In this document: positions 1 to 64,000 of the stretch, in pieces
How the letters are laid out: each line of letters opens with the position of its first letter
Position numbering within the stretch: the stretch's first letter is position 1
Origin: an uncultured Bacilli bacterium
GTDB taxonomy: Bacteria; Bacillota_I; Bacilli_A; RFN20; CAG-826
Length of the DNA: 64,000 nt
Reading direction: 5' to 3'
NCBI GenBank assembly: GCA_944363525.1
Contig: CALVUF010000001.1
Span: 1-64,000 of the forward strand
Made by a program: the position numbers and the translations under genes
Notes under the pieces: model-generated
The model's database searches: none
What the model saw: the letters and a program-made list of their open reading frames with translations, nothing else
Told to the model about the DNA's origin: nothing

Positions 1-1
1 C

Positions 2-106
2 GATGGTGGACAGCAGCCCAAGAAGCCAAGCAAGGTCGCCTACGAGAAGAAGGAGAAGATAATCAAGGAGGCAAAAGCCAAGAAGGAACTGAAACTTATA
101 AATTAG
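2..106 (+). CDS. C-terminal end of an unidentified protein (partial)
   Basis: An open frame enters from the left edge and stops at TAG 104-106. The 34 residues are rich in Lys and Glu and end in a charged helix-like tail (AKAKKELKLIN). Nothing in this tail identifies a family. The other frames look less protein-like, so this is the preferred reading, but the body of the gene lies outside the window. Confidence 0.45.
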   Translation, partial: DGGQQPKKPSKVAYEKKEKIIKEAKAKKELKLIN

Positions 107-301
107 GTGTCTACAAAACGTTTACTAGTGCAATTGGCTGCTGAATGGCCATGGGTGTGCCGCTTTGTCCCTATCCCCTGAATCGATTGCCCCATAGGTT
201 ATAGATATGACCCGCAATTCCGACCTGTTTTGCATGGCTTTTAACTTTGGTAAAGGCCATTGCCTTTTATATAATTCCTTTGCTTCAAGGTGAGGTTTCT
301 T

Positions 302-1411
302 ATGATTATCAAGCGGAAATTGCCCCATGGCGAGGAATTGATCAATCCCTTAGGCATTGGGACGGCGTCCTTATATCAAGCAGCCGAAGACGAAATCAAA
401 GCGACCTTTGACCTCGCCATCGAGAAAGGAATCAACTTCTTTGATTTGGCCGCCGGTGGGTCCTCGGTGTTCAAACCACTAGGGGAAGCGATGAAAGGGC
501 GACGAGAGCAGGTCTTTCTCCAACTCCATCTTGGCGCGGTCTATGACGAAGCGGGCGAATATGGCTGGAGCCGGAACCTAACCAAAATCAAAGACACCTT
601 CGCTAAGGAAATGGCGGCTCTCCAGACCGATTACGTCGACTTCCTCTTTCTCCATTGCATCGACGAGATTGAGGATTATGAAGACCTCAAAGGGGAGGGG
701 ATCCTCGATTTCGCCTTGGAATTGCAGAAGCAGGGCATCGCCCATCATCTTGGCTTTTCCTCCCATACCCCCAAGACGGCGGAACGCATCCTCCAAGATG
801 GCAATTTCGGCATCATGATGTTCTCTATCAACCCGGCTTACGATTATGAGCTTGGGGAAGACGAATACGGGATCGGGACCATCAAGGAACGGAAAGCCCT
901 CTTCGCCTTGGCCGAGAAGCTCGGGGTCGCCATCTCGGTCATGAAGCCCTTCCATGGGGGCAAGTTGCTCCGTTCGGACACCAGCCCATTCCAAAAGGAA
1001 CTATCCGCTTATCAATGCTTGGCCTATGCTCTTGATCGGCCTGGGGTCATCGCCGTCGTCCCGGGAGTCCGGAATAGAGACGATTTAGTTCAATTGCTCG
1101 GCTTCATTGATTGCTCGGAAGAGGCGAAGGATTACGCCCCGGCTTTGGCCAATATAAAGAAGGTGGCCGATATCGCCTCCTGCGTCTATTGCGACCATTG
1201 CCTTCCTTGCCCAGCCGGGCTCGACATCGGGCTGATCAACAAGTATTACGACTTAGCCCGGATCGGCGACAAATTGGCTGCTTCCCATTATGAGAAACTC
1301 AGCAAACACGCATCTGATTGTCTCCAATGCGGCCATTGCGATTCCCGTTGTCCCTTCAAAGTCAAGCAAACCGTGCGGATGAAAGCGATTCAAGGATATT
1401 TCGGGAAATGA
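302..1411 (+). CDS. Aldo/keto reductase family protein with C-terminal 4Fe-4S ferredoxin domain
   Basis: This is a TIM-barrel aldo/keto reductase of about 369 aa fused to a ferredoxin-like tail. The barrel carries the family landmarks (VDFLFLHCID, LGFSSHT, ISVMKPFHGGKL, VVPGVRN). The tail has two Cys clusters: C294-C297-C300-C303 and C340-C343-C346-C350. The usual Asp-Tyr-Lys-His tetrad looks altered: the strand-2 motif is FFDLAAGGS and the Lys position reads QLHLG. A classical NADPH carbonyl reduction is therefore uncertain, and an electron-transfer-linked oxidoreductase is more likely. ATG 302 was chosen over GTG 290 because AAGGTGAGG at 287-295 is then a well-placed ribosome binding site. 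It appears monocistronic. Confidence 0.85.
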   Translation: MIIKRKLPHGEELINPLGIGTASLYQAAEDEIKATFDLAIEKGINFFDLAAGGSSVFKPLGEAMKGRREQVFLQLHLGAVYDEAGEYGWSRNLTKIKDTFAKEMAALQTDYVDFLFLHCIDEIEDYEDLKGEGILDFALELQKQGIAHHLGFSSHTPKTAERILQDGNFGIMMFSINPAYDYELGEDEYGIGTIKERKALFALAEKLGVAISVMKPFHGGKLLRSDTSPFQKELSAYQCLAYALDRPGVIAVVPGVRNRDDLVQLLGFIDCSEEAKDYAPALANIKKVADIASCVYCDHCLPCPAGLDIGLINKYYDLARIGDKLAASHYEKLSKHASDCLQCGHCDSRCPFKVKQTVRMKAIQGYFGK

Positions 1412-1573
1412 ACCTATCCGGTTATCACGGCTTTCGGATTTCATAACTATTTTCCATTTCCTTTCATCTTTGCCAATCATCGAACCTCTCTTTTATTAAA
1501 AGAGGTTTGGTGTTCGTCGCTATCCTCGAAGCGAATTCTGCTTTGTTTTCGTCAACTAAAGAAAAAAAGTTTG

Positions 1574-1601
1574 TTGACAAGAAAAAGACGTCATCTACAT
1601 T
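1574..1601 (+). promoter_or_regulatory. Sigma-A-type promoter of the lipoprotein gene
   Basis: TTGACA at 1574-1579, a 16-nt spacer and TACATT at 1596-1601 are followed by a strong AAAGGAGGG ribosome binding site (1612-1620) and ATG 1628. The 5' leader would be only about 20 nt. Confidence 0.6.
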
Positions 1602-1627
1602 TTCGGCAACGAAAGGAGGGCAAAAGC

Positions 1628-3895
1628 ATGAAGAAAACGCCCATTCTGATCGCCGCCGGGCTGTTGGCTTTAACCGGATGCGACAGGGTGACATCGAGTA
1701 GTAGCTTGACCGATGGCACCGACGTCACGGATATTAGCACCCCGACGACCGATTCAACTGCCTCAACCGATACCACGCCTCCTGCCACCGACTGGACGGC
1801 GGAGGAAACGGAACTCATCACCGCCTTGCTTGGCGACCACGCCCCCGTCTGCCCCGGGACTATGTTCCCTGGCGTCGAATACGAGGTTTTGCCAGGCATA
1901 TCGACGGCCGGCGACCCGGTCCTTATCATCCAGATATATGATCTAGAGGTCGAGGACGTCGCGACTATAATCTCCGCCCATTCGGAGACCGGGGTTTATG
2001 AAGACGTCACCGAGGATTACGCCGGTTATATCGACGAGAACATGCATATCATCGAGGCCTATTACGATGATGAGACCATACTCCAAGCCCATATTGGGAC
2101 TTATAGCCCTGTGATCAATAATATGCCGGTCACCGAAGGGTATTGTAATATCGAGATCGATTATTTCGGCTTATCGGTCCATTACGATGATTTCCCCGCC
2201 GAGAACCTAAACCTCAAAGTCGACACGCTTTATGGACTGGATGAAGGGACGGCGGATTTCCCGGCTTTGACCGGTACCGGTTATCTGTTGACCCCGCTTT
2301 ACGATCAACAATATAACGAATACGCTGGGCTTCTAATCGAAGGGACGACCGAGGAGGCCGCTGCCGCTGAATTAGTCGCTGCCAGTTGGGACGATGGCTA
2401 TGCCGATTATTATGGCGAGGGCACCGTTTACCTTATCGATGAGTCCGGGGCCATCGGGGTTATTCTTTACGATGGAGACGATGGCTATACCTACCTCCAA
2501 ATCGTCCCTAACTCTTTGATTACCGGTTTCCCGTTAGAGGAGATAGTTGATTACTTCGCCACGAACGAATTGCTTGATCCGATCGTGATCACCGACCAGA
2601 TTCCGGTCCCTGATTTTGAATGCGATGGGTTTCAGACCATGGATTTCTATGGGAGCCTTTATGTCTATTGCTATCCAAGCGACGGGCAGGACCATAGCCA
2701 AGAATATATCAATCAATTAACCGAAGCCGGTTATTTCCCCTTGGCCTATATCGGCAACGAATATTATTACTCCTCACCCAATCGCCAGATCATGATCTGC
2801 GTCGCTTACGATTCGGAGTATCAATCGCTCGATCTCTTCTTCCAGCCGGTGACCGACAATTACGTGGTCGAATGGCCAGCGGAGTTAATAAGTGGGGCTA
2901 TTGCCAAAATCGGTGGGGCCGAAGTGACTGCCATTTTGCCTGTCCCAAACTTTGATTGGGATTTCGGCGTCGTCTACGACAGCACCGACCTCGCGATGCC
3001 AGAATATGGGATCTATCCCGAATTCAACATCGATATCCAGGATGTCGGCGAAGACGGAGGATACGTCGAGCACGCCGCGGATTACGCCGCTCAGCTTAAT
3101 GCCGCCGATTCGGGTTGGACTTATGATGACGTTTCCGAGGTTTGGCATGATGCGACTGGGAAAGTCGAGGTCGAGATATTCGATGATCCGGACAACGGCT
3201 TCTCGATTTATATCCGGACCTATGTGGCTCTGCCTTCTTCCTTCGACGCCGAATTGGTCGCTGAAGGATTAACGTCTTTAGGAATATCGGAGACCATCCC
3301 CGCTTACACTGGGGCCAAGGGTTACGAGACGACGGTCGGGACTTCCTCCGTCAGCGTTAATCTAGTCAAAACCGATGCCGCGTTGGTTAACGCCTATACT
3401 GCGGCCTTAGTCGAAGAGGGCTGGACGGCTTTAACGGCTGGGGACCTCACTTTCTATCTAAGCCCGGAGGAGACGGCGGTCCTCCAGATCGGGATGATTG
3501 CCGATGACCAAGCCCAGCTCATCGTCCAGAATTCCGAGGTTTGGGAAGCGAAGATCGAGGATGTCACCAGCTGGCTAACGATGATGGAGATGTTCATGGG
3601 CATCACCCTTCCTTTCCCCGATGCCTGGGGCTGCCCTGAGGGGACTATTGGGGTCGATAATAAGCCGGCGCCGGCTGATCCCAATGAATCATCGCCTTAT
3701 TACTTCTATTACTATATCTTCGACACCACCTTCGTTGAGGCGTTCGAGGCGGAACTAGTCGAATTAGGCTACGTCAAAGCCGCGACCCCGGATGATGGGT
3801 TCACCGCTTCCTATGTCTACACCTTCACCGAAGAGGTTTACTTCACGGTCGAAATATACGTGGGACAAGGGTACGCGATCGTCGCCTTGATCTGA
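1628..3895 (+). CDS. Large secreted lipoprotein of unknown function
   Basis: The 755-aa product begins with a type II signal peptide (MKK, hydrophobic core, lipobox LTGC with lipidated Cys18), followed by a Ser/Thr/Asp linker. The rest is very acidic and rich in Tyr, Asp and Gly. It appears to be built from several degenerate tandem modules of about 90-130 aa, each ending in a beta-strand-like stretch (for example YLQIVP, LDLFFQP, FSIYIRTYV). No enzymatic motif is visible. It should be anchored to the outer face of the membrane. ATG 1628 has a perfectly spaced AAAGGAGGG, whereas the upstream in-frame extension overlaps the promoter. The gene ends at its own terminator. Confidence 0.8.
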   Translation: MKKTPILIAAGLLALTGCDRVTSSSSLTDGTDVTDISTPTTDSTASTDTTPPATDWTAEETELITALLGDHAPVCPGTMFPGVEYEVLPGISTAGDPVLIIQIYDLEVEDVATIISAHSETGVYEDVTEDYAGYIDENMHIIEAYYDDETILQAHIGTYSPVINNMPVTEGYCNIEIDYFGLSVHYDDFPAENLNLKVDTLYGLDEGTADFPALTGTGYLLTPLYDQQYNEYAGLLIEGTTEEAAAAELVAASWDDGYADYYGEGTVYLIDESGAIGVILYDGDDGYTYLQIVPNSLITGFPLEEIVDYFATNELLDPIVITDQIPVPDFECDGFQTMDFYGSLYVYCYPSDGQDHSQEYINQLTEAGYFPLAYIGNEYYYSSPNRQIMICVAYDSEYQSLDLFFQPVTDNYVVEWPAELISGAIAKIGGAEVTAILPVPNFDWDFGVVYDSTDLAMPEYGIYPEFNIDIQDVGEDGGYVEHAADYAAQLNAADSGWTYDDVSEVWHDATGKVEVEIFDDPDNGFSIYIRTYVALPSSFDAELVAEGLTSLGISETIPAYTGAKGYETTVGTSSVSVNLVKTDAALVNAYTAALVEEGWTALTAGDLTFYLSPEETAVLQIGMIADDQAQLIVQNSEVWEAKIEDVTSWLTMMEMFMGITLPFPDAWGCPEGTIGVDNKPAPADPNESSPYYFYYYIFDTTFVEAFEAELVELGYVKAATPDDGFTASYVYTFTEEVYFTVEIYVGQGYAIVALI

Positions 3896-3911
3896 AGCGA
3901 ACTCCAACTGT

Positions 3912-3938
3912 AGGAAGGCCAGCCGGCCTTCCTTTTTA
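3912..3938 (+). terminator. Rho-independent terminator after the lipoprotein gene
   Basis: A perfect 9-bp stem (AGGAAGGCC / GGCCTTCCT) with a 4-nt loop is followed directly by a T run, 16 nt after the stop codon. Confidence 0.85.
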
Positions 3939-4068
3939 CTTTGTCATCGCTTAAGAGTAACGCGTAGGAAAGTGGCTAAAAACCGAGCCTTTCCTTCGAT
4001 ATTTCTTTGATTAGGAAAGAAAGGAAATATTCGGGAAAGTCAATGATGGTTGATGGCGTTTAATCCTC

Positions 4069-4097
4069 TTGCAAACCCTATTCGTTAGCCCCATAAT
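4069..4097 (+). promoter_or_regulatory. Promoter of the GH31 gene
   Basis: TTGCAA at 4069-4074, a 17-nt spacer and CATAAT at 4092-4097 lie 25 nt before the ATG. A ribosome binding site AGGAG follows at 4108-4112. Confidence 0.5.
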
Positions 4098-4121
4098 GCC
4101 GCTAGCCAGGAGAAATAGACA

Positions 4122-6692
4122 ATGCCAAATTTGGACAACTATGTCATCATCGGCGACCTGCGGGTCGCCGCTTTCGGGCCGCGGATCATCCGGATCGAAA
4201 GGAAGTCGGAAAAGGGTTTCTGCAACGACAAGACCCTTATCGCCATCAACCGCGTCAATCTCGACACCACCCCGATCGAAGTGAGGAAAGGGAAGAAAAA
4301 CGCCCTGATCGTCAACGAGGATCACGAAATCGAATTGACCCCGGAGATCGTCGGGAGCCGGATTTACCGGGTCGAAGGGGGCGAACGGGTCTTGCTCAAA
4401 ACCATCGAGAAGGCCGACTTCATCCATACCGGGGAATTGCCCCTGCCGGAAGACACCCCGGAGGTCTACATCGTTTCCGAATCCCCGCGGTTACGACTAA
4501 GCAAACAGGGGTATTTGCCGACCAAAGACCCGATGTCGGGCTATGTGTTCGAGCAGGAGGTCGAGGACCTTTACATCGTCTTCGCCGATCAGAATCCTTT
4601 CACCCTTCGGAAAACCCTCCTCGCCCTTGTCGGCCCGACCCCGATGCCGCCATTAAGCGCCTTCGGCACCTGGGATTCCAAATATTTCGTCTATACCGAC
4701 GCCACCGTCGACGAGGAAGTGGCCAATTACCAAAAATACGACCTTCCGCTCGATAATTTCGTCATCGACACCGACTGGCGGGCCGCCGGGGCGACCCGAG
4801 GGGCGGGGTATAAGGTCAATACCGATTGCTTCCCCGATATCTCCGCGACCTTCGCCCGTCTTCACGCCAACCGGCTTAACGTCATGTTCAATGACCATCC
4901 CGATCCGGTCGAGGGGGCGAAGAACGTCTTCGACCCGAAGGAAGTCGAATTCCGTTCCTACAACCTAGACCACTTAATGGACTTAGGGCTCGATTACTGG
5001 TGGTACGACCGGAACTGGATCACCCATCTGATTTCGCCTGATGAAGGGAAAAAAGCGGTGATCAAAGCCGAGACCCTGGGGATGTATTTGTTCGACGATG
5101 TCATGCGCCGGCATAACGAAAAGGTCAAGAAAGGCGAGTATCCCCGCCGGACCCTCGGGATGTATAACGTCGACGAGATCAAAAACGGCAAATACAAAGC
5201 CATCACCAACCTCGCGAGCCATCGTTATGGGATCCAATGGACCGGGGACACGGTGATGAAGAACGAATACATCGGCCTTGAATGCATTAACCTGATCAAA
5301 GCCGGGGTCTCGCTCAATCCCTATTGCCATGGCGACATGACTGGCCACGTCAATGACGGGGACCTCGACCTTTACCTCCGTTATAACGCCCTCGGCATCT
5401 TCTCCCCGATCTATCGGCGCCACAGCACCTGTGACGTCAAGCGGTTCCGCCAGCCTTGGCACTGGGGCGAGCATGCCATCGAGGTGTGTCGTTATTACGA
5501 TTACCTTCGCTATCGGATGCTGCCGTATTGGTATTCCCTCTCTCGGGTCAACTTTGAGACTGGCATCCCCCTAACCCGGGCCCTTGGCTTCCTGCCGAAT
5601 GAGAAGACCCGTTATGACGAATACAAAATCGGCGACGCCCTTCTTTATTCCCCTTCCTTCATCCCCGACAAGAAACTGCCGGTCACCAAGGAGATGTTCC
5701 TTTCGCCGATCAAAGCGACTTATTGGAACAATAAAGATCTATCTGGTAAGCCGGTTTACGAAGAGGTCATTGACGGGATGGTCGACTTTGATTGGGAAGA
5801 CCATTCGCCCAAAGACGGGGTGGTGAACCGGGAGGATTTCTCTGCCCGTTTCGAATTCGATTTCTTCAATCCCTACGATGAGGAAACGACACTTTATATC
5901 GGCTCCGACGATGGGGCCAGGATCTACGAAGATGGAAAACTCATCTTCGAGAACTGGTCGATTCATGCTTATGATTTCGATGAAGGCCCGGTTTTGAAAG
6001 CCAAGTCGAAACATCATTATGTCATCGAATACTTCCAAGGGAAGATGGGGGCGCAGCTCCATCTCGAGGTCTTGCCGAAATCGCTGATCCCGACGGCCGA
6101 CAAAGACGTCTATATCCCGACCGATTCGGCCTACTTGGATTTGATCGATGGCCATTTGCTTCAACCTGGGACTATTTATAACCACCTCTACGCCATGGAA
6201 CAAGCTTCCCTTTTCGCCAAAATGGGTTCCATCATCCCGCTGGCGAAAGAGGTTCTCAATACCCATGATTCCGATTGGTCGAAGCTGACCTTGGCTCTTT
6301 TCCTCGACCAAGATCATCCGGCCAATTTCACCCTCTATGAGGATGACCGGGAGAGCGAGGGGTATCTCCATGGGGAATACGCCAAGACCCGCATGAGCGC
6401 CAATTACGTCGAAGGGAAGCATTGCTTCGAACTGGTCATCGATGAGGCGATTGGGGACTATGAAGGCAAGCTCGCGGAACGCGACTATAACTTCGACGTC
6501 TACTTGCCGGATGGCGCCAAGCTCAAAGCCGTTCGCATCGATGGGGTCCTTGTCCCGCATACTAACGTCGATAAGAGCGAGAAAGGCGATATCCTGCCTT
6601 TTGAGGGACCGGCCCTGGCGATCGATAAGGCCACTTGCTACGCCAAACTCGATACCGGCTCCGCCCACTTAATCGAGTTCTTCCTCGAATAA
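4122..6692 (+). CDS. Glycoside hydrolase family 31 enzyme with PA14 domain
   Basis: The 856-aa protein matches GH31 alpha-glycosidases in order: N-terminal beta-sandwich, (beta/alpha)8 barrel, then C-terminal beta domains. The barrel shows the substrate-binding strand DNFVIDTDW, the nucleophile motif YWWYDRNW (D296) and the acid/base motif WTGDT (D376), followed by PYCHGDMTGH and RRHSTCDVKRFRQPWHWG. A PA14-like segment (about residues 568-650, with IGSDDGARIYEDGK) sits after the barrel and may bind carbohydrate. There is no signal peptide, so it should act in the cytoplasm on imported alpha-linked oligosaccharides. The exact substrate cannot be read from the sequence. It is a single-gene unit between its own promoter and terminator. 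Confidence 0.9.
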   Translation: MPNLDNYVIIGDLRVAAFGPRIIRIERKSEKGFCNDKTLIAINRVNLDTTPIEVRKGKKNALIVNEDHEIELTPEIVGSRIYRVEGGERVLLKTIEKADFIHTGELPLPEDTPEVYIVSESPRLRLSKQGYLPTKDPMSGYVFEQEVEDLYIVFADQNPFTLRKTLLALVGPTPMPPLSAFGTWDSKYFVYTDATVDEEVANYQKYDLPLDNFVIDTDWRAAGATRGAGYKVNTDCFPDISATFARLHANRLNVMFNDHPDPVEGAKNVFDPKEVEFRSYNLDHLMDLGLDYWWYDRNWITHLISPDEGKKAVIKAETLGMYLFDDVMRRHNEKVKKGEYPRRTLGMYNVDEIKNGKYKAITNLASHRYGIQWTGDTVMKNEYIGLECINLIKAGVSLNPYCHGDMTGHVNDGDLDLYLRYNALGIFSPIYRRHSTCDVKRFRQPWHWGEHAIEVCRYYDYLRYRMLPYWYSLSRVNFETGIPLTRALGFLPNEKTRYDEYKIGDALLYSPSFIPDKKLPVTKEMFLSPIKATYWNNKDLSGKPVYEEVIDGMVDFDWEDHSPKDGVVNREDFSARFEFDFFNPYDEETTLYIGSDDGARIYEDGKLIFENWSIHAYDFDEGPVLKAKSKHHYVIEYFQGKMGAQLHLEVLPKSLIPTADKDVYIPTDSAYLDLIDGHLLQPGTIYNHLYAMEQASLFAKMGSIIPLAKEVLNTHDSDWSKLTLALFLDQDHPANFTLYEDDRESEGYLHGEYAKTRMSANYVEGKHCFELVIDEAIGDYEGKLAERDYNFDVYLPDGAKLKAVRIDGVLVPHTNVDKSEKGDILPFEGPALAIDKATCYAKLDTGSAHLIEFFLE

Positions 6693-6707
6693 GTCCTCAC
6701 CATCAAT

Positions 6708-6735
6708 AGCCCCCTCGCTCGAGGGGGCTTTTTTG
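6708..6735 (+). terminator. Rho-independent terminator after the GH31 gene
   Basis: The stem AGCCCCCTC / GAGGGGGCT with loop GCTC is followed by a run of T, 15 nt after the stop codon. Confidence 0.9.
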
Positions 6736-6947
6736 TCGTTACATTCCTCGGGTTGTAATTGGCGAAATTTCTATCGCGAAAAGCTGCAAAATCCATTACG
6801 AACCGGCAAAGAGGCGATTTCTGCGGGAATAATCACCCATCAAATAGGCCAACGCTTTAAAGTCATAAACCTTTCTTTTCGGCGACGGATACCGATTTGG
6901 CTTCAACGAATTGTAAATAGTACTTAACTTATTTATCCGATTATGGC

Positions 6948-6953
6948 TATACT
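6948..6953 (+). promoter_or_regulatory. Candidate -10 box of the feo operon in a 310-nt leader region
   Basis: The stretch 6736-7044 has no gene. It is AT-rich near its end and holds TATACT at 6948-6953, with no convincing -35. The leader to feoA would be about 90 nt, long enough for control, and AAAAAAGGAGGAA precedes ATG 7045. I could not identify a clear Fur or DtxR operator. Confidence 0.35.
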
Positions 6954-7044
6954 ATGGTCAGCCAAGGTTTAATCTTTATTAACTTCTTCTTGAAGTAGCC
7001 TTGGCGAAGCGAATAATTGACCCGTAAAAAAGGAGGAATTCCCG

Positions 7045-7275
7045 ATGCCTCTTCCCTTCGCGAGCATCCATTCACCCCTCAAGGTGATCAAAGTCCATGG
7101 GCCGGAAAAGCAAGTAAGGCACTTCCAGGACATCGGCTTAATCGAAGGCGCGATCATCCGCTTGCTCTCGGTTAGCCATGGGGCGTGCGTGCTGCAGCTA
7201 AAAGACGGCCGGTTGGCCTTAGACGCCGGCACTTCGTCGCTTATCGAAGTCGAGGAGGCGGGAGAACGGTTATGA
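7045..7275 (+). CDS. feoA: FeoA-domain protein (first copy)
   Basis: This is a 76-aa SH3-like FeoA protein. Such proteins bind or regulate the cytoplasmic domain of the FeoB ferrous iron transporter. Family features are the hydrophobic start, the helix VRHFQDIGLIEGAIIRLLS and the beta-barrel end. It is the first gene of a tightly coupled operon: its stop TGA overlaps the ATG of the second feoA (ATGA). A strong AAGGAGG lies before the start. Confidence 0.9.
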   Translation: MPLPFASIHSPLKVIKVHGPEKQVRHFQDIGLIEGAIIRLLSVSHGACVLQLKDGRLALDAGTSSLIEVEEAGERL

Positions 7276-7502
7276 CCTTATTCGAACTAGCCGTCGGGGA
7301 AAGCGCCGTCATCAAGGAGGTCAGCGGGGAGAAAAAACTCGTCCGCCGCCTCTTCGACATGGGCCTAACCCCCGGGGTCGAGGTGTACTTGCGCAAAAAA
7401 GCGCCCCTTGGCGACCCCATTGAGCTCACCCTTAGGGGATATGAGCTAAGCATCCGGAAAGCGGAAGCCAAATCGATCAGTATCGAGGAGGAGAAACAAT
7501 GA
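7272..7502 (+). CDS. feoA: FeoA-domain protein (second copy)
   Basis: This 76-aa FeoA paralogue carries the typical LVRRLFDMGLTPGVEV signature and the GDPIELTLRGYELSIRK beta segment. The start at ATG 7272 gives ATGA overlaps with both neighbours: the first feoA upstream and feoB downstream at 7499. Tandem feoA genes followed by feoB are common in Bacillota. The overlaps imply translational coupling and a fixed ratio with the transporter. The frame stays open upstream to 7185, but that extension lies inside the first feoA and is rejected. Confidence 0.92.
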   Translation: MTLFELAVGESAVIKEVSGEKKLVRRLFDMGLTPGVEVYLRKKAPLGDPIELTLRGYELSIRKAEAKSISIEEEKQ

Positions 7503-9769
7503 AGACATTTGCTTTAGCTGGGAACCCCAATTCTGGCAAATCGACCTTGTTCAATTCCTTGACTGGTTCCCGGGCTTATGTTGGGAACTGGCCCGGGGTC
7601 ACGGTCGAAAGAAAGGAGGGGACTTATCTCAATAAGAAGAAAAACCAGGAGGCCAAGATCATCGACCTCCCGGGCATTTATTCTTTGTCCCCTTATTCGC
7701 CTGAGGAAAGAATTGCCCGCGATTATCTTTTATCCGGGGAGCCCGACCTCGTCATCGCCGTCGTCGACTCGACCAACCTCGAACGGAACCTCTATCTGAC
7801 CCTCCAATTATTGGAGATGGATATCCCCGTCGTGGTGGCCCTTAACATGAGCGATGCCCTTGCTAAGCAAGGAAGGAGCATCGACGTCAAAGCCCTCTCC
7901 GATGGGCTCGGGGTCCCGGTCATATCGATATCGGCCCTCCAGTCCCATAACCTCGACGAATTGATGGCTTTGAGTTTGAAGGCCGCCGAGAAGAAACGGG
8001 TTGGTCAGACCGTCTTAAGCCATGAGCTCATCGCCAAGGCCAAGGATATTTACGCCGCCGAAGACGTCCCTTCGCCTTTGTTCCATGCCATCAAGGCCTT
8101 AGAGCAAGACGAAGTCGAGGAGAAAGACCATCCCGAGGCTTATAGGCAAGTGGGGGAATTAAGCGTAGACGATACCCTCTCCTCCACCTTCGCCGATGCC
8201 CGTTATCGTTTCCTTGAACCTTTGGTGAAGAAGTGCCTAAGCGGGAAGGAAACAAAAGCCAAAGAGAAGCTGAGTTTATCGGATAAGATCGATAAGGTCT
8301 TGACCAATAAGTGGGCCGCCCTCCCGATCATGGCCCTTATCATGTTCTTGATCTTCCATATCGTCTTTGGGACCGACTTGCTCTACATCGGGAGCATCTA
8401 TTCGGCCGCGACCGGGAATTCTTTGTTCGCCGAAGGATTCGGCGGGGTCGAGCTCATTATCGACGGGGAGACGTATCAGCCTTTCGCCGATCTCTTCTAT
8501 TCAACCGACGGGGTCAATAACCTCGGCGAGTTCCTCCATATGCTGGCCGGCGATAACGAGACCGGCATCCTGGGCTGTATATCGCTCGGCATTAAGCAGG
8601 GGCTAATCAACATCAATACCCCGACTTGGCTCGTCAATTTCCTTTATGACGGAGTCTTGGGTGGACTAGCGGCCGTCCTCGGCTTTGTGCCCCAGATCAT
8701 GCTCCTCTTCGTCTTTTTCTCTTTCTTGGAGGATTCGGGCTATATGGCCCGGGTCGCCTTCGTCTTAGACCGGATCTTCCGTCATTTCGGGGTCTCGGGG
8801 CGGGCGTTCCTCCCGATGATCATGGGATTTGGCTGCGCCATCCCGGCCATGATCAACACTCGGTCTTTATCCAGTGAGAAAGAGAAGATTAAGACCATCC
8901 GGGTCATCCCCTTCTTCACCTGCGGGGCCAAAGCCGAGTTCTTGGTCATCATCGCCGCGGTCATCGCTGGTATCGTCGGGGTCGATGCGGGTCTTTTCAC
9001 CTTCCTAACCTATGTCTTTGGGGTGGCGGTGGCTTTAATCGCCGTCATCGTTATGACTAAGACCACCTTAAAGGAAGAGGCGCCGCCCTTCATCATGGAA
9101 CTCCCTTCCTACCATCTTCCCCAACCGAAGGCCTTAGCCCTCCATGTCTTAGACAAAGGCGGCCACTTCATCAAGAAAGCCTTCACCATCATCTTTGCCT
9201 CGACCGTCATCATCTGGTTCTTGGCTAACTTCTCTTGGGACTATACCCCCATTTGGACCTTAGAGGGCGAAGCGGCCGAGACCAGCTCGATCCTCTATTC
9301 GCTTGGTAACTTGTTACAACCCTTATTCACCCCGATGGGCTTCGGGGTCCAGGCGGGGGACAATGGCTGGATCTACGCCGTCGCCTCGATCCAAGGGATC
9401 GTGGCCAAGGAGAACGTCGTCGCCACCGCCGAGTCGTTATCGGCCGTCGCCGGGTATGGCTCGTTTGCCGACTTTGCTCTTGCGAGCGGCATCTCGACCG
9501 CCGGCTTGGTCGGGTTCGCCGTCTTCAATATGCTGACCATTCCTTGCTTTGCTTCGGTCGCGACGGCCAAAGGGGAGTTAGGCAGCAAGAAAGCCTATAT
9601 CAATACCCTCTTGTTCTGGCTAGTCACGTCCTATGGCTTAGGGACTCTAGCTTACATCACCTGCGAATGGGTTTGGACCTTAGCCATTACCTTGCCCTGC
9701 CTCGCTGGCTTAATCGTCGGGCTCTACTTCTATAACCGCCCGAAGAAGATCAAGGAGGTGAACGCCTAG
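7499..9769 (+). CDS. feoB: Ferrous iron transporter FeoB
   Basis: The 756-aa membrane protein has an N-terminal G domain and a polytopic membrane domain, and it imports Fe2+. The G motifs are intact: GNPNSGKST (residues 8-16), DLPG (56-59) and NMSD (116-119). The membrane part holds two homologous gate regions around LGFVPQIMLLFVFFSFLEDSGYMARVAF and the later AKENVVATAESL segment, plus the conserved Cys-containing stretches FFTCGAK and LTIPCFASVATAK. Its length is normal for FeoB. Its ATG overlaps the upstream feoA stop, and its TAG shares a base with the next GTG start. Confidence 0.97.
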   Translation: MKTFALAGNPNSGKSTLFNSLTGSRAYVGNWPGVTVERKEGTYLNKKKNQEAKIIDLPGIYSLSPYSPEERIARDYLLSGEPDLVIAVVDSTNLERNLYLTLQLLEMDIPVVVALNMSDALAKQGRSIDVKALSDGLGVPVISISALQSHNLDELMALSLKAAEKKRVGQTVLSHELIAKAKDIYAAEDVPSPLFHAIKALEQDEVEEKDHPEAYRQVGELSVDDTLSSTFADARYRFLEPLVKKCLSGKETKAKEKLSLSDKIDKVLTNKWAALPIMALIMFLIFHIVFGTDLLYIGSIYSAATGNSLFAEGFGGVELIIDGETYQPFADLFYSTDGVNNLGEFLHMLAGDNETGILGCISLGIKQGLININTPTWLVNFLYDGVLGGLAAVLGFVPQIMLLFVFFSFLEDSGYMARVAFVLDRIFRHFGVSGRAFLPMIMGFGCAIPAMINTRSLSSEKEKIKTIRVIPFFTCGAKAEFLVIIAAVIAGIVGVDAGLFTFLTYVFGVAVALIAVIVMTKTTLKEEAPPFIMELPSYHLPQPKALALHVLDKGGHFIKKAFTIIFASTVIIWFLANFSWDYTPIWTLEGEAAETSSILYSLGNLLQPLFTPMGFGVQAGDNGWIYAVASIQGIVAKENVVATAESLSAVAGYGSFADFALASGISTAGLVGFAVFNMLTIPCFASVATAKGELGSKKAYINTLLFWLVTSYGLGTLAYITCEWVWTLAITLPCLAGLIVGLYFYNRPKKIKEVNA

Positions 9770-10005
9770 TGGATTTATCTTGGATCAGCTACGTCCTCTT
9801 GGCCTTGGTCCTCGGTTTCTTCCTCTTTGTCCTTATCAAAGGGATCATCAATAAATACCAGGGGAAGGGCGGCACTTGTTGCTGCTCTTCCTCAAAAGGG
9901 AAGAAGCTGGTCAAGCAGTTCCATAAGCTAAAGAAGCAAGAGGCGAAATGCCCGTATTGTCAAAATGGAGAAAGCCACCTTAATAAGGGCGATGCTCTCG
10001 ATTAA
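9769..10005 (+). CDS. FeoB-associated Cys-rich membrane protein
   Basis: This 78-aa protein has a single N-terminal transmembrane helix, followed by a Gly/Lys linker with a CCC cluster (GGTCCCSSSKG) and a CPYC motif near the C terminus. This matches the small Cys-rich proteins encoded after feoB in many Bacillota, thought to assist FeoB or handle iron at the membrane. It uses a GTG start that shares one base with the feoB stop codon. Confidence 0.85.
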   Translation: MDLSWISYVLLALVLGFFLFVLIKGIINKYQGKGGTCCCSSSKGKKLVKQFHKLKKQEAKCPYCQNGESHLNKGDALD

Positions 10006-10312
10006 GCCCAACCTTGATAAGCGGGGCTATTTCACCAGTAAGTCCTTGGCTTATTCGCTTAAAGTCTCAAAAGCCCGGACCTCGGTCATCGTCTCCTCCC
10101 TAATCGCGGAAGGCTATTGCGCCAAAGCCGGGACCCGGGATCTGATCTTGACGGAGAAAGGGTCAGCCAAAATGGCGGAGATCGAAGAGGATTTGACTAA
10201 ACTCAGCCTAGCCCTCGATTCCCTTTCCCTTCCCCAAAAGAAAGAAGTGAGCGGCTTACTTTACACCTATGGGTCAATGAGGATCCTTGAGCAATTGCTT
10301 AAAGGAAAATGA
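9965..10312 (+). CDS. Small winged-helix DNA-binding protein at the end of the feo operon
   Basis: The product is a 115-aa protein with a MarR/DtxR-like helix-turn-helix: SLAYSLKVSKARTSVIVSSLIAEGYC, then a wing TRDLILTEKGSAKMAEI, then a helical tail. It overlaps the previous gene by 41 nt. A later ATG at 9992 is an alternative start that would shorten the overlap. Its position at the end of feoAAB suggests an iron-responsive repressor or a FeoC-like accessory protein. No metal ligands are obvious, so the role is inferred from context. Confidence 0.7.
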   Translation: MEKATLIRAMLSIKPNLDKRGYFTSKSLAYSLKVSKARTSVIVSSLIAEGYCAKAGTRDLILTEKGSAKMAEIEEDLTKLSLALDSLSLPQKKEVSGLLYTYGSMRILEQLLKGK

Positions 10313-10321
10313 AAGTTGGTC

Positions 10322-10327
10322 TATAAT
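10322..10327 (+). promoter_or_regulatory. -10 box of the tRNA-Arg gene
   Basis: A consensus TATAAT lies 8 nt before the tRNA 5' end. No good -35 is seen at the right distance. Confidence 0.5.
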
Positions 10328-10335
10328 CTAGCGGC

Positions 10336-10412
10336 GCGCCGGTAGCGCAACTGGATAGAGCACCAGACTTCGAATCTGGGGGTTACGGGTTCGAGTCCTG
10401 TCCGGCGCGCCA
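10336..10412 (+). tRNA. tRNA-Arg (anticodon TCG)
   Basis: The 77-nt cloverleaf has the acceptor stem GCGCCGG / CCGGCGC, a D arm GCGC / GAGC, the anticodon stem CCAGA / TCTGG around loop CTTCGAA (anticodon TCG), a T arm ACGGG / CCTGT with loop TTCGAGT, discriminator G and an encoded CCA end. It should read CGA and other CGN codons. Confidence 0.95.
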
Positions 10413-10427
10413 TTAACAAGGTAAAAG

Positions 10428-10449
10428 CGCCCGAGCAATCGGGCGTTTT
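10428..10449 (+). terminator. Terminator after tRNA-Arg
   Basis: The stem CGCCCGA / TCGGGCG with a 4-nt loop and a TTTT tail lies 15 nt after the tRNA. I see nothing convincing between it and 10680. Confidence 0.8.
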
Positions 10450-10693
10450 CTTTATCCAATCATGAATCCATGTTCTTGGGTATCGGTTTTGAAGCCCCCT
10501 ATTCCAAAGAGGCGATTTGTTGGCTTTGGGCAGCTGTTAAAAGGCGTTTCCATAGCTTTGACCCAGGGGATTATCACCCTTTGGTGCAGGGATTCTTGGC
10601 TTCGGCGGTTTGCCAAATTTAACGTTTGTTTCTAGAATATTCCTATCCGGATGTCTAGCCAAGGCATCACTAAAAAGCAGAAGGAGAAGGGAA

Positions 10694-11224
10694 ATGATCG
10701 ATATCGGCGATGAAACCGCGATTGATGGCCTTCAATATAAGGTCTTGAAGCTGCTTGGCCATGGCAAAGGCGGCTATTCTTATTTATCGACGGCTGATAA
10801 CCGACAATATGTTTTGAAGCAGATCCACCATGAGCCTTGCTCTTACTATAATTTCGGCAACAAGATCGAAGCCGAGCTGCATGACTACCAACGGCTGTCG
10901 CAGACGGGGATCCGGATTCCGAAGATGATCGCGGTCGATAAGGAAAAAGAAGTGATCGTCAAAGAGTATATCGATGGCCCGGTTCTCTCTGAACTTATCA
11001 AATCCCATCAAGAGGTGGATGCCTACATCGAGCAGATGAAGGCGATGCTCCCGGCCATCTATGGCGCTGGGCTCAACATCGACTACTATCCGACGAACTT
11101 CATCGTCAATAAGCAAGACGGCCTGCTTTATTACATCGACTATGAATGTAACCTCTATGATCCGAAGTGGGATTTCGAGCATTGGGGAATTAATTACTGG
11201 AATGGCCAAGAGGCTATAAATTAG
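10694..11224 (+). CDS. Small protein kinase-fold protein
   Basis: This 176-aa minimal kinase-like protein has the key elements in order: a Gly-rich loop GHGKGG (22-27), the ATP-binding Lys in YVLK (K42), a catalytic loop NIDYYPTN (D130, N135) and a metal-binding IDYE (D149). The layout fits the RIO/aminoglycoside-phosphotransferase branch rather than classical Ser/Thr kinases. The substrate is unknown. ATG 10694 is preceded by AAGGAGAAGGG, so the 28 upstream in-frame codons are not included. It sits just downstream of the tRNA at the edge of accessory DNA and has no obvious partner. Confidence 0.7.
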   Translation: MIDIGDETAIDGLQYKVLKLLGHGKGGYSYLSTADNRQYVLKQIHHEPCSYYNFGNKIEAELHDYQRLSQTGIRIPKMIAVDKEKEVIVKEYIDGPVLSELIKSHQEVDAYIEQMKAMLPAIYGAGLNIDYYPTNFIVNKQDGLLYYIDYECNLYDPKWDFEHWGINYWNGQEAIN

Positions 11225-11977
11225 ATATCGAGACAATAGGCGTCGGCGAGCGCTTGCGGTCATCTTTTTCTAAAGTTAATCAAGGGGACGCGGTTTCCGC
11301 TGAAATAGAAGTGGCTATTAATCGTATTAATTCGGTTAATGCCAAACTTGTTTTTAAACCTAGGTATAAACAAGTTGAAGGGATAACCGATGAAAAGACC
11401 AATGATATCCCCATCATCCGCGAAGTCCTGCAATAAGCGATACATAACTCCGCTGCCAATTGGGGGTCTCGATGGAGACGCCGAACAATCGGAAGTTCTC
11501 CCAAAGCGGCATGTGGGAATCCCAAAACATGGGGAAGATGTATTTGTCCGGGGCTTTCGGTGGTAATCCCTTTATACAAGTCCGTCGATTAATGCATTTA
11601 AAGAGCAAAACCAACTCGAACTGCGGGGGCTACTCAAGGGTCACCATGGGTATAACTTCCCTTTCCCGTATATTTTCCATGCCATTTTGCCTAAAGGGTA
11701 TGACCAAAAAAGGGGGGGAGAGCCCGACGGACTGCTATTTATCCTGCTTACGGCAGGCGGAAAGGATGAACTTCCGTAACTTAGCCTTCTGTTCCATCTC
11801 GACCGGGGTCTAAGGGAGGAGGCGGCGCCTTTGGCTCTTTAATTGACCAGGGAATACCTCAAGATCAGTTCCTTGGAATTGGCAGTCTTCGTCGCCTATA
11901 GCGATTATAACGCCCGGGTTTATGGTGATTCGCTACGTTATTTAGAGGAAAAGGAATGGTTTTTGCAGGAAAAATGA
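11225..11977 (+). pseudogene. Decayed gene of unknown family
   Basis: Protein-like sequence is broken by stops and at least one frameshift. From about 11470 one frame gives coherent segments (ELRGLLKGHHGYNFPFPYIF, then LTREYLKISSLELAVFVAY and RYLEEKEWFLQEK) interrupted by in-frame stops. The last stop is TGA 11975-11977. A piece at 11254-11436 in another frame (SAEIEVAINRINSVNAKLVF) may be the N-terminal part. I could not identify the family. The 77-bp repeat begins three bases after its stop codon. Confidence 0.5.
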
Positions 11978-11979
11978 GG

Positions 11980-12056
11980 TACTTCACACTGAGTGAAGTG
12001 AAGTGTGAAGTAAGAGTGAAGTAAAACTTCATTCTGAAATTTTAAGAGTGAAGTAA
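11980..12056. repeat. 77-bp direct repeat, copy 1, upstream of AlbA_2 gene
   Basis: It is built of GTGAAGT / ACTTCAC units. It contains the inverted repeat ACTTCAC-N5-GTGAAGT and the palindrome TGAAGT-AAA-ACTTCA (12017-12031), and it ends inside a second copy of that palindrome (12049-12063). It matches 13589-13665 at 76 of 77 positions. The second palindrome overlaps the -35 of the downstream gene, so an operator role is likely. Confidence 0.9.
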
Positions 12057-12059
12057 AAC

Positions 12060-12088
12060 TTCATTGCGGATTAAAATCGGCATATAAT
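12060..12088 (+). promoter_or_regulatory. Promoter of AlbA_2 gene, -35 embedded in a palindrome
   Basis: TTCATT (12060-12065), a 17-nt spacer and a consensus TATAAT (12083-12088). The -35 is part of the TGAAGT-AAA-ACTTCA palindrome, which suggests repression by a protein bound there, perhaps the gene product itself. Confidence 0.5.
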
Positions 12089-12118
12089 TAAGCGCGAAAG
12101 GAACTGTTTTCAGCAAGT

Positions 12119-13585
12119 ATGGTCATTCAAGAATTGGTGCCGGGGGTTAACCTGGAAGATTACACAACCGAGTTTAAGGCGCGGATTGCCGAGGGCCCTT
12201 CGGCCAAAAGCGGCGAAAGGCTAGAAAATACCTGGTTAAAGACCATTGTCGCCTTTGCCAATTCCGGCCCTGGCGATCTTTACATTGGGGTCGACGATAA
12301 GACCCACGAAATTCAGTCCCTTAGTCACGAAGAGGCCGACACCATTCATTTGATGATCCAACGCTTATCTCAAGAACGGATTACCCCAGAACCTCATATT
12401 GTTTATTCGGCTATACCCGTTCCCTCGACCCAACCGACCCGTTATGTTTTGAAAGTCCATGTCGAGAAATCCACGTTTCCTTTGGTGAGCCTTAAAGAAG
12501 GCAATGCCCGGTCCATCTATTTCCGCGACTTCGGCCGCGATTCCTTGGCGACCCCGGAGCAGATGGTCGAGATGGTGCATCAAAGCTCATATGTCTCCTA
12601 TGATGACCGTTATCTTGAGATTAAATACCGGAAAGAAGATTTCCGCGCTTTCAACGAATATTATGCCAAAGTCCGGGGCGAGGAATTGAGGGAGAAGACG
12701 TTGATGGGGAAGAACCTTATCGACAAAGAGGGACATCTATCGGTTGGCTTTGATATGTTCAGGGATGATTACCAAAGCCCAAAAACATTGGTTGAGTGTA
12801 CTTGGTTCCGCGGGTACGATGCCGGCGACAGCGTTTTCCTCGCCTCGAAGCGAATCCAAGGCAATCTGCTTTATGAGTTTCAGCAAATTGCCGAGTTCAT
12901 TAAGTCGCGGACGGCCAACGGGATTGAAAAAAGCGGACTTACCCGTATTGATTACGTCGCTTATCCCGACGAGGCTTTGAATGAAGCAATCGCCAATGCC
13001 TTGGGCCATCGGAACTATTTCATCAATGGATCGCAGATCTCAATAAACGTTTTCAAAGATCGGGCGGAATTCATCTCTCCTGGCGATTTGATAGGCCAAT
13101 CGCGTGAACTCCATCAATTCAAAGATCTCGGCTCTTTGCCGCCAGTTAGGCGAAACGATCTAATCTGCGAGGCGTTCTGCTTATTGAGGCTGATGGACCG
13201 GTTGGGGACGGGGTTCGATAAGATCCTCGACGTCTATCGTCCATATGGAGATAAATTCGCCCCCTTCGTCAATTCGGGCAACCAGTCTTTTTGTCTAACT
13301 TTGCCTGACCTAACCCATGAGAACGGGCTCTATGCCTATAATGATGAGCCAGCGATCGAACTGAACCCGTCGGTGAAAGGGAAATACGATAGTATCATCC
13401 TTTCGTATTGCTATAAACAGGCGCGGACCGCCAAGGAAATCGCTGAACGAATCGGCATCGGCCCAACTTCCTATTTTAGAGATAACATCTTGGGCCGGTT
13501 GGTCAATGAGGGATATTTGCTTAAAATCGAGTCAGAGTATCCCGCCAAGTTCTACGCCAATCGGACTAAGGTAACGCTGAAATAG
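12119..13585 (+). CDS. AlbA_2 (Schlafen-type) / HATPase regulator, copy A
   Basis: The 488-aa protein has an N-terminal AlbA_2 domain (EFKARI, then WLKTIVAFANSGPGDLYIGV), a central segment, and a RecG-like HATPase_c_4 region from about residue 283 (NEAIANALGHRNYFINGSQI, EFISPGDL, RLMDRLGTGFDKI). A C-terminal winged helix follows (TAKEIAERIGIGPTSYFRD). This architecture is usually annotated as an ATP-binding or RNA/DNA-binding putative transcriptional regulator. It is a full-length paralogue of the gene at 48477-49952 and lies between two almost identical 77-bp repeats. There is no good Shine-Dalgarno at ATG 12119; AAAGGA is about 17 nt away. Confidence 0.85.
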   Translation: MVIQELVPGVNLEDYTTEFKARIAEGPSAKSGERLENTWLKTIVAFANSGPGDLYIGVDDKTHEIQSLSHEEADTIHLMIQRLSQERITPEPHIVYSAIPVPSTQPTRYVLKVHVEKSTFPLVSLKEGNARSIYFRDFGRDSLATPEQMVEMVHQSSYVSYDDRYLEIKYRKEDFRAFNEYYAKVRGEELREKTLMGKNLIDKEGHLSVGFDMFRDDYQSPKTLVECTWFRGYDAGDSVFLASKRIQGNLLYEFQQIAEFIKSRTANGIEKSGLTRIDYVAYPDEALNEAIANALGHRNYFINGSQISINVFKDRAEFISPGDLIGQSRELHQFKDLGSLPPVRRNDLICEAFCLLRLMDRLGTGFDKILDVYRPYGDKFAPFVNSGNQSFCLTLPDLTHENGLYAYNDEPAIELNPSVKGKYDSIILSYCYKQARTAKEIAERIGIGPTSYFRDNILGRLVNEGYLLKIESEYPAKFYANRTKVTLK

Positions 13586-13588
13586 GAC

Positions 13589-13665
13589 TACTTCACACTG
13601 AGTGAAGTGAAGTGTGAAGTAAGAGTGAAGTAAAACTTCATTCTGAAATTTAAAGAGTGAAGTAA
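13589..13665. repeat. 77-bp direct repeat, copy 2, downstream of AlbA_2 gene
   Basis: It is identical to 11980-12056 except for one base and begins three bases after the stop codon of the AlbA_2 gene. No gene starts close downstream, so this copy is not an ordinary promoter operator. Confidence 0.9.
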
Positions 13666-13777
13666 CACCAATCCTCATCAAGTTAGAGGCCAGTAGGTGA
13701 TAGGAGATCAGTCCCATAAGAAAGCAGGGTGTCCGAGGTGAAAACATCGAGAATCCAGCATGGGGATTAACCGGTTT

Positions 13778-13931
13778 CCAAAAACCGGAATGAAAGGCCA
13801 TCAAAAACCGGAAGCATGATTGATTATAGGCTAGTTTTCATCGATATGATTAATGTATATATTCGATAAAATCTATCTAATTTGGCAAAATCATCAAAAA
13901 TCGGAATGGAACGCCATCAGAAACCGGAATG
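13778..13931. repeat. Paired CCGGAATG repeats upstream of a DUF4143-type ATPase
   Basis: Two imperfect 36-bp copies lie at 13778-13814 and 13893-13931. Each contains two AAA(C/T)CGGAA motifs spaced 23 bp apart around GCCATCA. A short inverted repeat CCGGTTT / AAACCGG overlaps the first copy. The region 13666-14026 holds no other gene. The repeats lie just upstream of a TATAAT at 13976-13981. Confidence 0.75.
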
Positions 13932-13975
13932 ACCGATAAACCTATATAAACATTCATATTCAAAACTATTTAACA

Positions 13976-13981
13976 TATAAT
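13976..13981 (+). promoter_or_regulatory. -10 box of the ATPase gene
   Basis: TATAAT lies between the repeats and the coding frame. Transcription would start near 13988, which coincides with an in-frame ATT. Confidence 0.45.
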
Positions 13982-14026
13982 TAGTTTATTAACGTTGAAT
14001 ACCGACCGCGTTTAGCCGAGAAGACC

Positions 14027-15274
14027 TTGACGAGGAAACTGAGAACATCGGGGTGCGTCTTGCTTCAGGGACCGAGGCAAGTAGGCAAGCAAACCTTCGT
14101 CCGGCAATTCGTCAAATCCCAATTTCTTTTGGATTCCCCTAATGCGATGGCCCTTGCCCAAGCCGATCCCCGATCCGTGCTTAAAGGCGAGGCCCCTCGG
14201 TTGATCGGCGAATGGCAAAAAGCACCCGACATTTGGAATCATATCAAGGCTACGTTGGATGATGATTTCCAGTTTGGCCGATTCATCCTAACTGGCAGCA
14301 CGACCCCGGTTGATCCTAAGTGCATTCTCCATTCTGGGACGGGGCGCTTCTCGCGGATGACCCTCTATCCCTTTTCGCTTTTCGAATCGGGCGAATCGAA
14401 TGGGCATGTCTCACTCGGGTCGCTATTGGAGTCTCCGCATATCGAGCCGTTGCTGGCGGCTGATAACCATATTGTATTGAAGGATATCGCCTATCTTATT
14501 TGCCGGGGCGGCTGGCCGTTATCGCTCTTGACGGAGAAGGAGGACGCCATCGACGTGACGAGGAATTACTACGATGGGCTCTTCGTCGCCGAGGATGAAA
14601 ACGATGAATACTCCGATTTCTTCAAAAGCAAAGATGTCGATCTGCTGGAGATAATCCTCAAAGGCTTCGCCCGCAATATCTCGACTCCGGCGAAGAAAAG
14701 CCGAATGATCGCCTCGATTTTGGAGTCCGGCCGGCGAAGCACCTTAGACGAGAAGACGTGCGACGCGTATTACAAGACGTTGAAGGATCTGTTCATCGTT
14801 TATGAATTGCTTCCTTGGAACGCCAATATCCGTTCCTCGGTGATGATCCGCCAATCCCCGGTTTATCACTTCTTCGATCCGTCGATTGCCGCCGCATCCC
14901 TCCGCCTTTCGCCGGCCCGCTTGGTGAAGGATCTGCACTCGCTCGGACTATTCTTTGAGGACTTGGCGATCCGAGACTTGACCATCTATGCCGAAGCCAT
15001 TGGGGCCGACGTCTCTTATTACCGGGATTCCAGCGGGCTAGAGGTTGATGCCATTGTCACTTTTCCTGACGGGGATTACGGCGCGGTCGAGATCAAGGTC
15101 GCCGGGGATGATTCCCTGACTCGAGGCCGGAAATCGCTTTTATCATTTGAAAAGAAGATGAGGGAAAACGGCAATCCGACCCCCGCCTTCAAAATGATTT
15201 TGACTAGCCATGGGGCCTGTTACCAAGGGGCGGACGGAATCTATGTGGTGCCCATCAATTGCCTGCGGCCTTGA
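14027..15274 (+). CDS. DUF4143-type AAA ATPase (COG1373-like), probably ATPase-deficient
   Basis: The protein is 415 aa from TTG 14027. Homology of the N terminus (YRPRLAEKTL in frame from 14000) suggests the true start is upstream, but the only candidate before the stop at 13982 is ATT 13988. Residues 15-23 read GPRQVGKQT, where the usual Ser/Thr after Lys is Gln. The Walker B region reads LIGEWQKAP, where family members have LIDEWQ. The C-terminal half has the DUF4143 nuclease-like fold (GLEVDAIVTFPDGDYGAVEIK). ATP hydrolysis is doubtful. These ATPases are widespread accessory genes of unclear function. Confidence 0.8.
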   Translation: MTRKLRTSGCVLLQGPRQVGKQTFVRQFVKSQFLLDSPNAMALAQADPRSVLKGEAPRLIGEWQKAPDIWNHIKATLDDDFQFGRFILTGSTTPVDPKCILHSGTGRFSRMTLYPFSLFESGESNGHVSLGSLLESPHIEPLLAADNHIVLKDIAYLICRGGWPLSLLTEKEDAIDVTRNYYDGLFVAEDENDEYSDFFKSKDVDLLEIILKGFARNISTPAKKSRMIASILESGRRSTLDEKTCDAYYKTLKDLFIVYELLPWNANIRSSVMIRQSPVYHFFDPSIAAASLRLSPARLVKDLHSLGLFFEDLAIRDLTIYAEAIGADVSYYRDSSGLEVDAIVTFPDGDYGAVEIKVAGDDSLTRGRKSLLSFEKKMRENGNPTPAFKMILTSHGACYQGADGIYVVPINCLRP

Positions 15275-15355
15275 AGGCAAGGCGTTTCCCTAAGGCGAGC
15301 AATTTGATTCGCGGAATTCCTGGTTTTCTGATTTGGGTCTGCAATTTAAGAGAGT

Positions 15356-16297
15356 TCAGAGTCCCATTGAATCGAGTTTGCTGCCGATTTGCTCCATTGT
15401 CTTTAACGCTTCTTCAAAGGAAGGGAACTTATCAAAGAAAGACATGCTATGCATGATCGACTCGTAGCCCTTTCGAACATCGCGATCGAGTTTCTCTTTC
15501 CAACTGGAATAAGCATAGGGCCCGGTCGGGTCATAGCCTTGTTCGCCCCATTCGGAATGACGCTTAACGTAATAGGCGTCGGACTCCTTGCTTAAGGCGA
15601 TGAGCGATTTCAATTCTTCAGGATTGGCGAACAGGTTCATGATGTCGGGATGCTTCATCATCAAGGTGACGTCATTGAGGTGGCGGGAATTGATGGAGAG
15701 TTTCCCAATGTAGGCATAACGCTTGATGGCCAAAAGCTTATCGAGGAAGGTCCGTTTGATGGAGGTGACGTTGATCGTTACCTCTTTCAAGCCATATTGC
15801 TCGATTTCTTTATCTAGCCCCCGTTGCTCCATGAACTCCTGGATATAGGATTTGATGGGACGCGGGGAGTAGGGGATGGAATTGGAGAAAGAACCGATAT
15901 CGAGCTTGATTGGGTCAACGCCTTCGATAAGAAGGTCGCTGCTTTTATGACGGGGATAACGTTTATGGATGTCCTTTTGGAAGGTGGTCCCTTCAATGTT
16001 GGACAAGATCGTTTCAATCTCCTTGATGTTCCGGCTGCACTGCCCGTTGGATAAAGCCGAGCCTAAGTAATTGAGGTCGACGTCTTCCGAGAAGCGGTCA
16101 ATCGAACCGGGATAGCCTTTGCTTAAGGACGTGCCGCCTTTGAAGACGCAGTCATTGGCGAAAGGGGAGGCGGCGAGGTTCGAAAGCATTTTGACGATGT
16201 AGTAGTCGCGTTTGATTTGGTCGGGGTCGATGCCGATCAGGGTCGAGGTTTCGCGGGCGTAGTACTCAAAAGATGACGGGTTTAGATGCAGATTCAT
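15356..16297 (-). CDS. abiEii: AbiEii-type nucleotidyltransferase toxin
   Basis: The 313-aa protein belongs to the AbiEii/AbiGii toxin family, with the nucleotidyltransferase motif GGTSLSK (54-60) and the metal-binding FSEDVDL (69-75). Members of this family modify tRNA or otherwise block growth in type IV toxin-antitoxin and abortive phage infection systems. ATG 16297 has GGAGG 7 nt upstream; the longer frame to 16351 lies inside the antitoxin gene. It overlaps the antitoxin by 32 nt, so the two are translationally linked. Confidence 0.9.
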   Translation of the reverse strand: MNLHLNPSSFEYYARETSTLIGIDPDQIKRDYYIVKMLSNLAASPFANDCVFKGGTSLSKGYPGSIDRFSEDVDLNYLGSALSNGQCSRNIKEIETILSNIEGTTFQKDIHKRYPRHKSSDLLIEGVDPIKLDIGSFSNSIPYSPRPIKSYIQEFMEQRGLDKEIEQYGLKEVTINVTSIKRTFLDKLLAIKRYAYIGKLSINSRHLNDVTLMMKHPDIMNLFANPEELKSLIALSKESDAYYVKRHSEWGEQGYDPTGPYAYSSWKEKLDRDVRKGYESIMHSMSFFDKFPSFEEALKTMEQIGSKLDSMGL

Positions 16298-16979
16298 TGA
16301 TGTCCTCCATTTTAGGTATGTCGTAAAACGAATATTCGCTGAGGTACTCATTGAGCTCGTTTTTGATGTTGTAGAAGTTCAGCAGGTTCCTAAGGAAGGC
16401 GATGGTGCTTTTCTTGTAACGTCGTTTCTTCAATAGCTTAGCCAGGACTTTTTCGTCAAAGGATTCGGCGACGGTCTTCGAATAATCCATAAAGGCTCCT
16501 TCGTCGAGGCCGGGGATTTCTTTGTAGTGTTCCAATACTTCTAAAGCCGAGAGGGTATCGATGGTCGGCTTATCGAATTTGACTTTGAGGCGATAGGCGG
16601 TGCACTTCCCGATTTGCTTTTTGTCCTCATCGATCCTGGAGGTTAGGTATTCCCGTCTAAAGGGAACTTGAGTCGTGAGACCGAGCTTATTGTAGAGGGC
16701 ATAGCCGACTGGCATCCCCGATTCATCACCGGTCAACGATTTCTCAATGCCCTGGAGCTTGATGGGGAAAGACTGATCCCCAACGGTGTAGGGGAAGTAG
16801 TAAACGCCCCGGGCGGCCTTGGATAAGGTCCCATCCTCAACCAGCCGCTCCAAGCACTTATAGTAGGTCAATTCATTGACCCGCCCTTCCAGCCGTTTAC
16901 GGTATAAGGCGGAGGCGAAGATCAACTCCTCGACCGCGAACTTCTTCAGCTCGTTTTTGACAATCTGCATCTGGCTCAT
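16266..16979 (-). CDS. abiEi: AbiEi-like antitoxin / transcriptional regulator
   Basis: The 237-aa protein has an N-terminal winged helix (FASALYRKRLEGRVNELTYYKCLERLVEDG, then GVYYFP wing) and a C-terminal domain typical of AbiEi-like antitoxins. It is encoded directly before AbiEii. ATG 16979 is chosen because AAGGAAGGGG lies 8 nt upstream; TTG 16985 is an alternative. The antitoxin probably represses the shared promoter, which carries a tandem ACTTGAC repeat. Confidence 0.85.
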   Translation of the reverse strand: MSQMQIVKNELKKFAVEELIFASALYRKRLEGRVNELTYYKCLERLVEDGTLSKAARGVYYFPYTVGDQSFPIKLQGIEKSLTGDESGMPVGYALYNKLGLTTQVPFRREYLTSRIDEDKKQIGKCTAYRLKVKFDKPTIDTLSALEVLEHYKEIPGLDEGAFMDYSKTVAESFDEKVLAKLLKKRRYKKSTIAFLRNLLNFYNIKNELNEYLSEYSFYDIPKMEDINESASKPVIF

Positions 16980-17006
16980 TTGCAATCCCCTTCCTTTGTT
17001 ACCTAA

Positions 17007-17034
17007 ACTATAATGGCTTAAGTCAAGTTGTCAA
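17007..17034 (-). promoter_or_regulatory. Promoter of the abiE pair
   Basis: On the minus strand TTGACA (17034-17029), a 16-nt spacer and TATAGT (17012-17007). The -35 is part of a direct repeat ACTTGACA-ACTTGACT, a possible AbiEi binding site. Confidence 0.6.
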
Positions 17035-17287
17035 GTGCCGTAAGGGTGCACTTTTGTAAAATTGTGAATCTAGCAAAGATATGATTAGGGCGGTCATCGT
17101 CTTCAAAAACCATACAAAACAGAATTCGATACTTGCAAATTCAAGGTAATTTCGGAGGAATTGCCCAAAAGCGCCGATCCCTCTTGGCCTTTATTAATCG
17201 CGCCTCTTATAAAGACCAAGATAAAACACTTAATCTATAAGAGTCGATAACAAATGTCGAAAACAATCAGGAAATACGTATAGGCGA

Positions 17288-18163
17288 TTATAGGTAAGTC
17301 GGATAGATGTAATACTCTTCCCCGAATAGCCCGGGGCAATAGGCGACCTCGACCGAATCCCCGATTTGCAAACTAACGTAAATCGACTTGGGGATGGCGA
17401 TGGAGCAATAGCCTTCATCGCTTCTAAAGCTTAGAGAGTAATAGCCACGGGTCCGAACGCGGTTAATGTATTTCAAGTCGGTGATGGTCACGGTTTGGTA
17501 TTGGGGTTCGGCGTAATCGAAGGCGACGTTGAGGGAGGAGATGCCGCACCAAGCGTAGGCAAAGCCGAGGATCAAGCCGGCCAAGGCCCAGCCGGTTACC
17601 CTGGCCCAAAGGGGGTTCTTGGCTTTCTTAGGCGTCCGTCTTTGCTTTAGCCAATAGCCGAGCCCGGTTGCCCCCATCGCCACGATGGCGATGATTAAGG
17701 AGGGGAACCAAAACGGGAAATCGGTTATGTATCCGACCTTCGAGTTGAAGCTTATTCCGGGCAATAGGGCTAGCAGGGCCGGGCAATCGACGAAGAGGAA
17801 GAGCTCGGCATCGGTGGATTTGAATACGATCCGGAAGAATAGGGTTATCGCCCCGCCGAACAAGGCGAAGAAGAAACTGCTGATGATGAAAACCTTGCTC
17901 GATACCAAGAAGGGGAAATAGCTGATCCCGAAGGTGAAGATAAGGAGATAAATGATTAAACCCCAATGGAGTTGGGGGCGGCGGAAGAAGATTAGAATCA
18001 AGAAAGCGAGGCAAAGGAAGGAACGGGTTAGAAGGTTCCCGTTTAACGAAGACAGAAAGGCGTTGTGATTGCCGGCGATATCCAGGGCTAAAGTCAGGAT
18101 CAGCAAAGCCACGAACCCAGTGTAACGGGTGTAATCGATCCAAGGACGCTTCGGCTTTCTCAT
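17288..18163 (-). CDS. Multi-pass membrane protein of unknown function
   Basis: The 291-aa protein has about seven hydrophobic helices in the first 220 residues. A soluble C-terminal beta-rich segment follows (YQTVTITDLKYINRVR, IPKSIYVSLQIGDSVEVAYC). No family is recognised. ATG 18163 has no Shine-Dalgarno, and a TATAGT ends 9 nt before it on the minus strand, so the mRNA may be nearly leaderless. It is divergent from the HipA-like kinase gene; their 97-nt shared upstream region holds both promoters. Confidence 0.7.
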   Translation of the reverse strand: MRKPKRPWIDYTRYTGFVALLILTLALDIAGNHNAFLSSLNGNLLTRSFLCLAFLILIFFRRPQLHWGLIIYLLIFTFGISYFPFLVSSKVFIISSFFFALFGGAITLFFRIVFKSTDAELFLFVDCPALLALLPGISFNSKVGYITDFPFWFPSLIIAIVAMGATGLGYWLKQRRTPKKAKNPLWARVTGWALAGLILGFAYAWCGISSLNVAFDYAEPQYQTVTITDLKYINRVRTRGYYSLSFRSDEGYCSIAIPKSIYVSLQIGDSVEVAYCPGLFGEEYYIYPTYL

Positions 18164-18225
18164 CGATCAACACTATACAGGAAAACGAGAATACTTGTTG
18201 TTGCAAAAACCGTAAAGATATCCTA

Positions 18226-18254
18226 TTGCAAATAGATATTAGTTTGAGTATCAT
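18226..18254 (+). promoter_or_regulatory. Promoter and palindrome of the HipA-like pair
   Basis: TTGCAA (18226-18231), a 17-nt spacer and TATCAT (18249-18254). ATG 18261 lies where transcription should begin. The inverted repeat ATCCTAT / ATAGGAT frames the promoter, and a TATC-N12-GATA palindrome covers the -35, resembling the TATCC-type operators of HipB proteins. Confidence 0.5.
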
Positions 18255-18260
18255 AGGATT

Positions 18261-19127
18261 ATGAAAATAATCAATTTCGACAAATGTTCCTTAAGCGGTC
18301 GCTATTACGGAGGTTCCGAAAAAAAGCTGGGTATACTTTACGAAGGCGCACCGTATATGCTTAAGTTTCAAAAAGAAACGCCGTTTGGTTTACGGTTCAA
18401 CCATATCTCCGAGTACCTAGGTTCGCACATTTACGGCTTGCTTGGTTTTGACTGCCAAGTGACACTACTTGGGACATTGGATAGCAGATTCGTTGTTGCC
18501 TGTAAGGATTTTACAACAAATGATTCTACGTTCGTACCCTTCAATGATGTAGGGGAATCGGCCATCGAAGAGGATAAGACTAAATTCCAATATTCTTATT
18601 CCGATATTTTAAAAATGCTTAGAGCTAACAAAAAGCTGACCGACGTTCAAACTACCGTCTCTTGCTTCTTCGACATCTATATTGTTGATGCCTTCCTTGG
18701 CAACTTCGATCGCCACGGAGGCAATTGGGGGTTCTTAAAGCGCGATAATCATTATTCGCTTGCCCCGGTCTTCGACAATGGTTCCTGCCTGTTCCCAGCG
18801 ATGATTGATGAGGAGATGATGGCAAAGATAATCGGAGATGAAACCGAAATAGACAAAAGGGTTTACGAATTTCCGACTTCACAGATTAAATTGCGGGGGC
18901 GGAAGAGCTCTTATTTTCAAGTGATTAATTCTTTGGCGTTTCCTGAAATCAACGCCTCTTTGAAAAGAATTTACCCTCTTATTGATTTGAAAGAGATTTT
19001 CTCTCTTGTCGATGATATCCCTATAATCAGTGATATCCACAAATGTTTCTATAAAACGATGATCCAATCGCGTTACGAAAAGATCCTTCAAACCTCTTAT
19101 CGCAAATTGATGGAAAGGCAGCCATGA
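18261..19127 (+). CDS. HipA-like kinase toxin (HipT-like)
   Basis: The 288-aa kinase lacks the HipA N-terminal subdomain. Kinase residues are in place: YMLKF (K35), the catalytic motif LGNFDRHGGNWGFL (D150, N155) and the metal-binding APVFDNGS (D172). HipA-family toxins phosphorylate aminoacyl-tRNA synthetases and arrest growth; that this one does so is inference. Its stop overlaps the ATG of the next gene (ATGA), so the two proteins are made together. There is no Shine-Dalgarno; the start codon lies at the expected transcription start. Confidence 0.8.
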   Translation: MKIINFDKCSLSGRYYGGSEKKLGILYEGAPYMLKFQKETPFGLRFNHISEYLGSHIYGLLGFDCQVTLLGTLDSRFVVACKDFTTNDSTFVPFNDVGESAIEEDKTKFQYSYSDILKMLRANKKLTDVQTTVSCFFDIYIVDAFLGNFDRHGGNWGFLKRDNHYSLAPVFDNGSCLFPAMIDEEMMAKIIGDETEIDKRVYEFPTSQIKLRGRKSSYFQVINSLAFPEINASLKRIYPLIDLKEIFSLVDDIPIISDIHKCFYKTMIQSRYEKILQTSYRKLMERQP

Positions 19128-19903
19128 AGTCATATCATTCAGAAGGAATTATCTGCATAAAGGACCGATACGGTATCGAGTATCGGGTCTGTCATCTTGC
19201 CTATACCCTGAACGAGGACGAGACCTTTGAATATGTCTTTACCCCGAATTATTCGGTCATCGATCTAACCGATGCTTCCTTTTTCCAAGGCATCCCCGGA
19301 CTAAACCTTGATTTAAGGCGGAAGCAATATGTCCGGAGCAATATGGTTCCCTGTTTTATCTCGGAAAGAGTTCCCCAGACGAACCGAGTGGATTATTACG
19401 AACTGCTTGAGGAAGTGGGGATGACTTACATGGATCCACTTCTCTATTTAATCCGAACCGACAAGGTTTATTTTGGAGACCGCTTCTACATGATTCCCAT
19501 CGAAGCGAAGAAGACAGTCGATTTCGATTCTTCTTCAAGAAGACTCAATTCCATTAGCTGCATCCGATTGATCCTTTCTTCCTTGGCGGCCGGCGATGAT
19601 CTCTTGCTTGGCGAATATAAGATCGACGATTCAACTCGGATGCCGGTTTTTCGGGTTGTCCATTCTCTTTACGCGCGTTCGGTCGCAGCTTGGAAAGCCG
19701 CTCAGGAAGAAGGGGTAGCCCAAGCCCGTTCCAGCGGAAAGTACCATGGACGGAAGCCGGTTCCTTTCGATACGGTGAAATTCCATCTACTCTTAGGCCG
19801 GGTAGAGCGGAAAGAAATGAGCGTTAAGCAGGCGGCTGGGGAACTGGGCATCTCCACCGATAAGTTCTACCGGGAAAAACGGAAACTGGAGAAGGGAAAA
19901 TAG
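19124..19903 (+). CDS. HipA N-subdomain-like protein fused to a resolvase-type HTH
   Basis: The 259-aa protein has an N-terminal part resembling the HipA N-subdomain that HipS proteins correspond to (FFQGIPGLNLDLRRKQY, ISERVPQTNRVDYYELLEEV, MDPLLYLI). The C terminus carries a linker rich in basic residues and a Hin/resolvase-like HTH (MSVKQAAGELGISTDKFYRE). It follows the kinase gene with a 4-nt overlap. The likely role is an antitoxin that both holds the kinase and binds the promoter, so that one protein does the work of HipS and HipB. This reading is inference from domain layout. Confidence 0.6.
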   Translation: MKSYHSEGIICIKDRYGIEYRVCHLAYTLNEDETFEYVFTPNYSVIDLTDASFFQGIPGLNLDLRRKQYVRSNMVPCFISERVPQTNRVDYYELLEEVGMTYMDPLLYLIRTDKVYFGDRFYMIPIEAKKTVDFDSSSRRLNSISCIRLILSSLAAGDDLLLGEYKIDDSTRMPVFRVVHSLYARSVAAWKAAQEEGVAQARSSGKYHGRKPVPFDTVKFHLLLGRVERKEMSVKQAAGELGISTDKFYREKRKLEKGK

Positions 19904-20048
19904 GGGCAATTTTTGCCCGAAATCAATTTTGTTTCGGCCCAGTTTTCGACCTGTAATTTCTCTGGTTGACGAAGACTATAAGTAGAATATCGCAATCATT
20001 CAAACCTCCGATTTAATCGGGCTTTTGGGTTCGAATGTGGCGAACTGT

Positions 20049-20143
20049 ATCTGGGGAATCGGCGGAATATCGGGGTTGGAGTCGGAAGTTTGTGAGGATT
20101 TGCATCGGAAGAATGTAAGGGTTTCAACCACTGACATTCCGAC
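20049..20143. repeat. Scattered TCGGAA motifs in a 316-nt gene-free stretch
   Basis: Between 19904 and 20219 there is no gene. The stretch holds several TCGGAA / GGAATCGG motifs and one inverse ATTCCGA (20135-20143). They resemble the CGGAATG units upstream of the ATPase at 14027 and precede another ATPase gene here. Confidence 0.4.
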
Positions 20144-20219
20144 TTTTATTGGGCTAAAAGCTGATTTTATCAACTAATCTAAATTTGATATAAACAATGC
20201 TCATATATAAAATGCCGGT

Positions 20220-21265
20220 ATGGTTTTCCCTGAACAAGATTGTTTATCGGATAAACTGGCCAATCCTTCTTTGCCGGTTATCCCTAGGCCGATGGAGACA
20301 AAAGAAATTCAGGAGTCTTTTGCCGATCCTTATCCTTCTAATCCTCTCTACTTCCTGCTTGGTCCACAGGGGTCTGGGAAGTCGACTTTTCTAAGGGGAT
20401 TGTTTGATTATTACGCCCAATGCCCTGATTGGCTTGTCGTTGATTTAAGTGGGGCATCCCATCTTCTTTTGACTGCCTCATCCGCTATAATCGATCAAGG
20501 GCGGACCAAAGGCCTTTATCTCCGTCGGAAACCAATTTCTTTTGGGAAGGGGAGGGATTCGTGCTCGAGGGGCAAGAACCGATTTCCTCGCCCTTTGCTT
20601 TGTTGACTAACCTCTTGGACATCCTTAAGGAGAAACAGAAGAAAGTCCTCTTCGTTATCGATGATGTGGTTAATTCAACCGAGCTTCAGCACTTTCTATC
20701 GGATTATCAGTCTTTCCTACGCCGTAAGCATTTGGTCTATCTGTTAATGGCCGGCACCTTCGAGAATATATCCAAACTGCAAGACGAGGAATCGATAACC
20801 TTCTTGTATCGGGTTCCCAAGATATATTTAGGGCCTTTGCAGCTTAAGGAGATTGCTTTCAATTACATCCGCTACCTTGATATCAGCTTAGGAGAGGCGG
20901 CTTCTTTGGCTAAGTTCACCAAAGGCTTTGCCTATGCTTACCTGGTCTTGGGGTTGATACTAGGGAGAAACAAGAAGAAGACAATCGATAATGAAGTGCT
21001 CATTGAATTCAATCGGACCTTAGCCGAAAACGCCTATAACAAAATATATAGTGAGTTAACCAAGACCGAACGCCGCATTGTCAAATCCTTCGATAACGAT
21101 GAATCCGTTCCGACCACGGATATGATCGCTAAGCTGGGTATAAACGAAAAGAGTTTTCGTGTCTTTTGCGACCGTCTAATCAAGAAAATGGTCGTGATAT
21201 CCGATGGCTATGGCTTGCTGTGTCTTGCTTTGCCGCGGTTCCGGGAATACCTGTTCTTCCGCTGA
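20220..21265 (+). pseudogene. Frameshifted AAA ATPase gene
   Basis: Two overlapping frames together make one ATPase of about 345 aa. The first (20220-20606) has Walker A GPQGSGKST. The second (open before 20561 and running to 21265) has a Walker B-like KVLFVIDDV, then sensor-like regions and a C-terminal winged helix (TEVRRIVKS-like, then DMIAKLGINEKSFRVFCDRL). The switch lies between about 20500 and 20555, near the purine run GGGAAGGGGAGGG. A single-base indel by mutation or sequencing would explain it. It resembles archaeal/COG1672-type NTPases and is preceded by TCGGAA motifs. Confidence 0.65.
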
Positions 21266-21360
21266 CCCATCCTAGCCATAGGGTGGTCAACCCCGGAAAA
21301 AGATTCAAAAATATGATCGTAGAGCATTGAAATAGCGTAACCAAATGGCTTTTTAATATC

Positions 21361-21474
21361 TTAAAAACTGCAAATTCATAGATTAGAGATGTCTAAAAAA
21401 CTGCAAATCTATAGATTAGAGATATCTTAAAAACTGCATTTTTTACTAATTCTAGCATTGAAAAAACTGCCGAT
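21361..21474. repeat. 33-bp-period tandem repeat upstream of a DUF4143 ATPase
   Basis: The motif AAAACTGC recurs with its C at 21368, 21401, 21434 and 21467, an exact 33-bp period. The first two units are nearly identical over their whole length (CATAGATTAGAGAT / CTATAGATTAGAGAT). The last unit overlaps the -35 TTGAAA of the gene at 21511. Confidence 0.85.
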
Positions 21475-21485
21475 TGATTTATAAT
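21458..21485 (+). promoter_or_regulatory. Promoter of the DUF4143 ATPase gene
   Basis: TTGAAA (21458-21463), a 16-nt spacer and TATAAT (21480-21485), then GGGAGG 10 nt before ATG 21511. The -35 lies inside the last 33-bp repeat unit, so a protein bound to the array could control it. Confidence 0.65.
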
Positions 21486-21510
21486 TCACTCGATGGGAGG
21501 CCGATAATGT

Positions 21511-22848
21511 ATGTTGAAAAGAAAAGTGACTGACCAATTAGCAGAATGGAAGGAAAATTACGCTGGACAATATGCCGTTCTCCTTGAAGGGGCACGCCGG
21601 GTTGGCAAGTCCACCATCGTCAAGGATTTCGTCCGCCGCCATTACAAATCCTATATCATCATCGATTTCTCCCATATCAAGCAGGATGTTTTGGAATGCT
21701 TCGATTGCCTTGGCGATCTCGATTTCTTCTTCCTCCGGTTGCAAGCCGTCACCTATACCACTTTGTATGAAAGGCAATCGGCCATCGTCTTCGACGAAAT
21801 CCAATTGATGCCCAAAGCCCGGCAGGCGATTAAGCATTTGGTCGCCGATGGGCGTTATGACTATATAGAAACCGGTTCCTTGATCAGCATTAAGAAAAAC
21901 GTTAAGGATATCGTCATTCCTTCGGAAGAAATCAAAATCCCCGTCTATCCTCTTGATTATGAGGAATTCTGCTGGGCTACCGGCCGGGATTATTCGGTGT
22001 TTGAAAAGGTCTTGAAAGCCAATCGTCCCTTGGGACAAGCGGCCAATCGGTCCTTAATGCGCGACTTTCGGGTTTATATGGCCGTCGGGGGCATGCCCCA
22101 AGCGGTCGTCGCCTATACGGAGGGCAAGAACTTCCGGGCCATCGATACTATTAAAAGGCAGATTATCGATTTGTATAAGGATGACTTCCGGAAAATCGAT
22201 TCCAGCGGTCGCATTTCCATGATCTTCGATTCGATCCCCAGCCAATTGGCATTGTCCCACAACCGATTCGTCATCAGTCGGGCGACGAAAAAACGGCGGA
22301 CCGATAAAGACTATGAACGGCTCTATGACCTCTTGGATTCGAAGACAGTGCTTATTTGCTATGACGTGACTGAGCCCTCGGTCGCGCTTGATCTGACCAA
22401 GGACCTCGATAAATTCAAACTCTACCTTGCCGACACAGGATTGTTCGTCACGATGCTTTTCCGCAACAAGAAGCTTGTTTCGGAGGACATTTATAAGAAA
22501 TTGCTTAGCGACAGCCTTGAAGCCAACCTCGGATACCTTTACGAGAACGCCATCGCTCAAATTATCGCCTCGAATAACCGCGAGCTTTATTATCATTGCT
22601 GGCAAAGGAAAGACTCGCCTCAATCCTTTGAGGTCGATTTCTTGGTGTCGGATGGCAATAAGATCATCCCAATCGAAGTGAAATCGTCCGAAGTCAAAAA
22701 CCACCGGTCGATTAAGGAATTCGCCAAAAAGTATTCCTCCTCGGTGTCGCGGTCGATCCTTTTTTCCCAAAAAGACCTCGGCCACGATGGGATGTTAGAG
22801 CTTAAACCCTTATATCTGGCTCCCTCTTTGCTAGGCCAGATTGACTGA
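21511..22848 (+). CDS. DUF4143-type AAA ATPase (COG1373-like)
   Basis: The 445-aa protein has an intact N-terminal AAA module (Walker A GARRVGKST, Walker B AIVFDEIQ, arginine-rich linker) and a C-terminal DUF4143 domain with a restriction-endonuclease-like core (FEVDFLVSDGNKIIPIEVKS, with D and E-x-K residues). Unlike the relative at 14027, both Walker motifs are canonical. Such genes are frequent accessory elements with unclear function; a nucleic-acid-directed role is plausible. GGGAGG precedes the ATG. It converges with the minus-strand membrane gene 8 nt downstream. Confidence 0.85.
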   Translation: MLKRKVTDQLAEWKENYAGQYAVLLEGARRVGKSTIVKDFVRRHYKSYIIIDFSHIKQDVLECFDCLGDLDFFFLRLQAVTYTTLYERQSAIVFDEIQLMPKARQAIKHLVADGRYDYIETGSLISIKKNVKDIVIPSEEIKIPVYPLDYEEFCWATGRDYSVFEKVLKANRPLGQAANRSLMRDFRVYMAVGGMPQAVVAYTEGKNFRAIDTIKRQIIDLYKDDFRKIDSSGRISMIFDSIPSQLALSHNRFVISRATKKRRTDKDYERLYDLLDSKTVLICYDVTEPSVALDLTKDLDKFKLYLADTGLFVTMLFRNKKLVSEDIYKKLLSDSLEANLGYLYENAIAQIIASNNRELYYHCWQRKDSPQSFEVDFLVSDGNKIIPIEVKSSEVKNHRSIKEFAKKYSSSVSRSILFSQKDLGHDGMLELKPLYLAPSLLGQID

Positions 22849-22855
22849 ACGGGTT

Positions 22856-23644
22856 TTAAGCGATTTCTTCCCTCCTAAACAAGTATTCCTTCTTGCCCGT
22901 ATAGGGGGAGAAGTCATCGTTATAGTGCCGCGACACGAAGAAATATATGAGCCACATATAGGGCAAGCCCATATTGGTCTCGATAAGCGAATTGACGATT
23001 ATGGTTTGGAAGGAGAAGCCATTGAGGGGCCGGATACCATTGATCAAGAGGGCCGCCTCCCAGCCAAATTGGACCGAGATGCCGATAAGGTTAAGCTTCA
23101 GCAGCGAGAAGAGATGCCTTTTATCGGGCCGGAAGAGCTTATAGGCCACCATCGCCCCATACCCGACGATCAAGAAGACGGCCATGATGTAATGATAGGC
23201 CCCGGTGGTCCGCTGGGTGACGATACTTGGCTCCCCGCCGGCTTCCGATAAACTTGGGCACACCAGCCACCACATGACGATCAGGAAGATGAAGAGATAC
23301 TTATCCTCGTCGTTTTTAAGCAACAGCCAAATGAAGCAGAAGTTGGTGATCCCGTAGGATAAGGACATCCATAACAATACCAAAGCGGTATTGACCTCCC
23401 CTTGGACCACCCCGTTGATCAAGACCTCCCTTGTGCCGGTTATTAGATGGAATCCCCCGTAATCGACGAGGAAATAAAGGACCCCGCCGGCTAAAGACCA
23501 AAGCAAGGTGATCCGTTTCTTCTTGAGGAATAAGAAAGCCAATAAGAAGCAGATAAACAAAGAGTCGAGGATGATATAGGCGAGGTTGAAGCTCCGGGTC
23601 GGGGTTATCTCGGTCGGATCGGTGATCATGGCGAAGATATTCAT
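22856..23644 (-). CDS. Multi-pass membrane protein of unknown function
   Basis: The 262-aa protein has about eight hydrophobic segments, with polar loops such as FRPDKRH and a charged C-terminal tail (TGKKEYLFRREEIA). No catalytic motif or family is recognised. The start at 23644 (MNIFAM) begins just before the first membrane helix; the frame extends to 23674, but no ribosome binding site supports either choice. Confidence 0.6.
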   Translation of the reverse strand: MNIFAMITDPTEITPTRSFNLAYIILDSLFICFLLAFLFLKKKRITLLWSLAGGVLYFLVDYGGFHLITGTREVLINGVVQGEVNTALVLLWMSLSYGITNFCFIWLLLKNDEDKYLFIFLIVMWWLVCPSLSEAGGEPSIVTQRTTGAYHYIMAVFLIVGYGAMVAYKLFRPDKRHLFSLLKLNLIGISVQFGWEAALLINGIRPLNGFSFQTIIVNSLIETNMGLPYMWLIYFFVSRHYNDDFSPYTGKKEYLFRREEIA

Positions 23645-23771
23645 ACGGCTAAATACTAGTGAAGCGGTGGCCAATATTCAAAACCCAAATCGGATATCCA
23701 TCATCCAAATGACTTGCGCCCGAAAAGCAATCCGGGCCATTCCACTGATCGCCGAGGAGGCAATGAGATTA

Positions 23772-23918
23772 ATGAAAAGCCTTGAGGTTTATACCGCGGC
23801 GGCGGGGGACGGTTATGTCTTCGTCACCCCTTCCGGGGCTGGCCTCGAGAGCACCTTCGACCATTTGATGAGCATGGTCAAAGAGGCGATGGGGGAAGAG
23901 GGGGCGGCGAAGGCGTAA
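23772..23918 (+). pseudogene. C-terminal fragment related to the TPR-like gene at 26620
   Basis: The 48-aa frame reads YVFVTPSGAGLESTFDHLM near its middle, matching YVYVMPSGAALASTFAVLM at the C terminus of the protein encoded at 26620-27843. A GAGGAGG lies 11 nt before ATG 23772, so a short protein could be made. It looks more like the remnant of a second copy of that gene. Confidence 0.5.
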
Positions 23919-24022
23919 GCCGATATCGGATACGCTATACCGCTTAACCATGCGATAGCTACGGCTATTTTCCACGTCGAGGATATCCATAACGCCTTTG
24001 ATGATATCTGTTGGTGGCGGGC

Positions 24023-24463
24023 TTATATTTCCTTCGCGAGGGTCAAAAGCCCTTCGATGGCGTTGAAGCCGTTCTTACGATAAAAATCTTCCGAGGGGAA
24101 CCCCTTTTCGGTATTGAGGATCATGGCGTTAAGCCCTTCTTTCTTTATTTGCTCCTGTATAAGGCGGAGGAAAAAGCTCCCGATCCCTTGCCTTTGCCGC
24201 CTCGGCAAGACCCCGAACTGGTCGATATAGTATTCTTTCCCCTTGATCCAGAGCTTTTGGAAACCGAGGCTAAAGGCCACGAGCTTTCCCTTGTCCTTTA
24301 GCCCATATCCGAGGAAATAGTTGTTATGGAAGTGATTCAAGAATAGTTCCCGAACCGGGACGGGGGAAGGGTATTCATCGTTCCAAGGGGGCTGGGTGAA
24401 GATATCGATATATAGGGTCATCGCCTCTTCGAGGTCGGCTTCGGTTAACTTGATTAGCTTCAT
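24023..24463 (-). CDS. GNAT family N-acetyltransferase
   Basis: The 146-aa protein has the GNAT fold signature: N-terminal LTEADLEEAMTLYIDIFTQPPW, the acetyl-CoA-binding motif A (YYIDQFGVLPRRQRQGIGSF, RxxGxG pattern) and motif B ending in DFYRKNGF. It transfers an acetyl group to an unidentified amine. The start at 24463 (MKLIKLTEADLEE) is typical for the family; the 13 upstream codons are not. It appears to be a single gene. Confidence 0.85.
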   Translation of the reverse strand: MKLIKLTEADLEEAMTLYIDIFTQPPWNDEYPSPVPVRELFLNHFHNNYFLGYGLKDKGKLVAFSLGFQKLWIKGKEYYIDQFGVLPRRQRQGIGSFFLRLIQEQIKKEGLNAMILNTEKGFPSEDFYRKNGFNAIEGLLTLAKEI

Positions 24464-24659
24464 ATCTTTATCCAATGCCCATCTTAATGCTCTTGGGGGC
24501 AAGGCTTAAAGGATAATGGGGAAAACACGACCAAAAGCGAATCGATCCGGTCTTCCGCGCCGCTTGTTTGAAGAAGGCCAAGGCCCCCATTGGGCGATTG
24601 TTGGGTAGGCATTCCAAAATCCCCGCCCTCTGACGGGCATTGATTGTTTGGCGAGGCCC

Positions 24660-25652
24660 CTATTCCCTTTCGTTCAGGTAATTATTCAGCAGGTACATCT
24701 TATAGTCATCGAGGGAAAACACCTTATCGGAATTCGCATCCCCATACCTTCGGACCAGTTCCTTCATCGGAATGGTCTTCGCTATCCTTAAAGCCAAGAT
24801 ATCCTCATTGAGGGCTTTCTCGGCGATCAGGTCGATTCCGTCCGCTTCGATGTTGCCTATCCGCCAAGCGGGCGAGGGGTTGGTGAAATTGAAATAGACG
24901 TTCAAGTCGCTGGTGATGTAGAGGGTTATGTCCGCCTCGTTATGAGGGACGTAAGGGGTTTCGTCGTCTTTGAGTTTGGCGATGCATTCCTTCTCACTTA
25001 GGAGGGCTGGATAATTCAAATAGTAGGGACTAAGCGGCTCCGGTATCCCATTTTTGTCGATCCTTATATCGTAGAGCTTCCGGTTATTGCCGTCGCAGCT
25101 GCCTTCGTGGACGAAGATATCCTTCACGCCCATTTTTCTAGCGATATCCAAAAGGGCGACTGCTTCTTGCTTATTGGTCTGGTAGAGGAATATCTGCCAT
25201 CTTGGCTCGATGCCGTGCCCTTGCAAGGCCTTAGTCGCCTTCAGCAACTCCTTATAGGCCCCTTTCCGTCCGATGAAATCATCGGTCGTCCTCTCCAAGC
25301 CGAAGAAAGTCAGCTGGACCTTCTTCGTCCCGACCTTTTTTAGCCAATTGACGTATTCTTCGTCCCGGGCGATCTTATAGAAACTCGCCAATTCGAACCG
25401 CTCGGGCTTAACCGGAGAAAGGGCGTTGTCTTTAATCCAGCGCTGCTTATAGTCGGGGCAATAATCCGGTTCCCTTAGCCAACTGTAAAACGTTAGGTTC
25501 GGGAAATGACGTTTGAATGATTCGACGACGAATTCGTCATATCCTTCCTCTATCTTCCGGTTTGGCAAATCGCCTAACCAGCAGTGGCGGCATCGATTGG
25601 GGCAGCCGCGCATATCGAGGCACACGGTCAAATGCCGATCGCTTTTATCCAT
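24660..25652 (-). CDS. Radical SAM protein
   Basis: The 330-aa protein has the [4Fe-4S]/SAM motif CPNRCRHC (C17, C21, C24) near its N terminus and a barrel-like middle (KVQLTFFGLERTTDDFIG, IFVHEGSCDGN). No second Cys-rich SPASM cluster is evident. The substrate is unknown. AAGGAGA lies 8 nt before ATG 25652. No leader peptide or partner enzyme is encoded next to it, so it is not obviously a peptide-modifying system. Confidence 0.85.
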   Translation of the reverse strand: MDKSDRHLTVCLDMRGCPNRCRHCWLGDLPNRKIEEGYDEFVVESFKRHFPNLTFYSWLREPDYCPDYKQRWIKDNALSPVKPERFELASFYKIARDEEYVNWLKKVGTKKVQLTFFGLERTTDDFIGRKGAYKELLKATKALQGHGIEPRWQIFLYQTNKQEAVALLDIARKMGVKDIFVHEGSCDGNNRKLYDIRIDKNGIPEPLSPYYLNYPALLSEKECIAKLKDDETPYVPHNEADITLYITSDLNVYFNFTNPSPAWRIGNIEADGIDLIAEKALNEDILALRIAKTIPMKELVRRYGDANSDKVFSLDDYKMYLLNNYLNERE

Positions 25653-25974
25653 CGCTTAATCTCCTTACCCGTTCGTTTGCTCATAAAAGCCCTTAAATGT
25701 TAAGGGATTGGGCGAGGCGATAGCAACCGCCCGGAGGTGTTTTCGATGGTCATCCATCGGTTCCTCCAATCGCCTTCAGCGTGGTGCCTTATCCGGGATT
25801 ACGCCTTCCTTTTTAACTGCCAAAAGGGTCTATTCAATCGATTTGGCAAGGGATCGGTTAAGGCCTTCTTCCCCAATAATCGTCATAAGCAGCCCGGCGG
25901 CTTTAAGACGCCCTACACGATAATCGCCTCCGTCTATTGTTCAAAATATCCTTTACGGGCTTTATCATTTGGCT
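25653..25974. other. Gene-free stretch before the PH-domain gene
   Basis: These 322 nt hold short frames without protein character. The only signal I see is TATCAT at 25963-25968, ending 6 nt before ATG 25975, a possible -10 for a leaderless transcript. Confidence 0.4.
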
Positions 25975-26607
25975 ATGAAGAAAATCGATGACCGCTATTT
26001 CGTCAATCCCAATCAAGGCGACGAAAGCCTTGACGCCTGCTTGGAGGAGAACGAGCAGATCCTCTGGCGGGGTAAGCCGTATAAGAAATCGTTCATCCTC
26101 TCGAGCGTCTTCCGCCTTTTGCCCGTCGCCCTCATCTTCTTGCTTTTCGATGTTTCCTTCATCGTCATGCTTTGCCTATTCATGGATGGGATGCCCTGGT
26201 TTGTCTATATCTTCATCGGCGTCTTCTTCTGCTTCCACCTGCTTCCTCTTTGGATTTGGATCGCCGGCATCGTCTCGGCTAGCAAAAGGCAGCAGAAAGA
26301 GGAATACGCCTTCACTTCTAAACGGATTATCATTAAGCAAGGGCTAATCGGCTCGACCGTCCTCTCGATCTATTATCCCTCCCTTACCTCGGTTAACCTC
26401 CGGATCGGCTTGATCGAGAAGCTATGTAAAGTGGGGGATATCTATATCGTCGCCAATAACCAGAAGGCGGTGCTTGAGGACATAAAGGATCCCTATTTCA
26501 TCGCCTCGAGGTTACAGGGCATCGCCAACGACATCAAAAGCGATATCTATTATCCCAACGACTTACGTCCCAAGGATAACCATGGATACGACACCCAATA
26601 CAAATGA
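25975..26607 (+). CDS. PH-like (bPH2/DUF304) membrane protein
   Basis: The 210-aa protein begins with a soluble segment carrying ENEQILWRGKPYKKSF, followed by two membrane helices (about 45-105). A bacterial PH-like domain follows (EYAFTSKRIIIKQGLIGSTVLSIYYPSLTSVNLRIG). Such proteins lie at the membrane; their biochemical role is largely unknown. ATG 25975 is taken instead of TTG 25969. It is followed 12 nt later by the TPR-like gene and may be co-transcribed with it. Confidence 0.75.
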   Translation: MKKIDDRYFVNPNQGDESLDACLEENEQILWRGKPYKKSFILSSVFRLLPVALIFLLFDVSFIVMLCLFMDGMPWFVYIFIGVFFCFHLLPLWIWIAGIVSASKRQQKEEYAFTSKRIIIKQGLIGSTVLSIYYPSLTSVNLRIGLIEKLCKVGDIYIVANNQKAVLEDIKDPYFIASRLQGIANDIKSDIYYPNDLRPKDNHGYDTQYK

Positions 26608-26619
26608 AGGGAATAACCC

Positions 26620-27843
26620 ATGAAAAAGAACGAAGCCTTCACCGAGGCGATCGGGAAATTGCTCGAAACCCAAGCCCAGACCATGGACGAGGCCGAGATG
26701 ATCGTCAAATCCTTTAAGCCGGACGAGGAGACCATCGCCCTTAATAACCTCTACGATGAATTCGAACGGGCTTCGGGGAAGCAGAAGAAAGCCCTAGGCC
26801 AAAAGATCTTAGCCGAGCGGCCCGATGACTTAGACGTCAAGGTCGCCCTCCTATACGAAGAAGACCTTCCGCCCCGGGATTTATTAAGGGAATTCGATAA
26901 ACTATTGGAAGAAGGCTATCCCGCCTTCGCCAAAGCCGCCGAACTAAAAGACGATAAGAAGGACGAGGAGGACCATAACCTCTATCAGATCCTCGATTGC
27001 CGGCCCTACCTAAGGACTTTAGCCGCCAAGTACTCCCTGCTTATCCAGATGGAGGAGAAGGAGGAGGCTTGCAAGCTCGCCAAAAAGCTCCTTTATTATT
27101 CCCCGGGCGATAACCTCGGGATCCGGATCAAGGCCAGCTGCCTCTTCTATTATCTCCATGACCAAGAGGCCATCGATTTCATCTCCTCCCATTATCCGGG
27201 GGAACTAGCGACCGTCTTCGCCGCCGCCTTCGACAAGTACAGCCATGACCAGGATATCGATTCTTTCTATAAGGAAGTCTCGCCATTCAATGTCTATTTA
27301 GCCCTTTATTGCACGGGGCAGTTATACGTCGAGGATGAGGATTTCAAGGCCGCCAACCGAAGCCCGTATTTCCGCCATAACTCCTTAGAGGAAGCGACCG
27401 ATTATTTGGAAGCGGTCCTCGATTCCTATGGGAATGAGATATTCAACGAGCTGGTGAGGAAAGGGGCCGAGGGGCGGCACCTCATCGACTTTGCTTCCTT
27501 CGCCAAAGAGCATGAAGGGATCATGGAGGTGGTGTGCCCCCTCTATTTCACCCCCGATGCCTTCGAGAACGGGGTCAGCCGTAATTACTTGGAGAAAGTC
27601 GCCTCGGGCAAGACCAAGCCGGGACCGAAAAGGAAGATGTTCGAGTCCTTGCTCTATGGCCGTTATAAGGGCAAAGAAAAGGAATTCCAGAAGGAACTCC
27701 AATATCTTGACCATGAATTAAACGCCATCCAGGTCCAGCCCGATTACGTCTATGTCATGCCTTCCGGCGCGGCCTTAGCCAGCACCTTCGCCGTCTTGAT
27801 GAACGTGATCAATCCGGTGGAGGATGGGATTGCCTCGGCTTAG
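26620..27843 (+). CDS. TPR-like helical protein of unknown function
   Basis: The 407-aa cytoplasmic protein is rich in charged helices. Helical pairs such as LRTLAAKYSLLIQMEEKEEACKLAKKLLYYSPGDNLGIRI resemble TPR units of the ST7-like kind, suggesting a protein-binding scaffold. The C-terminal block YVYVMPSGAALASTFAVLM recurs in a fragment at 23772-23918. GAAGGGAA precedes the ATG. It probably forms an operon with the PH-domain gene and ends at a strong terminator. Confidence 0.6.
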   Translation: MKKNEAFTEAIGKLLETQAQTMDEAEMIVKSFKPDEETIALNNLYDEFERASGKQKKALGQKILAERPDDLDVKVALLYEEDLPPRDLLREFDKLLEEGYPAFAKAAELKDDKKDEEDHNLYQILDCRPYLRTLAAKYSLLIQMEEKEEACKLAKKLLYYSPGDNLGIRIKASCLFYYLHDQEAIDFISSHYPGELATVFAAAFDKYSHDQDIDSFYKEVSPFNVYLALYCTGQLYVEDEDFKAANRSPYFRHNSLEEATDYLEAVLDSYGNEIFNELVRKGAEGRHLIDFASFAKEHEGIMEVVCPLYFTPDAFENGVSRNYLEKVASGKTKPGPKRKMFESLLYGRYKGKEKEFQKELQYLDHELNAIQVQPDYVYVMPSGAALASTFAVLMNVINPVEDGIASA

Positions 27844-27864
27844 GCAAAAGGGAAATTGGTAACG

Positions 27865-27893
27865 AGAGGAGGACAAGCGCCTCCTCTTTTTTT
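27865..27893 (+). terminator. Terminator after the TPR-like gene
   Basis: The stem AGAGGAGG / CCTCCTCT with a 7-nt loop is followed by seven T. The stem arms and the following 30 bases resemble 29214-29275. Confidence 0.9.
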
Positions 27894-27935
27894 GACGCGG
27901 CGGAAGCAATTCAGCTAGGCGACCGAGCTGTTACT
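27894..27935 (-). pseudogene. Relic matching the 3' end of the IS-interrupted gene
   Basis: The bases GGCGGAAGCAATTCAGCTAG (27899-27918) and their neighbours closely match GGCGGAAGCAATCGAGCTGG near 29247-29266, at the same distance from a similar terminator. It looks like a leftover of a duplicated terminator and gene end. Confidence 0.45.
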
Positions 27936-28039
27936 CGTGGCCCTTGGCAGTTTTAGGAAAATCTAATTTTGGCTTTGCCCCTTATTTTGTCTTTTCTAAT
28001 TGTTTGACTTAAGCCAGGCCCTAAACGATATCGGCTCTT

Positions 28040-28221
28040 TATCGGCGTTAGTTCTATATGAAATTAGCGAATACAAATTTCAAAACGCACGACGGATTGT
28101 AAATCTGCTTGAAGACCTTTAGCATATGGGCGAAAGTTTTACAGGGGAAGCGGATGGTCTCGAACTTTATCCAATTTATCGCCTTGACGATGATTATTGG
28201 GTAAAATTAGAAGAGAAATAG
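28040..28221 (+). pseudogene. Decayed coding stretch before the DUF3990 module
   Basis: One frame reads LVLYEISEYKFQNARRIV, continues to a stop, then MGESFTGEADGLELYPIYRL and DDDYWVKLEEK before TAG 28219-28221. The composition is protein-like but it has no start signal and an internal stop. The family is not recognised. Confidence 0.35.
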
Positions 28222-28246
28222 AGGAGTGGCCTCGGGAGGGCAAAGT

Positions 28247-28732
28247 TTGAGGATATATCACGGAAGCAATCAAATCGTTAGACTGCCGAATCTTCAATCT
28301 AGCCGTAAGCTCCTTGATTTCGGAGCCGGGTTTTATGTTACCAGCGATTATGACCAAGCCGCTTCGTGGGCATTATCGAAAACCTCGCGAGTCGGGTTTG
28401 GACGTCCAACCGTCAATGTCTACGAATTGGACATGGGCGCGGTGGCCAAGCTCAAAATCTATAAGTTCAACGAGCCAAATAAGGAATGGCTGGATTTCGT
28501 CGTCGCCAATCGCAAAGGGCTAATCTCTCGGCCTAATTATGATATCGTCGAAGGGCCGATCGCCAACGACTCGACCCTTTTCGTCATCAATAACTATATT
28601 TCCGGCGTCATCGACGAAAACACGGCTTTATCGTTATTGCTCCCGCAAAAACTCAAAGATCAATATGCCTTTTTGACCGAAAAAGCCTTGGCTTGTCTCA
28701 AATTCATCGAGGAGGTGCTTATCGATGGATAA
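28247..28732 (+). CDS. DUF3990 family protein, putative ADP-ribosyltransferase-fold toxin
   Basis: The 161-aa protein carries the family signature RIYHGSN near the start, then LLDFGAGFYVTSDYDQAASW, VNVYELD and the conserved FVVANR block. The fold belongs to the ADP-ribosyltransferase group, and in many Bacillota the gene sits before two small DUF3791-type genes, as here. A toxin or effector role is plausible but not proven. TTG 28247 is chosen because GGGAGGG lies 7 nt upstream and the homologous gene at 56155 starts at the same residue (MRLYGGSD). It overlaps the next gene by 8 nt. Confidence 0.8.
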   Translation: MRIYHGSNQIVRLPNLQSSRKLLDFGAGFYVTSDYDQAASWALSKTSRVGFGRPTVNVYELDMGAVAKLKIYKFNEPNKEWLDFVVANRKGLISRPNYDIVEGPIANDSTLFVINNYISGVIDENTALSLLLPQKLKDQYAFLTEKALACLKFIEEVLIDG

Positions 28733-28973
28733 CGTTACCATCCCCGAGAAGTTCTATTGGCAAGAGGCGATGGTGTGCCACTATATCGCTAAGCAGAAAG
28801 GGATAAGCGATATTGAGGCATTGGAATTATTCGTTAAGTCAAAGACCCATGCCATGCTGCTGAACGAGAAGATGAAGATGTACTTTTTCTCTCCGGAAGC
28901 TTTGTTTGAGATATATAAGGTCGAGGAGGAAACCGGCGATCCGCGGAACTCGCCGTATATCAGTGAGCCATGA
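28725..28973 (+). CDS. Small DUF3791-like protein, first partner
   Basis: The 82-aa acidic protein has a helical core (EAMVCHYIAKQKGISDIEAL, then FFSPEALFEIYKVEEETGDP). It lies between DUF3990 and a second small gene with overlaps on both sides (8 and 4 nt), so all three are translated together. The same arrangement recurs at 56624. It is a candidate antitoxin or accessory subunit. Confidence 0.7.
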   Translation: MDNVTIPEKFYWQEAMVCHYIAKQKGISDIEALELFVKSKTHAMLLNEKMKMYFFSPEALFEIYKVEEETGDPRNSPYISEP

Positions 28974-29179
28974 ACCCGAGCAAGGAATTCATCTTCTTCG
29001 TCTATCTGCTCGAATGCTATGCCCGTTATAAGGGGTTAGAGGCGGAGTCTGTCCTAAGGACGTGGAAAGAACACGGGGTAGTGGATCTGATATACCGGAT
29101 GTACCCTTATTACCACGTCGAGGACCTGCACAATGCCTACGACGATATCGATGATTTGCTAGAGTGCCATCAGGGTTAA
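28970..29179 (+). CDS. DUF3791 family protein, second partner
   Basis: The 69-aa protein matches the DUF3791 pattern: FFVYLLECYARYKGLEAESV, then a segment ending in the acidic tail DDIDDLLE. It is the last gene of the three-gene module and overlaps its neighbour by 4 nt (ATGA). It is about the usual length for the family. Its function is unknown. Confidence 0.75.
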   Translation: MNPSKEFIFFVYLLECYARYKGLEAESVLRTWKEHGVVDLIYRMYPYYHVEDLHNAYDDIDDLLECHQG

Positions 29180-29201
29180 CCATTATGGCTGACCCACAGG
29201 G

Positions 29202-29739
29202 TCAAAAGCAGCAAGAGGAGGATGTTGGCCTCCTCTTTTTCGATTGGGCGGAAGCAATCGAGCTGGGCGATTTGCCCATTGCCATGATCATGGCTAATTG
29301 GTAATCGGGATCGGGAATTTCCCCCTCTAGGGCATTGAGGTAACTTGTTGGATAGACATCGATCCCCTCGATTCCGGTTTGGGCGAGGGATAGTTTGGTG
29401 TGGTTGTCCTTGAGCATCCCCTTCTGGAAGAGGAAGAGGCGTTCCTTTCCTTTATAGGCGATAAGGTCAGGGGTCAAACGGTAATCAAGGAAACGGTATC
29501 CATCATTCTGGATATCGATATCGAGATGCAGATCGGGAAAGTAACTAGAGACGAAGGATAAATGCCCGAAGAGCTTGGTCAAGAAGAAAGTCGGCTTATC
29601 CGGGTCAAAAGCTTGATAGGGATAGGCGGGGGTAACTTTGGGGGTGGAGGCCGCCAACAAAGGCGTGAGGTCGGCTAGCTCGGGGAAGAGGGAATCGATG
29701 GCCTCGATGTCCTTAACCAACGATAAACCTAACAAGAAA
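29202..29739 (-). pseudogene. C-terminal part of an IS-interrupted gene of unknown function
   Basis: The frame reads GLSLVKDIEAIDSLFPELAD and continues for about 177 residues through RLTPDLIAYKGKERLFLFQKG. It has no start codon of its own; upstream it runs straight into the IS110 end. The N-terminal part lies on the other side of the element at 31340-31462. Removing 29740-31337 restores one frame through the join PSFLLGLSL. The family is not recognised. The last residues cross the terminator hairpin. Confidence 0.7.
29214..29240 (+). terminator. Terminator after the DUF3990 module, shared by the convergent gene
   Basis: The stem AGAGGAGG / CCTCCTCT with a 7-nt loop is followed by TTTTT. It overlaps the end of the convergent minus-strand frame. 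Confidence 0.85.
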
Positions 29740-29776
29740 TTGGATAATGGTTAGTCAAGGGTTTTGGGGAAGGCGA

Positions 29777-29837
29777 TATAGACAATCGGAAAAATCCGTC
29801 GCCCTAGGGCTTCCTGTGTTTTTTCCGATTGTCTATA
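29777..29837. repeat. 18-bp perfect inverted repeat at the IS110 end
   Basis: TATAGACAATCGGAAAAA (29777-29794) and its complement (29820-29837) enclose 25 nt. It lies just past the transposase stop codon (29841). It could be a terminator, since the T-rich arm lies on one side, or a recombinase recognition structure. Confidence 0.85.
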
Positions 29838-29840
29838 ATG

Positions 29841-31046
29841 CTATCGTTCGAAGGCCGCCCCGTTAAGCAGCATCGACCTTATAACCAACAGAAGCTTGCG
29901 GGCGCCTGCGGTCACGGCGGCTTTGTGGCAGAGGCCGCCTTTCTTTGGCCTCCCGACGAAGGCGGTTATCCGGTTCTGGCTCCTTTGGCGGATCATTGAC
30001 GTGACGGCGAGGTAAAGCGACCTCCGAAGCCTTGAGTTCCCCTTCCTGGTGATGCTCAGGTGGAGGCCGTCGTTCTTCCCAGACTGCATCACCGCCGGGT
30101 CTAGGCCGGCGAAGGCGACGGCCTTCCTGGCGTTGGCGAAGCGCGAGGCGTCGCCGATCTCCGCGGATATCGAGGCGGCGAGCTTGCCGCCGACCCCGTC
30201 GATCGTCTTCAGCAGCTCGACGTCGGTGGAGCCATCTGACGCCTCGGCCATCATCCCGTCGAGCTCAGACACGCGGTCGAGCGCCGCCGACATCGACTTG
30301 GCGGCGATCGCGAGGGCGTCGGCCTCCGGGGCGCCCACCTCGACCGAGCTATAGGCCCCCTCGGCGTAGGAGACGATCTCCTCGGCCGACGGCGCGAAGC
30401 GGGCCGGCCCCTTCCCGCGCATCGCCTTGCGGAGCCTCGCCTCCAGTTTCCGGGCGCCCATCGCCAGGGCGGCGTCGGGGTGGCCGAGCAGCCCGACCGC
30501 GGCCAGCGCGCATGGGGAGAAAGGGTCGACGGCGTCGGCGAAACCCGGCCAGACGAACTCCAGCCTGGCCAGGTAGCGGTTCTTCTTGGCGACCGCCTCG
30601 GCCATCGCCTCGTCGCGGAGCCTCGAGAGCGACGCCAGCCGCCTCCTCTGCTCCGCCCAGGCGGCCGGCTCGCGGACGTCCCGGGTGTAGGCGACCTCGG
30701 CTATGGTTGAGCAGTCGAGGTTGTCGGTCTTCGTCGGCCTGACCTTGCTCTTCCTCACCTTCGCCGACTCAAGCGGGGAAACCTCGTAGGCGGCGAGGCC
30801 GGCTTCGGAGGCGGCCCTCCTTATCGGCCCGGAGTAGGCCCCGGTGGACTCGAAGGCGACGGCCGGCTTGGCACCGGACTCGCGGAGGAGACGGTCGGCC
30901 AAGGCTGCTATCTTGCCCATCCCCTCCTTGTCGTGGCGGGCGACGAAAGGCCGCCCGATCGGCTTCCCGAAGGACAGGAAGCCCTGGACGTGGCTTTTCC
31001 CCTTGGATACGTCTACGGCGATCAAGGGGCGGTCTGCTTGCATCAT
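29841..31046 (-). CDS. IS110 family DEDD transposase (recombinase)
   Basis: The 401-aa protein has the N-terminal RuvC-like DEDD domain (IAVDVSKGKSHVQGF, VAFESTGAYSGP, TKTDNLDCSTIA) and the C-terminal Transposase_20 domain (IDGVGGKLAASISAEIGD, AFAGLDPAVMQSG with the catalytic Ser, then SITRKGNSRLRRSLY). It moves the element by RNA-guided recombination. ATG 31046 has GGAGG 10 nt upstream; the open frame to 31280 lies in the non-coding end. It appears intact. Confidence 0.95.
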   Translation of the reverse strand: MMQADRPLIAVDVSKGKSHVQGFLSFGKPIGRPFVARHDKEGMGKIAALADRLLRESGAKPAVAFESTGAYSGPIRRAASEAGLAAYEVSPLESAKVRKSKVRPTKTDNLDCSTIAEVAYTRDVREPAAWAEQRRRLASLSRLRDEAMAEAVAKKNRYLARLEFVWPGFADAVDPFSPCALAAVGLLGHPDAALAMGARKLEARLRKAMRGKGPARFAPSAEEIVSYAEGAYSSVEVGAPEADALAIAAKSMSAALDRVSELDGMMAEASDGSTDVELLKTIDGVGGKLAASISAEIGDASRFANARKAVAFAGLDPAVMQSGKNDGLHLSITRKGNSRLRRSLYLAVTSMIRQRSQNRITAFVGRPKKGGLCHKAAVTAGARKLLLVIRSMLLNGAAFER

Positions 31047-31049
31047 TCT

Positions 31050-31335
31050 CGATGCCTCCTTCCCGGCATTCCCGGCTGGGAGCGGAGTCTCCGCGAAAGC
31101 ATTTTTTTCCGAGTCATACGCGCGATGGCCTAGGCGGCCTCGCATTTGGATTAAGCGTGCTCGATCCGCGGGGGCAGCACGTTTTCTTGTCCGAGCTATA
31201 GGCTCAAAAGGGCAGGCGTGCTTGCTCCCCCCATGGCGGCATGCCTGCGACCATGGGTCAGGCCAAAGGCCGTATGCCACCTCTATCTTATTGAAGAAGG
31301 CAGCGGCAAGCCAAATTTGGCCTGTCTATATAGTA
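31050..31335 (-). ncRNA. Candidate IS110 bridge RNA (seekRNA) region
   Basis: About 290 nt upstream of the transposase, inside the element, carry several hairpins: a 10-bp stem GCAGGCGTGC / GCATGCCTGC (31212-31248), GAGC / GCTC (31193-31205) and GGCC stems near 31128-31140 and 31261-31271. IS110 elements encode the guide RNA in this position. The exact ends and the target- and donor-binding loops cannot be fixed by eye. Confidence 0.5.
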
Positions 31336-31339
31336 GAAA

Positions 31340-31462
31340 AGAGGGGAGTTCGGCTAGCCGAGCATAGGCCAAGGAATGGAACTTGACCTTGGATAAAGGC
31401 TCCTTGGGATAGCCAAGGGACAAGAGGCGGGCATAGGCGCGTTTCAAGGTCGTCGGGTCCAT
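31340..31462 (-). pseudogene. N-terminal part of the IS-interrupted gene
   Basis: Starting at ATG 31462, the minus frame reads MDPTTLKRAYARLLSLGYPK and HSLAYARLAELPSFL before entering the IS. It joins in frame with the piece at 29202-29739 if the element is removed. No ribosome binding site is seen, and the frame is open for a few codons further upstream. Confidence 0.6.
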
Positions 31463-31624
31463 ATGATCCAGGAGAAGGCTATCACTATGGGGAGGAGCAA
31501 TCTATAGGGAGTGGGGCACGTAGGATTTTGAAAGCGATTTGAAGGGAAAGATGTAAAACCAGAAAATGCGCTCATGTTCTAATTGTCCGATTGAATGCTA
31601 TTGCCCAAAAAGAAGCCGAGAAAT

Positions 31625-34600
31625 TTATACGAAGTATGACAAAAATAGATTGAGGTCAAAAGAATCGTCGGCACAGGCGATTTTATAGTCGGTTTGTCGT
31701 TCAGCGTCCTTAGCTTTGTCTTGCTGCCCATTGGCAAATAGAAGGACCTTTTTGCTGGCCCAAACAAGTAAAGCCCGTGAATGCAGTTCGGGAATGTCGG
31801 CATCGATGAAGTCGGGATCGGGAATATTGGCCTTTAAAAGCATAGAGCAAATATTGCCGGCCATTTTCCCGCTTACTAATATCAAAGCTTGGCGCAAGGG
31901 CATTTCCAAAATATCGGATTGGAAGGTGATTGGCACGGCTGTATTGATTATTTCGCCATCGAGTGGCTTTAGTGCCTTTCCACGATATGGTGAAAGGAAA
32001 TCTAGCGCGAGTTTGCGGTTTAATTGTTCGTGATGGAGTTGATTTGCGTAGTTTTTCAAGCACGAATAGCAAGCGGAATCGCAATGGCATTTTTCCATTT
32101 TTGCACAGGCAAGTTCGATTATTTCGGGTAGCTTATCGGCTATTCGTTTAACGTTTCCGGCTCCGCCGGCCGCGGTATCGAAAAAGACGAAGCGAACATT
32201 GGACCCATATTCGGTGGCCGGTAAGCAGCAACCGGCAATATCGCTTTCTTCGATGTCTAATGCTTTAGCCGATGCGGCTAGCAAAGCGTAAAGAACAGAA
32301 TATTTTTTCGACTCCGCATCATCTCCGGTTAGATATCGGTTATTGAAGGCTAACTGAATAATGTCGGTGTTAAAGGAGTGAGTAAGTATCCTTCGTTCTA
32401 AAATCGTGCATTGACAATTCTTGCCATTCGCATCGCAATGCGATTTCACAACTGTTGGCGCGCCGGTGAGAATCGCATTTTTAACTTTCTTTTCTTTTAC
32501 CTGATCATTTTTACTCAAGGCGTATCCGCAACTTGGGCAGACATAGAAAGGATCGTTTTCGTTTGTCGTCACCATGATTTTGTCGTTTTCGGTCGTTATG
32601 ATAGTAATTTCCTCGTCGCCGATTGAAAATTGTTTAACCGAATCTTCACCGTGCTTGCCGCAATAGTAATAATCAGAAGTATATGACCTTTGCGGTTTAG
32701 TCAAATTGATTCTGGCGTTTTTCAAATGGGGGCCTGCAGGTTCTGCTTTCATGCCATTGGTTGGCTGGATAGAATCAAAAGCATTGATTGGATCGAGGGC
32801 ATGTCCACAATAACGGCAAGTGCGAATTTCCTCTTTGGTCAAGAAGAAGTTCGGACTGTGACATTCATGACAGAATACCAAATATCCATCAGATAGAGCG
32901 GCTTCGCCATGGCGATATATTGGTTTTATATAGCGAGACCGATATTGCTTTCCGTTGGCTATTACAGTGGCGCCAGGGGCGTAATCTCCTATTGCCCGTG
33001 ATAAATCGCGACTGAGCGTAATGTCTGGGTCATCGGTTTCCAATTCCACTGTGTCGATTGGGAACCCATATTTTGGCAGAATGTTTTTATCTACCAGAAA
33101 ATCTATGAATTTCTTGTGAACATAGGCTTGATATTTCGAATGGATTTTCTTCATGCTTTCGATATCAGCCATATCCATTTCCAAAGCCGCACTGGCCTTT
33201 TCTTGGTAAAGGCTTTTTAGGCTTTGCTCGTTAGCCAAGAATTCGTCTCTGGCTCCGGTCAGGGTTCCGCTATCGCCAAGCAACGCCTCAGTCCAACCAG
33301 ATTTAAATGAGGTGTCATAATCGGATATGTGGAATCGTTGTATGGCCTCGGCGTTGAAAGACCTTGCCAGCAAATTTACTAGGGAATTATATTTTTGACG
33401 AATAAGGTCGCAAAACTCCTCGTACATTTTTCCGTTGTTCTGAACAAAAAAATCCAAGAGAGTGATTTTTTCGTCATAACATTTTTCTCTAAGAAAATAG
33501 CCTATGACAACCGAGTTTACATGACGGTAAAGTATTTTTTCATTATCGGTTTTGACAATTGGCGGCTGTATTCGGCCTTCGATCATATCTAGCGGATTTT
33601 CGAAGTAATGGAAGTCGTGAGATGAAAGTTTGGCGTAGGTGAGTGCAAAAGCCGCCGAATCCTTTGAACGCCCAGCTCGTCCGGCCCTTTGAATATAGTT
33701 TGCCGGTGTCGGGGGAATATCTCTGAGGAACACGGTTTGCAACGAGCCTAAGTCAACGCCCATTTCGAAGGTGGTGGAACAGGATAGGGCATTTATTGCC
33801 CCGCTGGTGAAGGCGTTTTGGTAGTTGCTTCCGGTTTTTCGGCTAAGTTGGGCGGTATGTTCCTTTATGATTAACTTACGCGGATAATCTCCATGATAAA
33901 TTTGGTAATAGTAATTGTCTTTAAAAGAGTTTTCCGGGGATTCTATTGGGCGGAGGTGACCCGGGCAGTTTTTGACGTTGCACCGGCCATCTGAATCAAA
34001 GAGCGATATCTTGCCGCAGATGTCGCATTGGTACCATTTTGCCTCCTTCATTCCTTTTACGGCGATGGCGAATGCGCTGGTTGGCATGACAAACCCCTCT
34101 GATTTGCGTGCTGGGACTGCATGATACGGCCTTTGCTGATTGGTGAAATATTGGTCAAAGACGTAACCTAGGAAATCGTTCGCGGCGTTTGCATTGATCG
34201 AAAGCGCGTTCATAACCAAACGCGCTCTTTTGTTGGGATAGAATTCGTCGCTTTTTCCTTCTCGGTTTTGAGCCAAGAAACTTTTGACGTTTATCGAATT
34301 TTTCAGCGCTTTCTGTTTGACCATCGTGGCCTGAACTCCAGAACGGAACACATAATCAGAAGTAACGGGATCAAGTTTTTTGTCTTCCCATTGGACCGCC
34401 CCAGAACTGGGGAAAGAAAAAGCTAGTTCGGACAGTAAGTTATAAAGCCTTTCATCCGAGATAGAGATGCCGAACTTCTTTCTTATGTCCTGCATCATCT
34501 TGCCGTCTATGCCTAAGTATACATATTTGAAGATTCCCATTGGCTGGAGGAAGTTCTTACGGTCGGAGCCTACTAGTTGGTCTAGAAGGATCATCCACGC

Positions 34601-36832
34601 CATATTCATGGTGATGGCTTCGTCATCGGCGTTGGTGTAATCCTCGCCGATAGTTTCGACGAAGCTCCTTTTATCGATGAAAAATGCTGCTAATTGTTCG
34701 GCATGATAATCCAATGATGCATAATCAATTGGGTGTTTTATTAAATCGTCTCTAGCGGATTCTAGATATTTTGTTAGTTGTCGCCGAGCGATGATGGTGG
34801 TGTAGGTTTGATCTTCGTAGCAGGCAAAGTAAGCGGCGGCGCTTCTTGAGTCGGAGAAGCAAATAAACTGTTTCCCAATCTCAACGAGCCGCTTTTTGGT
34901 TCCACCGTCTTTAACCCGAATATCTCTTAAAACTGTTTTTGACGGCAAAGATTCAAAAAGCGCTTGGCCGAGGACTGAGGTTGCGCCGTCGAGGCCGACG
35001 TAAAAGCCAGCATATTTTCCTTTGGAGCAATGGGGGCAATTAGAGTTCTTCGAGTTTTCGATTTTAACCATGTCCGTTTCGGGGTGTCCGCATCGAGGCT
35101 TTCCATCATTGACTTCGCTGATGGCGCGACAATGTGGGCATAGCCAATATGTCTTTTGGTTTTTCGGCGGCAACGCTTCTTTTTGCTCGTCCTCTATTTC
35201 GAAATCGCCAGTCAAATCGACCGATTCAATTGAGTCGTCAGGATCGCTCTCCGTTTCGTCTTCGCCATCGACTATCCGATAATAACTGAAGGTTGATTCA
35301 TTGCTTGGCTGTCGGTATGCCGATTCTATTGGGAAATCCAATGTCTTTCTTCCTTCCCCATCGGACTTGATTCGACCCATGATCGCTAAATCGCCACAAC
35401 GGGTGCAACGACCGATTTCAAAGACGGAATCTCCGTTTTCATCTTGACTCTTTTTGTCGAGATAAAGCTTATGATGTTTCCCCAAAGATAAATACGCACC
35501 TTCTAAAGCTCGCACGAAAAAGTGATAGCGGACATCGATGAGAGGAAAACCTCCGTCGGTGGTTAAAGAGCATACTTGAAGAAAGTCGAATACTCTCTGT
35601 TCTGTTTCGCTCAATTCTTTGACTAAGCGGCTTATTTCGATAGGGTGTCGATAAACTGATCGCAGCCGGTGATATAGGTTGCTGACTGCACATAATTGGT
35701 AAAGATTTTCTTCGGGGGTAATAGCGTGATCATATTTTTGTCCGTGCTTAACGAAAATGCGTTCGTAGTCCTCGTGTTTGGCATCGACCAATTCTGACCA
35801 AATTTCCTCTGGGACGCACACGGATTTTTCTGTTTTTGTGTTTCGCCTTTCTCCATAGATAATGTCATCTGATTGAAACGGCGTAGAGGTCAGCGACGAA
35901 GCGAAGGCAGCAATGTCGGATTCTGATTCGCAGCGTTTTCCCAAGGTCGCGGAAGTTAAAATGAATTGAGGGTGGGAGGCGGTTCGGCCCAATAGCTTTT
36001 TATACAAAGCCGCCGACTCCATGCCAGCTGCTCCTCGGTAAACATGGGCTTCGTCAAGGATGACGAATTTCAAATCCGAGGTTTGAAAAATCCAATTGTC
36101 CGCCGGCCGGAGCAATAGATATTCCAACATGACATAGTTCGTGATCAGCAAGTGAGGCGGTTTTCTCTTAATCTGTTCGCGCGAGACCATCTCGTTTGGC
36201 AGTGGCCGCCGTAGTTCTTCATATTCGCTGTCGCTATGCTGCTGCTTATACAAGTCTCTTCCTTTTGATTCTTTTTCCTCGGTATCTCCGGTGTAGACGC
36301 CAAAACTGATATCCGGGTAATACATTAGGATTTCCCGGATGCGTTTGATTTGATCATTGGCAAGGGCGTTCATCGGGTATATGAGCAAAGCGTGAACGCC
36401 GTCTTTCAATTCGCCCTTGGCTTTTTCGCGCAACAATTCGTTTAGCAGCGGAAGAAAGAAGGATTCCGTTTTCCCTGAGCCGGTGCCGGTGGTTATGACC
36501 AGGCTTCGACCTTCGCTGGCTTTGACTAATGCGTTTTCTTGGTGTTTAAACAAACTGCGATGGATAGGCAATACCCGTCGATAATTTGTTGGTTTCCCTT
36601 TTTCTAAATCCGCGAATAACGGCGAGGCAATCCCTTCCTCAATTAGTTGGCTAAGCGATTTTCCTAGGAGGAACGAATCGCTAATTTCGACGTAAGGACC
36701 CCTGGTGATCTTCTCTTCTAATATAGAAGCGAATTGATCGTTAACACCTTTGTCTTTGGTGTGAAAAGATGTTTTCAAGTAGCGAATATAATCGCGCTTT
36801 ATTTTGTCGGCGGCTTTGATTGGGTTAAACAT
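31625..36832 (-). CDS. Very large DEAD/DEAH helicase with DUF1998 domain, Druantia DruE-like
   Basis: The 1735-aa helicase has a Q-motif-like FKHQENAL, Walker A GTGSGKTE (116-123), DEAH (260-263), TSAT, and the second RecA domain ending in YIQRAGRAGR. Many zinc-ribbon pairs (for example RCTRCGD, NCPHCSKG, YQCDICGK) lie between and after these. The C-terminal DUF1998 region contains FFDTAAGGAGN and the Cys cluster CHCDSACYSC. This size and layout match DruE of Druantia anti-phage systems better than the shorter MrfA or DISARM proteins. It follows a 930-aa gene of unknown fold with an 8-nt overlap, as in Druantia type III (DruH-DruE). Confidence 0.8.
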   Translation of the reverse strand: MFNPIKAADKIKRDYIRYLKTSFHTKDKGVNDQFASILEEKITRGPYVEISDSFLLGKSLSQLIEEGIASPLFADLEKGKPTNYRRVLPIHRSLFKHQENALVKASEGRSLVITTGTGSGKTESFFLPLLNELLREKAKGELKDGVHALLIYPMNALANDQIKRIREILMYYPDISFGVYTGDTEEKESKGRDLYKQQHSDSEYEELRRPLPNEMVSREQIKRKPPHLLITNYVMLEYLLLRPADNWIFQTSDLKFVILDEAHVYRGAAGMESAALYKKLLGRTASHPQFILTSATLGKRCESESDIAAFASSLTSTPFQSDDIIYGERRNTKTEKSVCVPEEIWSELVDAKHEDYERIFVKHGQKYDHAITPEENLYQLCAVSNLYHRLRSVYRHPIEISRLVKELSETEQRVFDFLQVCSLTTDGGFPLIDVRYHFFVRALEGAYLSLGKHHKLYLDKKSQDENGDSVFEIGRCTRCGDLAIMGRIKSDGEGRKTLDFPIESAYRQPSNESTFSYYRIVDGEDETESDPDDSIESVDLTGDFEIEDEQKEALPPKNQKTYWLCPHCRAISEVNDGKPRCGHPETDMVKIENSKNSNCPHCSKGKYAGFYVGLDGATSVLGQALFESLPSKTVLRDIRVKDGGTKKRLVEIGKQFICFSDSRSAAAYFACYEDQTYTTIIARRQLTKYLESARDDLIKHPIDYASLDYHAEQLAAFFIDKRSFVETIGEDYTNADDEAITMNMAWMILLDQLVGSDRKNFLQPMGIFKYVYLGIDGKMMQDIRKKFGISISDERLYNLLSELAFSFPSSGAVQWEDKKLDPVTSDYVFRSGVQATMVKQKALKNSINVKSFLAQNREGKSDEFYPNKRARLVMNALSINANAANDFLGYVFDQYFTNQQRPYHAVPARKSEGFVMPTSAFAIAVKGMKEAKWYQCDICGKISLFDSDGRCNVKNCPGHLRPIESPENSFKDNYYYQIYHGDYPRKLIIKEHTAQLSRKTGSNYQNAFTSGAINALSCSTTFEMGVDLGSLQTVFLRDIPPTPANYIQRAGRAGRSKDSAAFALTYAKLSSHDFHYFENPLDMIEGRIQPPIVKTDNEKILYRHVNSVVIGYFLREKCYDEKITLLDFFVQNNGKMYEEFCDLIRQKYNSLVNLLARSFNAEAIQRFHISDYDTSFKSGWTEALLGDSGTLTGARDEFLANEQSLKSLYQEKASAALEMDMADIESMKKIHSKYQAYVHKKFIDFLVDKNILPKYGFPIDTVELETDDPDITLSRDLSRAIGDYAPGATVIANGKQYRSRYIKPIYRHGEAALSDGYLVFCHECHSPNFFLTKEEIRTCRYCGHALDPINAFDSIQPTNGMKAEPAGPHLKNARINLTKPQRSYTSDYYYCGKHGEDSVKQFSIGDEEITIITTENDKIMVTTNENDPFYVCPSCGYALSKNDQVKEKKVKNAILTGAPTVVKSHCDANGKNCQCTILERRILTHSFNTDIIQLAFNNRYLTGDDAESKKYSVLYALLAASAKALDIEESDIAGCCLPATEYGSNVRFVFFDTAAGGAGNVKRIADKLPEIIELACAKMEKCHCDSACYSCLKNYANQLHHEQLNRKLALDFLSPYRGKALKPLDGEIINTAVPITFQSDILEMPLRQALILVSGKMAGNICSMLLKANIPDPDFIDADIPELHSRALLVWASKKVLLFANGQQDKAKDAERQTDYKIACADDSFDLNLFLSYFV

Positions 36833-39617
36833 TCGCTTGCCTCTTCATATAAATGGATTTCAGCTCATCGCCATTGGAGCTTGCGATAAGGGTTAGATTT
36901 TTGCTGTCGAAGGAGAGAGGATCGAATTGATCGTTGTAGATGGCTCGTATTTTGTTGTCGTAGAAAGCGAAAAATCCGTCGATAGCTTTTTTAATTCCGG
37001 GGTTAGCATGGATTTTGCAGCTGAAATAGAGGATTTCATCACTTTCGGAATCGAATTTAATGTCGGTCAAGACCTGCCCTTTAACTTTTTTCTTGCAGAT
37101 CTTCTCCAGTTCGATTCGACCGCCATAGTTTTCAACGGCCTTTCGGTCGGGGTTGCCGAATTTTAAATTTTCGCTTTCGGCTAAGACGGTTTGCTGCCCA
37201 TCGGGCTTCTTGCATACCAATTTGAGGTTGTAGATACCGATTGTCAGGTGAATGGCGGCGTTTTCAGGTTTAATATCGTATCGCTTGGCATCCGTTATTT
37301 CGTCACGCCCAAGGATTTCTTCGACTTCTAACCAGAAATCCGAGTAATTGGGACCTTGATAGTTGCCAATAAGGTTTACTGAAAGAAGGTCCTCTTGTTC
37401 ATTATAATCGTAGAGAGCTTCGGGGTCGGCGCTTCTCAGGTATGGCTTGTCGGTTAAATCGAAGAGGCGATATTGTGTTCCGTCATTTTCGAAAGCGACG
37501 ACTGGCAGCCTATCATTTTTAAGCAAAGCCCCTTTTGTTTGTTTCGATAAAACATATTTACCAATCAAGTAATCATTATCGTTTCTATTGGATTTTTCGA
37601 CCTCGACGTCCCCAACCTTCACGCATTTAATGGAAAGCGGGGTATCTATATGGAGAACGTCGTTGCTTTGGAATTTCTCGTCGAAAATCGGATCGTTTTC
37701 CGGTTGGCATTTGCATTCCCGCTCATTGATGCCCCATCGGAAATAGTTAAGTCTAAGGCGAAATTGACGTTCCCAAATATCGAAAGTTTCTTCGATTTGG
37801 TTTGTCGAAATTACGTCTGAATAGATTGCGTGATTGATTCGAACTTCGAATCGAGCGAGTCCATTGACTAGGTAAATTCGCGGATTTTCTATAATCTCGG
37901 CATCGTCGCAACAGGCGAATCTTTGAATGAATCGGGTCTTGTTGTTTTGATGGTCGAAGATGCTGATGGTCAAAGCCATGAATTCTTTGTCGGCATTTGG
38001 GATTTCCGAAATGAGCTCACTGAGTTTTACGAGGATGGTGCTGCCGGTTATAGGGAAGCATGCTAACGGCCGGCTAAAGAGATTGGCGTGGTCACTCGAT
38101 ATGTTCAGCACGCAAGCTTGTTGACTGATTAACTCGTCGGTTCTGATGATTAAATCACCAAGATGACGCGTGACCGAATATGTATTGCCATCATTTCCAA
38201 TATATTCCAAAGCCGCAAGATCTTCTTTGTCTTCATCGATATATTGGAAGTGAATATCACTAGACATTTCGCCGGCAATTACGCGGTGGCCGTTATATGA
38301 AATGCGTTCGCCGTTTCGGAAATCGGTTTCGAAGAATGTCTCTTCTCTTCTGCTTATGTGTTGTTGGCCTATTTGATGGTAGTTGGTTTCAGGATTGAAC
38401 TTGGCGGGGCAGTAAATTCTGATGTGGCTGGGTCGGATGAAGCTGTCAAGAATTTCAGTATCGTTCCGAAATATTAAATAATCACGATAAAGTCTTTCCT
38501 TCGTGTCGAGGAAAGGAGGACGGTCATCAAAAGAAAGTGTTAGTTGGAAACCGATTCGGTGGTTGCAGTGCCGCAGGTAACTTTCAATCGGAATGTATAT
38601 CTCTTTTAAGGCATGACGGAATCCCTCGTTTTCGCAATCGAATTCTTTAAAACTTATTTTGATTGGCTCGAAACCGTTGCGATCGTCTACCCAAAGACGG
38701 ACTTTTGCCTTTTGATATGCTTGACAATCGGAGGCGTAAAGCCGAATTCGCGGGATATAAATACAGAGTGTGCCATTAGTATCGAGGACGTATTTTGGCC
38801 GGATGTTTTGGATAGAGTCGACTGTTTCTTTCGGGCGTTCAATGTGATAAGCATTGGTTTGCGATCGGATAACTAGTTTCTTGATGGTTGCGTTACAGAG
38901 CTCTTTTAAATAACTTTCTGATCCATCATCGACTTTGTTGTAATAAATGCGATCGATATTTCCTAATATTCGGAAAAGTAGATTGGCGGCGCGCCGTTTA
39001 TCTTCTTTAAACGCGTGCCGCAAGCCGCTACGAATCGCGTATTTTGTGGAGTCAAACTCGTATGGTGACAGGTCGTCGTCTAAATCTCCTGACAATACGG
39101 ATGAAAGGGAGTCGATGATTGATTCGCAAAGCTTTTTGTCTCCTTCGGTGCCAGCAAAAAGGAACCCGAACGTGTTTGCGTCGCAATATAAATGCCAAGC
39201 CAATTCTATGAAAGCTTCGATCGATGTTTTCGGGGCATAGGATAAAAATTGAAATACCGAGGCGTAATTCCGTTTCGTTTCGGAAGCGAAGACTACCCCG
39301 TTGTAAAGTTTTGGCAGATAACCTAATGTTCGTCGTCGCTCATTGCTGACTTCTTTATTGGTTTTGGTTTTGATTAGTTGCCAAAATTTGTTACCCCAAT
39401 CGCCATCGAATTGCTTGCAAAATTGGATTATGTATATGGCTGCCTCTTTTTGTTGTTGGATGTTCCAGCTGGTGGAGCTTGAGCAAAGATTGCTAAAATT
39501 CAGGCGCAATTCTTCCGTTTCTTCAGCAGTGAAGATTATGTCGCCTGGCAAATCGCCATTTTTATACCGTTCGAATGCAAGGTCGATTTTGCGTTTCAGA
39601 TTCGCTGAAAGGTCCAT
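36825..39617 (-). CDS. Large protein of unknown fold, Druantia DruH-like by position
   Basis: The 930-aa protein has a helical N-terminal third (residues about 1-270) and a long beta-rich remainder with repeated sandwich-like strands (RLYASDCQAYQKAKVRLWVD, FDIWERQFRLRLNYFRWGIN, LTIGIYNLKLVCKKPDG). There is no ATPase or nuclease motif. It overlaps the DruE-like gene by 8 nt and lies directly upstream, which is the position, size class and lack of known domains expected of DruH. The match rests on context, not on a sequence search. Confidence 0.6.
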   Translation of the reverse strand: MDLSANLKRKIDLAFERYKNGDLPGDIIFTAEETEELRLNFSNLCSSSTSWNIQQQKEAAIYIIQFCKQFDGDWGNKFWQLIKTKTNKEVSNERRRTLGYLPKLYNGVVFASETKRNYASVFQFLSYAPKTSIEAFIELAWHLYCDANTFGFLFAGTEGDKKLCESIIDSLSSVLSGDLDDDLSPYEFDSTKYAIRSGLRHAFKEDKRRAANLLFRILGNIDRIYYNKVDDGSESYLKELCNATIKKLVIRSQTNAYHIERPKETVDSIQNIRPKYVLDTNGTLCIYIPRIRLYASDCQAYQKAKVRLWVDDRNGFEPIKISFKEFDCENEGFRHALKEIYIPIESYLRHCNHRIGFQLTLSFDDRPPFLDTKERLYRDYLIFRNDTEILDSFIRPSHIRIYCPAKFNPETNYHQIGQQHISRREETFFETDFRNGERISYNGHRVIAGEMSSDIHFQYIDEDKEDLAALEYIGNDGNTYSVTRHLGDLIIRTDELISQQACVLNISSDHANLFSRPLACFPITGSTILVKLSELISEIPNADKEFMALTISIFDHQNNKTRFIQRFACCDDAEIIENPRIYLVNGLARFEVRINHAIYSDVISTNQIEETFDIWERQFRLRLNYFRWGINERECKCQPENDPIFDEKFQSNDVLHIDTPLSIKCVKVGDVEVEKSNRNDNDYLIGKYVLSKQTKGALLKNDRLPVVAFENDGTQYRLFDLTDKPYLRSADPEALYDYNEQEDLLSVNLIGNYQGPNYSDFWLEVEEILGRDEITDAKRYDIKPENAAIHLTIGIYNLKLVCKKPDGQQTVLAESENLKFGNPDRKAVENYGGRIELEKICKKKVKGQVLTDIKFDSESDEILYFSCKIHANPGIKKAIDGFFAFYDNKIRAIYNDQFDPLSFDSKNLTLIASSNGDELKSIYMKRQANV

Positions 39618-39663
39618 TGCTCAATGATACACGTTAATCCGGTTTTGCCTAGGTAGCACGATT

Positions 39664-40245
39664 CTATTTGATTGACTTAGCAATGATATTCAGCCACTGA
39701 TTGTTTCTATTCTGGACATCATCGGTGATCATGGCATCGACTAGCTTGAGATGGGCTTGAGCAAGAAAGGGTTCGATGGTCTTTTCGGTCATATCGGTGT
39801 AGTAACGGCCATCCCGGGTTCCTTCGTATACGCCATATTTGAAGGAGGCGTATAAGAACCCTTTCTTGGTCAAGGCCATCCGGCACTTGGATAAGACATT
39901 GGTTAGTTTGATGGAAGGGATATGGAGCAAGGAGGCCGAGGCGAAGATGAAGTCGAATTCTTCGGTATAGTCCAATTGCTTGATATCCTGCTGGATTAGG
40001 TGGGGCAATCCGATAGTTTGGCCGTGCCTGATGAATTCGGGGCAGCTATCGAGGGAATAGACGTCATAGCCAAGGCTTAGGAAATAGAGGGAATCCCGTC
40101 CGGATCCAAAGCCGAGGTCCAATACCTTCTTGGCTTTCTGCATGTAGGGCTCTGCGAAAAGGTAGATTGCGGTCATGTCGCTGTCTTTGGTCTTGGCGAT
40201 GTATTCCGAACTATGGTTAGTGTAGTAATCGGTTATCTTGTCCAT
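39664..40245 (-). CDS. Class I SAM-dependent methyltransferase
   Basis: The 193-aa protein has the Rossmann methyltransferase motifs: VLDLGFGSGR (41-50), an acidic end of strand 2 (VYSLDSCPEF) and DFIFASASLLHI (motif IV-like). It lacks DNA methyltransferase signatures (NPPY or PC motif), so a small-molecule, RNA or protein substrate is more likely. It overlaps the HNH gene upstream by 13 nt and precedes the DruH-like gene by 46 nt, so it belongs to the same operon. Confidence 0.85.
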   Translation of the reverse strand: MDKITDYYTNHSSEYIAKTKDSDMTAIYLFAEPYMQKAKKVLDLGFGSGRDSLYFLSLGYDVYSLDSCPEFIRHGQTIGLPHLIQQDIKQLDYTEEFDFIFASASLLHIPSIKLTNVLSKCRMALTKKGFLYASFKYGVYEGTRDGRYYTDMTEKTIEPFLAQAHLKLVDAMITDDVQNRNNQWLNIIAKSIK

Positions 40246-41180
40246 AATGTGAAGCCATTTCTTAGGGCTGAGTCATAGGATAAGACGAGGTTATGCTCAT
40301 GATTGGGCACGAATAGCCTGCGGTTCCGCAGCACGATCTTGCCCAAGAAGGGTTTGGGGGCTAACTTGTCTTTCTTATGGGCGTTGCAATCATGGCAAGC
40401 CAAGACGAAGTTCCAGTCCTGATTGTCCTTGACGAAGGACCAGGGAACGAAGTGATCGACCTCGATTCGCGATAGGGGTTTGCCACAGTAGAAGCAGACC
40501 CTGGGCTCACCTTTGCTAAGCAACTCATCCCTAAACTTATTGAGGGCGATCCGTTCGGGTTCTTCGTCTAGCTTGGAAGAGAGGTTAGCGATCTTCTCGT
40601 GCCTTATATCCAATATGTTTTCGGTCCATCTGATCCAGGCATAGAAGTTTATTTTCTCCAAGGCGTCCTTATAGTCGCAAAGGAACTTATAGGACTCAGG
40701 AGTGAAGAAGATGACCCTTTTGTTATTGTCATAGCCATAGATGGTGTTATTGAAGTCATCATAGAGGGCATATATGACGTCTTTGGTTATCTGATTCTTG
40801 GTGGCTTGGAGGTATTTGTTTCTTATGTTGTTATCCAAGACATCGAAGTCGACGCCTTTGAGCAAGGGATCGACGGTCAGTTTATCGGCCTCGACCACCA
40901 TGGTGTTGTTTCTTCCATTCACGATCTGGGGGATATCGTATTTGGCCGAGAGGTTCCAATAGATCCGGGAGAACGATTCCGCTAGATATTCATAGGGTAA
41001 AGCGATCATCTCCTCATAGTCATAGGCATTGAACAGGTTATCGAGGATGCATTTAAAGAACACATACTTATACGAGGTCACCTTCCGGGCATTGGAGTTA
41101 AGGCAATGCATGATGTCATTCATATAGAAATGACCGGGGGAAGGGATGATGATGGGGCCGTAAGTGGGGTGAGCGGGCAT
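40233..41180 (-). CDS. HNH endonuclease
   Basis: The 315-aa protein has a helical N-terminal region and a C-terminal HNH domain with structural zinc: CFYCGKP (C229, C232), the catalytic EVDHFVPW (D242, H243) and LACHDCNAHKKDKL (C262, C265, H268). It is the first gene of the minus-strand operon that continues with the methyltransferase and the Druantia-like pair. It may cut invading DNA. A later ATG (MNDIMHCL, residue 20) is an alternative start. Confidence 0.85.
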   Translation of the reverse strand: MPAHPTYGPIIIPSPGHFYMNDIMHCLNSNARKVTSYKYVFFKCILDNLFNAYDYEEMIALPYEYLAESFSRIYWNLSAKYDIPQIVNGRNNTMVVEADKLTVDPLLKGVDFDVLDNNIRNKYLQATKNQITKDVIYALYDDFNNTIYGYDNNKRVIFFTPESYKFLCDYKDALEKINFYAWIRWTENILDIRHEKIANLSSKLDEEPERIALNKFRDELLSKGEPRVCFYCGKPLSRIEVDHFVPWSFVKDNQDWNFVLACHDCNAHKKDKLAPKPFLGKIVLRNRRLFVPNHEHNLVLSYDSALRNGFTLWTR

Positions 41181-41488
41181 AGATGAATTGTATAACGGGA
41201 TTAGGCCGAGGAGAATGCTTATGTCCTATAACGCTTAACTTTTCCTGAAGATTGGCTAGGTGATTTGTCAAGCTCTTTTGCCGTATCTTCAATCACAGGT
41301 AGATCTTTTTGACAAGACCGCAAGCAAATCCTTGGAGTAAAGCCCGTAGTCAAAATAGCAAACAACGCGAACTGAATTGATTCGTTATTTATGTCGGCAA
41401 ATGAGTTCGAGGCAATGAAGCAATTGAACAAGGATAATTGGCCTTTGACAATCAGCTGGCTTCTTAATATTTGAGCTCTAATACTGCT
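41181..41488. other. 308-nt stretch without a convincing gene
   Basis: A minus frame at 41219-41431 (70 aa, SFADINNESIQFALFAIL) has no ribosome binding site and no recognisable domain. I see no terminator or repeat here. Confidence 0.4.
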
Positions 41489-42310
41489 TTAGAATAAGTA
41501 GTATTGCGACGCTGCTTTCTGCTTCAGATTTTGGAATTTCACTAGTTCTTGTAAATCGCTATTGAGAATCGCGCTGTCTTTCAGGTAGGTTTCGATTTGA
41601 CTAATCAGTTGTTTGTTCGCGTCTCTTCTAAGTATCTTTGCCCCGTAATGCACCATTCTATGGCAGTTAGGGCAAAGAGAAACGACATGGAAGATATCGT
41701 CGTCCCCACCATCGGATAGGGGGTCGACATGATGACATTCGAAATATAGATGGCCTGATTCAGTTAGGAAGGTTGGTTTGCCATAGTGATCGCATTTGCC
41801 GCCGGCTCGTCTAAAGGCGATGTTTTTAACGATGGTGAGCCTTTTCCTAACCAAGGTTAGTTTTCGTTCGCCCGAGGCCGTATCCACTTGATGGATAACC
41901 TCGCCAAGCTTATTGATTAGTTCGTCATAGGCGTCATTGAGTATCTCGTCGTTTCTCGTTTGCTTCATTTCGATGATCTCATCGACGCTCACCCTGTTCA
42001 GCAACATATCAAGATAATGCTTGACGGCCGACGAGATCGTCCGATTGCCTCGGAAATTAAGATCCGACAGGCAGGACTTATGATTCATAATCGATTGGTA
42101 TATTTCGCTGACTAAAACCGGTTCATCGATATCGTAAATGGTTTGCCCGCGGAAGATATATCCGTCATGGATTAAGCCATCGGTGATGCTGTCCATCGCG
42201 TTTAGGTAGGAACGGACGGAGGACTGCGAAAGATGGTCGCCTGGTTTGGTCTTGGGGGTGACGCAGTTTTCTAGATAATGCTTGTAGGTTTTAGCCCGTT
42301 GGCTGTTCAT
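41489..42310 (-). CDS. HNH endonuclease (second)
   Basis: The 273-aa protein has an N-terminal helical region and a C-terminal HNH motif: FECHHVDPLSDGG, HVVSLCPNCHRMVHYG. The first zinc knuckle reads KCDHYGK, where most relatives have CxxC, so one Cys ligand is replaced by Tyr. The catalytic His and the second CxxC are intact. It resembles the McrA-like HNH proteins that cut modified or foreign DNA. It is divergent from the PLD nuclease gene, with an 82-nt gap. Confidence 0.8.
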   Translation of the reverse strand: MNSQRAKTYKHYLENCVTPKTKPGDHLSQSSVRSYLNAMDSITDGLIHDGYIFRGQTIYDIDEPVLVSEIYQSIMNHKSCLSDLNFRGNRTISSAVKHYLDMLLNRVSVDEIIEMKQTRNDEILNDAYDELINKLGEVIHQVDTASGERKLTLVRKRLTIVKNIAFRRAGGKCDHYGKPTFLTESGHLYFECHHVDPLSDGGDDDIFHVVSLCPNCHRMVHYGAKILRRDANKQLISQIETYLKDSAILNSDLQELVKFQNLKQKAASQYYLF

Positions 42311-42392
42311 AAACTAAGCTTAGCAGCTTTCTGACGGCACGCAACAAAACGATATCCATCCCTTGGTTTAGGAAGGTACAATAACTGGGTAG

Positions 42393-43148
42393 ATGATATC
42401 CGTCCTGTCAACTCCTACCTCCGAGGCCTTCTTCTCTTTATTAGGTCAATGCACCTCCTCGGTTTTCCTATGCTCTCCCTTTGTCAAAGAACCAGTGGCC
42501 AATCGGATAATCAAGACGGTTAAACCTTCAGTCGATATCCAGGTTTTATCTAGATGCCGGCTCGATACCTTTGCCTCCGAAGCCAGTGACTTATCGGCTA
42601 TAAGGAAATTGGTTGATCATCATATCGGGGTGGCCTCCGATCCTTTGTTACATGCTAAGGTCTATGTCTTCGATGACAAGAAAGCTATTCTAGGTTCGGC
42701 TAACCTCACTCCCAGCGGGCTTTCCCATAACGATGAGATATCCTTGCTATTCGATGATGAGGCGACCATCCGGACCCTTAAGGGGCAGTTCGATTATCTG
42801 CTGGGTCGGTCATCGGTCCTCTCTAGTTCCGACTTGGATTATTTCGCCGATAATCTTGACCGGGTCAGGCCCTTAGTTAATGATGGGGAGACGGAGAACC
42901 TGCCTTTAGGCTATGGCGATATCCTCTCCAGCTTAAGCGGTTGGGAACAGGATGTCTTCCGCTTCCTCAATGGACTTAACCATCGGTTCTCCCTTGAAGA
43001 GGCCTATGGAGGGGAAGCGGTGCTATCTGCCCTCCATCCCGATAACCACCATATCAAGGATAAGATTAGACAGGTATTGCAGTATCTTCTTAACAAAGGG
43101 CTTATATCCTTCTTAGGGGGAGGCCAATACCAGCGGCTATGGCTATGA
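42393..43148 (+). CDS. Phospholipase D-family nuclease-like protein
   Basis: The 251-aa protein has one HKD motif (HAKVYVFDDKKAILGSANL: H87, K89, D94 and GSAN), as in dimeric PLD nucleases of the Nuc/BfiI type. A C-terminal winged-helix-like region follows (IKDKIRQVLQYLLNKGLISF). Such proteins cut DNA or act as restriction subunits. It overlaps the ASCH gene (ATGA). There is no Shine-Dalgarno before ATG 42393; TACAAT ends 11 nt upstream. Confidence 0.8.
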   Translation: MISVLSTPTSEAFFSLLGQCTSSVFLCSPFVKEPVANRIIKTVKPSVDIQVLSRCRLDTFASEASDLSAIRKLVDHHIGVASDPLLHAKVYVFDDKKAILGSANLTPSGLSHNDEISLLFDDEATIRTLKGQFDYLLGRSSVLSSSDLDYFADNLDRVRPLVNDGETENLPLGYGDILSSLSGWEQDVFRFLNGLNHRFSLEEAYGGEAVLSALHPDNHHIKDKIRQVLQYLLNKGLISFLGGGQYQRLWL

Positions 43149-43486
43149 CTTATCAATACACCTTATATAACGAACCATTCCAAGCCATTAAGGATGGCTG
43201 TAAGAAGGTGGAGATGCGGCTTTACGACGTTAAGAGGAGATTGCTTAGAATCGGCGATCATATCGTTTTCACCAATCGGGACAATGGCGAGACCCTCGAA
43301 GTTATTATCCAAGGGCTTAAGCGATATAAGGACTTCGATGAGCTTTACGATGCTTATCCCGATAAAACCGTTATCGGTTATAAGCCAGGGGAAACCGCTG
43401 ACCCAAAGGATATGCTTCGTTATTACAGTCAGGACCTAATCGATAAGTGGGGCGCCTTCGCCATAACCATTGGGCTGGTTAAGTGA
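43145..43486 (+). CDS. ASCH domain protein
   Basis: The 113-aa protein shows the ASCH beta-barrel pattern: FQAIKDGCKKVEMRLYDVKR (with the E-x-R/K-x-D core), IGDHIVFTNRDNGETLEV, and a C-terminal ITIGLVK strand. ASCH proteins bind RNA or act on modified nucleosides such as N4-acetylcytidine. ATG 43145 overlaps the PLD gene stop (ATGA); ATG 43139 is equally possible. Coupling to a PLD nuclease suggests a two-protein module. Confidence 0.8.
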   Translation: MTYQYTLYNEPFQAIKDGCKKVEMRLYDVKRRLLRIGDHIVFTNRDNGETLEVIIQGLKRYKDFDELYDAYPDKTVIGYKPGETADPKDMLRYYSQDLIDKWGAFAITIGLVK

Positions 43487-44473
43487 TCAGTCGATATAGG
43501 CTATATCGTCCACTTTCGCGATTAGGCGGACCGAGTTCATCCCTTCGATTGGATTGAGCCCGGCATAAAGCAATTGGGCGTCGTTGTTGTATTGATTAGA
43601 CTCAAACAAGGATAAGATGAATTTAGCCTCGTCTTGGCTCATGGTCTCGAGGTTATCTAGGAACAATAACCTCCCTCTACTCAGGGAGTTATAGAGACTG
43701 CCGGATATCGATAGGAACCGCCTTAGGTGGGATCCTTCTTGACTTAGGGGCATTCGGTGCTCCTTGCCATTGATTATCCTGATGACCTTAATCCCTTGAT
43801 CATCGATTAGGGCTTTGATCGAATAGCCTAGGGAGTGGAGGCATTGGATGAGGAAGCAATGGTATTTCGGTTTTGCTAATGCCTTGGCCATCGCTTCCTC
43901 ATCCAAGTGGCTTAAGCAATTCTCGAAGTCCAGATCGTAGGCTAATTGATAGTAGGCCTGATCGATATAGGGAACCGAACGGGATTCCATTAAGGAGAGG
44001 AGGGGATAATTGAGGTCATAATGGTCCATAAGGTAATCGATGTCCTCGTTGGGGATCCGGCTTTGATCGACCATCATCCGCCCGTTATGGATAGAATATA
44101 GAGGGGAGAGTTTGCCAAGGCTATCGCAAAGCAATTCCTCTTCGATTATCGTTCCTTCATAGATGGCGATCCGGTATACATAGCGAATGTCAATCCTAAC
44201 AAACTCAACCTCAAACCGGCAGGGTTCGTTTTTCGTTTCTTCATCATAACGATACGGAGAGAATAGGCTCTTATCGAAGGCGAAGATATTGCTGATAAGC
44301 AGGATCTTGAGATTCATCCATTGGCGGATAAAGCTTGACTTCCCCGAACCTGGTTTTCCAATTAATCCAACCGTCTTCGATAGGCCGTTCTCGGTCTTAT
44401 TTAGATTTCGAAAACTGAGGGAAGCAGGGTTACGGAAACAATCTAAATTCTCGACGGCCAAGGATATGAACAT
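43487..44473 (-). CDS. AAA15/AbiL-like ATPase of a defence type
   Basis: The 328-aa protein is an ABC-type ATPase of the SMC/AAA15 branch: N-terminal FISLAVENLDCFRNPASLSF, Walker A GKPGSGKSS and a signature-like region SQEGSHLRRFLSISG. The Walker B-like LLFLDNLETMS has Asn where the catalytic Glu is usual. Related single-gene ATPases act in abortive infection. It is convergent with the ASCH gene and contiguous with it, so the two may share terminator functions. Confidence 0.7.
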   Translation of the reverse strand: MFISLAVENLDCFRNPASLSFRNLNKTENGLSKTVGLIGKPGSGKSSFIRQWMNLKILLISNIFAFDKSLFSPYRYDEETKNEPCRFEVEFVRIDIRYVYRIAIYEGTIIEEELLCDSLGKLSPLYSIHNGRMMVDQSRIPNEDIDYLMDHYDLNYPLLSLMESRSVPYIDQAYYQLAYDLDFENCLSHLDEEAMAKALAKPKYHCFLIQCLHSLGYSIKALIDDQGIKVIRIINGKEHRMPLSQEGSHLRRFLSISGSLYNSLSRGRLLFLDNLETMSQDEAKFILSLFESNQYNNDAQLLYAGLNPIEGMNSVRLIAKVDDIAYID

Positions 44474-44939
44474 CGGTTAGCTCCTTGAGCAAAAATATAC
44501 GAATAAATCTAGCTAAAGTCAATGAGGCTAGGATGAAGCGGACAAGCAATGGGCCGGTTCCTGCAATATAGCCTTCTGCTGATATCCGCGCTGAATCTGT
44601 CTTCAATCAATCCGTGTGCACAAAAATATATCAGCAAGTATGTAACTAGAAAAATTAGGCGATTATGAGCCAAGACAACTGGACGATTTTACAAAAACCT
44701 TTGCTTTGATGCCAAACTCTCGGCATTTCGACTCCAAATTGTCTCATTGAGACCGGTCTCTGCCTTTAATTAACGCTATAAAAGCCATTTTATTGATAGT
44801 AACTGAATAAATAGGAAAATATATAAGCAATAAATTAAAGGCGTTAAACCTAAATAATCTTTAACGCGAATTAAAAACATCTTCCTCGCAAACTTTCCCC
44901 GTCCTTTAATCCTTTCCCATCCATGCTAAACTTTACTCC
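44474..44939. other. 466-nt AT-rich gene-free stretch with palindromes
   Basis: It contains GAGACCGGTCTC (44749-44760), overlapped by GTCTC-ATT-GAGAC (44741-44753), and the inverted repeat GCGTTAAA-N11-TTTAACGC (44841-44867). A third TTAACGC lies near 44770. It probably holds control sites for ogt. No gene is visible. A TAAACT lies 7 nt before the ogt start codon. Confidence 0.5.
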
Positions 44940-45401
44940 ATGAACGTCTATCCTTATGACAGCCCAATTGGCCGCTTGCTCTTAGCTTCCTTAGATGGGG
45001 AACTAACCTTCCTCGGCCCCTTATCATTCCATCCCGATTGGCTGGAAGCCGAGGCGGTGCAGAAGGACTCGGCTATCGAATCGGCCATCGATTGGTTGGA
45101 CGCTTATTTTAGAGGCAAGCCCTATCCGATATCGATCCCGGAGCATTTGCCGATCACCTCTTTTCAACGAAAGGTATATGAGGCTTTGCTCACCGTTCCC
45201 TATGGGTCAACCATCACCTATTCCGAATTAGGGAAGTTGATTGGATCGAAAGGTTATCGAGCTATCGGTAACGCCTTACATCATAATCCCTTATTGATCA
45301 TGATCCCCTGCCACCGGGTCATAGGCAAGAACGGGCTCGGTGGCTATGCCGCCGGAATAGACAATAAGCGTTACTTGCTTACTCATGAGGGCAGTCTATG
45401 A
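44940..45401 (+). CDS. ogt: Methylated-DNA--protein-cysteine methyltransferase
   Basis: The 153-aa suicide repair protein removes methyl from O6-methylguanine. The active site IPCHRVIG (C124) and the HTH region (ITYSELGKLIGSKGYRAIGNALHHNP) are intact, and GYAAGIDNK follows. Length is normal. Its stop overlaps the next gene (ATGA). The start lies just downstream of a -10-like TAAACT and lacks a Shine-Dalgarno. An AlkA-like glycosylase converges from the other side, making a small alkylation-repair cluster. Confidence 0.93.
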   Translation: MNVYPYDSPIGRLLLASLDGELTFLGPLSFHPDWLEAEAVQKDSAIESAIDWLDAYFRGKPYPISIPEHLPITSFQRKVYEALLTVPYGSTITYSELGKLIGSKGYRAIGNALHHNPLLIMIPCHRVIGKNGLGGYAAGIDNKRYLLTHEGSL

Positions 45402-45877
45402 AGCAACTTAATCCTAAGCTATTGAAAGGCCTAACCTCCTCTTTATTGGAACAAGAAGATGAGACGGAGAACGATCTGACTCTGGTCTATTGGGCTAAGC
45501 AGGTTATTAAGAACAAGAACATCGAGGGTGAGGCCCATTGCTTCTTATTGTTCGCCGCGTTCAATTACCTCAATGCCGCGGTTAAGCGAGATAAAAGCAT
45601 CGGCTACTACTTTAAGTCGGTATTCAAGCAAGTCGTCCCCTTATTGGATGGCAATGGCTTCGACATCGCCTTCTGCCTTAGTAAGGACGAGACCGGCCTC
45701 GTCTTATACGTCGAGTTCGAAGGCTGCTTCCAGTTCTCCTTCCATAACCCCAATATCAAGGAAATCCAAAACCAGAAACCTTTGATATTCGATGGGATAA
45801 GGAAACAACCGAAAGCCGGCTATATCTTCCGGGAAGCCCGCCTATTTATAAGTGCCCGCGATCTCCCAGAAGTATAA
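45398..45877 (+). CDS. Conserved-looking protein of unknown function, coupled to ogt
   Basis: The 159-aa soluble protein has a helical first half (LTLVYWAKQVIKNKNIEGEA) and a beta-rich second half (IAFCLSKDETGLVLYVEFEG). No family is recognised. A 4-nt overlap with ogt implies joint translation. Its last 36 nt overlap the convergent glycosylase gene. Confidence 0.6.
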   Translation: MKQLNPKLLKGLTSSLLEQEDETENDLTLVYWAKQVIKNKNIEGEAHCFLLFAAFNYLNAAVKRDKSIGYYFKSVFKQVVPLLDGNGFDIAFCLSKDETGLVLYVEFEGCFQFSFHNPNIKEIQNQKPLIFDGIRKQPKAGYIFREARLFISARDLPEV

Positions 45878-46441
45878 AGAGGCTAAGGATAAGTAGGGGG
45901 ATAACCGGTTTCTTATCCTCGTAAATCGGATAGGGGATAAACTCTTATACCCATAGACGATCATAATTCCCTTTCTTATCCCATAATCCCCATAGCTTAG
46001 GATGCTTTTCCTTTCTAAGCAAAACAGGAGGAACATCTCAGCGGTCCATCGCCCGATCCCCTTAATCGCGGTCAGTTCATCGATGATCTCCTCATCGCTT
46101 AAAGAGGACAAACGGTCTTTGTCGAGTTTCCCTTCCTGGGCTAATTTCGCGATCGCCTTTAAGGTCAAAGCCTTCCGTTCCGATATCCCCAATTCCCGGA
46201 GCTCCTGGATATCCATTCTTAGTATCGATTCGGGCTGGAGGTAGGGCCGGACCCGTTGGAGGATCCCCATCAAAGCCTTATTCGATATCTGCTGGCCGAT
46301 GATCTGGCGGCTAAGCGAGCTAAACGGGTCGGGCCAGACCTCTTTGTAGATATGGGGGATATCATCGATCGCCTTGGCTAAGATGGGGTCTTTGGCTTTT
46401 AGCCCCATTAGTTCTTCGTCGGTATAAGGGTAATAATCCAT
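45842..46441 (-). CDS. DNA-3-methyladenine glycosylase (AlkA-like, HhH-GPD)
   Basis: The 199-aa protein has the helix-hairpin-helix motif IKGIGRWTAEM (126-136) and the catalytic Asp in SYGDYGIRKG (D152), with the family's N-terminal SLSRQIIGQQIS helix. It removes alkylated bases from DNA. It overlaps the unknown gene end-to-end by 36 nt and works alongside the nearby Ogt in alkylation repair. It lacks the N-terminal domain of E. coli AlkA and is of the shorter Bacillus type. Confidence 0.9.
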   Translation of the reverse strand: MDYYPYTDEELMGLKAKDPILAKAIDDIPHIYKEVWPDPFSSLSRQIIGQQISNKALMGILQRVRPYLQPESILRMDIQELRELGISERKALTLKAIAKLAQEGKLDKDRLSSLSDEEIIDELTAIKGIGRWTAEMFLLFCLERKSILSYGDYGIRKGIMIVYGYKSLSPIRFTRIRNRLSPYLSLASLYFWEIAGTYK

Positions 46442-46485
46442 AACTGTTCCTATCTTACCAAAGAAGGAGTAACCTTCTTACGGTT

Positions 46486-47283
46486 ATGCGTTACATCCAT
46501 TGTCCATCCGGCATGAAGATCCCTTATATCGGCTTCGGGACCTACACCCTGACTAAAGACGATATCGAAGCCGTCATCCCGCTTGCCTATCGCACTGGTT
46601 ACCGCCTTTTCGACTGCGCTGAGTACTATGGCAACGAATCTTCCCTCGGCCGGGTCATAAAGGAATACAACCTTCCCCGTAATCATTTATTCCTCTCGAG
46701 TAAGGTCCATCCGGATATACGGTCTTATGAAGAAGCCAAGGCAGCGATCGAGCAAAGCCTAAAGGACCTCCAAATCGATTATCTCGATCTCTTGCTCCTT
46801 CATAGCCCAACCCCCTTGGATAAGTTGGATCGGGATCACTCTCCATATTATGAGTCCAACCACGAAGTCTATAAGGCGATGGAAGAGGCTTATAAGGAAG
46901 GGAAGGCAAAATACCTTGGGGTCTCGAACTTCGGTATCGATGATCTAAAGGATCTCCTATCCCATAGCTCAGTCAAGATCGCGGTCAATCAGATCAAACT
47001 CCATCCCCATCATGTCGATCAGGATTTATTGGAGTATTGCAAAGGCAAAGGGATCTTGGTTGAGGCCTATAGCCCCCTAGGCTCCGGCGGCTTATTAAGC
47101 GATCCGGAATTAAAGGAAATCGCTGCCACCCATGGGGTGAGCCCGGCCCATATCTGCCTCTCTTTCGTCCATCAATTGGGATGTCTTCCCATCACCATGG
47201 CCAAAGAAGAAGCGTATATGGCCGCCAATATATCGGTTCCGACCGAATTATCCCCCGAGGAGCTATACTCCTTGTTGCAATAA
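46486..47283 (+). CDS. Aldo/keto reductase (AKR5-like)
   Basis: The 265-aa barrel has the full catalytic tetrad: D43 and Y48 in FDCAEYYGNES, K73 in SSKVH, and H106 in LLLLHSP. It also has the NADPH-binding end region LPITMAKEEAYMAAN, where most AKRs have IPK/KS. It probably reduces an aldehyde or ketone using NADPH; the substrate is unknown. It is divergent from the glycosylase gene across 44 nt and followed by a lipoprotein gene. Confidence 0.9.
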   Translation: MRYIHCPSGMKIPYIGFGTYTLTKDDIEAVIPLAYRTGYRLFDCAEYYGNESSLGRVIKEYNLPRNHLFLSSKVHPDIRSYEEAKAAIEQSLKDLQIDYLDLLLLHSPTPLDKLDRDHSPYYESNHEVYKAMEEAYKEGKAKYLGVSNFGIDDLKDLLSHSSVKIAVNQIKLHPHHVDQDLLEYCKGKGILVEAYSPLGSGGLLSDPELKEIAATHGVSPAHICLSFVHQLGCLPITMAKEEAYMAANISVPTELSPEELYSLLQ

Positions 47284-47329
47284 ATAATGGGAATGGTATG
47301 GTTTGCCCGTTGACTGAATCTAAGGACTT

Positions 47330-48100
47330 ATGAAGAAATACCTATTGTTACTCCCCCTTGTCTTGCTCGCCGCTTCCTGCCGTGAGCAAGCCTCCACCTC
47401 TTCCGTCTCGGAAGAGTCGACCCCGGAATCGACGCCGAGCGAATCGACCCCCTCGGTCTCGATCCCCGATATCGACACCCAAAAAGCCTTCGCTTCCCTC
47501 CGCTCCGATGTCTTGGCCTTCAAAGGGCAACTAAGCTATAAGGTCGAGAAAGAGAACGGCGCCGTCTTGCAGGAAACCCTTACCTCGATCGAATCGATCT
47601 TCGCCGACGGCTCCTATTCCTATTTACGGGAATATGACGAAAACGGGACCATCTTCCTCTCCCAGGACTATGCCGATGACGAAGGCTATGCCTATACCTA
47701 TGACGAGAATGGGGAGCAGGCCTATTACGTCTTAGAGGAAGACGAGTCCTTGGTCAAGTTCACCGACCTTTGCCCCCCGATGTTCAAGATGCTGGCCTCT
47801 TCCTTAGCCCATCCCCAAGCCGACGGGACGTTGCTGCTCACCTTCGGGACCAATGAGGTCAATTACCAATACAAGCTCGAGATCCTCGCCTTATTGACCG
47901 GGCGGGGCGATCTCCCGACCGACGGGGACTTCGTCTTCACCCTTACCGATGGGGTGATCGACGGGGGAAGCTATACCGCTTCCCAAACCGGGATGGTCAA
48001 GATCAATGGGATTAATACCATGGCCACCATCACCTCGGTCTATGACTTCGATATCTGCGACGAGAGCGACATCGACTTCACCCCGAACTTCGCCGAATAA
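47330..48100 (+). CDS. Secreted lipoprotein of unknown function
   Basis: The 256-aa protein has a type II signal peptide with lipobox AASC (Cys17), a Ser/Thr/Pro/Glu linker with STPSEST-like repeats, and a beta-rich body (YLREYDENGTIFLSQDYADD, GEQAYYVLEEDES). It resembles the LolA/YceI-like or DUF-type surface lipoproteins only in general shape. It ends at its own terminator. Confidence 0.8.
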   Translation: MKKYLLLLPLVLLAASCREQASTSSVSEESTPESTPSESTPSVSIPDIDTQKAFASLRSDVLAFKGQLSYKVEKENGAVLQETLTSIESIFADGSYSYLREYDENGTIFLSQDYADDEGYAYTYDENGEQAYYVLEEDESLVKFTDLCPPMFKMLASSLAHPQADGTLLLTFGTNEVNYQYKLEILALLTGRGDLPTDGDFVFTLTDGVIDGGSYTASQTGMVKINGINTMATITSVYDFDICDESDIDFTPNFAE

Positions 48101-48117
48101 GGTTATTGCTATCCTAG

Positions 48118-48142
48118 GCCAGCCCTTGTGGTTGGCTTTTTT
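48118..48142 (+). terminator. Terminator after the lipoprotein gene
   Basis: The stem GCCAGCC / GGTTGGC (one G-T pair) with a 5-nt loop is followed by six T. Confidence 0.8.
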
Positions 48143-48270
48143 AATGTCTTTGATGGGGGGACTGCTATTTTGGCATTCAAGACTAAATTAAAAGGCATTA
48201 ACGTTTAGACAAATAAATATAATCACTTCGTTTATACGCTTTTCGATTAATGCTTAATATTTGATTATCT

Positions 48271-48336
48271 ACTTCGCCAACTTCTCTATTCACTTCTCAA
48301 TAGTTCACAATCACTTCACGATACTTCACGAACTTC
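48271..48336. repeat. Iteron array, copy downstream of the second AlbA_2 gene
   Basis: ACTTC-type units start at 48271, 48280, 48292, 48302 (variant AGTTC), 48313, 48323 and 48332. The spacing 9-12-10-11-10-9 is identical to the copy at 50007-50072, and much of the sequence matches (ACTTCACGATACTTCAC in both). The stretch 48143-48476 holds no gene. Confidence 0.85.
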
Positions 48337-48476
48337 GGGTTGGGGCGGGGCGTTTAACGTTCGAAATGATGACCCCTTTCCCTTTTCTTAGTATCGTTGA
48401 AATCGTTTAGAGTATCGCTTTTCGGATGTTTCGCATCGTTCATCGCTTCGGGGAACTTCGCCTCCTAACGGCCAGC

Positions 48477-49952
48477 TTATTCGATTCGGGGCTTCGGAAA
48501 CACTTTTTTCTTGTTTGCGATATATTTTTCCGGTCGCCCGTTTGTGCGGATTAAATATTCTTTGGCAATCAGCGGTTCCAACATGTTTTTTCGGAAATAG
48601 GTCGAGGCGGATAAACCGAGGCTCGACGCCAGTTCCGCTGCGGATTTTGGACCGTTATAGCAAAGGGCCAATATCTTTTCGCCGAACTTGTCATCCAAGA
48701 GGCCGTCGACGTAGATTTCAATCTCCGTTTCCCCCTCGGGTGTCGTCAAGGCATTGTACGTTATATCTGGCAAAACCAGCGAAAAGAAGGCATTGGTGGA
48801 AGTGATATACGGTTGGTACTTCGGATCGAAATTGGAATAGTCGTTTATGATTTTCGTGAATCCGGAACCCCTTTTCTCGATGTAATTAATGGATCGGCAA
48901 ACATTGCATACGACATCGTTTCTTCTGGTCGGGATGATGCTGCCAATATTCTTTTCTTTCTGCAGTCGGGTGCCGCTGACGAGGCTTCCGGGCGAGGTTA
49001 TTTCTAATCGATCCAAGAATACGTTGATTTCGATTTGCGAACCGTTAATCCAATAATCGCGGTGGCAAATGGCGTTCATGACTCCCTCGAAAACCGATCT
49101 TTGGGGGTAAGAAAAGTATTTGGTTCGGCCGGTTGGAAGCTTCTTATAGCCGTTATTGGAATGCGACTGGACGAAAGCCAGGCAAAAGGCGACGGCATCG
49201 ATTATGTTTCCGTTAAAGGTGTCGGTGGCGGTTACGATATCGCTGCCCTTGTCGAGGCCGGGCCACTTGGTGGCGACGATGAGGTTTGAATCGTCATGAT
49301 AATCGTCTTTGAACATCAGCGCTCCCCGGCTCAGATGTTTTCCCTTATCCATGAAGCCCATTGATTGCAGGGCTTTTTCGGTTAAGTGGCAATTGTTTTC
49401 TTTGTAGTATTCGCGGTCCAACTTAACGAAATCATCAGGGTTGTATACGTATTCGGTGGGCTGCTCGTCATAACGGATGTCGGATTGCGATAGGAAAAGG
49501 CTCCGAAGCTCTTCTTGGGAACAAGCTTCGGTGGCTCCGAAGTGCCTTATGTAGTAAGCGACCAAGCCGCGTGTTTTCAACCCGACCGGAAGATTTTTGC
49601 TTCGGGACACCTTGACCTCAATGACATATCGGGTTGCCTCCCCTTCGTTTTTAATTGGCAAAGCTGCGATATCGTAAGGCAAAGACGGAACTATTTTCTG
49701 CTTGATCAGGCGATGGATCATCTGGATGGTTTTGTCAGCCGCGACATGGTCTAGCGATAAAACTTTATGGGTTTTGTCCTCAACGCCAACATAGAGACTC
49801 CCGCCTTGGGAATTAGCAAAGCCAACCAGCGTCTTTAGCCAATTATCTTCCTTAGGCATGCCGTCAGCCGTTTTTCCTTCCTCTATAAGGCCTTTGAATT
49901 CGGTTTGACCGTCTTCGAGATTTATATTCGGTAACAAATCTTCAATGAGCAT
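48477..49952 (-). CDS. AlbA_2 (Schlafen-type) / HATPase regulator, copy B
   Basis: The 491-aa paralogue of the gene at 12119 aligns over its length. It has an AlbA_2 domain (EFKGLIEEG, WLKTLVGFANSQGGSLYVGV), a RecG-like HATPase region (FEGVMNAICHRDYWINGSQI, EITSPGSL, YIEKRGSGFTKII) and a C-terminal winged helix (SAAELASSLGLSASTYFRK). The two genes keep the same domain order but differ clearly in sequence, so the duplication is old. It lies between two copies of an iteron array, the upstream one directly before its promoter. AGAGGG precedes the ATG. Confidence 0.85.
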   Translation of the reverse strand: MLIEDLLPNINLEDGQTEFKGLIEEGKTADGMPKEDNWLKTLVGFANSQGGSLYVGVEDKTHKVLSLDHVAADKTIQMIHRLIKQKIVPSLPYDIAALPIKNEGEATRYVIEVKVSRSKNLPVGLKTRGLVAYYIRHFGATEACSQEELRSLFLSQSDIRYDEQPTEYVYNPDDFVKLDREYYKENNCHLTEKALQSMGFMDKGKHLSRGALMFKDDYHDDSNLIVATKWPGLDKGSDIVTATDTFNGNIIDAVAFCLAFVQSHSNNGYKKLPTGRTKYFSYPQRSVFEGVMNAICHRDYWINGSQIEINVFLDRLEITSPGSLVSGTRLQKEKNIGSIIPTRRNDVVCNVCRSINYIEKRGSGFTKIINDYSNFDPKYQPYITSTNAFFSLVLPDITYNALTTPEGETEIEIYVDGLLDDKFGEKILALCYNGPKSAAELASSLGLSASTYFRKNMLEPLIAKEYLIRTNGRPEKYIANKKKVFPKPRIE

Positions 49953-49972
49953 AATTAACCCTCTTTAAAATA

Positions 49973-50000
49973 ATTATACCGATTAAATAGCAATAATCAA
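49973..50000 (-). promoter_or_regulatory. Promoter of AlbA_2 copy B
   Basis: On the minus strand TTGATT (50000-49995), a 16-nt spacer and TATAAT (49978-49973). The iteron array begins 7 bp upstream of the -35, a position suited to activation or repression by the iteron-binding protein. Confidence 0.65.
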
Positions 50001-50006
50001 ATATTT

Positions 50007-50072
50007 ACTTCGCCAACTTCGCTATTCACTTCTCTTTACTTCACAACTACTTCACGATACTTCACTAACTTC
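50007..50072. repeat. Iteron array upstream of AlbA_2 copy B, seven ACTTC units
   Basis: Units start at 50007, 50016, 50028, 50038, 50049, 50059 and 50068. The mean spacing is close to one helical turn, so all units face the same side of the DNA. The same units (complement GAAGT) make up the 77-bp repeats around AlbA_2 copy A. Confidence 0.9.
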
Positions 50073-50157
50073 GAGTTAAGTTGGGGTGGAATTAAGGATC
50101 CAAACCGAGCGGACTGGCAATGGGGCAGAAGGCCTTCGACCCCAGGCGGTTAATTAA

Positions 50158-50179
50158 GGGGCGAGGAATCCCTTGCCCC
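50158..50179. terminator. Hairpin without a strong T run
   Basis: GGGGCGAGG / CCTTGCCCC forms a 9-bp stem with loop AATC, followed by CTCTTT. It could be a weak terminator left over from a lost gene; the stretch 50073-50290 holds no gene. Confidence 0.35.
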
Positions 50180-50237
50180 CTCTTTAAACAAGTTATCACG
50201 TTCAAAATACAATAGGGCGAGGAAGAAAGGGCTTGCC

Positions 50238-50260
50238 TTTTGCATATTCAAATTGCAAAA
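50238..50260. promoter_or_regulatory. Inverted repeat upstream of the AbiEi-like gene
   Basis: TTTTGCA-N9-TGCAAAA lies 31 nt before the ATG, with an AT-rich TAATAT just after it. It is a good candidate operator for the encoded winged-helix protein. Confidence 0.4.
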
Positions 50261-50290
50261 TAATATCAGCAATTGAGGAGCTAATTAAAC

Positions 50291-50920
50291 ATGGCAGCAG
50301 AAAAGAAAATGGTCTTTGTCGAGAAGCTGAAAAAGAAATTCGGCTATGACGAGCCGATCTTCACTTCCGAGATCATCGACACCTTCCCTGAACTCTCCGT
50401 GGTCCGGGTCCACCAACTCATCCGGGCCGCTGAGGAGGAAGGGTACCTTAAGCGGTTCCAACACGGAATCCATTTCTTCCCGAGCGACAAAACCGCCAAA
50501 CTCAACATCGGCCGCATCATCGAACGGAAATACGTCACCGATGGGAAAGACATATACGGCCTCTATGATGGCTTAATCAAACTCCTCCCCTCGATGTTCC
50601 GCGATCCGGAAACTAGGGAAGAGGAAGTCTACACCAACCGCGAAGGGAGACGGATGAGGGAAGTCATGATCGGCAATAAGCGGATCATCATCCGGAAGTC
50701 GAGGCTTAAGATCAACAACGAGAACTACAAAGCCTATGCCTTGCTCGAATGGCTATCCCATCATAAATCGATCAACGCCAAGCTCCGCAAGGAAGTGACC
50801 GAATACCTCAACGAAGTCCAGCTTACCCGGCAAGACGTCTTCTCCCTTGCCGCCTATTTCCCCGGCAAGGCGATGAAGAACCTGATCGCCGGTGGCCTGT
50901 TCGACTTATTAGCCGCCTAA
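50291..50920 (+). CDS. AbiEi-like winged-helix protein without a toxin partner
   Basis: The 209-aa protein begins with a winged helix (FGYDEPIFTSEIIDTFPELSVVRVHQLI, GYLKRFQHGIHFFP wing) followed by the AbiEi-like C-terminal fold (YGLYDGLIKLLPSMFRDPETRE, KAYALLEWLSHH). Similar proteins are antitoxins of AbiEii toxins. No AbiEii gene follows; the next gene is an MFS transporter after a terminator. It may be an orphan antitoxin or a regulator acting on other loci. GAGGAG precedes the ATG. Confidence 0.75.
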   Translation: MAAEKKMVFVEKLKKKFGYDEPIFTSEIIDTFPELSVVRVHQLIRAAEEEGYLKRFQHGIHFFPSDKTAKLNIGRIIERKYVTDGKDIYGLYDGLIKLLPSMFRDPETREEEVYTNREGRRMREVMIGNKRIIIRKSRLKINNENYKAYALLEWLSHHKSINAKLRKEVTEYLNEVQLTRQDVFSLAAYFPGKAMKNLIAGGLFDLLAA

Positions 50921-50943
50921 ACCACCTCCGGGTGGTTTTTTCT
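50920..50943 (+). terminator. Terminator after the AbiEi-like gene
   Basis: The stem AACCACC / GGTGGTT with loop TCCG is followed by T6; it begins at the last base of the stop codon. Confidence 0.9.
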
Positions 50944-50981
50944 TTATTCGGTTAAATGTAAGCAAAACCGCCTTTTAATCG

Positions 50982-51009
50982 TTGATTTGGCTAGCGGAAA
51001 GTCTAAGAT
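50982..51009 (+). promoter_or_regulatory. Promoter of the MFS gene
   Basis: TTGATT (50982-50987), a 16-nt spacer and TAAGAT (51004-51009). ATG 51021 follows within 12 nt, so the leader is only a few bases long. Confidence 0.5.
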
Positions 51010-51020
51010 ATGCCGTTGCT

Positions 51021-52205
51021 ATGGCAACGTTTCTGCTCGCGGTCATCTACCTCGTCTTCCTCTCGCTCGGCTTACCCGATTCCCTTTTAGGCTCCTCTTG
51101 GCCATCAATCTCCGCCGAGTTGGATATTGGCCGCGGGATGCAGGGGATGATCACCATCATCATAAGCGCGGGGACCATCGTCTCCTCCTTGCCGACCCGG
51201 TTCCTAAATAAGCATCTCCACCGTTATGGGACGGTCGCCCTTTCAATCTGTTTAACCGTCACCGGACTCGTCGGCTATTCCTTCTCTGGCGAGCTGTATC
51301 AATTATGCCTATGCGCCATCCCGCTTGGCTTAGGGGCCGGGGCGATCGATGCCACTTTATCCGATTACGTGGCTAACCATTACAAAGCCATCCATATGCA
51401 ATTGCTCAACGCCTTCTGGGGGATTGGGGCCTTGACCTCCCCTTTCATCATGTCAGCCTTTTTGACTAATTACGGGGGCTGGCGGAAAGGGGCCTTGGTT
51501 TTAGCCTGCATCCAAGGGACCATCTTCCTCCTTACCTTATCGATCATCCCCGTTTGGCATAAAATCGAGATCAGCCGGGGCGAAGGGGCGGCGGAGGAAG
51601 CGGCGGATTCAGTTGGCTTATGGGAAACGTTTAAGCAACGGGGACTCATCTTCGCCATGATCGGGATCTTTGGCTATATCGCCTTAGAGCAGACTTCCTT
51701 CAATTGGTATGCCTCTTTAGCGGTCTTCGAATACGGGGTCTCCGAGGACTTAGCCTCGATCTATTCCTCTTTCTTCTTCATCGGCATCACCGCTGGCCGG
51801 ATCGGGTCGGGGTTCTTGTCCTTAAAAGTCGATGACAATAACCTCATCCGGATCGGGGAAGGGATCATTTTGTCCGCTTGCATCATCGTCTTCTTCGCCG
51901 ATGTCCCGGCCTTGCTCCCTCTAGGGATCGCCTTAACTGGCTTTGGCTGCGGGCCAATCTATCCCTCGATTTTGCATCGGACCCCGTTTAGGTTCGGGAG
52001 GGAATATTCCTCCTCGGCGATGTCATTAGAGATGGTCGCCGGCTATATCGCGTCGCTTAGCATGTCGGCTTTATTCGGCCTAATCGCCCAAAACACCACC
52101 TTCAAGATCTTGCCGGCCTATAACTTGATTATCTTGGCCTTAATGGCTTTAGCCAATGAGGCGGTGCTGTGGACGAAACCTAAGCAACCTAGTAATCAAA
52201 ACTAG
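51021..52205 (+). CDS. MFS transporter
   Basis: The 394-aa protein has 12 predicted membrane helices, with the first at the very N terminus (FLLAVIYLVFLSLGLPDSLLG). It has the loop GYSFSGELYQLCLCAIPLGLGAGAIDATLSDYV, and a second half starting after a charged loop (residues about 195-215). GCGPIYPSILH matches the fucose-permease-like (FHS/NarK-type) MFS branch. The substrate is unknown. ATG 51021 is preferred to TTG 50982, which is the -35 itself. No Shine-Dalgarno is present. Confidence 0.85.
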   Translation: MATFLLAVIYLVFLSLGLPDSLLGSSWPSISAELDIGRGMQGMITIIISAGTIVSSLPTRFLNKHLHRYGTVALSICLTVTGLVGYSFSGELYQLCLCAIPLGLGAGAIDATLSDYVANHYKAIHMQLLNAFWGIGALTSPFIMSAFLTNYGGWRKGALVLACIQGTIFLLTLSIIPVWHKIEISRGEGAAEEAADSVGLWETFKQRGLIFAMIGIFGYIALEQTSFNWYASLAVFEYGVSEDLASIYSSFFFIGITAGRIGSGFLSLKVDDNNLIRIGEGIILSACIIVFFADVPALLPLGIALTGFGCGPIYPSILHRTPFRFGREYSSSAMSLEMVAGYIASLSMSALFGLIAQNTTFKILPAYNLIILALMALANEAVLWTKPKQPSNQN

Positions 52206-52210
52206 ATAAC

Positions 52211-52238
52211 TTGACTTTTATTACTAGTAGGTTATAGT
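52211..52238 (+). promoter_or_regulatory. Promoter of the hemolysin III gene
   Basis: TTGACT (52211-52216), a 16-nt spacer and TATAGT (52233-52238), nine bases before ATG 52248. There is no ribosome binding site between them. Confidence 0.65.
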
Positions 52239-52247
52239 TTTTTCGTT

Positions 52248-52925
52248 ATGAAAGAACGTAAGCCGCTTGATCTCCCCCAATATACCCTCGCCATGGATCT
52301 CTCCAACTCCATCACCCATGGGGCTGGGGCTTTGTTCATGCTGATTGCTGGGGGCTTCATCATCAAGAAGGCGGTCGATACTGGTTCTTGGGTCACCGTT
52401 TTATCCTGCGTACTCTACGTCATCGGGGTGTTCTTGATGTTCTTAATGTCTTGCCTTTACCATGCCTTAGCTAAGAATAAAGGCAAGAAGGTGTTGAGGG
52501 TTTTGGACCATGACTTTGTTTTCGCCGCGATCATGGGTACTTATGTCCCCTATAGCCTAGTGGGGCTAGCCGAGGTTCCCGGCACTTCCTTTCCTTGGGG
52601 CTATTTAGTCTTCGGGGTCGTCTGGGGTGGCTCGATCGTCGGGATCGTCCTCAATTCGGTCAATTTGAAGAAGTTCAATGCTTTGAACATTACCCTCTAT
52701 GTGGTCTTGGGTTCGGTGGCTGTTTTAGCTTTCTATCCCCTTTACTTAGCCATCCCCTTAGAAGGGTTATTGCTCCTTTTGTTTGGTGGGGTCGCCTATT
52801 GGATTGGGGCGGTCCTTTATGGCTTAGGGGGTAAGAAGAACCTCTGGTTCCATACCGTCTTTCATTGCTTCGTTTTGATCGGGGCGATACTAATGTATTT
52901 CTCGCTTTATTTCTACGTTATTTAA
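52248..52925 (+). CDS. Hemolysin III family (TrhA/PAQR-like) membrane protein
   Basis: The 225-aa protein has seven membrane helices. It has the conserved metal-ligand motifs of the hemolysin III/PAQR superfamily: SITHGAGAL, SCLYHAL, LRVLDHDFVF and WFHTVFHCFVL. Members may act as membrane hydrolases and influence membrane fluidity. It starts next to its -10 box, consistent with a leaderless mRNA. Confidence 0.92.
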   Translation: MKERKPLDLPQYTLAMDLSNSITHGAGALFMLIAGGFIIKKAVDTGSWVTVLSCVLYVIGVFLMFLMSCLYHALAKNKGKKVLRVLDHDFVFAAIMGTYVPYSLVGLAEVPGTSFPWGYLVFGVVWGGSIVGIVLNSVNLKKFNALNITLYVVLGSVAVLAFYPLYLAIPLEGLLLLLFGGVAYWIGAVLYGLGGKKNLWFHTVFHCFVLIGAILMYFSLYFYVI

Positions 52926-52983
52926 GAGCCTTCGGGATTGCTGAATCGAGGGGGCCTGCTATGATTTCCCCGGAGGAACCATT

Positions 52984-53481
52984 ATGGAAGAGATGAATCT
53001 ATTGCCGGACGAGGAGATTTTGATTGAGGCTAAGTCCGTTAGCCAAATGCGGGCTGGTGGTCCGATCTTGCTGACCTTAGGGCTCCTTACCTTCGTTATT
53101 GGCATTATCGTCGTTGTTGGCGACCTCTATGGATTGATTCCTTTGTCTATCGGGGCCGTATTGGCGGCTATCGGCATCTATTTCATCGCGAAAGCGCCCC
53201 TGCCGACGGAAATTTACGTTACGAATCTCCGGGTATTCGGGATCGCCCTCATCAAGACCAAAGGCTTATTCAAACCCAACGTCAATAAGTGTTTCACCGT
53301 CCCCTTATCGGCCATCGTCGACATCGAAAGCGTCTATCAGAAAAACAATGCCTTTCATAACCAAGGCAAAGGCCAGGTTGCCATCACCGATAAGGGCGGG
53401 ACCGTCGTCGACTTCGGCTATTTAACCAACGCCGGCGAAGTCTATGATGAATTGGTGTCTTTGATTGCCAAAACTAATTAA
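52984..53481 (+). CDS. PH-like membrane protein
   Basis: The 165-aa protein has two membrane helices (about 27-70) and a C-terminal PH-like/GRAM-type domain (EIYVTNLRVFGIALIKTKG, FTVPLSAIVDIESVYQ). It is followed 9 nt later by a second protein of similar plan, so the two probably form an operon. GGAGGAA precedes the ATG and TATGAT lies upstream. The function is unknown. Confidence 0.7.
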   Translation: MEEMNLLPDEEILIEAKSVSQMRAGGPILLTLGLLTFVIGIIVVVGDLYGLIPLSIGAVLAAIGIYFIAKAPLPTEIYVTNLRVFGIALIKTKGLFKPNVNKCFTVPLSAIVDIESVYQKNNAFHNQGKGQVAITDKGGTVVDFGYLTNAGEVYDELVSLIAKTN

Positions 53482-53490
53482 AGGATTGTT

Positions 53491-53952
53491 ATGGGTGAAT
53501 CATCAAGCGAACTCCGAGCCGATATTGTTCCTGTGCCCGATCATAGCAGCCTCATCATGATGGTTTTGGGCGCAGTCCTCCTCATCTTGGGCTTAATCTT
53601 TTTCTTCGTCCCCTTTGACTGGGCTACCGTAATGATGATCGTCGGCTTGCTAGCGGGGGCTTTCTTGCTTTTTGTTGGCTTCGTGACCCTTTCCTTCTCT
53701 CCTAACCCTTCGGAGTTAACGATTGCCCAAGAAGGATTATCCGGCCGGGCCGATTCAATCTATAAGAAGTTCTGGTCTTATCCATCCAAACGGTTCTTTC
53801 TTCCCTATGCCGAGATTGCTGATATCCAGGTGAGTAGGAAAAGAAAAACGGCCACCTTGACCTTAATCGATAAGCGGGGCCGTCATTATGAGTTCGCTTC
53901 GGTCAACGATATCGAGGACGTGGTTTCCTCTATAGATCGATATCGAGGATGA
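53491..53952 (+). CDS. Small PH-like membrane protein, second of a pair
   Basis: The 153-aa protein has two membrane helices (about 20-70) and a short C-terminal PH-like half (FFLPYAEIADIQVSRKRKTATLTLID). It shares its architecture with the preceding gene. Its end overlaps the convergent exonuclease III gene by 23 nt. The function is unknown. Confidence 0.65.
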   Translation: MGESSSELRADIVPVPDHSSLIMMVLGAVLLILGLIFFFVPFDWATVMMIVGLLAGAFLLFVGFVTLSFSPNPSELTIAQEGLSGRADSIYKKFWSYPSKRFFLPYAEIADIQVSRKRKTATLTLIDKRGRHYEFASVNDIEDVVSSIDRYRG

Positions 53953-54685
53953 TCGGGCAGTGGTCGGAGTAGGGGAAGTCCTTTTCCATTGAGGAAGAAA
54001 GGATATTATCCTTCAAGGAGTCGGAGACGATGAAGGCATCGATCCGCCAACCGGCATCCTTCTCTTTGGCATGGAACCGATAGCTCCACCAGGAATAGGC
54101 GACTTTATTCGGGTAAAGGTAACGGAAGGCATCGACGAAGCCACTAGATAAGAGTTCACTCATCTTGTTCCGTTCTTCAATGGTGAAGCCAGCATTATGC
54201 TCATTGGCTTTTGGATTTTTAATGTCGATCTCTTCGTGGGCGACGTTGAGGTCGCCGGTATAGACAAGGGGCTTTTTGGCGTTGAGCGATATTAAATAAG
54301 CCCGGAGCTTATCCTCGTATTCCATCCGGTAATCCAGCCGCTTGAGCCCCTCTCCCGAATTGGGGACATAGGCCCCGACTAGATAATAGCCCTCGTATTC
54401 TAAGGTGATGACCCGCCCTTCGTCGTCATATTCCCCGTTTGCCAATCCATAATGGACCGTTAAAGGCGGGTTCTTGACGTAGACGGCGGTGCCGGAGTAG
54501 CCCTTTCTAACCTTGGAATTGGTCGAATAGAGATGGTAGTTCGGGATCTCTAGGGGCCGTAAAGCCTCGCTTAGTTTGGTTTCCTGGATGAATAAGACAT
54601 CGGGATTCAAGGCGAAGGTCGGTTCGTAGAACCCCTTGCCCATGGCGGCCCTTATCCCATTGACGTTATAGCTGATGATCCGCAT
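53930..54685 (-). CDS. xth: Exodeoxyribonuclease III
   Basis: The 251-aa Mg-dependent AP endonuclease and 3'-5' exonuclease of base excision repair carries the family motifs in order: ISYNVNGIRAA, FIQETKL (metal Glu), GAYVPNSGEG, YTGDLNVAHEEIDI, GWRIDAF and the catalytic YSDHCPI. Length is normal. It is the last gene of a minus-strand operon: its start overlaps the upstream membrane-protein gene by 20 nt. Confidence 0.95.
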   Translation of the reverse strand: MRIISYNVNGIRAAMGKGFYEPTFALNPDVLFIQETKLSEALRPLEIPNYHLYSTNSKVRKGYSGTAVYVKNPPLTVHYGLANGEYDDEGRVITLEYEGYYLVGAYVPNSGEGLKRLDYRMEYEDKLRAYLISLNAKKPLVYTGDLNVAHEEIDIKNPKANEHNAGFTIEERNKMSELLSSGFVDAFRYLYPNKVAYSWWSYRFHAKEKDAGWRIDAFIVSDSLKDNILSSSMEKDFPYSDHCPIILDIDL

Positions 54686-55454
54686 CGTGATTATGCCTTC
54701 TTTCGATTTCTTGTCGGTTTTGCTCGCTAAAGAAGAGGAAGTCGAGCATCTTGACCTTCCGTCCCAATAGCACCGGCCCTTTGATCAATAAATAGCCTTT
54801 CCCTTTCCTTATCTTCCCCAAGGCCTTATAGGGGATATAGACGGTCAGGTTCTGGCCCATCGTCGCCCCTTCCTTCAAGGAAGCGAAATCGGCTTGGAGA
54901 TAGTCATTCGCATAGGAATAAAGGACCGTCTGCCGCTTATAGACATAGGGCTGGGAGAAAAGGAGGAAGAAGAACATGGCGAGGCAGAGGGCGGCGCAGA
55001 CGAAAAGGCAGGCCGAAAGCAAAATATCCTCATTGGTAAGCAAGGGGATGCAGGCGAAGAAGGCTAAGGTTAGGGCCGCTAAAAAGAACCCAGAATAGAC
55101 CAGCTTATTGGCCCGGCATAAAGGAATGAATAGCCCCCAATAGGAGGGGAGGTTGTCTTGATAGGCCGCCTCGATCTTCTCCTCCTTCATCCCTTTCGCT
55201 AAATCCAGGAGGTTATCCTGTACCAAAAGGGCTTGCCGGAGCTTCCGGAAGTGATTGGTCGGGAAGAGCAAGACGATGAGGGCGAAGATAAGGGCCATGA
55301 AAGCGGCGAAGAACTTCTGCTCATCGACGATGGCTAATTCGATGTCATTGACCCCGAAATAAAGATAGGCGATGCCGGTGCCGATTAAGCCTAAGAGGAT
55401 GGCGAGCTCAGTGAAGAGGAAGAGGAAGAAATTGACGTTGGCTTTGGTTTTCAT
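54666..55454 (-). CDS. Membrane protein with C-terminal PH-like region
   Basis: The 262-aa protein has four membrane helices in two pairs (about 8-62 and 112-165) and a soluble C-terminal domain (YANDYLQADFASLKEGATMG, LTVYIPYKALGKIRKGKGYL). No family is recognised. Its ATG 55454 directly abuts the stop of the ECF S-component gene, and its end overlaps xth, so the three are one transcription unit. Confidence 0.65.
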   Translation of the reverse strand: MKTKANVNFFLFLFTELAILLGLIGTGIAYLYFGVNDIELAIVDEQKFFAAFMALIFALIVLLFPTNHFRKLRQALLVQDNLLDLAKGMKEEKIEAAYQDNLPSYWGLFIPLCRANKLVYSGFFLAALTLAFFACIPLLTNEDILLSACLFVCAALCLAMFFFLLFSQPYVYKRQTVLYSYANDYLQADFASLKEGATMGQNLTVYIPYKALGKIRKGKGYLLIKGPVLLGRKVKMLDFLFFSEQNRQEIERRHNHDADHQL

Positions 55455-56027
55455 TTATTGATCCCCCAATAAACCCCTTAGGGCTTTGATGACCGGCTTG
55501 GATAAGAAGGCCGCGATGATCGCGGTGGCGATGCTGGCCACCCCCCTTAGCACCGTCTCCACCAAAACAAAGGCGTAGGGATAGCCGATGATCAAGGCGT
55601 CTAAGTAGATGGCGAGGGTATTGGCCATGGTGACCAATAAGGCGGCGAGGATGGCGAAGAGGATGAAAAGGGGCAACCGGTCCTCTAGTCGTTTCTCTCT
55701 CTTCCCGAAGAAATAGGCGACTAACCCGAGGAACAACGGGCGGATCGCCGGCCCGACCATCCAGATGATGGTGGTGGGCCCTGGGCCATAGAGGGCGCAT
55801 TGGATGACGAATTCGCCGAGCAAGCAGATGATCGTCGCCTCGATCGGGCCGAAGAGGAGAGCGCTGACGATGAGGGGGATGGAAGCGAGGGAGAAAGAGA
55901 AATTGCCAAAGCGGATGCTTAAAAACGATAGGGCGATGTAGATGGCGATTAAAAAAGCCAAGGCGGACATCCGCTTCAAGGCATTGCCCTTGCCAAGGGG
56001 CAGGAAGACCGATCGTTTCTTCTCCAT
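55455..56027 (-). CDS. ECF transporter S component
   Basis: The 190-aa integral membrane protein has six helices and an S-component-like core: ALSFLSIRFGNFSFSLASIP, LLFGPIEATIICLLGEFVIQ, then YGPGPTTIIW. It binds a vitamin or cofactor and works with a shared EcfAA'T module that is not in this window. The sequence is closest in style to the folate-family S components, but the ligand is not certain. GGAGGAAAG precedes the ATG. Confidence 0.8.
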   Translation of the reverse strand: MEKKRSVFLPLGKGNALKRMSALAFLIAIYIALSFLSIRFGNFSFSLASIPLIVSALLFGPIEATIICLLGEFVIQCALYGPGPTTIIWMVGPAIRPLFLGLVAYFFGKREKRLEDRLPLFILFAILAALLVTMANTLAIYLDALIIGYPYAFVLVETVLRGVASIATAIIAAFLSKPVIKALRGLLGDQ

Positions 56028-56154
56028 TCTTTCCTCCGGGTCGGCATTCTACCCTTAATAGGGTAAACAGGCAATGGAATGGCATTCTCTAGCCTTCGAT
56101 TCGGTTAATGAAAACGAACTTAATTATGTTAAAATCCCTTATCGGCAGGTTACC

Positions 56155-56627
56155 ATGCGTTTATATGGCGGCAGTGATCGGACGATCATGATCCCGACTC
56201 TGGATAACAATACCCCGACCCTCGACTTCGGCTTGGGTTTTTATTTGGCGACAACCTTGAGCAAGCCCAAGCCTTCGCCAAGAAAGTCGCTTTCCGTCGT
56301 GGGGGTATCCCGACCGTTAATGTCTATGAATTCGTCCATCCCGGATTGAAGACGCTTCGATTCTTTGATCCTGATGAAAGCTGGCTTGATTTCGTCCTCG
56401 CCAATCGCGCGGGGGAGAAAAGAAAAGGAGATTGCGATTTGATCATCGGCCCGGTGGCGAATGATAACGTTTATGAAACCGTCGCCCTTTATATTCAGGG
56501 CATCATCAATAAGCCTGAGGCTCTTTCGCGTTTGAAAACTTACAAACTATTCGACCAATACGTCTTCGCTTCGGAAAAGGGGCTGAAGGCTTTGCGCTTC
56601 CTCAAGACGATGGAGGAGAAAGAATGA
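56155..56627 (+). pseudogene. DUF3990 gene, second copy, with a frameshift
   Basis: The gene starts MRLYGGSDRTIMIPTL, like the copy at 28247, and runs in one frame to DFGLGFYLAT near 56253. It continues one base out of frame as NLEQAQAFAKKV, then VNVYEF, WLDFVLANR and on to 56627. A single missing base near 56251-56256 explains the break. The downstream partners are intact, so this may be a recent inactivation of the presumed toxin or a sequencing error. Confidence 0.75.
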
Positions 56628-56869
56628 GCAGCGACTGTTTCGCCACCTTGTTGGCCGTTTGCCTAGTTAAGCCAGTCATCAAACTGATCGTCGAAAAGGA
56701 AGGGGTTGACCTAATGACGGCGATCAAGGGCTTTTATGAATTGCTGACCTATCATTACTTATCGATCCCCGAATCCGGGGTCTGGCATTATAGCCCTTTG
56801 ACTCTTTATGACGTCTATCGGCGAGAAGGGGAAAGCGGACTCATCGACTTCCCCGAGGAGGCGGCATGA
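56624..56869 (+). CDS. Small DUF3791-like protein, first partner (copy 2)
   Basis: The 81-aa protein corresponds to the gene at 28725, with the same layout: a helical core and a C-terminal YSPLTLYDVYRREGESG, matching FSPEALFEIYKVEEETG in copy 1. It overlaps DUF3990 and the next gene by 4 nt each. It appears intact although the DUF3990 gene before it is broken. Confidence 0.7.
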   Translation: MSSDCFATLLAVCLVKPVIKLIVEKEGVDLMTAIKGFYELLTYHYLSIPESGVWHYSPLTLYDVYRREGESGLIDFPEEAA

Positions 56870-57063
56870 CTCCGGCGGCCGAATTCCTGATCTATGTGCT
56901 GGAGGTCTATCGGCACTATAAAGGCCTATCTGAGCCGGGAGTCGTCATTTTATTTGATCGCCATGGGGTTTTCGATTATGTCTTAGAGGCCTATCCAGCC
57001 CTTCAGGTTGAAGGGGATCAAGCCATCATCGAGGGCATCGATGGGTTTATAGCCGAGCATTAG
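56866..57063 (+). CDS. DUF3791 family protein, second partner (copy 2)
   Basis: The 65-aa protein has the DUF3791 pattern FLIYVLEVYRHYKGLSEPGV, then VFDYVLEAYPALQVEGDQAI ending in GIDGFIAEH. It matches the gene at 28970 in position, size and pattern. It ends the three-gene module; no terminator is obvious. Confidence 0.78.
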   Translation: MTPAAEFLIYVLEVYRHYKGLSEPGVVILFDRHGVFDYVLEAYPALQVEGDQAIIEGIDGFIAEH

Positions 57064-57204
57064 GCGGTAAAGCCAACCTTGATAGTGCAACCAATGGTTA
57101 TGATTCTTGCTGCTTCCAGTGGTAATTTGTCCTTGCCAGGGGAATAAGGAGCTGAAAACGATTTGAGCTTCCCAATGGGTCTATTAAATTGAACGTATTC
57201 ATTG

Positions 57205-57210
57205 TATAAT
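57205..57210 (+). promoter_or_regulatory. -10 box of AlbA_2 copy C
   Basis: A consensus TATAAT with a TG two bases before it, 27 nt before ATG 57238. No iteron array of the type seen at the other two AlbA_2 genes is present here. Confidence 0.5.
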
Positions 57211-57237
57211 AATTTTAGTTAGAAAGAGGCCCTCAGC

Positions 57238-58614
57238 ATGAAATTTATTGAATCGGAAACCACAGAACTCAAAAGGACCCTTAACAAAGACTTCGCGAAG
57301 GAAGTGGTGGCCTTCCTTAATACCAGAGATGGGGTTATTTACATTGGCGTAGATGACAACGGCAAAGTGTTGGGCGTTACCAACACCGACAAAACGATGC
57401 GGGAAGTTAGGGATATTATTCGCGATCAGATCCTCCCCTCTACCGAAGGCTTATGCGAAATCGGTTCCTTGCTGGAAGGCGATAAAATGGTTGTTTCCGT
57501 TAAAGTATCAAAGGGAACAAAGCTCTATTACATTAAGAAAGAAGGGCGAAGCGCGACGGGCTGTTTTTATCGAGATGGCACCTCTTCGACCCCTATGAGC
57601 GAAGAGGAGATTGAGCGAAAATGGAAATATTCTGTGGCGAATGAAGACTTGCTAAAAGAAACGCCGGCTTCTTATAGTCCTTTGACTTTCAAGCAGCTTA
57701 AAATTTTCTACGATGAAGCTGGAATGACGCTTAACGACGACACCTTTGCGTCTAATCTCGGCCTATTGACCCTAAACGGAACTTTCAACAAAATTGCTGA
57801 GTTGTTGTCTGACAAAAATCACATTGGTTTTATTTACGCTCGATACAACGGAAAAGACAAGTCATCGTTCTCGGAGACAGTAGACTTTGGAAACCAATGC
57901 GTCCTTACCGCCGTCGAAAAACTGATGTATAGGCTCGAGGCGGAGAACAGGGGCGTCACCGAGATATCGTTGACCACTAGAAGAACCAAAAACTTGGTTG
58001 ATATCGATTGCTTAAGAGAGGCGGTTTATAACGCCCTTGCACATAATGATTGGCTAAATGGCGGCGTTCCGTCGGTTTATGTCTTTAATGACAGAATAGA
58101 AATCATTTCTTATGGCGGCCTTCCTTTTGGACAAACCGAAGAAAACTTTTTCAAAGGCATCAGCAAGCCGCGAAGCGAAGGCTTCATGAGAATCTTAAGG
58201 GACTTAGATTTTGCCGAGAGGACTGGGCATGGCATACCTCAAATCATCGGCAAATACGGCAAGAAAGTCTTCAATATTACCGATAGTTTTATATTGGTAA
58301 CCCTGCCTTTTGATTCTGATGTCGTTTCCAAGTTAGGCAAAAATGAGCACCTAGATGAGCACCTAAATGAGCACCTAAATGAGCACCTAGATGAGCACCT
58401 AGGCGAACAACCGAAAGTGAAAACCTCCGACAGGGAGAATTTGGTAATCAAAATGATACGTGATAATCCATATGTCACTTATGACGACGTTTCGTCCAAA
58501 TTAGGTGTGTCGATCGCCACGGTTCGGCGGATATTTTCCGCATTGAAGAAAAAAGGGATAATTGTCGGCTCTAGAGAAAACAAATATGCTAAATGGATGC
58601 TGAAAGATCGATGA
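57238..58614 (+). CDS. AlbA_2 (Schlafen-type) / HATPase regulator, copy C
   Basis: The 458-aa protein belongs to another branch of the AlbA_2 family: ESETTELKRTLN start, FAKEVVAFLNTRDGVIYIGV, and a RecG-like region with LREAVYNALAHNDWLNGGVP, EIISYGGLP and FAERTGHGIPQI. A hydrophilic tail of EHL(D/N) repeats (about residues 370-389) precedes a C-terminal winged helix (TYDDVSSKLGVSIATVRRIF). Its base composition is more AT-rich than its neighbours. GAGG lies 10 nt before the ATG. The function is unknown; a DNA- or RNA-binding regulator is most likely. Confidence 0.85.
   Translation: MKFIESETTELKRTLNKDFAKEVVAFLNTRDGVIYIGVDDNGKVLGVTNTDKTMREVRDIIRDQILPSTEGLCEIGSLLEGDKMVVSVKVSKGTKLYYIKKEGRSATGCFYRDGTSSTPMSEEEIERKWKYSVANEDLLKETPASYSPLTFKQLKIFYDEAGMTLNDDTFASNLGLLTLNGTFNKIAELLSDKNHIGFIYARYNGKDKSSFSETVDFGNQCVLTAVEKLMYRLEAENRGVTEISLTTRRTKNLVDIDCLREAVYNALAHNDWLNGGVPSVYVFNDRIEIISYGGLPFGQTEENFFKGISKPRSEGFMRILRDLDFAERTGHGIPQIIGKYGKKVFNITDSFILVTLPFDSDVVSKLGKNEHLDEHLNEHLNEHLDEHLGEQPKVKTSDRENLVIKMIRDNPYVTYDDVSSKLGVSIATVRRIFSALKKKGIIVGSRENKYAKWMLKDR
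58345..58404 (+). repeat. Five 12-bp coding repeats in AlbA_2 copy C
   Basis: The unit GAGCACCTA(G/A)AT occurs five times in a row, the last ending in GGC, and encodes EHL(D/N/G)E. Such repeats vary in number by slippage without breaking the frame. Confidence 0.95.
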
Positions 58615-59002
58615 TTATCCAAAAAAGCAAACGTTTTGGCCTTTATTCGTGATGGATAATAGCAAGCAAAATCGAATGAAAGTTCGATTTGGTCATTTAT
58701 GACGGGAGTGAAGTCATACAAGACTGGGGGCCCTTTCGCGAACGGCCTCCTTATTGGCTCCGCCAATCCATGGCGTTTTCTAGCATGGCTTCACCTTTGT
58801 CAATATAGAGGGCGCGAACAGGTTCTGGAGGCCACGGAGCCTACAATCCGGACATTATTCGCTTCTCCAGAATGGGATAATGCCCTGCGGAGTTTTGCTC
58901 GCTTTTGATTATGCCGTCTATGGTCGCTTTATAGATTCTTCACGAGGCGCTGGCACGATAAACGGCACAATAACCGGAATTGCCGACTCGCACGGACCGC
59001 CG

Positions 59003-59086
59003 GTGACACTGTAAATGAATCTGTAAATGACACTGTAAGCGGGAATGACACCGTAAATGAATCTGTAAATGAGTCTGTAAATTTTC
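59003..59086 (+). pseudogene. Relic of another AlbA_2-type repeat tail
   Basis: One frame reads DTVNESVNDTVSGNDTVNES and continues, from 12-bp units such as GACACTGTAAAT. Repeats of this kind are typical of the tails of AlbA_2 proteins. No domain is left before or after it. AGGTACTTCACA follows at 59089-59100, the same 12 bases that begin at 11977. The surrounding 58615-59186 holds no intact gene. Confidence 0.5.
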
Positions 59087-59186
59087 ATAGGTACTTCACA
59101 GACACTTCACAGACCCCGGCGATTCCAAAACCTTAACGCCGCCCAACAACAAAACCCCGAAGGCTTTAACCCTCGGGGTCATTGGC

Positions 59187-60083
59187 TTAGTTCTTGGATA
59201 GGATCGTGGCCCGTTCCTTGATCAAGCGTTTAATCTTGTCTTTGTCTTCTTCCGATAACAAGGAATCATCGATCGCTTGGTCGAATTGCTTCTCTTGGCC
59301 CAATAAGCGATTCAGCAACCGGGGCAAGACCACCGGGGTCAAGCCCAGGCGGGCGGCGAATTGCTCGAAGTCAGTTAATCGCAAATCGTCTTTCTTACCA
59401 TTGAGGGTCAAGGCCAATTGATGGGGGTAACCGGAGATGACGGAGCTGCTCAATCCATAGGCCGGGGCTAATCGGTAAGCGGTCTTGGCCTCGATGAGGG
59501 CCAGCTTCTTTAAGTGGAGGTCATTGTCCCCGGTTAAGAAGGCGAATAGGAGGCGGGATAGGTACTCGGCCTTGTCTAAGCCCGGATAAGCCGAATATTG
59601 CTGGAGGACGGCCTTGCCATCCTCGTAGCTCCCTTCCCGCTTGGCCGCTTCTCCCCGTCCGAGCAACGCGGCGAAATCCTCAAACCCCAACTTATCACGT
59701 TTCACCTCATCGAGCCGGCGGAGCAATAAGCCCAACCCGTCGTTGGTTTGGAAGAAGCCGAATAAGGGGACCTTGATGCCGGATAGGCTAGCCAAGGTCA
59801 AAAGGAGATGCTCCATGGGGATCCGCTTCGGATCGTTTTTATCGGGATAGATGACGAGGTAATTGGGGTAAGGCCGGTTCCGCCCCAAGGGCAAGGTGAC
59901 GATCCTTTCCTCCCCAGGGATGGCTTTGCCGTTCCTCGCATCATTGGATAAGGCGTCGGAATAGGTTAACTCGGCTGTGTCTTTGAGCCGAAGATCGGCG
60001 AAATGGGCCCTAAGGCAATCGCTATGGTAGGGCAAAATATCGTCATTAAGATCCTGCTGGCAATAAAGGCAACGCTTAATCAT
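59187..60083 (-). CDS. hipT: HipT-like kinase of a HipBST locus, probably catalytically impaired
   Basis: The 298-aa protein has an N-terminal zinc-ribbon-like segment (CLYCQQ, HSDC) and a HipA-type kinase core. The catalytic motif reads TGDNDLHLKK: Asp188 is present, but the Asn normally found after the Lys is Lys193. The DFG-equivalent reads APAYGLSSS, with Gly210 where relatives have Asp. The ATP-binding Lys position reads NYLVIYP (Ile78). It follows a HipS gene (8-nt overlap) and a HipB gene, the standard hipBST order. The substitutions suggest a pseudokinase. Confidence 0.8.
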   Translation of the reverse strand: MIKRCLYCQQDLNDDILPYHSDCLRAHFADLRLKDTAELTYSDALSNDARNGKAIPGEERIVTLPLGRNRPYPNYLVIYPDKNDPKRIPMEHLLLTLASLSGIKVPLFGFFQTNDGLGLLLRRLDEVKRDKLGFEDFAALLGRGEAAKREGSYEDGKAVLQQYSAYPGLDKAEYLSRLLFAFLTGDNDLHLKKLALIEAKTAYRLAPAYGLSSSVISGYPHQLALTLNGKKDDLRLTDFEQFAARLGLTPVVLPRLLNRLLGQEKQFDQAIDDSLLSEEDKDKIKRLIKERATILSKN

Positions 60084-60411
60084 TGTCGTAGACCTCGATA
60101 TCGCCGAAGCAGTTATGGGCTAAGGATAACAAGCACCCAAACCGGTCATCGGGATCTAACCCCATGGAATGGCAGGCCAAGCCGAGGTTATTCCCCTCGG
60201 GCAATAGGTTGTCAAAGCAAGGGAATAGATAAGAAGAGGAATAGGGTTCCCCGGTTTTCGGCAAGCTCAGCGACACCGGCGGGTTCTTCTTATCGGCAAG
60301 GTACCCTTGGTCATATTCAAAAACATAGGCCGACCCGGTTTCACGGAGGTAGCCGCAGAACCGCCCCTTCTTATACACCAGGCCGGTCCGGCTAGCGCTT
60401 TCCATCCCCAT
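60076..60411 (-). CDS. hipS: HipS-like antitoxin (HipA N-terminal subdomain)
   Basis: The 111-aa protein matches the HipA N-terminal subdomain: GLVYKKGRFCGYLRETGSAY, VFEYDQGYLADKK, VSLSLPKTGEPY and the typical FPCFDNLLPEGN. In HipBST systems this small protein neutralises the HipT kinase. It overlaps HipT by 8 nt and HipB by 20 nt, so all three are translationally coupled. Confidence 0.85.
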   Translation of the reverse strand: MGMESASRTGLVYKKGRFCGYLRETGSAYVFEYDQGYLADKKNPPVSLSLPKTGEPYSSSYLFPCFDNLLPEGNNLGLACHSMGLDPDDRFGCLLSLAHNCFGDIEVYDND

Positions 60412-60610
60412 CCTCCTCTTCCGGGACCAAGCGGGCCCCGAACATCTTCAAGGCCTGATTGACCTTATCGAGCCGGACGGTCTGCTTCCCCCGTTCGAGC
60501 TCCTGGACGAAGCGAAAGCCGAGGCCGGAAAGGAAAGCGAATTCCTTCTGGCTGTAGCCGGCTTCCTTCCGCTTCCTCCGTATGTACTCGCCGATCAGGT
60601 TGTCGTCCAT
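60392..60610 (-). CDS. hipB: HipB-like HTH regulator
   Basis: The 72-aa protein carries an XRE/Cro HTH (GEYIRRKRKEAGYSQKEFAF, LSGLGFRFVQELERGKQTVR) in the form usual for HipB proteins. It is first in the hipBST operon and probably represses it through the inverted repeats upstream. Its end overlaps hipS by 20 nt. Confidence 0.88.
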   Translation of the reverse strand: MDDNLIGEYIRRKRKEAGYSQKEFAFLSGLGFRFVQELERGKQTVRLDKVNQALKMFGARLVPEEEDGDGKR

Positions 60611-60664
60611 AGGGGATAGTCTATACCCAAGAATGAATAAATTAATTAGTAAGTTAAATATAAT

Positions 60665-60718
60665 ACCCGAACGGGTAACAATTTTCTTAAATTAACTCAA
60701 ACTGAAGCCCGTTCGGGT
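60665..60718. promoter_or_regulatory. Operator-like inverted repeats upstream of hipBST
   Basis: ACCCGAACGGG (60665-60675) and its exact complement CCCGTTCGGGT (60708-60718) are separated by 32 AT-rich bases. Each arm is itself nearly palindromic. They lie 55-108 nt before the hipB start. Two HipB-type dimers could bind and form a loop across the promoter. Confidence 0.6.
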
Positions 60719-60743
60719 CTTACTTTCCCTTCTTTGGGCATAG

Positions 60744-60768
60744 AAAAAAGCCCCGCCTAGGAGGGGCT
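60744..60768 (-). terminator. Terminator of the ABC/GntR operon
   Basis: Read on the minus strand, AGCCCC / GGGGCT with an 8-nt loop is followed by a run of six T, just past the permease stop codon. Confidence 0.8.
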
Positions 60769-60773
60769 CGCTA

Positions 60774-61832
60774 TCAATAATAGGTGGCGGGGCTATCGAT
60801 GACGGTGACGCTGATGACGTAGCAGATCAGCCCGATTAGGAGGCCAGAGAGCAAGGCGATGCCGAATCCCATCCAGGAAAGGCGGGAGAGTTTGAACCGC
60901 CGTTCGTAGATGGCGGAAAGCACATAACAATAGGCCCCTAAGGGGATGAGGGTGAAGAATCCGCCGATGGAAGTGAGGGCCAAGGCCAAGGCGAAGGCCG
61001 GGATGAAGGTCAATATCCGTAAGGGCAGTTTCTCATTATCCCCAGAAGTCCCGCAGAGCTCGCCGCTCGGCTGCTTGACGAGGAAGGCGAAGACGGCAAT
61101 CGTCACTAAAGCCAGGCAGTGGATGAGCATATAGACGATGTCGGCAGGGCTATAGATTATGGCCGGCTCCCCAACGATCCGGGCGGCGAAGGTCCGGCTA
61201 AGGACGATCATCGTGCTGACCGGGTCGATGGAAATCGAGAGGACGGCGTCAAGGGGCTCGCCATCGAATTGCTGGACCAGCACCACCGCGATGTAGAAAT
61301 ATAGGAAGGCGAATAAAAGGGCCGAGGCGTAATGGATGACCCCCGTCCGGAAGGAGAGGGAGATTTTGGCGAAGAAGGCTCCGACTAAATAATGGGCGGC
61401 TAAGAAAAGCAAGAGGACCAGCAATAAGGGGAAGTAATAGCCATAATGCAATGGGCCACGCCCATCCTGGGGCCTGGTTTGGAAGACGATGATCCCATTG
61501 AGCAGGGCCAATAGGTAAATGATGAGGACTAAGGTTAAGAAGGCCACTAGCATCGTCAAATGCCTAGTGAGCCAAAGGGTCTTGCGCTTAATGGGGAAGG
61601 AGTAATAGACGTCGGTGCTCCGGCGAGAATAACGGTAGGACTCGGCCATGAAAGGCAGGCAGGGGGCGACGATTAAAGGGAAAACGGAAAGGACCTCGAC
61701 CCCGGGGTTCGGCCAATAGCCATAGAAAGACGAGGTGCTGGCGAGGTAGATGACCAATAGATAGATGACGGAGAAGATGGCGAGGGCTGGGAGATAGGAT
61801 AGCAGGCATTGCCCGATCAGGCGTTTATTCAT
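60774..61832 (-). CDS. ABC transporter permease-like membrane protein
   Basis: The 352-aa protein has about nine membrane helices. It lacks a recognised substrate-binding motif but is encoded with an 8-nt overlap directly after an ABC ATPase and a YtrA-type regulator. This is the plan of Bacillota ytr-like operons that respond to cell-wall stress or antibiotics. The loop RRSTDVYYSFPIKRKTLWL matches ABC-2-type permeases. Substrate and direction are unknown. Confidence 0.75.
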   Translation of the reverse strand: MNKRLIGQCLLSYLPALAIFSVIYLLVIYLASTSSFYGYWPNPGVEVLSVFPLIVAPCLPFMAESYRYSRRSTDVYYSFPIKRKTLWLTRHLTMLVAFLTLVLIIYLLALLNGIIVFQTRPQDGRGPLHYGYYFPLLLVLLLFLAAHYLVGAFFAKISLSFRTGVIHYASALLFAFLYFYIAVVLVQQFDGEPLDAVLSISIDPVSTMIVLSRTFAARIVGEPAIIYSPADIVYMLIHCLALVTIAVFAFLVKQPSGELCGTSGDNEKLPLRILTFIPAFALALALTSIGGFFTLIPLGAYCYVLSAIYERRFKLSRLSWMGFGIALLSGLLIGLICYVISVTVIDSPATYY

Positions 61833-62709
61833 CGATCCGTCCCTCCTTTTTGGTTAAGGCCAGCTCGGCGGCTAAGGTCTCGTTTTCCTCCATCGGGACC
61901 GATTCAAGCAGGGCCGGCTTATAGGCTTCTTTGAGCCTCGCGATCCCCTCCTCGTTTTCCTTGACGATGAAATGGGTGATGGAGCCGAGGTGGCGGAATA
62001 AGACGACCTGGAGGCCGAGCTCCTCTAAGTCGGTGGGGGTGAGGCTTGAGGGCAACAAAGCTTGGTATTTGACGAGGTTGGCCCCGAAGTCGGCCGAATC
62101 GGCGTCTTGGCCGAGCCTCCCTTTATATAGCAAGAGGAACCGCGAGGCCATTGAGCGGGCGGCTTCGGCGTTATGGGAGGCGGCGACGATGGCTTTATGG
62201 TCCGCTACCATCAATAGCTGATCCTTAATGAAAGACAAAGAGAGGGCATCGAGGCCATCGAAGGCCTCGTCCAACAAGAGGATTGGGGCCGAGCTCGCGA
62301 TGGCTAAGGAGAGCATCGCCTGCCGCCTCATCCCTTTAGAATAGGAAGAAAGCCGTTGCTTGGGGTTCAAGCCGAATTGCTTTAAGCAAAAGGCGAGCCG
62401 TTCCTCGTCGAAGGAATAGAAGCTGGCGTAGATCCTTTTCAAGGAAACAAGGGAATGGGAGACGTCGTAATAGGGTTCATCGGGCAAGAAGAAGACCGGG
62501 GTCTGCTTCTCCTCGACTGGAGAGCCATTGATCAGTATTTGCCCCTCGGTCGGGTCGATGACGCCGGCTAAAAGGCGGAGGAGGGTTGATTTGCCGGACC
62601 CATTCTCCCCGATTAGGGCGGTGATGCCGTCATTGATCTCGGCGGTCAGCCCCTTGACGGCGACGATGGGCCCATAGTTTTTGCTCAGGTTGTTTATTTC
62701 GATCCGCAT
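61825..62709 (-). CDS. ABC transporter ATP-binding protein
   Basis: The 294-aa ATPase has Walker A GENGSGKS (34-41), a signature-like SYSKGMRRQ (near 122-130) and Walker B ILLLDEAFDGLD (from 143). The C-terminal 100 residues resemble the regulatory tail of drug- and stress-type ABC ATPases. It overlaps the regulator gene by 16 nt and the permease gene by 8 nt, so the three form a tight operon. Confidence 0.92.
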   Translation of the reverse strand: MRIEINNLSKNYGPIVAVKGLTAEINDGITALIGENGSGKSTLLRLLAGVIDPTEGQILINGSPVEEKQTPVFFLPDEPYYDVSHSLVSLKRIYASFYSFDEERLAFCLKQFGLNPKQRLSSYSKGMRRQAMLSLAIASSAPILLLDEAFDGLDALSLSFIKDQLLMVADHKAIVAASHNAEAARSMASRFLLLYKGRLGQDADSADFGANLVKYQALLPSSLTPTDLEELGLQVVLFRHLGSITHFIVKENEEGIARLKEAYKPALLESVPMEENETLAAELALTKKEGRIDE

Positions 62710-63017
62710 TGGCGCTTGACCTCCTCGATGATATCGTCCCCGGAGTAATCCTCCAACAGGGACTCAATGGCTTGGGTGAGCTTGGATTTGGGCGGCTCGA
62801 GGCTTTGGACCCGGTAGCCGCTGCGGGAGACGGCCTCGATATAGCCTTCTTGGATCAATAGCTCATAGGCTTTTAAGACGGTTAAGGGATTACATTGATA
62901 AAAAGCCGCCGTCTCCCGAACTGAAGGGAGGCGGGATTTCAGCGGATAGGCCCCGTGTTTGATGGCCTGGACGTAGTCGGAGGCGATTTTCTCGTATAAG
63001 GTCCCTTTGCCGTTCAT
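62694..63017 (-). CDS. GntR family (YtrA-type) regulator
   Basis: The 107-aa regulator has a GntR winged helix (DYVQAIKHGAYPLKSRLPSV, RETAAFYQCNPLTVLKAYEL, GYIEAVSRSGYRV) and only a short C-terminal dimerisation tail, as in the YtrA subfamily. It probably represses its own ABC operon, released by a cell-envelope stress signal. Palindromes lie at 63035-63086 just upstream. Confidence 0.88.
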   Translation of the reverse strand: MNGKGTLYEKIASDYVQAIKHGAYPLKSRLPSVRETAAFYQCNPLTVLKAYELLIQEGYIEAVSRSGYRVQSLEPPKSKLTQAIESLLEDYSGDDIIEEVKRQCGSK

Positions 63018-63034
63018 GGTTATATTATTGCCCC

Positions 63035-63086
63035 GGGGAATCTGTTATACAAGTGAATATAACAGTTGTACATTCTCAGATTCCCC
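63035..63086. promoter_or_regulatory. Nested palindromes at the GntR/ABC promoter
   Basis: The inner CTGTTATA-N8-TATAACAG (63042-63065) lies inside an outer GGGGAATCTG / CAGATTCCCC pair (63035-63044 and 63077-63086). The minus-strand promoter TGTACA-17-TATAAC overlaps the inner palindrome. The inner one is the best candidate for the GntR operator. Confidence 0.65.
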
Positions 63087-63136
63087 TTGCGGTTGCGGTT
63101 GTTCCGATTATAACTTAGGCATAAGGAGGAAGAACG

Positions 63137-64000
63137 ATGATTGGTTCTTTGCTGCTAACGGCGCTAACCGCCGTCGGTGGCAGCGCGGCGACCGGCGATT
63201 CGGCCACTACTCTGCCGCCTCTAGTCATCCCCGCCTCCGAAGCCGCTTTAGCAAGCGATCTCGAGGGTTTTACCTGCCTTTATCAGGATCCGAAGGTCAA
63301 GACGTGGAATATGATGATGGATACGTCTACGCGACGCTTTCGGTCTATCGAGCGCCTTTCACCGAGAAAAGCAATCTCTATTTGCTTAATGCCGCGGTGC
63401 AATTTACGCCTGGCCACGTCGCCATTTTGAATGACAACACGCAGTCAAACGGCGAACCGTTCGCCGATTCATACCTTGGCGCTGGGTATTTTCATATCCG
63501 TTTAGCCGAGGTTAATGAAGGCTGGCGTCACAGCAGCAAGCTGAAAATCAAGCAATGCTGGCCACAATCGAGCGACGTCTCGACCCCCATTTCCTCATCG
63601 TTTGGAAGTGAACTTAGTCTCGGCTTTTCCAAAGGCGGGAAAATTTTGATGAATAATGGTGGAAGTTTGGGTTTTGAAGGTGATGTTTCTTCGTCCCTTG
63701 GCCTTTCTTTCCCGTTCAGCAAATCAAAATCTAGCCTGGTCGATGATCCAAGCCTTTCCGAGCAATGGACTAACGAGGATTCAAAAGAAGTAGAGCGGTC
63801 GTTCGAAACCCTATATCCTAAAGTAGCGGGATCCCTCACCTACAGTCTCGACGCGAATATTCTCTTCGAAATGGATGAGTCGGCGAACGGGATGTCGGAC
63901 GACGCGTTTTATTGTCAGTTTACGACCATGAATCAAGGCGTCGACGCCGACGGCAACGATTTGGAGCGTAAAGTGACCTATCGGTCGTCGTGGCCTTTTT
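63137..64000 (+). pseudogene. Secreted protein of unknown function, frameshifted and cut by the window edge
   Basis: ATG 63137 has AAGGAGGAA 8 nt upstream and opens a signal-peptide-like N terminus (MIGSLLLTALTAVGGSAATG). The frame reads to LYQDPK near 63295. The coherent continuation is one base out of frame (QDVEYDDGYVYATLSVYRAP from 63298) and stays open for over 230 codons to the window end. That part is beta-rich and low in charge, with Gly/Ser-rich stretches (SELSLGFSKGGKILMNNGG, DVSSSLGLSFPFSKSKSS). The indel lies between about 63275 and 63297. The family is not recognised. Confidence 0.6.

Follow-up and report, generated by a model that had tools for sequence, protein, structure and literature searches.

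A protein that joins a Schlafen RNase, a minimal histidine kinase and a winged helix-turn-helix (wHTH) domain (COG2865) is described, in the passages of PMC12839542 that concern it, as BREX-linked in at least 1017 taxa. As presented in those passages, it has the same domain order as the protein analysed here: AlbA_2, GHKL/HATPase, and wHTH. The two differ in setting, with the COG2865 protein linked to BREX and the focal gene standing alone, outside a BREX operon. The Schlafen/AlbA passages of PMC12839542 mention no arrays, flanking repeats or empty sites. In the open-access papers searched more widely, we found no account of family arrays, downstream duplication, one-array empty sites, or a correspondence between helix and unit. 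The protein type is already known, and it is for the arrays and their behaviour that no description was found in open-access papers.

Several well-known arrangements resemble the focal locus in part. In solo LTRs and direct-repeat deletions, one copy of a repeat likewise remains and the interior is removed; in contrast to an LTR, however, the focal repeat is a short putative operator array with no transposon end, reverse transcriptase, integrase, or target duplication. In attL/attR integration (including Xer-exploiting elements) and in integron cassettes, the empty state likewise has a single site and the occupied state two direct copies, and integron cassettes likewise consist of one gene plus one site each. 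The focal cassette differs from these integrase elements in that it has no integrase, its units vary per locus and match its own HTH, and no tandem cassettes were seen.

The focal gene and its flanking repeat

The window—the whole 64,000-nucleotide stretch of DNA that was analysed, from an uncultured Bacilli bacterium—contains a gene placed between an upstream (U) and a downstream (D) copy of a 77-bp array of GAAGT units, as well as a paralog of that gene. The features are as follows:

11980 to 12056, + strand: U copy of the 77-bp GAAGT array; array-like sequence continues to 12064
12060 to 12088, + strand: putative promoter, read from the sequence, with −35 TTCATT at 12060–12065, a 17-bp spacer, and −10 TATAAT at 12083–12088
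12119 to 13585, + strand: gene for the 488-aa Schlafen AlbA_2 / GHKL ATPase / wHTH protein
12155 to 12529, + strand: AlbA_2 (Schlafen/SAMD9 nuclease-type) domain, residues 13–137, from Pfam, conserved residues, and the structure model
13028 to 13303, + strand: HATPase_c_4 (GHKL) region, residues 304–395, from Pfam and the structure model
13361 to 13582, + strand: C-terminal winged helix-turn-helix, residues 415–488, from the model; array unit and residue 449 vary together
13589 to 13665, + strand: D copy of the array, beginning 3 bp past the stop codon
48266 to 48341, − strand: downstream array of the paralog, about 135–211 bp past its stop codon
48477 to 49952, − strand: second family member, a paralog of 38% identity, between two arrays
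50002 to 50077, − strand: upstream array of the paralog

The original prediction, which drew on the bare sequence, had described 76 of 77 identical bases flanking one gene. The repeat search bears this out: the 77-bp cores differ at one base, and the longer stretches 11980–12059 and 13589–13668 are identical at 78 of 80 positions. Both copies begin three bases past a stop codon (TGA at 11975–11977 for U, and TAG at 13583–13585 for D), as had been stated. U and D align with a local score of 74, whereas the highest of 167 control comparisons reached 27, and the 1.57-Mb genome holds no further copy of the 77-bp repeat beyond these two. Palindromes had also been noted in the upstream copy, one of them over the −35; two TGAAGT-AAA-ACTTCA palindromes are indeed present in the U copy region, and the second (~12050–12064) overlaps the weak −35 TTCATT, which lies 17 bp from the perfect TATAAT of the focal gene. 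This promoter is a by-eye reading, and a strict consensus scan omits it because of the poor −35. That the downstream copy lacks a nearby gene to regulate was likewise correct, as the next + strand ORF begins near 14027.

The focal protein matches SLFN_AlbA_2 (PF04326) over residues 13–137 (6.2e-16) and HATPase_c_4 (PF13749) over residues 304–395 (1.4e-14) in Pfam, and SLFN5 in profile comparison (2e-9). An AlphaFold2 model built on an alignment of 46 family members has a mean pLDDT of 90.6. Within this model, residues 1–130 resemble the nuclease-type domains of Schlafen and SAMD9 proteins at a Z of about 10, and residues 415–488 form a MarR/ArsR-like winged helix. The whole model matches 3lmm (DIP2311 of Corynebacterium diphtheriae) with a Z of 21 and an rmsd of 14.3, an rmsd which means that the likeness to DIP2311 holds domain by domain. 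No recombinase or transposase domain was found in the protein by Pfam or in the structure model, and for this protein PADLOC gave weak pAgo-accessory matches only.

Schlafen active sites contain two acidic residues five apart, the same spacing as E13 and E18 of the focal protein. Across 46 sequences, E13 never varies and E18 is kept in at least 90%, whereas conservation of the third acidic residue of the Schlafen-type site is not clear in the family alignment. On residue spacing, E13 and E18 may form a nuclease active site, and the protein is predicted to be a tRNA-cutting defence protein.

Arrays and promoters across the family

Homologs were taken from genomes of the genus and order, plus 80 loci from a species-wide genome collection that include Bacillota, Treponema, Coriobacteriaceae, and Flexilinea. 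When an array was called as three or more GAAGT units within 200 bp, 81 of 99 unique homologs had one upstream, compared with 1 of 86 control stretches from the same loci. The homologs with upstream arrays span Bacillota, Spirochaetota, Chloroflexota, and Actinomycetota. Most of the homologs that fell short of this threshold use other units, for example GTAGT, ACAAGT/ATAAGT, GGTGTCA, TTTGGGGAA, and TGGTGGTC, and each paralog has its own array unit; three loci (L016, L017, and L041) combine a different recognition helix with the ACAAGT/ATAAGT unit. The original prediction had noted neither the spread of the arrangement through the family nor the units particular to each paralog. When 279 genomes from the order were scanned by pattern, the TGAAGT array gave ~100 matches and the backward version of a second pattern, TAGTGA, gave ~4. 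TAGTGA itself matched other real arrays, those of a distant AlbA_2 gene and of Fic genes, and reversal of TGAAGT was void as a control, since it is the same sequence backwards.

Matches on plasmids of E. coli, Klebsiella, Yersinia, and Pseudomonas were set aside because they belong to TrlF/BREX-type operons, in which the relatives are shorter and no array lies between the genes. Phage and viral collections yielded distant relatives only, and no viral contig with a typical three-unit array.

A good sigma-70 promoter is present at 47 of the 81 array loci, against 4.9 in shuffled sequence; array units lie over the promoter in 44 of those 47, and the spacer is nearly always 17 bp. Among GAAGT-type loci, the two bases before GAAGT track residue 449 of the protein, which immediately precedes the recognition-helix S-S/T-Y: Asp or Asn occurs with TT (53 loci), Pro or Ala with GT (15 loci), and Val with TA (three loci). 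Column 449 was chosen by eye; a scan of all alignment columns ranked it first as a predictor of the unit's 5′ end, and as kinship raises the mutual information of every column, only this rank is informative. From the winged helix, the promoters within arrays, and the covariation at residue 449, we infer that the protein binds its array and represses its own promoter. Regulation by the gene's own product, one of the two roles originally suggested for the repeat, has thereby gained support as predicted binding.

A flanking direct repeat scoring above all 167 controls occurs at 25 of 98 loci, and in these double-array loci the D copy mostly starts 0–15 bp past the stop codon. D copies are concentrated in Bacilli on the protein tree, on which their presence changes at least 13 times, nine of these changes being forced by strongly supported branches; the arrangement has thus been gained or lost on many occasions, each time in the same layout. 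They resemble the U copy of their own locus and not one common ancestor. About three-quarters of homologs have no D copy, which suggests that it is unnecessary for the basic work of the protein; one such homolog is the S4 paralog (G000:C5), which lies in a variable region.

Empty sites and solo arrays

An empty allele with a single copy of the repeat had been predicted for related genomes, and it was found in two of them. In the sister species G028, the pattern scan of the 279 genomes located the focal array with the gene absent, in a region syntenic with window positions 9150–20134: the left flank, one 77-bp array, and the right flank follow one another. This solo array matches the U copy at 77 of 77 positions, and the nearest flanks match at 388 of 462 (84%). 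The focal site of the more distant G009 also holds one array (71/76; flanks 331/445) and no gene. One array and no gene were found in both G028 and G009 at the site of the window paralog (48477–49952) and at an ACAAGT-type site (G000:C7), and at a site beside tRNA-Leu (G000:C4) G028 has one array without a gene and G009 keeps the gene. At all four sites, the empty state has a single repeat and the occupied state two, the flanks being joined through one array, in genomes that are MAG-like drafts, one per species, in which a mixture of alleles within a population could be hidden. That the repeat should occur here only, with an empty-site allele nowhere, is not the case, and the one-array empty sites—focal and three paralogous—strengthen the part of the original prediction that saw the gene and its repeat as a cassette.

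About 12–14 further solo arrays were found in related genomes, typically between ordinary genes (ezrA, trkH, and a thioesterase gene), and in most of the genomes concerned no family gene was detected. At least one of these arrays, in G232, lies inside an ORF and may be due to chance. Upstream of ezrA in G172 (L186:3660–4010), two arrays separated by 157 bp enclose no gene; the orthologous sites in the sister species G161 and G177 are array-free, that is, naive. An apparently array-free naive state at the tRNA-Leu site (G013 and G014) was not accepted, as the regions end near a contig edge.

Explanations for the arrangement

On balance, the array is probably the operator of a self-repressing Schlafen-type defence gene, and duplication of this operator would make the gene exactly removable. 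The C-terminal winged helix would bind the GAAGT units and cover the promoter. Duplication of the operator directly behind the stop codon would turn array plus gene into a unit between direct repeats, and recombination between the arrays—at its simplest, by host homologous recombination or replication slippage—would remove the gene exactly and leave a single intact array, a solo array comparable to a solo LTR. Allelic exchange, or recombination at this remaining array, may then restore the occupied state. Homologous recombination is probably the removal pathway. Against this explanation stand the parsimony reading of three sites as gains, the lack of a D copy in three-quarters of homologs, and a nuclease assignment based on residue spacing.

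It is doubtful that the cassette mobilises itself, with the array as an attachment site, a circle of array plus gene that excises and reinserts into solo arrays, and the AlbA_2/GHKL protein pairing the arrays while a host or other enzyme exchanges strands. Similarly doubtful is that the arrays are operator and attachment site in one for a one-gene mobile defence cassette, the protein promoting exact excision and reinsertion of array plus gene and the solo arrays of gene-free genomes serving as docking sites for a cassette. Across many unrelated loci the D copy directly adjoins the stop codon, as would be expected of an exact array-plus-gene element, and D copies have appeared independently and repeatedly; solo arrays are already in place in relatives at sites where G000 alone has the gene, and they are found in genomes without any family gene. 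Set against self-mobilisation, however, are the lack of a recombinase or transposase domain in the protein, the presence of an upstream array only as the fixed state of most homologs, and arrays in gene-less relatives that are too conserved for idle targets and fit recent loss. Insertion by dedicated recombination at the repeat, which had been proposed from the sequence, has so far found no support: the recombinase domain is missing, and array conservation and, at one site, the occupied outgroup fit ordinary direct-repeat recombination at least as well.

A vertically inherited array–gene–array unit, maintained by concerted evolution after an ancestral duplication, with both arrays functional (as a gene loop or double operator) and the empty sites as occasional deletions, would account for the tRNA-Leu site, where G000 and G009 agree at 54 of 55 U positions and 42 of 44 D positions, against 80% identity for the gene and 82%–90% for the flanks. 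It would also account for loci L015 and L028, whose arrays are almost identical at 75% gene identity. This history is nevertheless improbable given the 9–13 or more changes in D status on the tree and the match of D copies to the U copy of their own locus rather than to a common ancestor. Hardly credible, finally, is that the arrays are MITE-like or terminator-like repeats flanking the gene by chance; they do hold hairpins, with terminator-like matches on the minus strand at both copies (no more than in shuffles), and the ezrA site of G172 has two arrays and no gene, but upstream arrays in 81 of 99 homologs across four phyla, units that track the recognition helix, and promoters within arrays speak against chance.

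Gain or loss of the gene

At three of the four sites, G000 alone has the gene and both G028 and G009 are solo. With G009 as outgroup, parsimony alone favours gain in G000 at these three and, at the remaining site, loss in G028. A functionless array should, however, diverge like its flanks, so the conserved array of G028 argues for loss there. The only homolog left in G028 (L007, G028:C2:281717–283168) has lost its upstream array, kept the downstream one, and carries Ala in place of E18, which reads as if the system had been discarded recently in the G028 lineage. The left flanks of the two solo alleles at G000:C7, in G028 and in G009, are near-identical to each other and unlike that of G000, and alleles thus also seem to move between species. 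We favour exit through recombination between arrays and return through allelic exchange or solo-array recombination, and claim no dedicated enzyme.

The edges of transferred DNA were also considered. Homology between L015 and L028 appears to end at the array, an observation dropped as proof of mobility because unconstrained flanks are unalignable at 75% identity. For L014 and L027, which are 97% identical in different surroundings, the edges fall beyond the arrays, by ~50 bp on the upstream side and ~110 bp on the downstream side, and arrays are thus not always the limits of transferred DNA.

Neighbouring genes and other arrays

An AbiEii/AbiEi-type pair (window 15356–16985; PADLOC and Pfam) adjoins the cassette, and the PADLOC candidate PDC-S01 also neighbours the focal gene. 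Upstream, window positions 11224–11977 hold the remnant of a gene with a Macro-domain match, broken in the focal genome; at the same place in G028 (L182 4366–5169), a 267-aa ORF ends just before the array. Repeats of AAAAACCGGAATGAAAGGCCATC at 13756–13929 precede an AAA_14/DUF4143 gene (14027–15274) and are possibly that gene's own operator array; the equivalent position in G028 (L182 5362–5563) holds additional copies.

Autorepressed toxin-type Fic/DOC genes likewise have short units, at ~11-bp spacing, before the gene. At six loci (L323, L324, L325, L327, L333, and L336), arrays of 11-bp units (TAGTGAAAAAA) precede Fic/DOC-family genes of 349–362 aa; these loci differ from the focal family in that just one of the Fic proteins examined has an HTH match, a weak C-terminal one, and no downstream array was found after the Fic genes. 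At L323:1780–3780, the Fic-type array region occurs as two direct copies, at least 125 bp long and similar by eye, with an AAA_14/DUF4143 gene between them. In the distant AlbA_2 gene L330 the units are TAGTGACATTTA, and unit arrays before such genes may be a wider theme.

Significance for bacterial Schlafens

Bacterial Schlafens are newly recognised relatives of human antiviral tRNA nucleases. In this family, the putative target site can be read from DNA, each protein has its own putative operator array and one helix residue tracks the unit, and the family offers ready protein/DNA pairs for a recognition code. A duplicated operator would make the gene exactly removable and leave a datable scar, giving a handle on the rates at which defence genes are gained and lost. 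The arrangement may thus represent a type of one-gene cassette that annotation pipelines leave unmarked.
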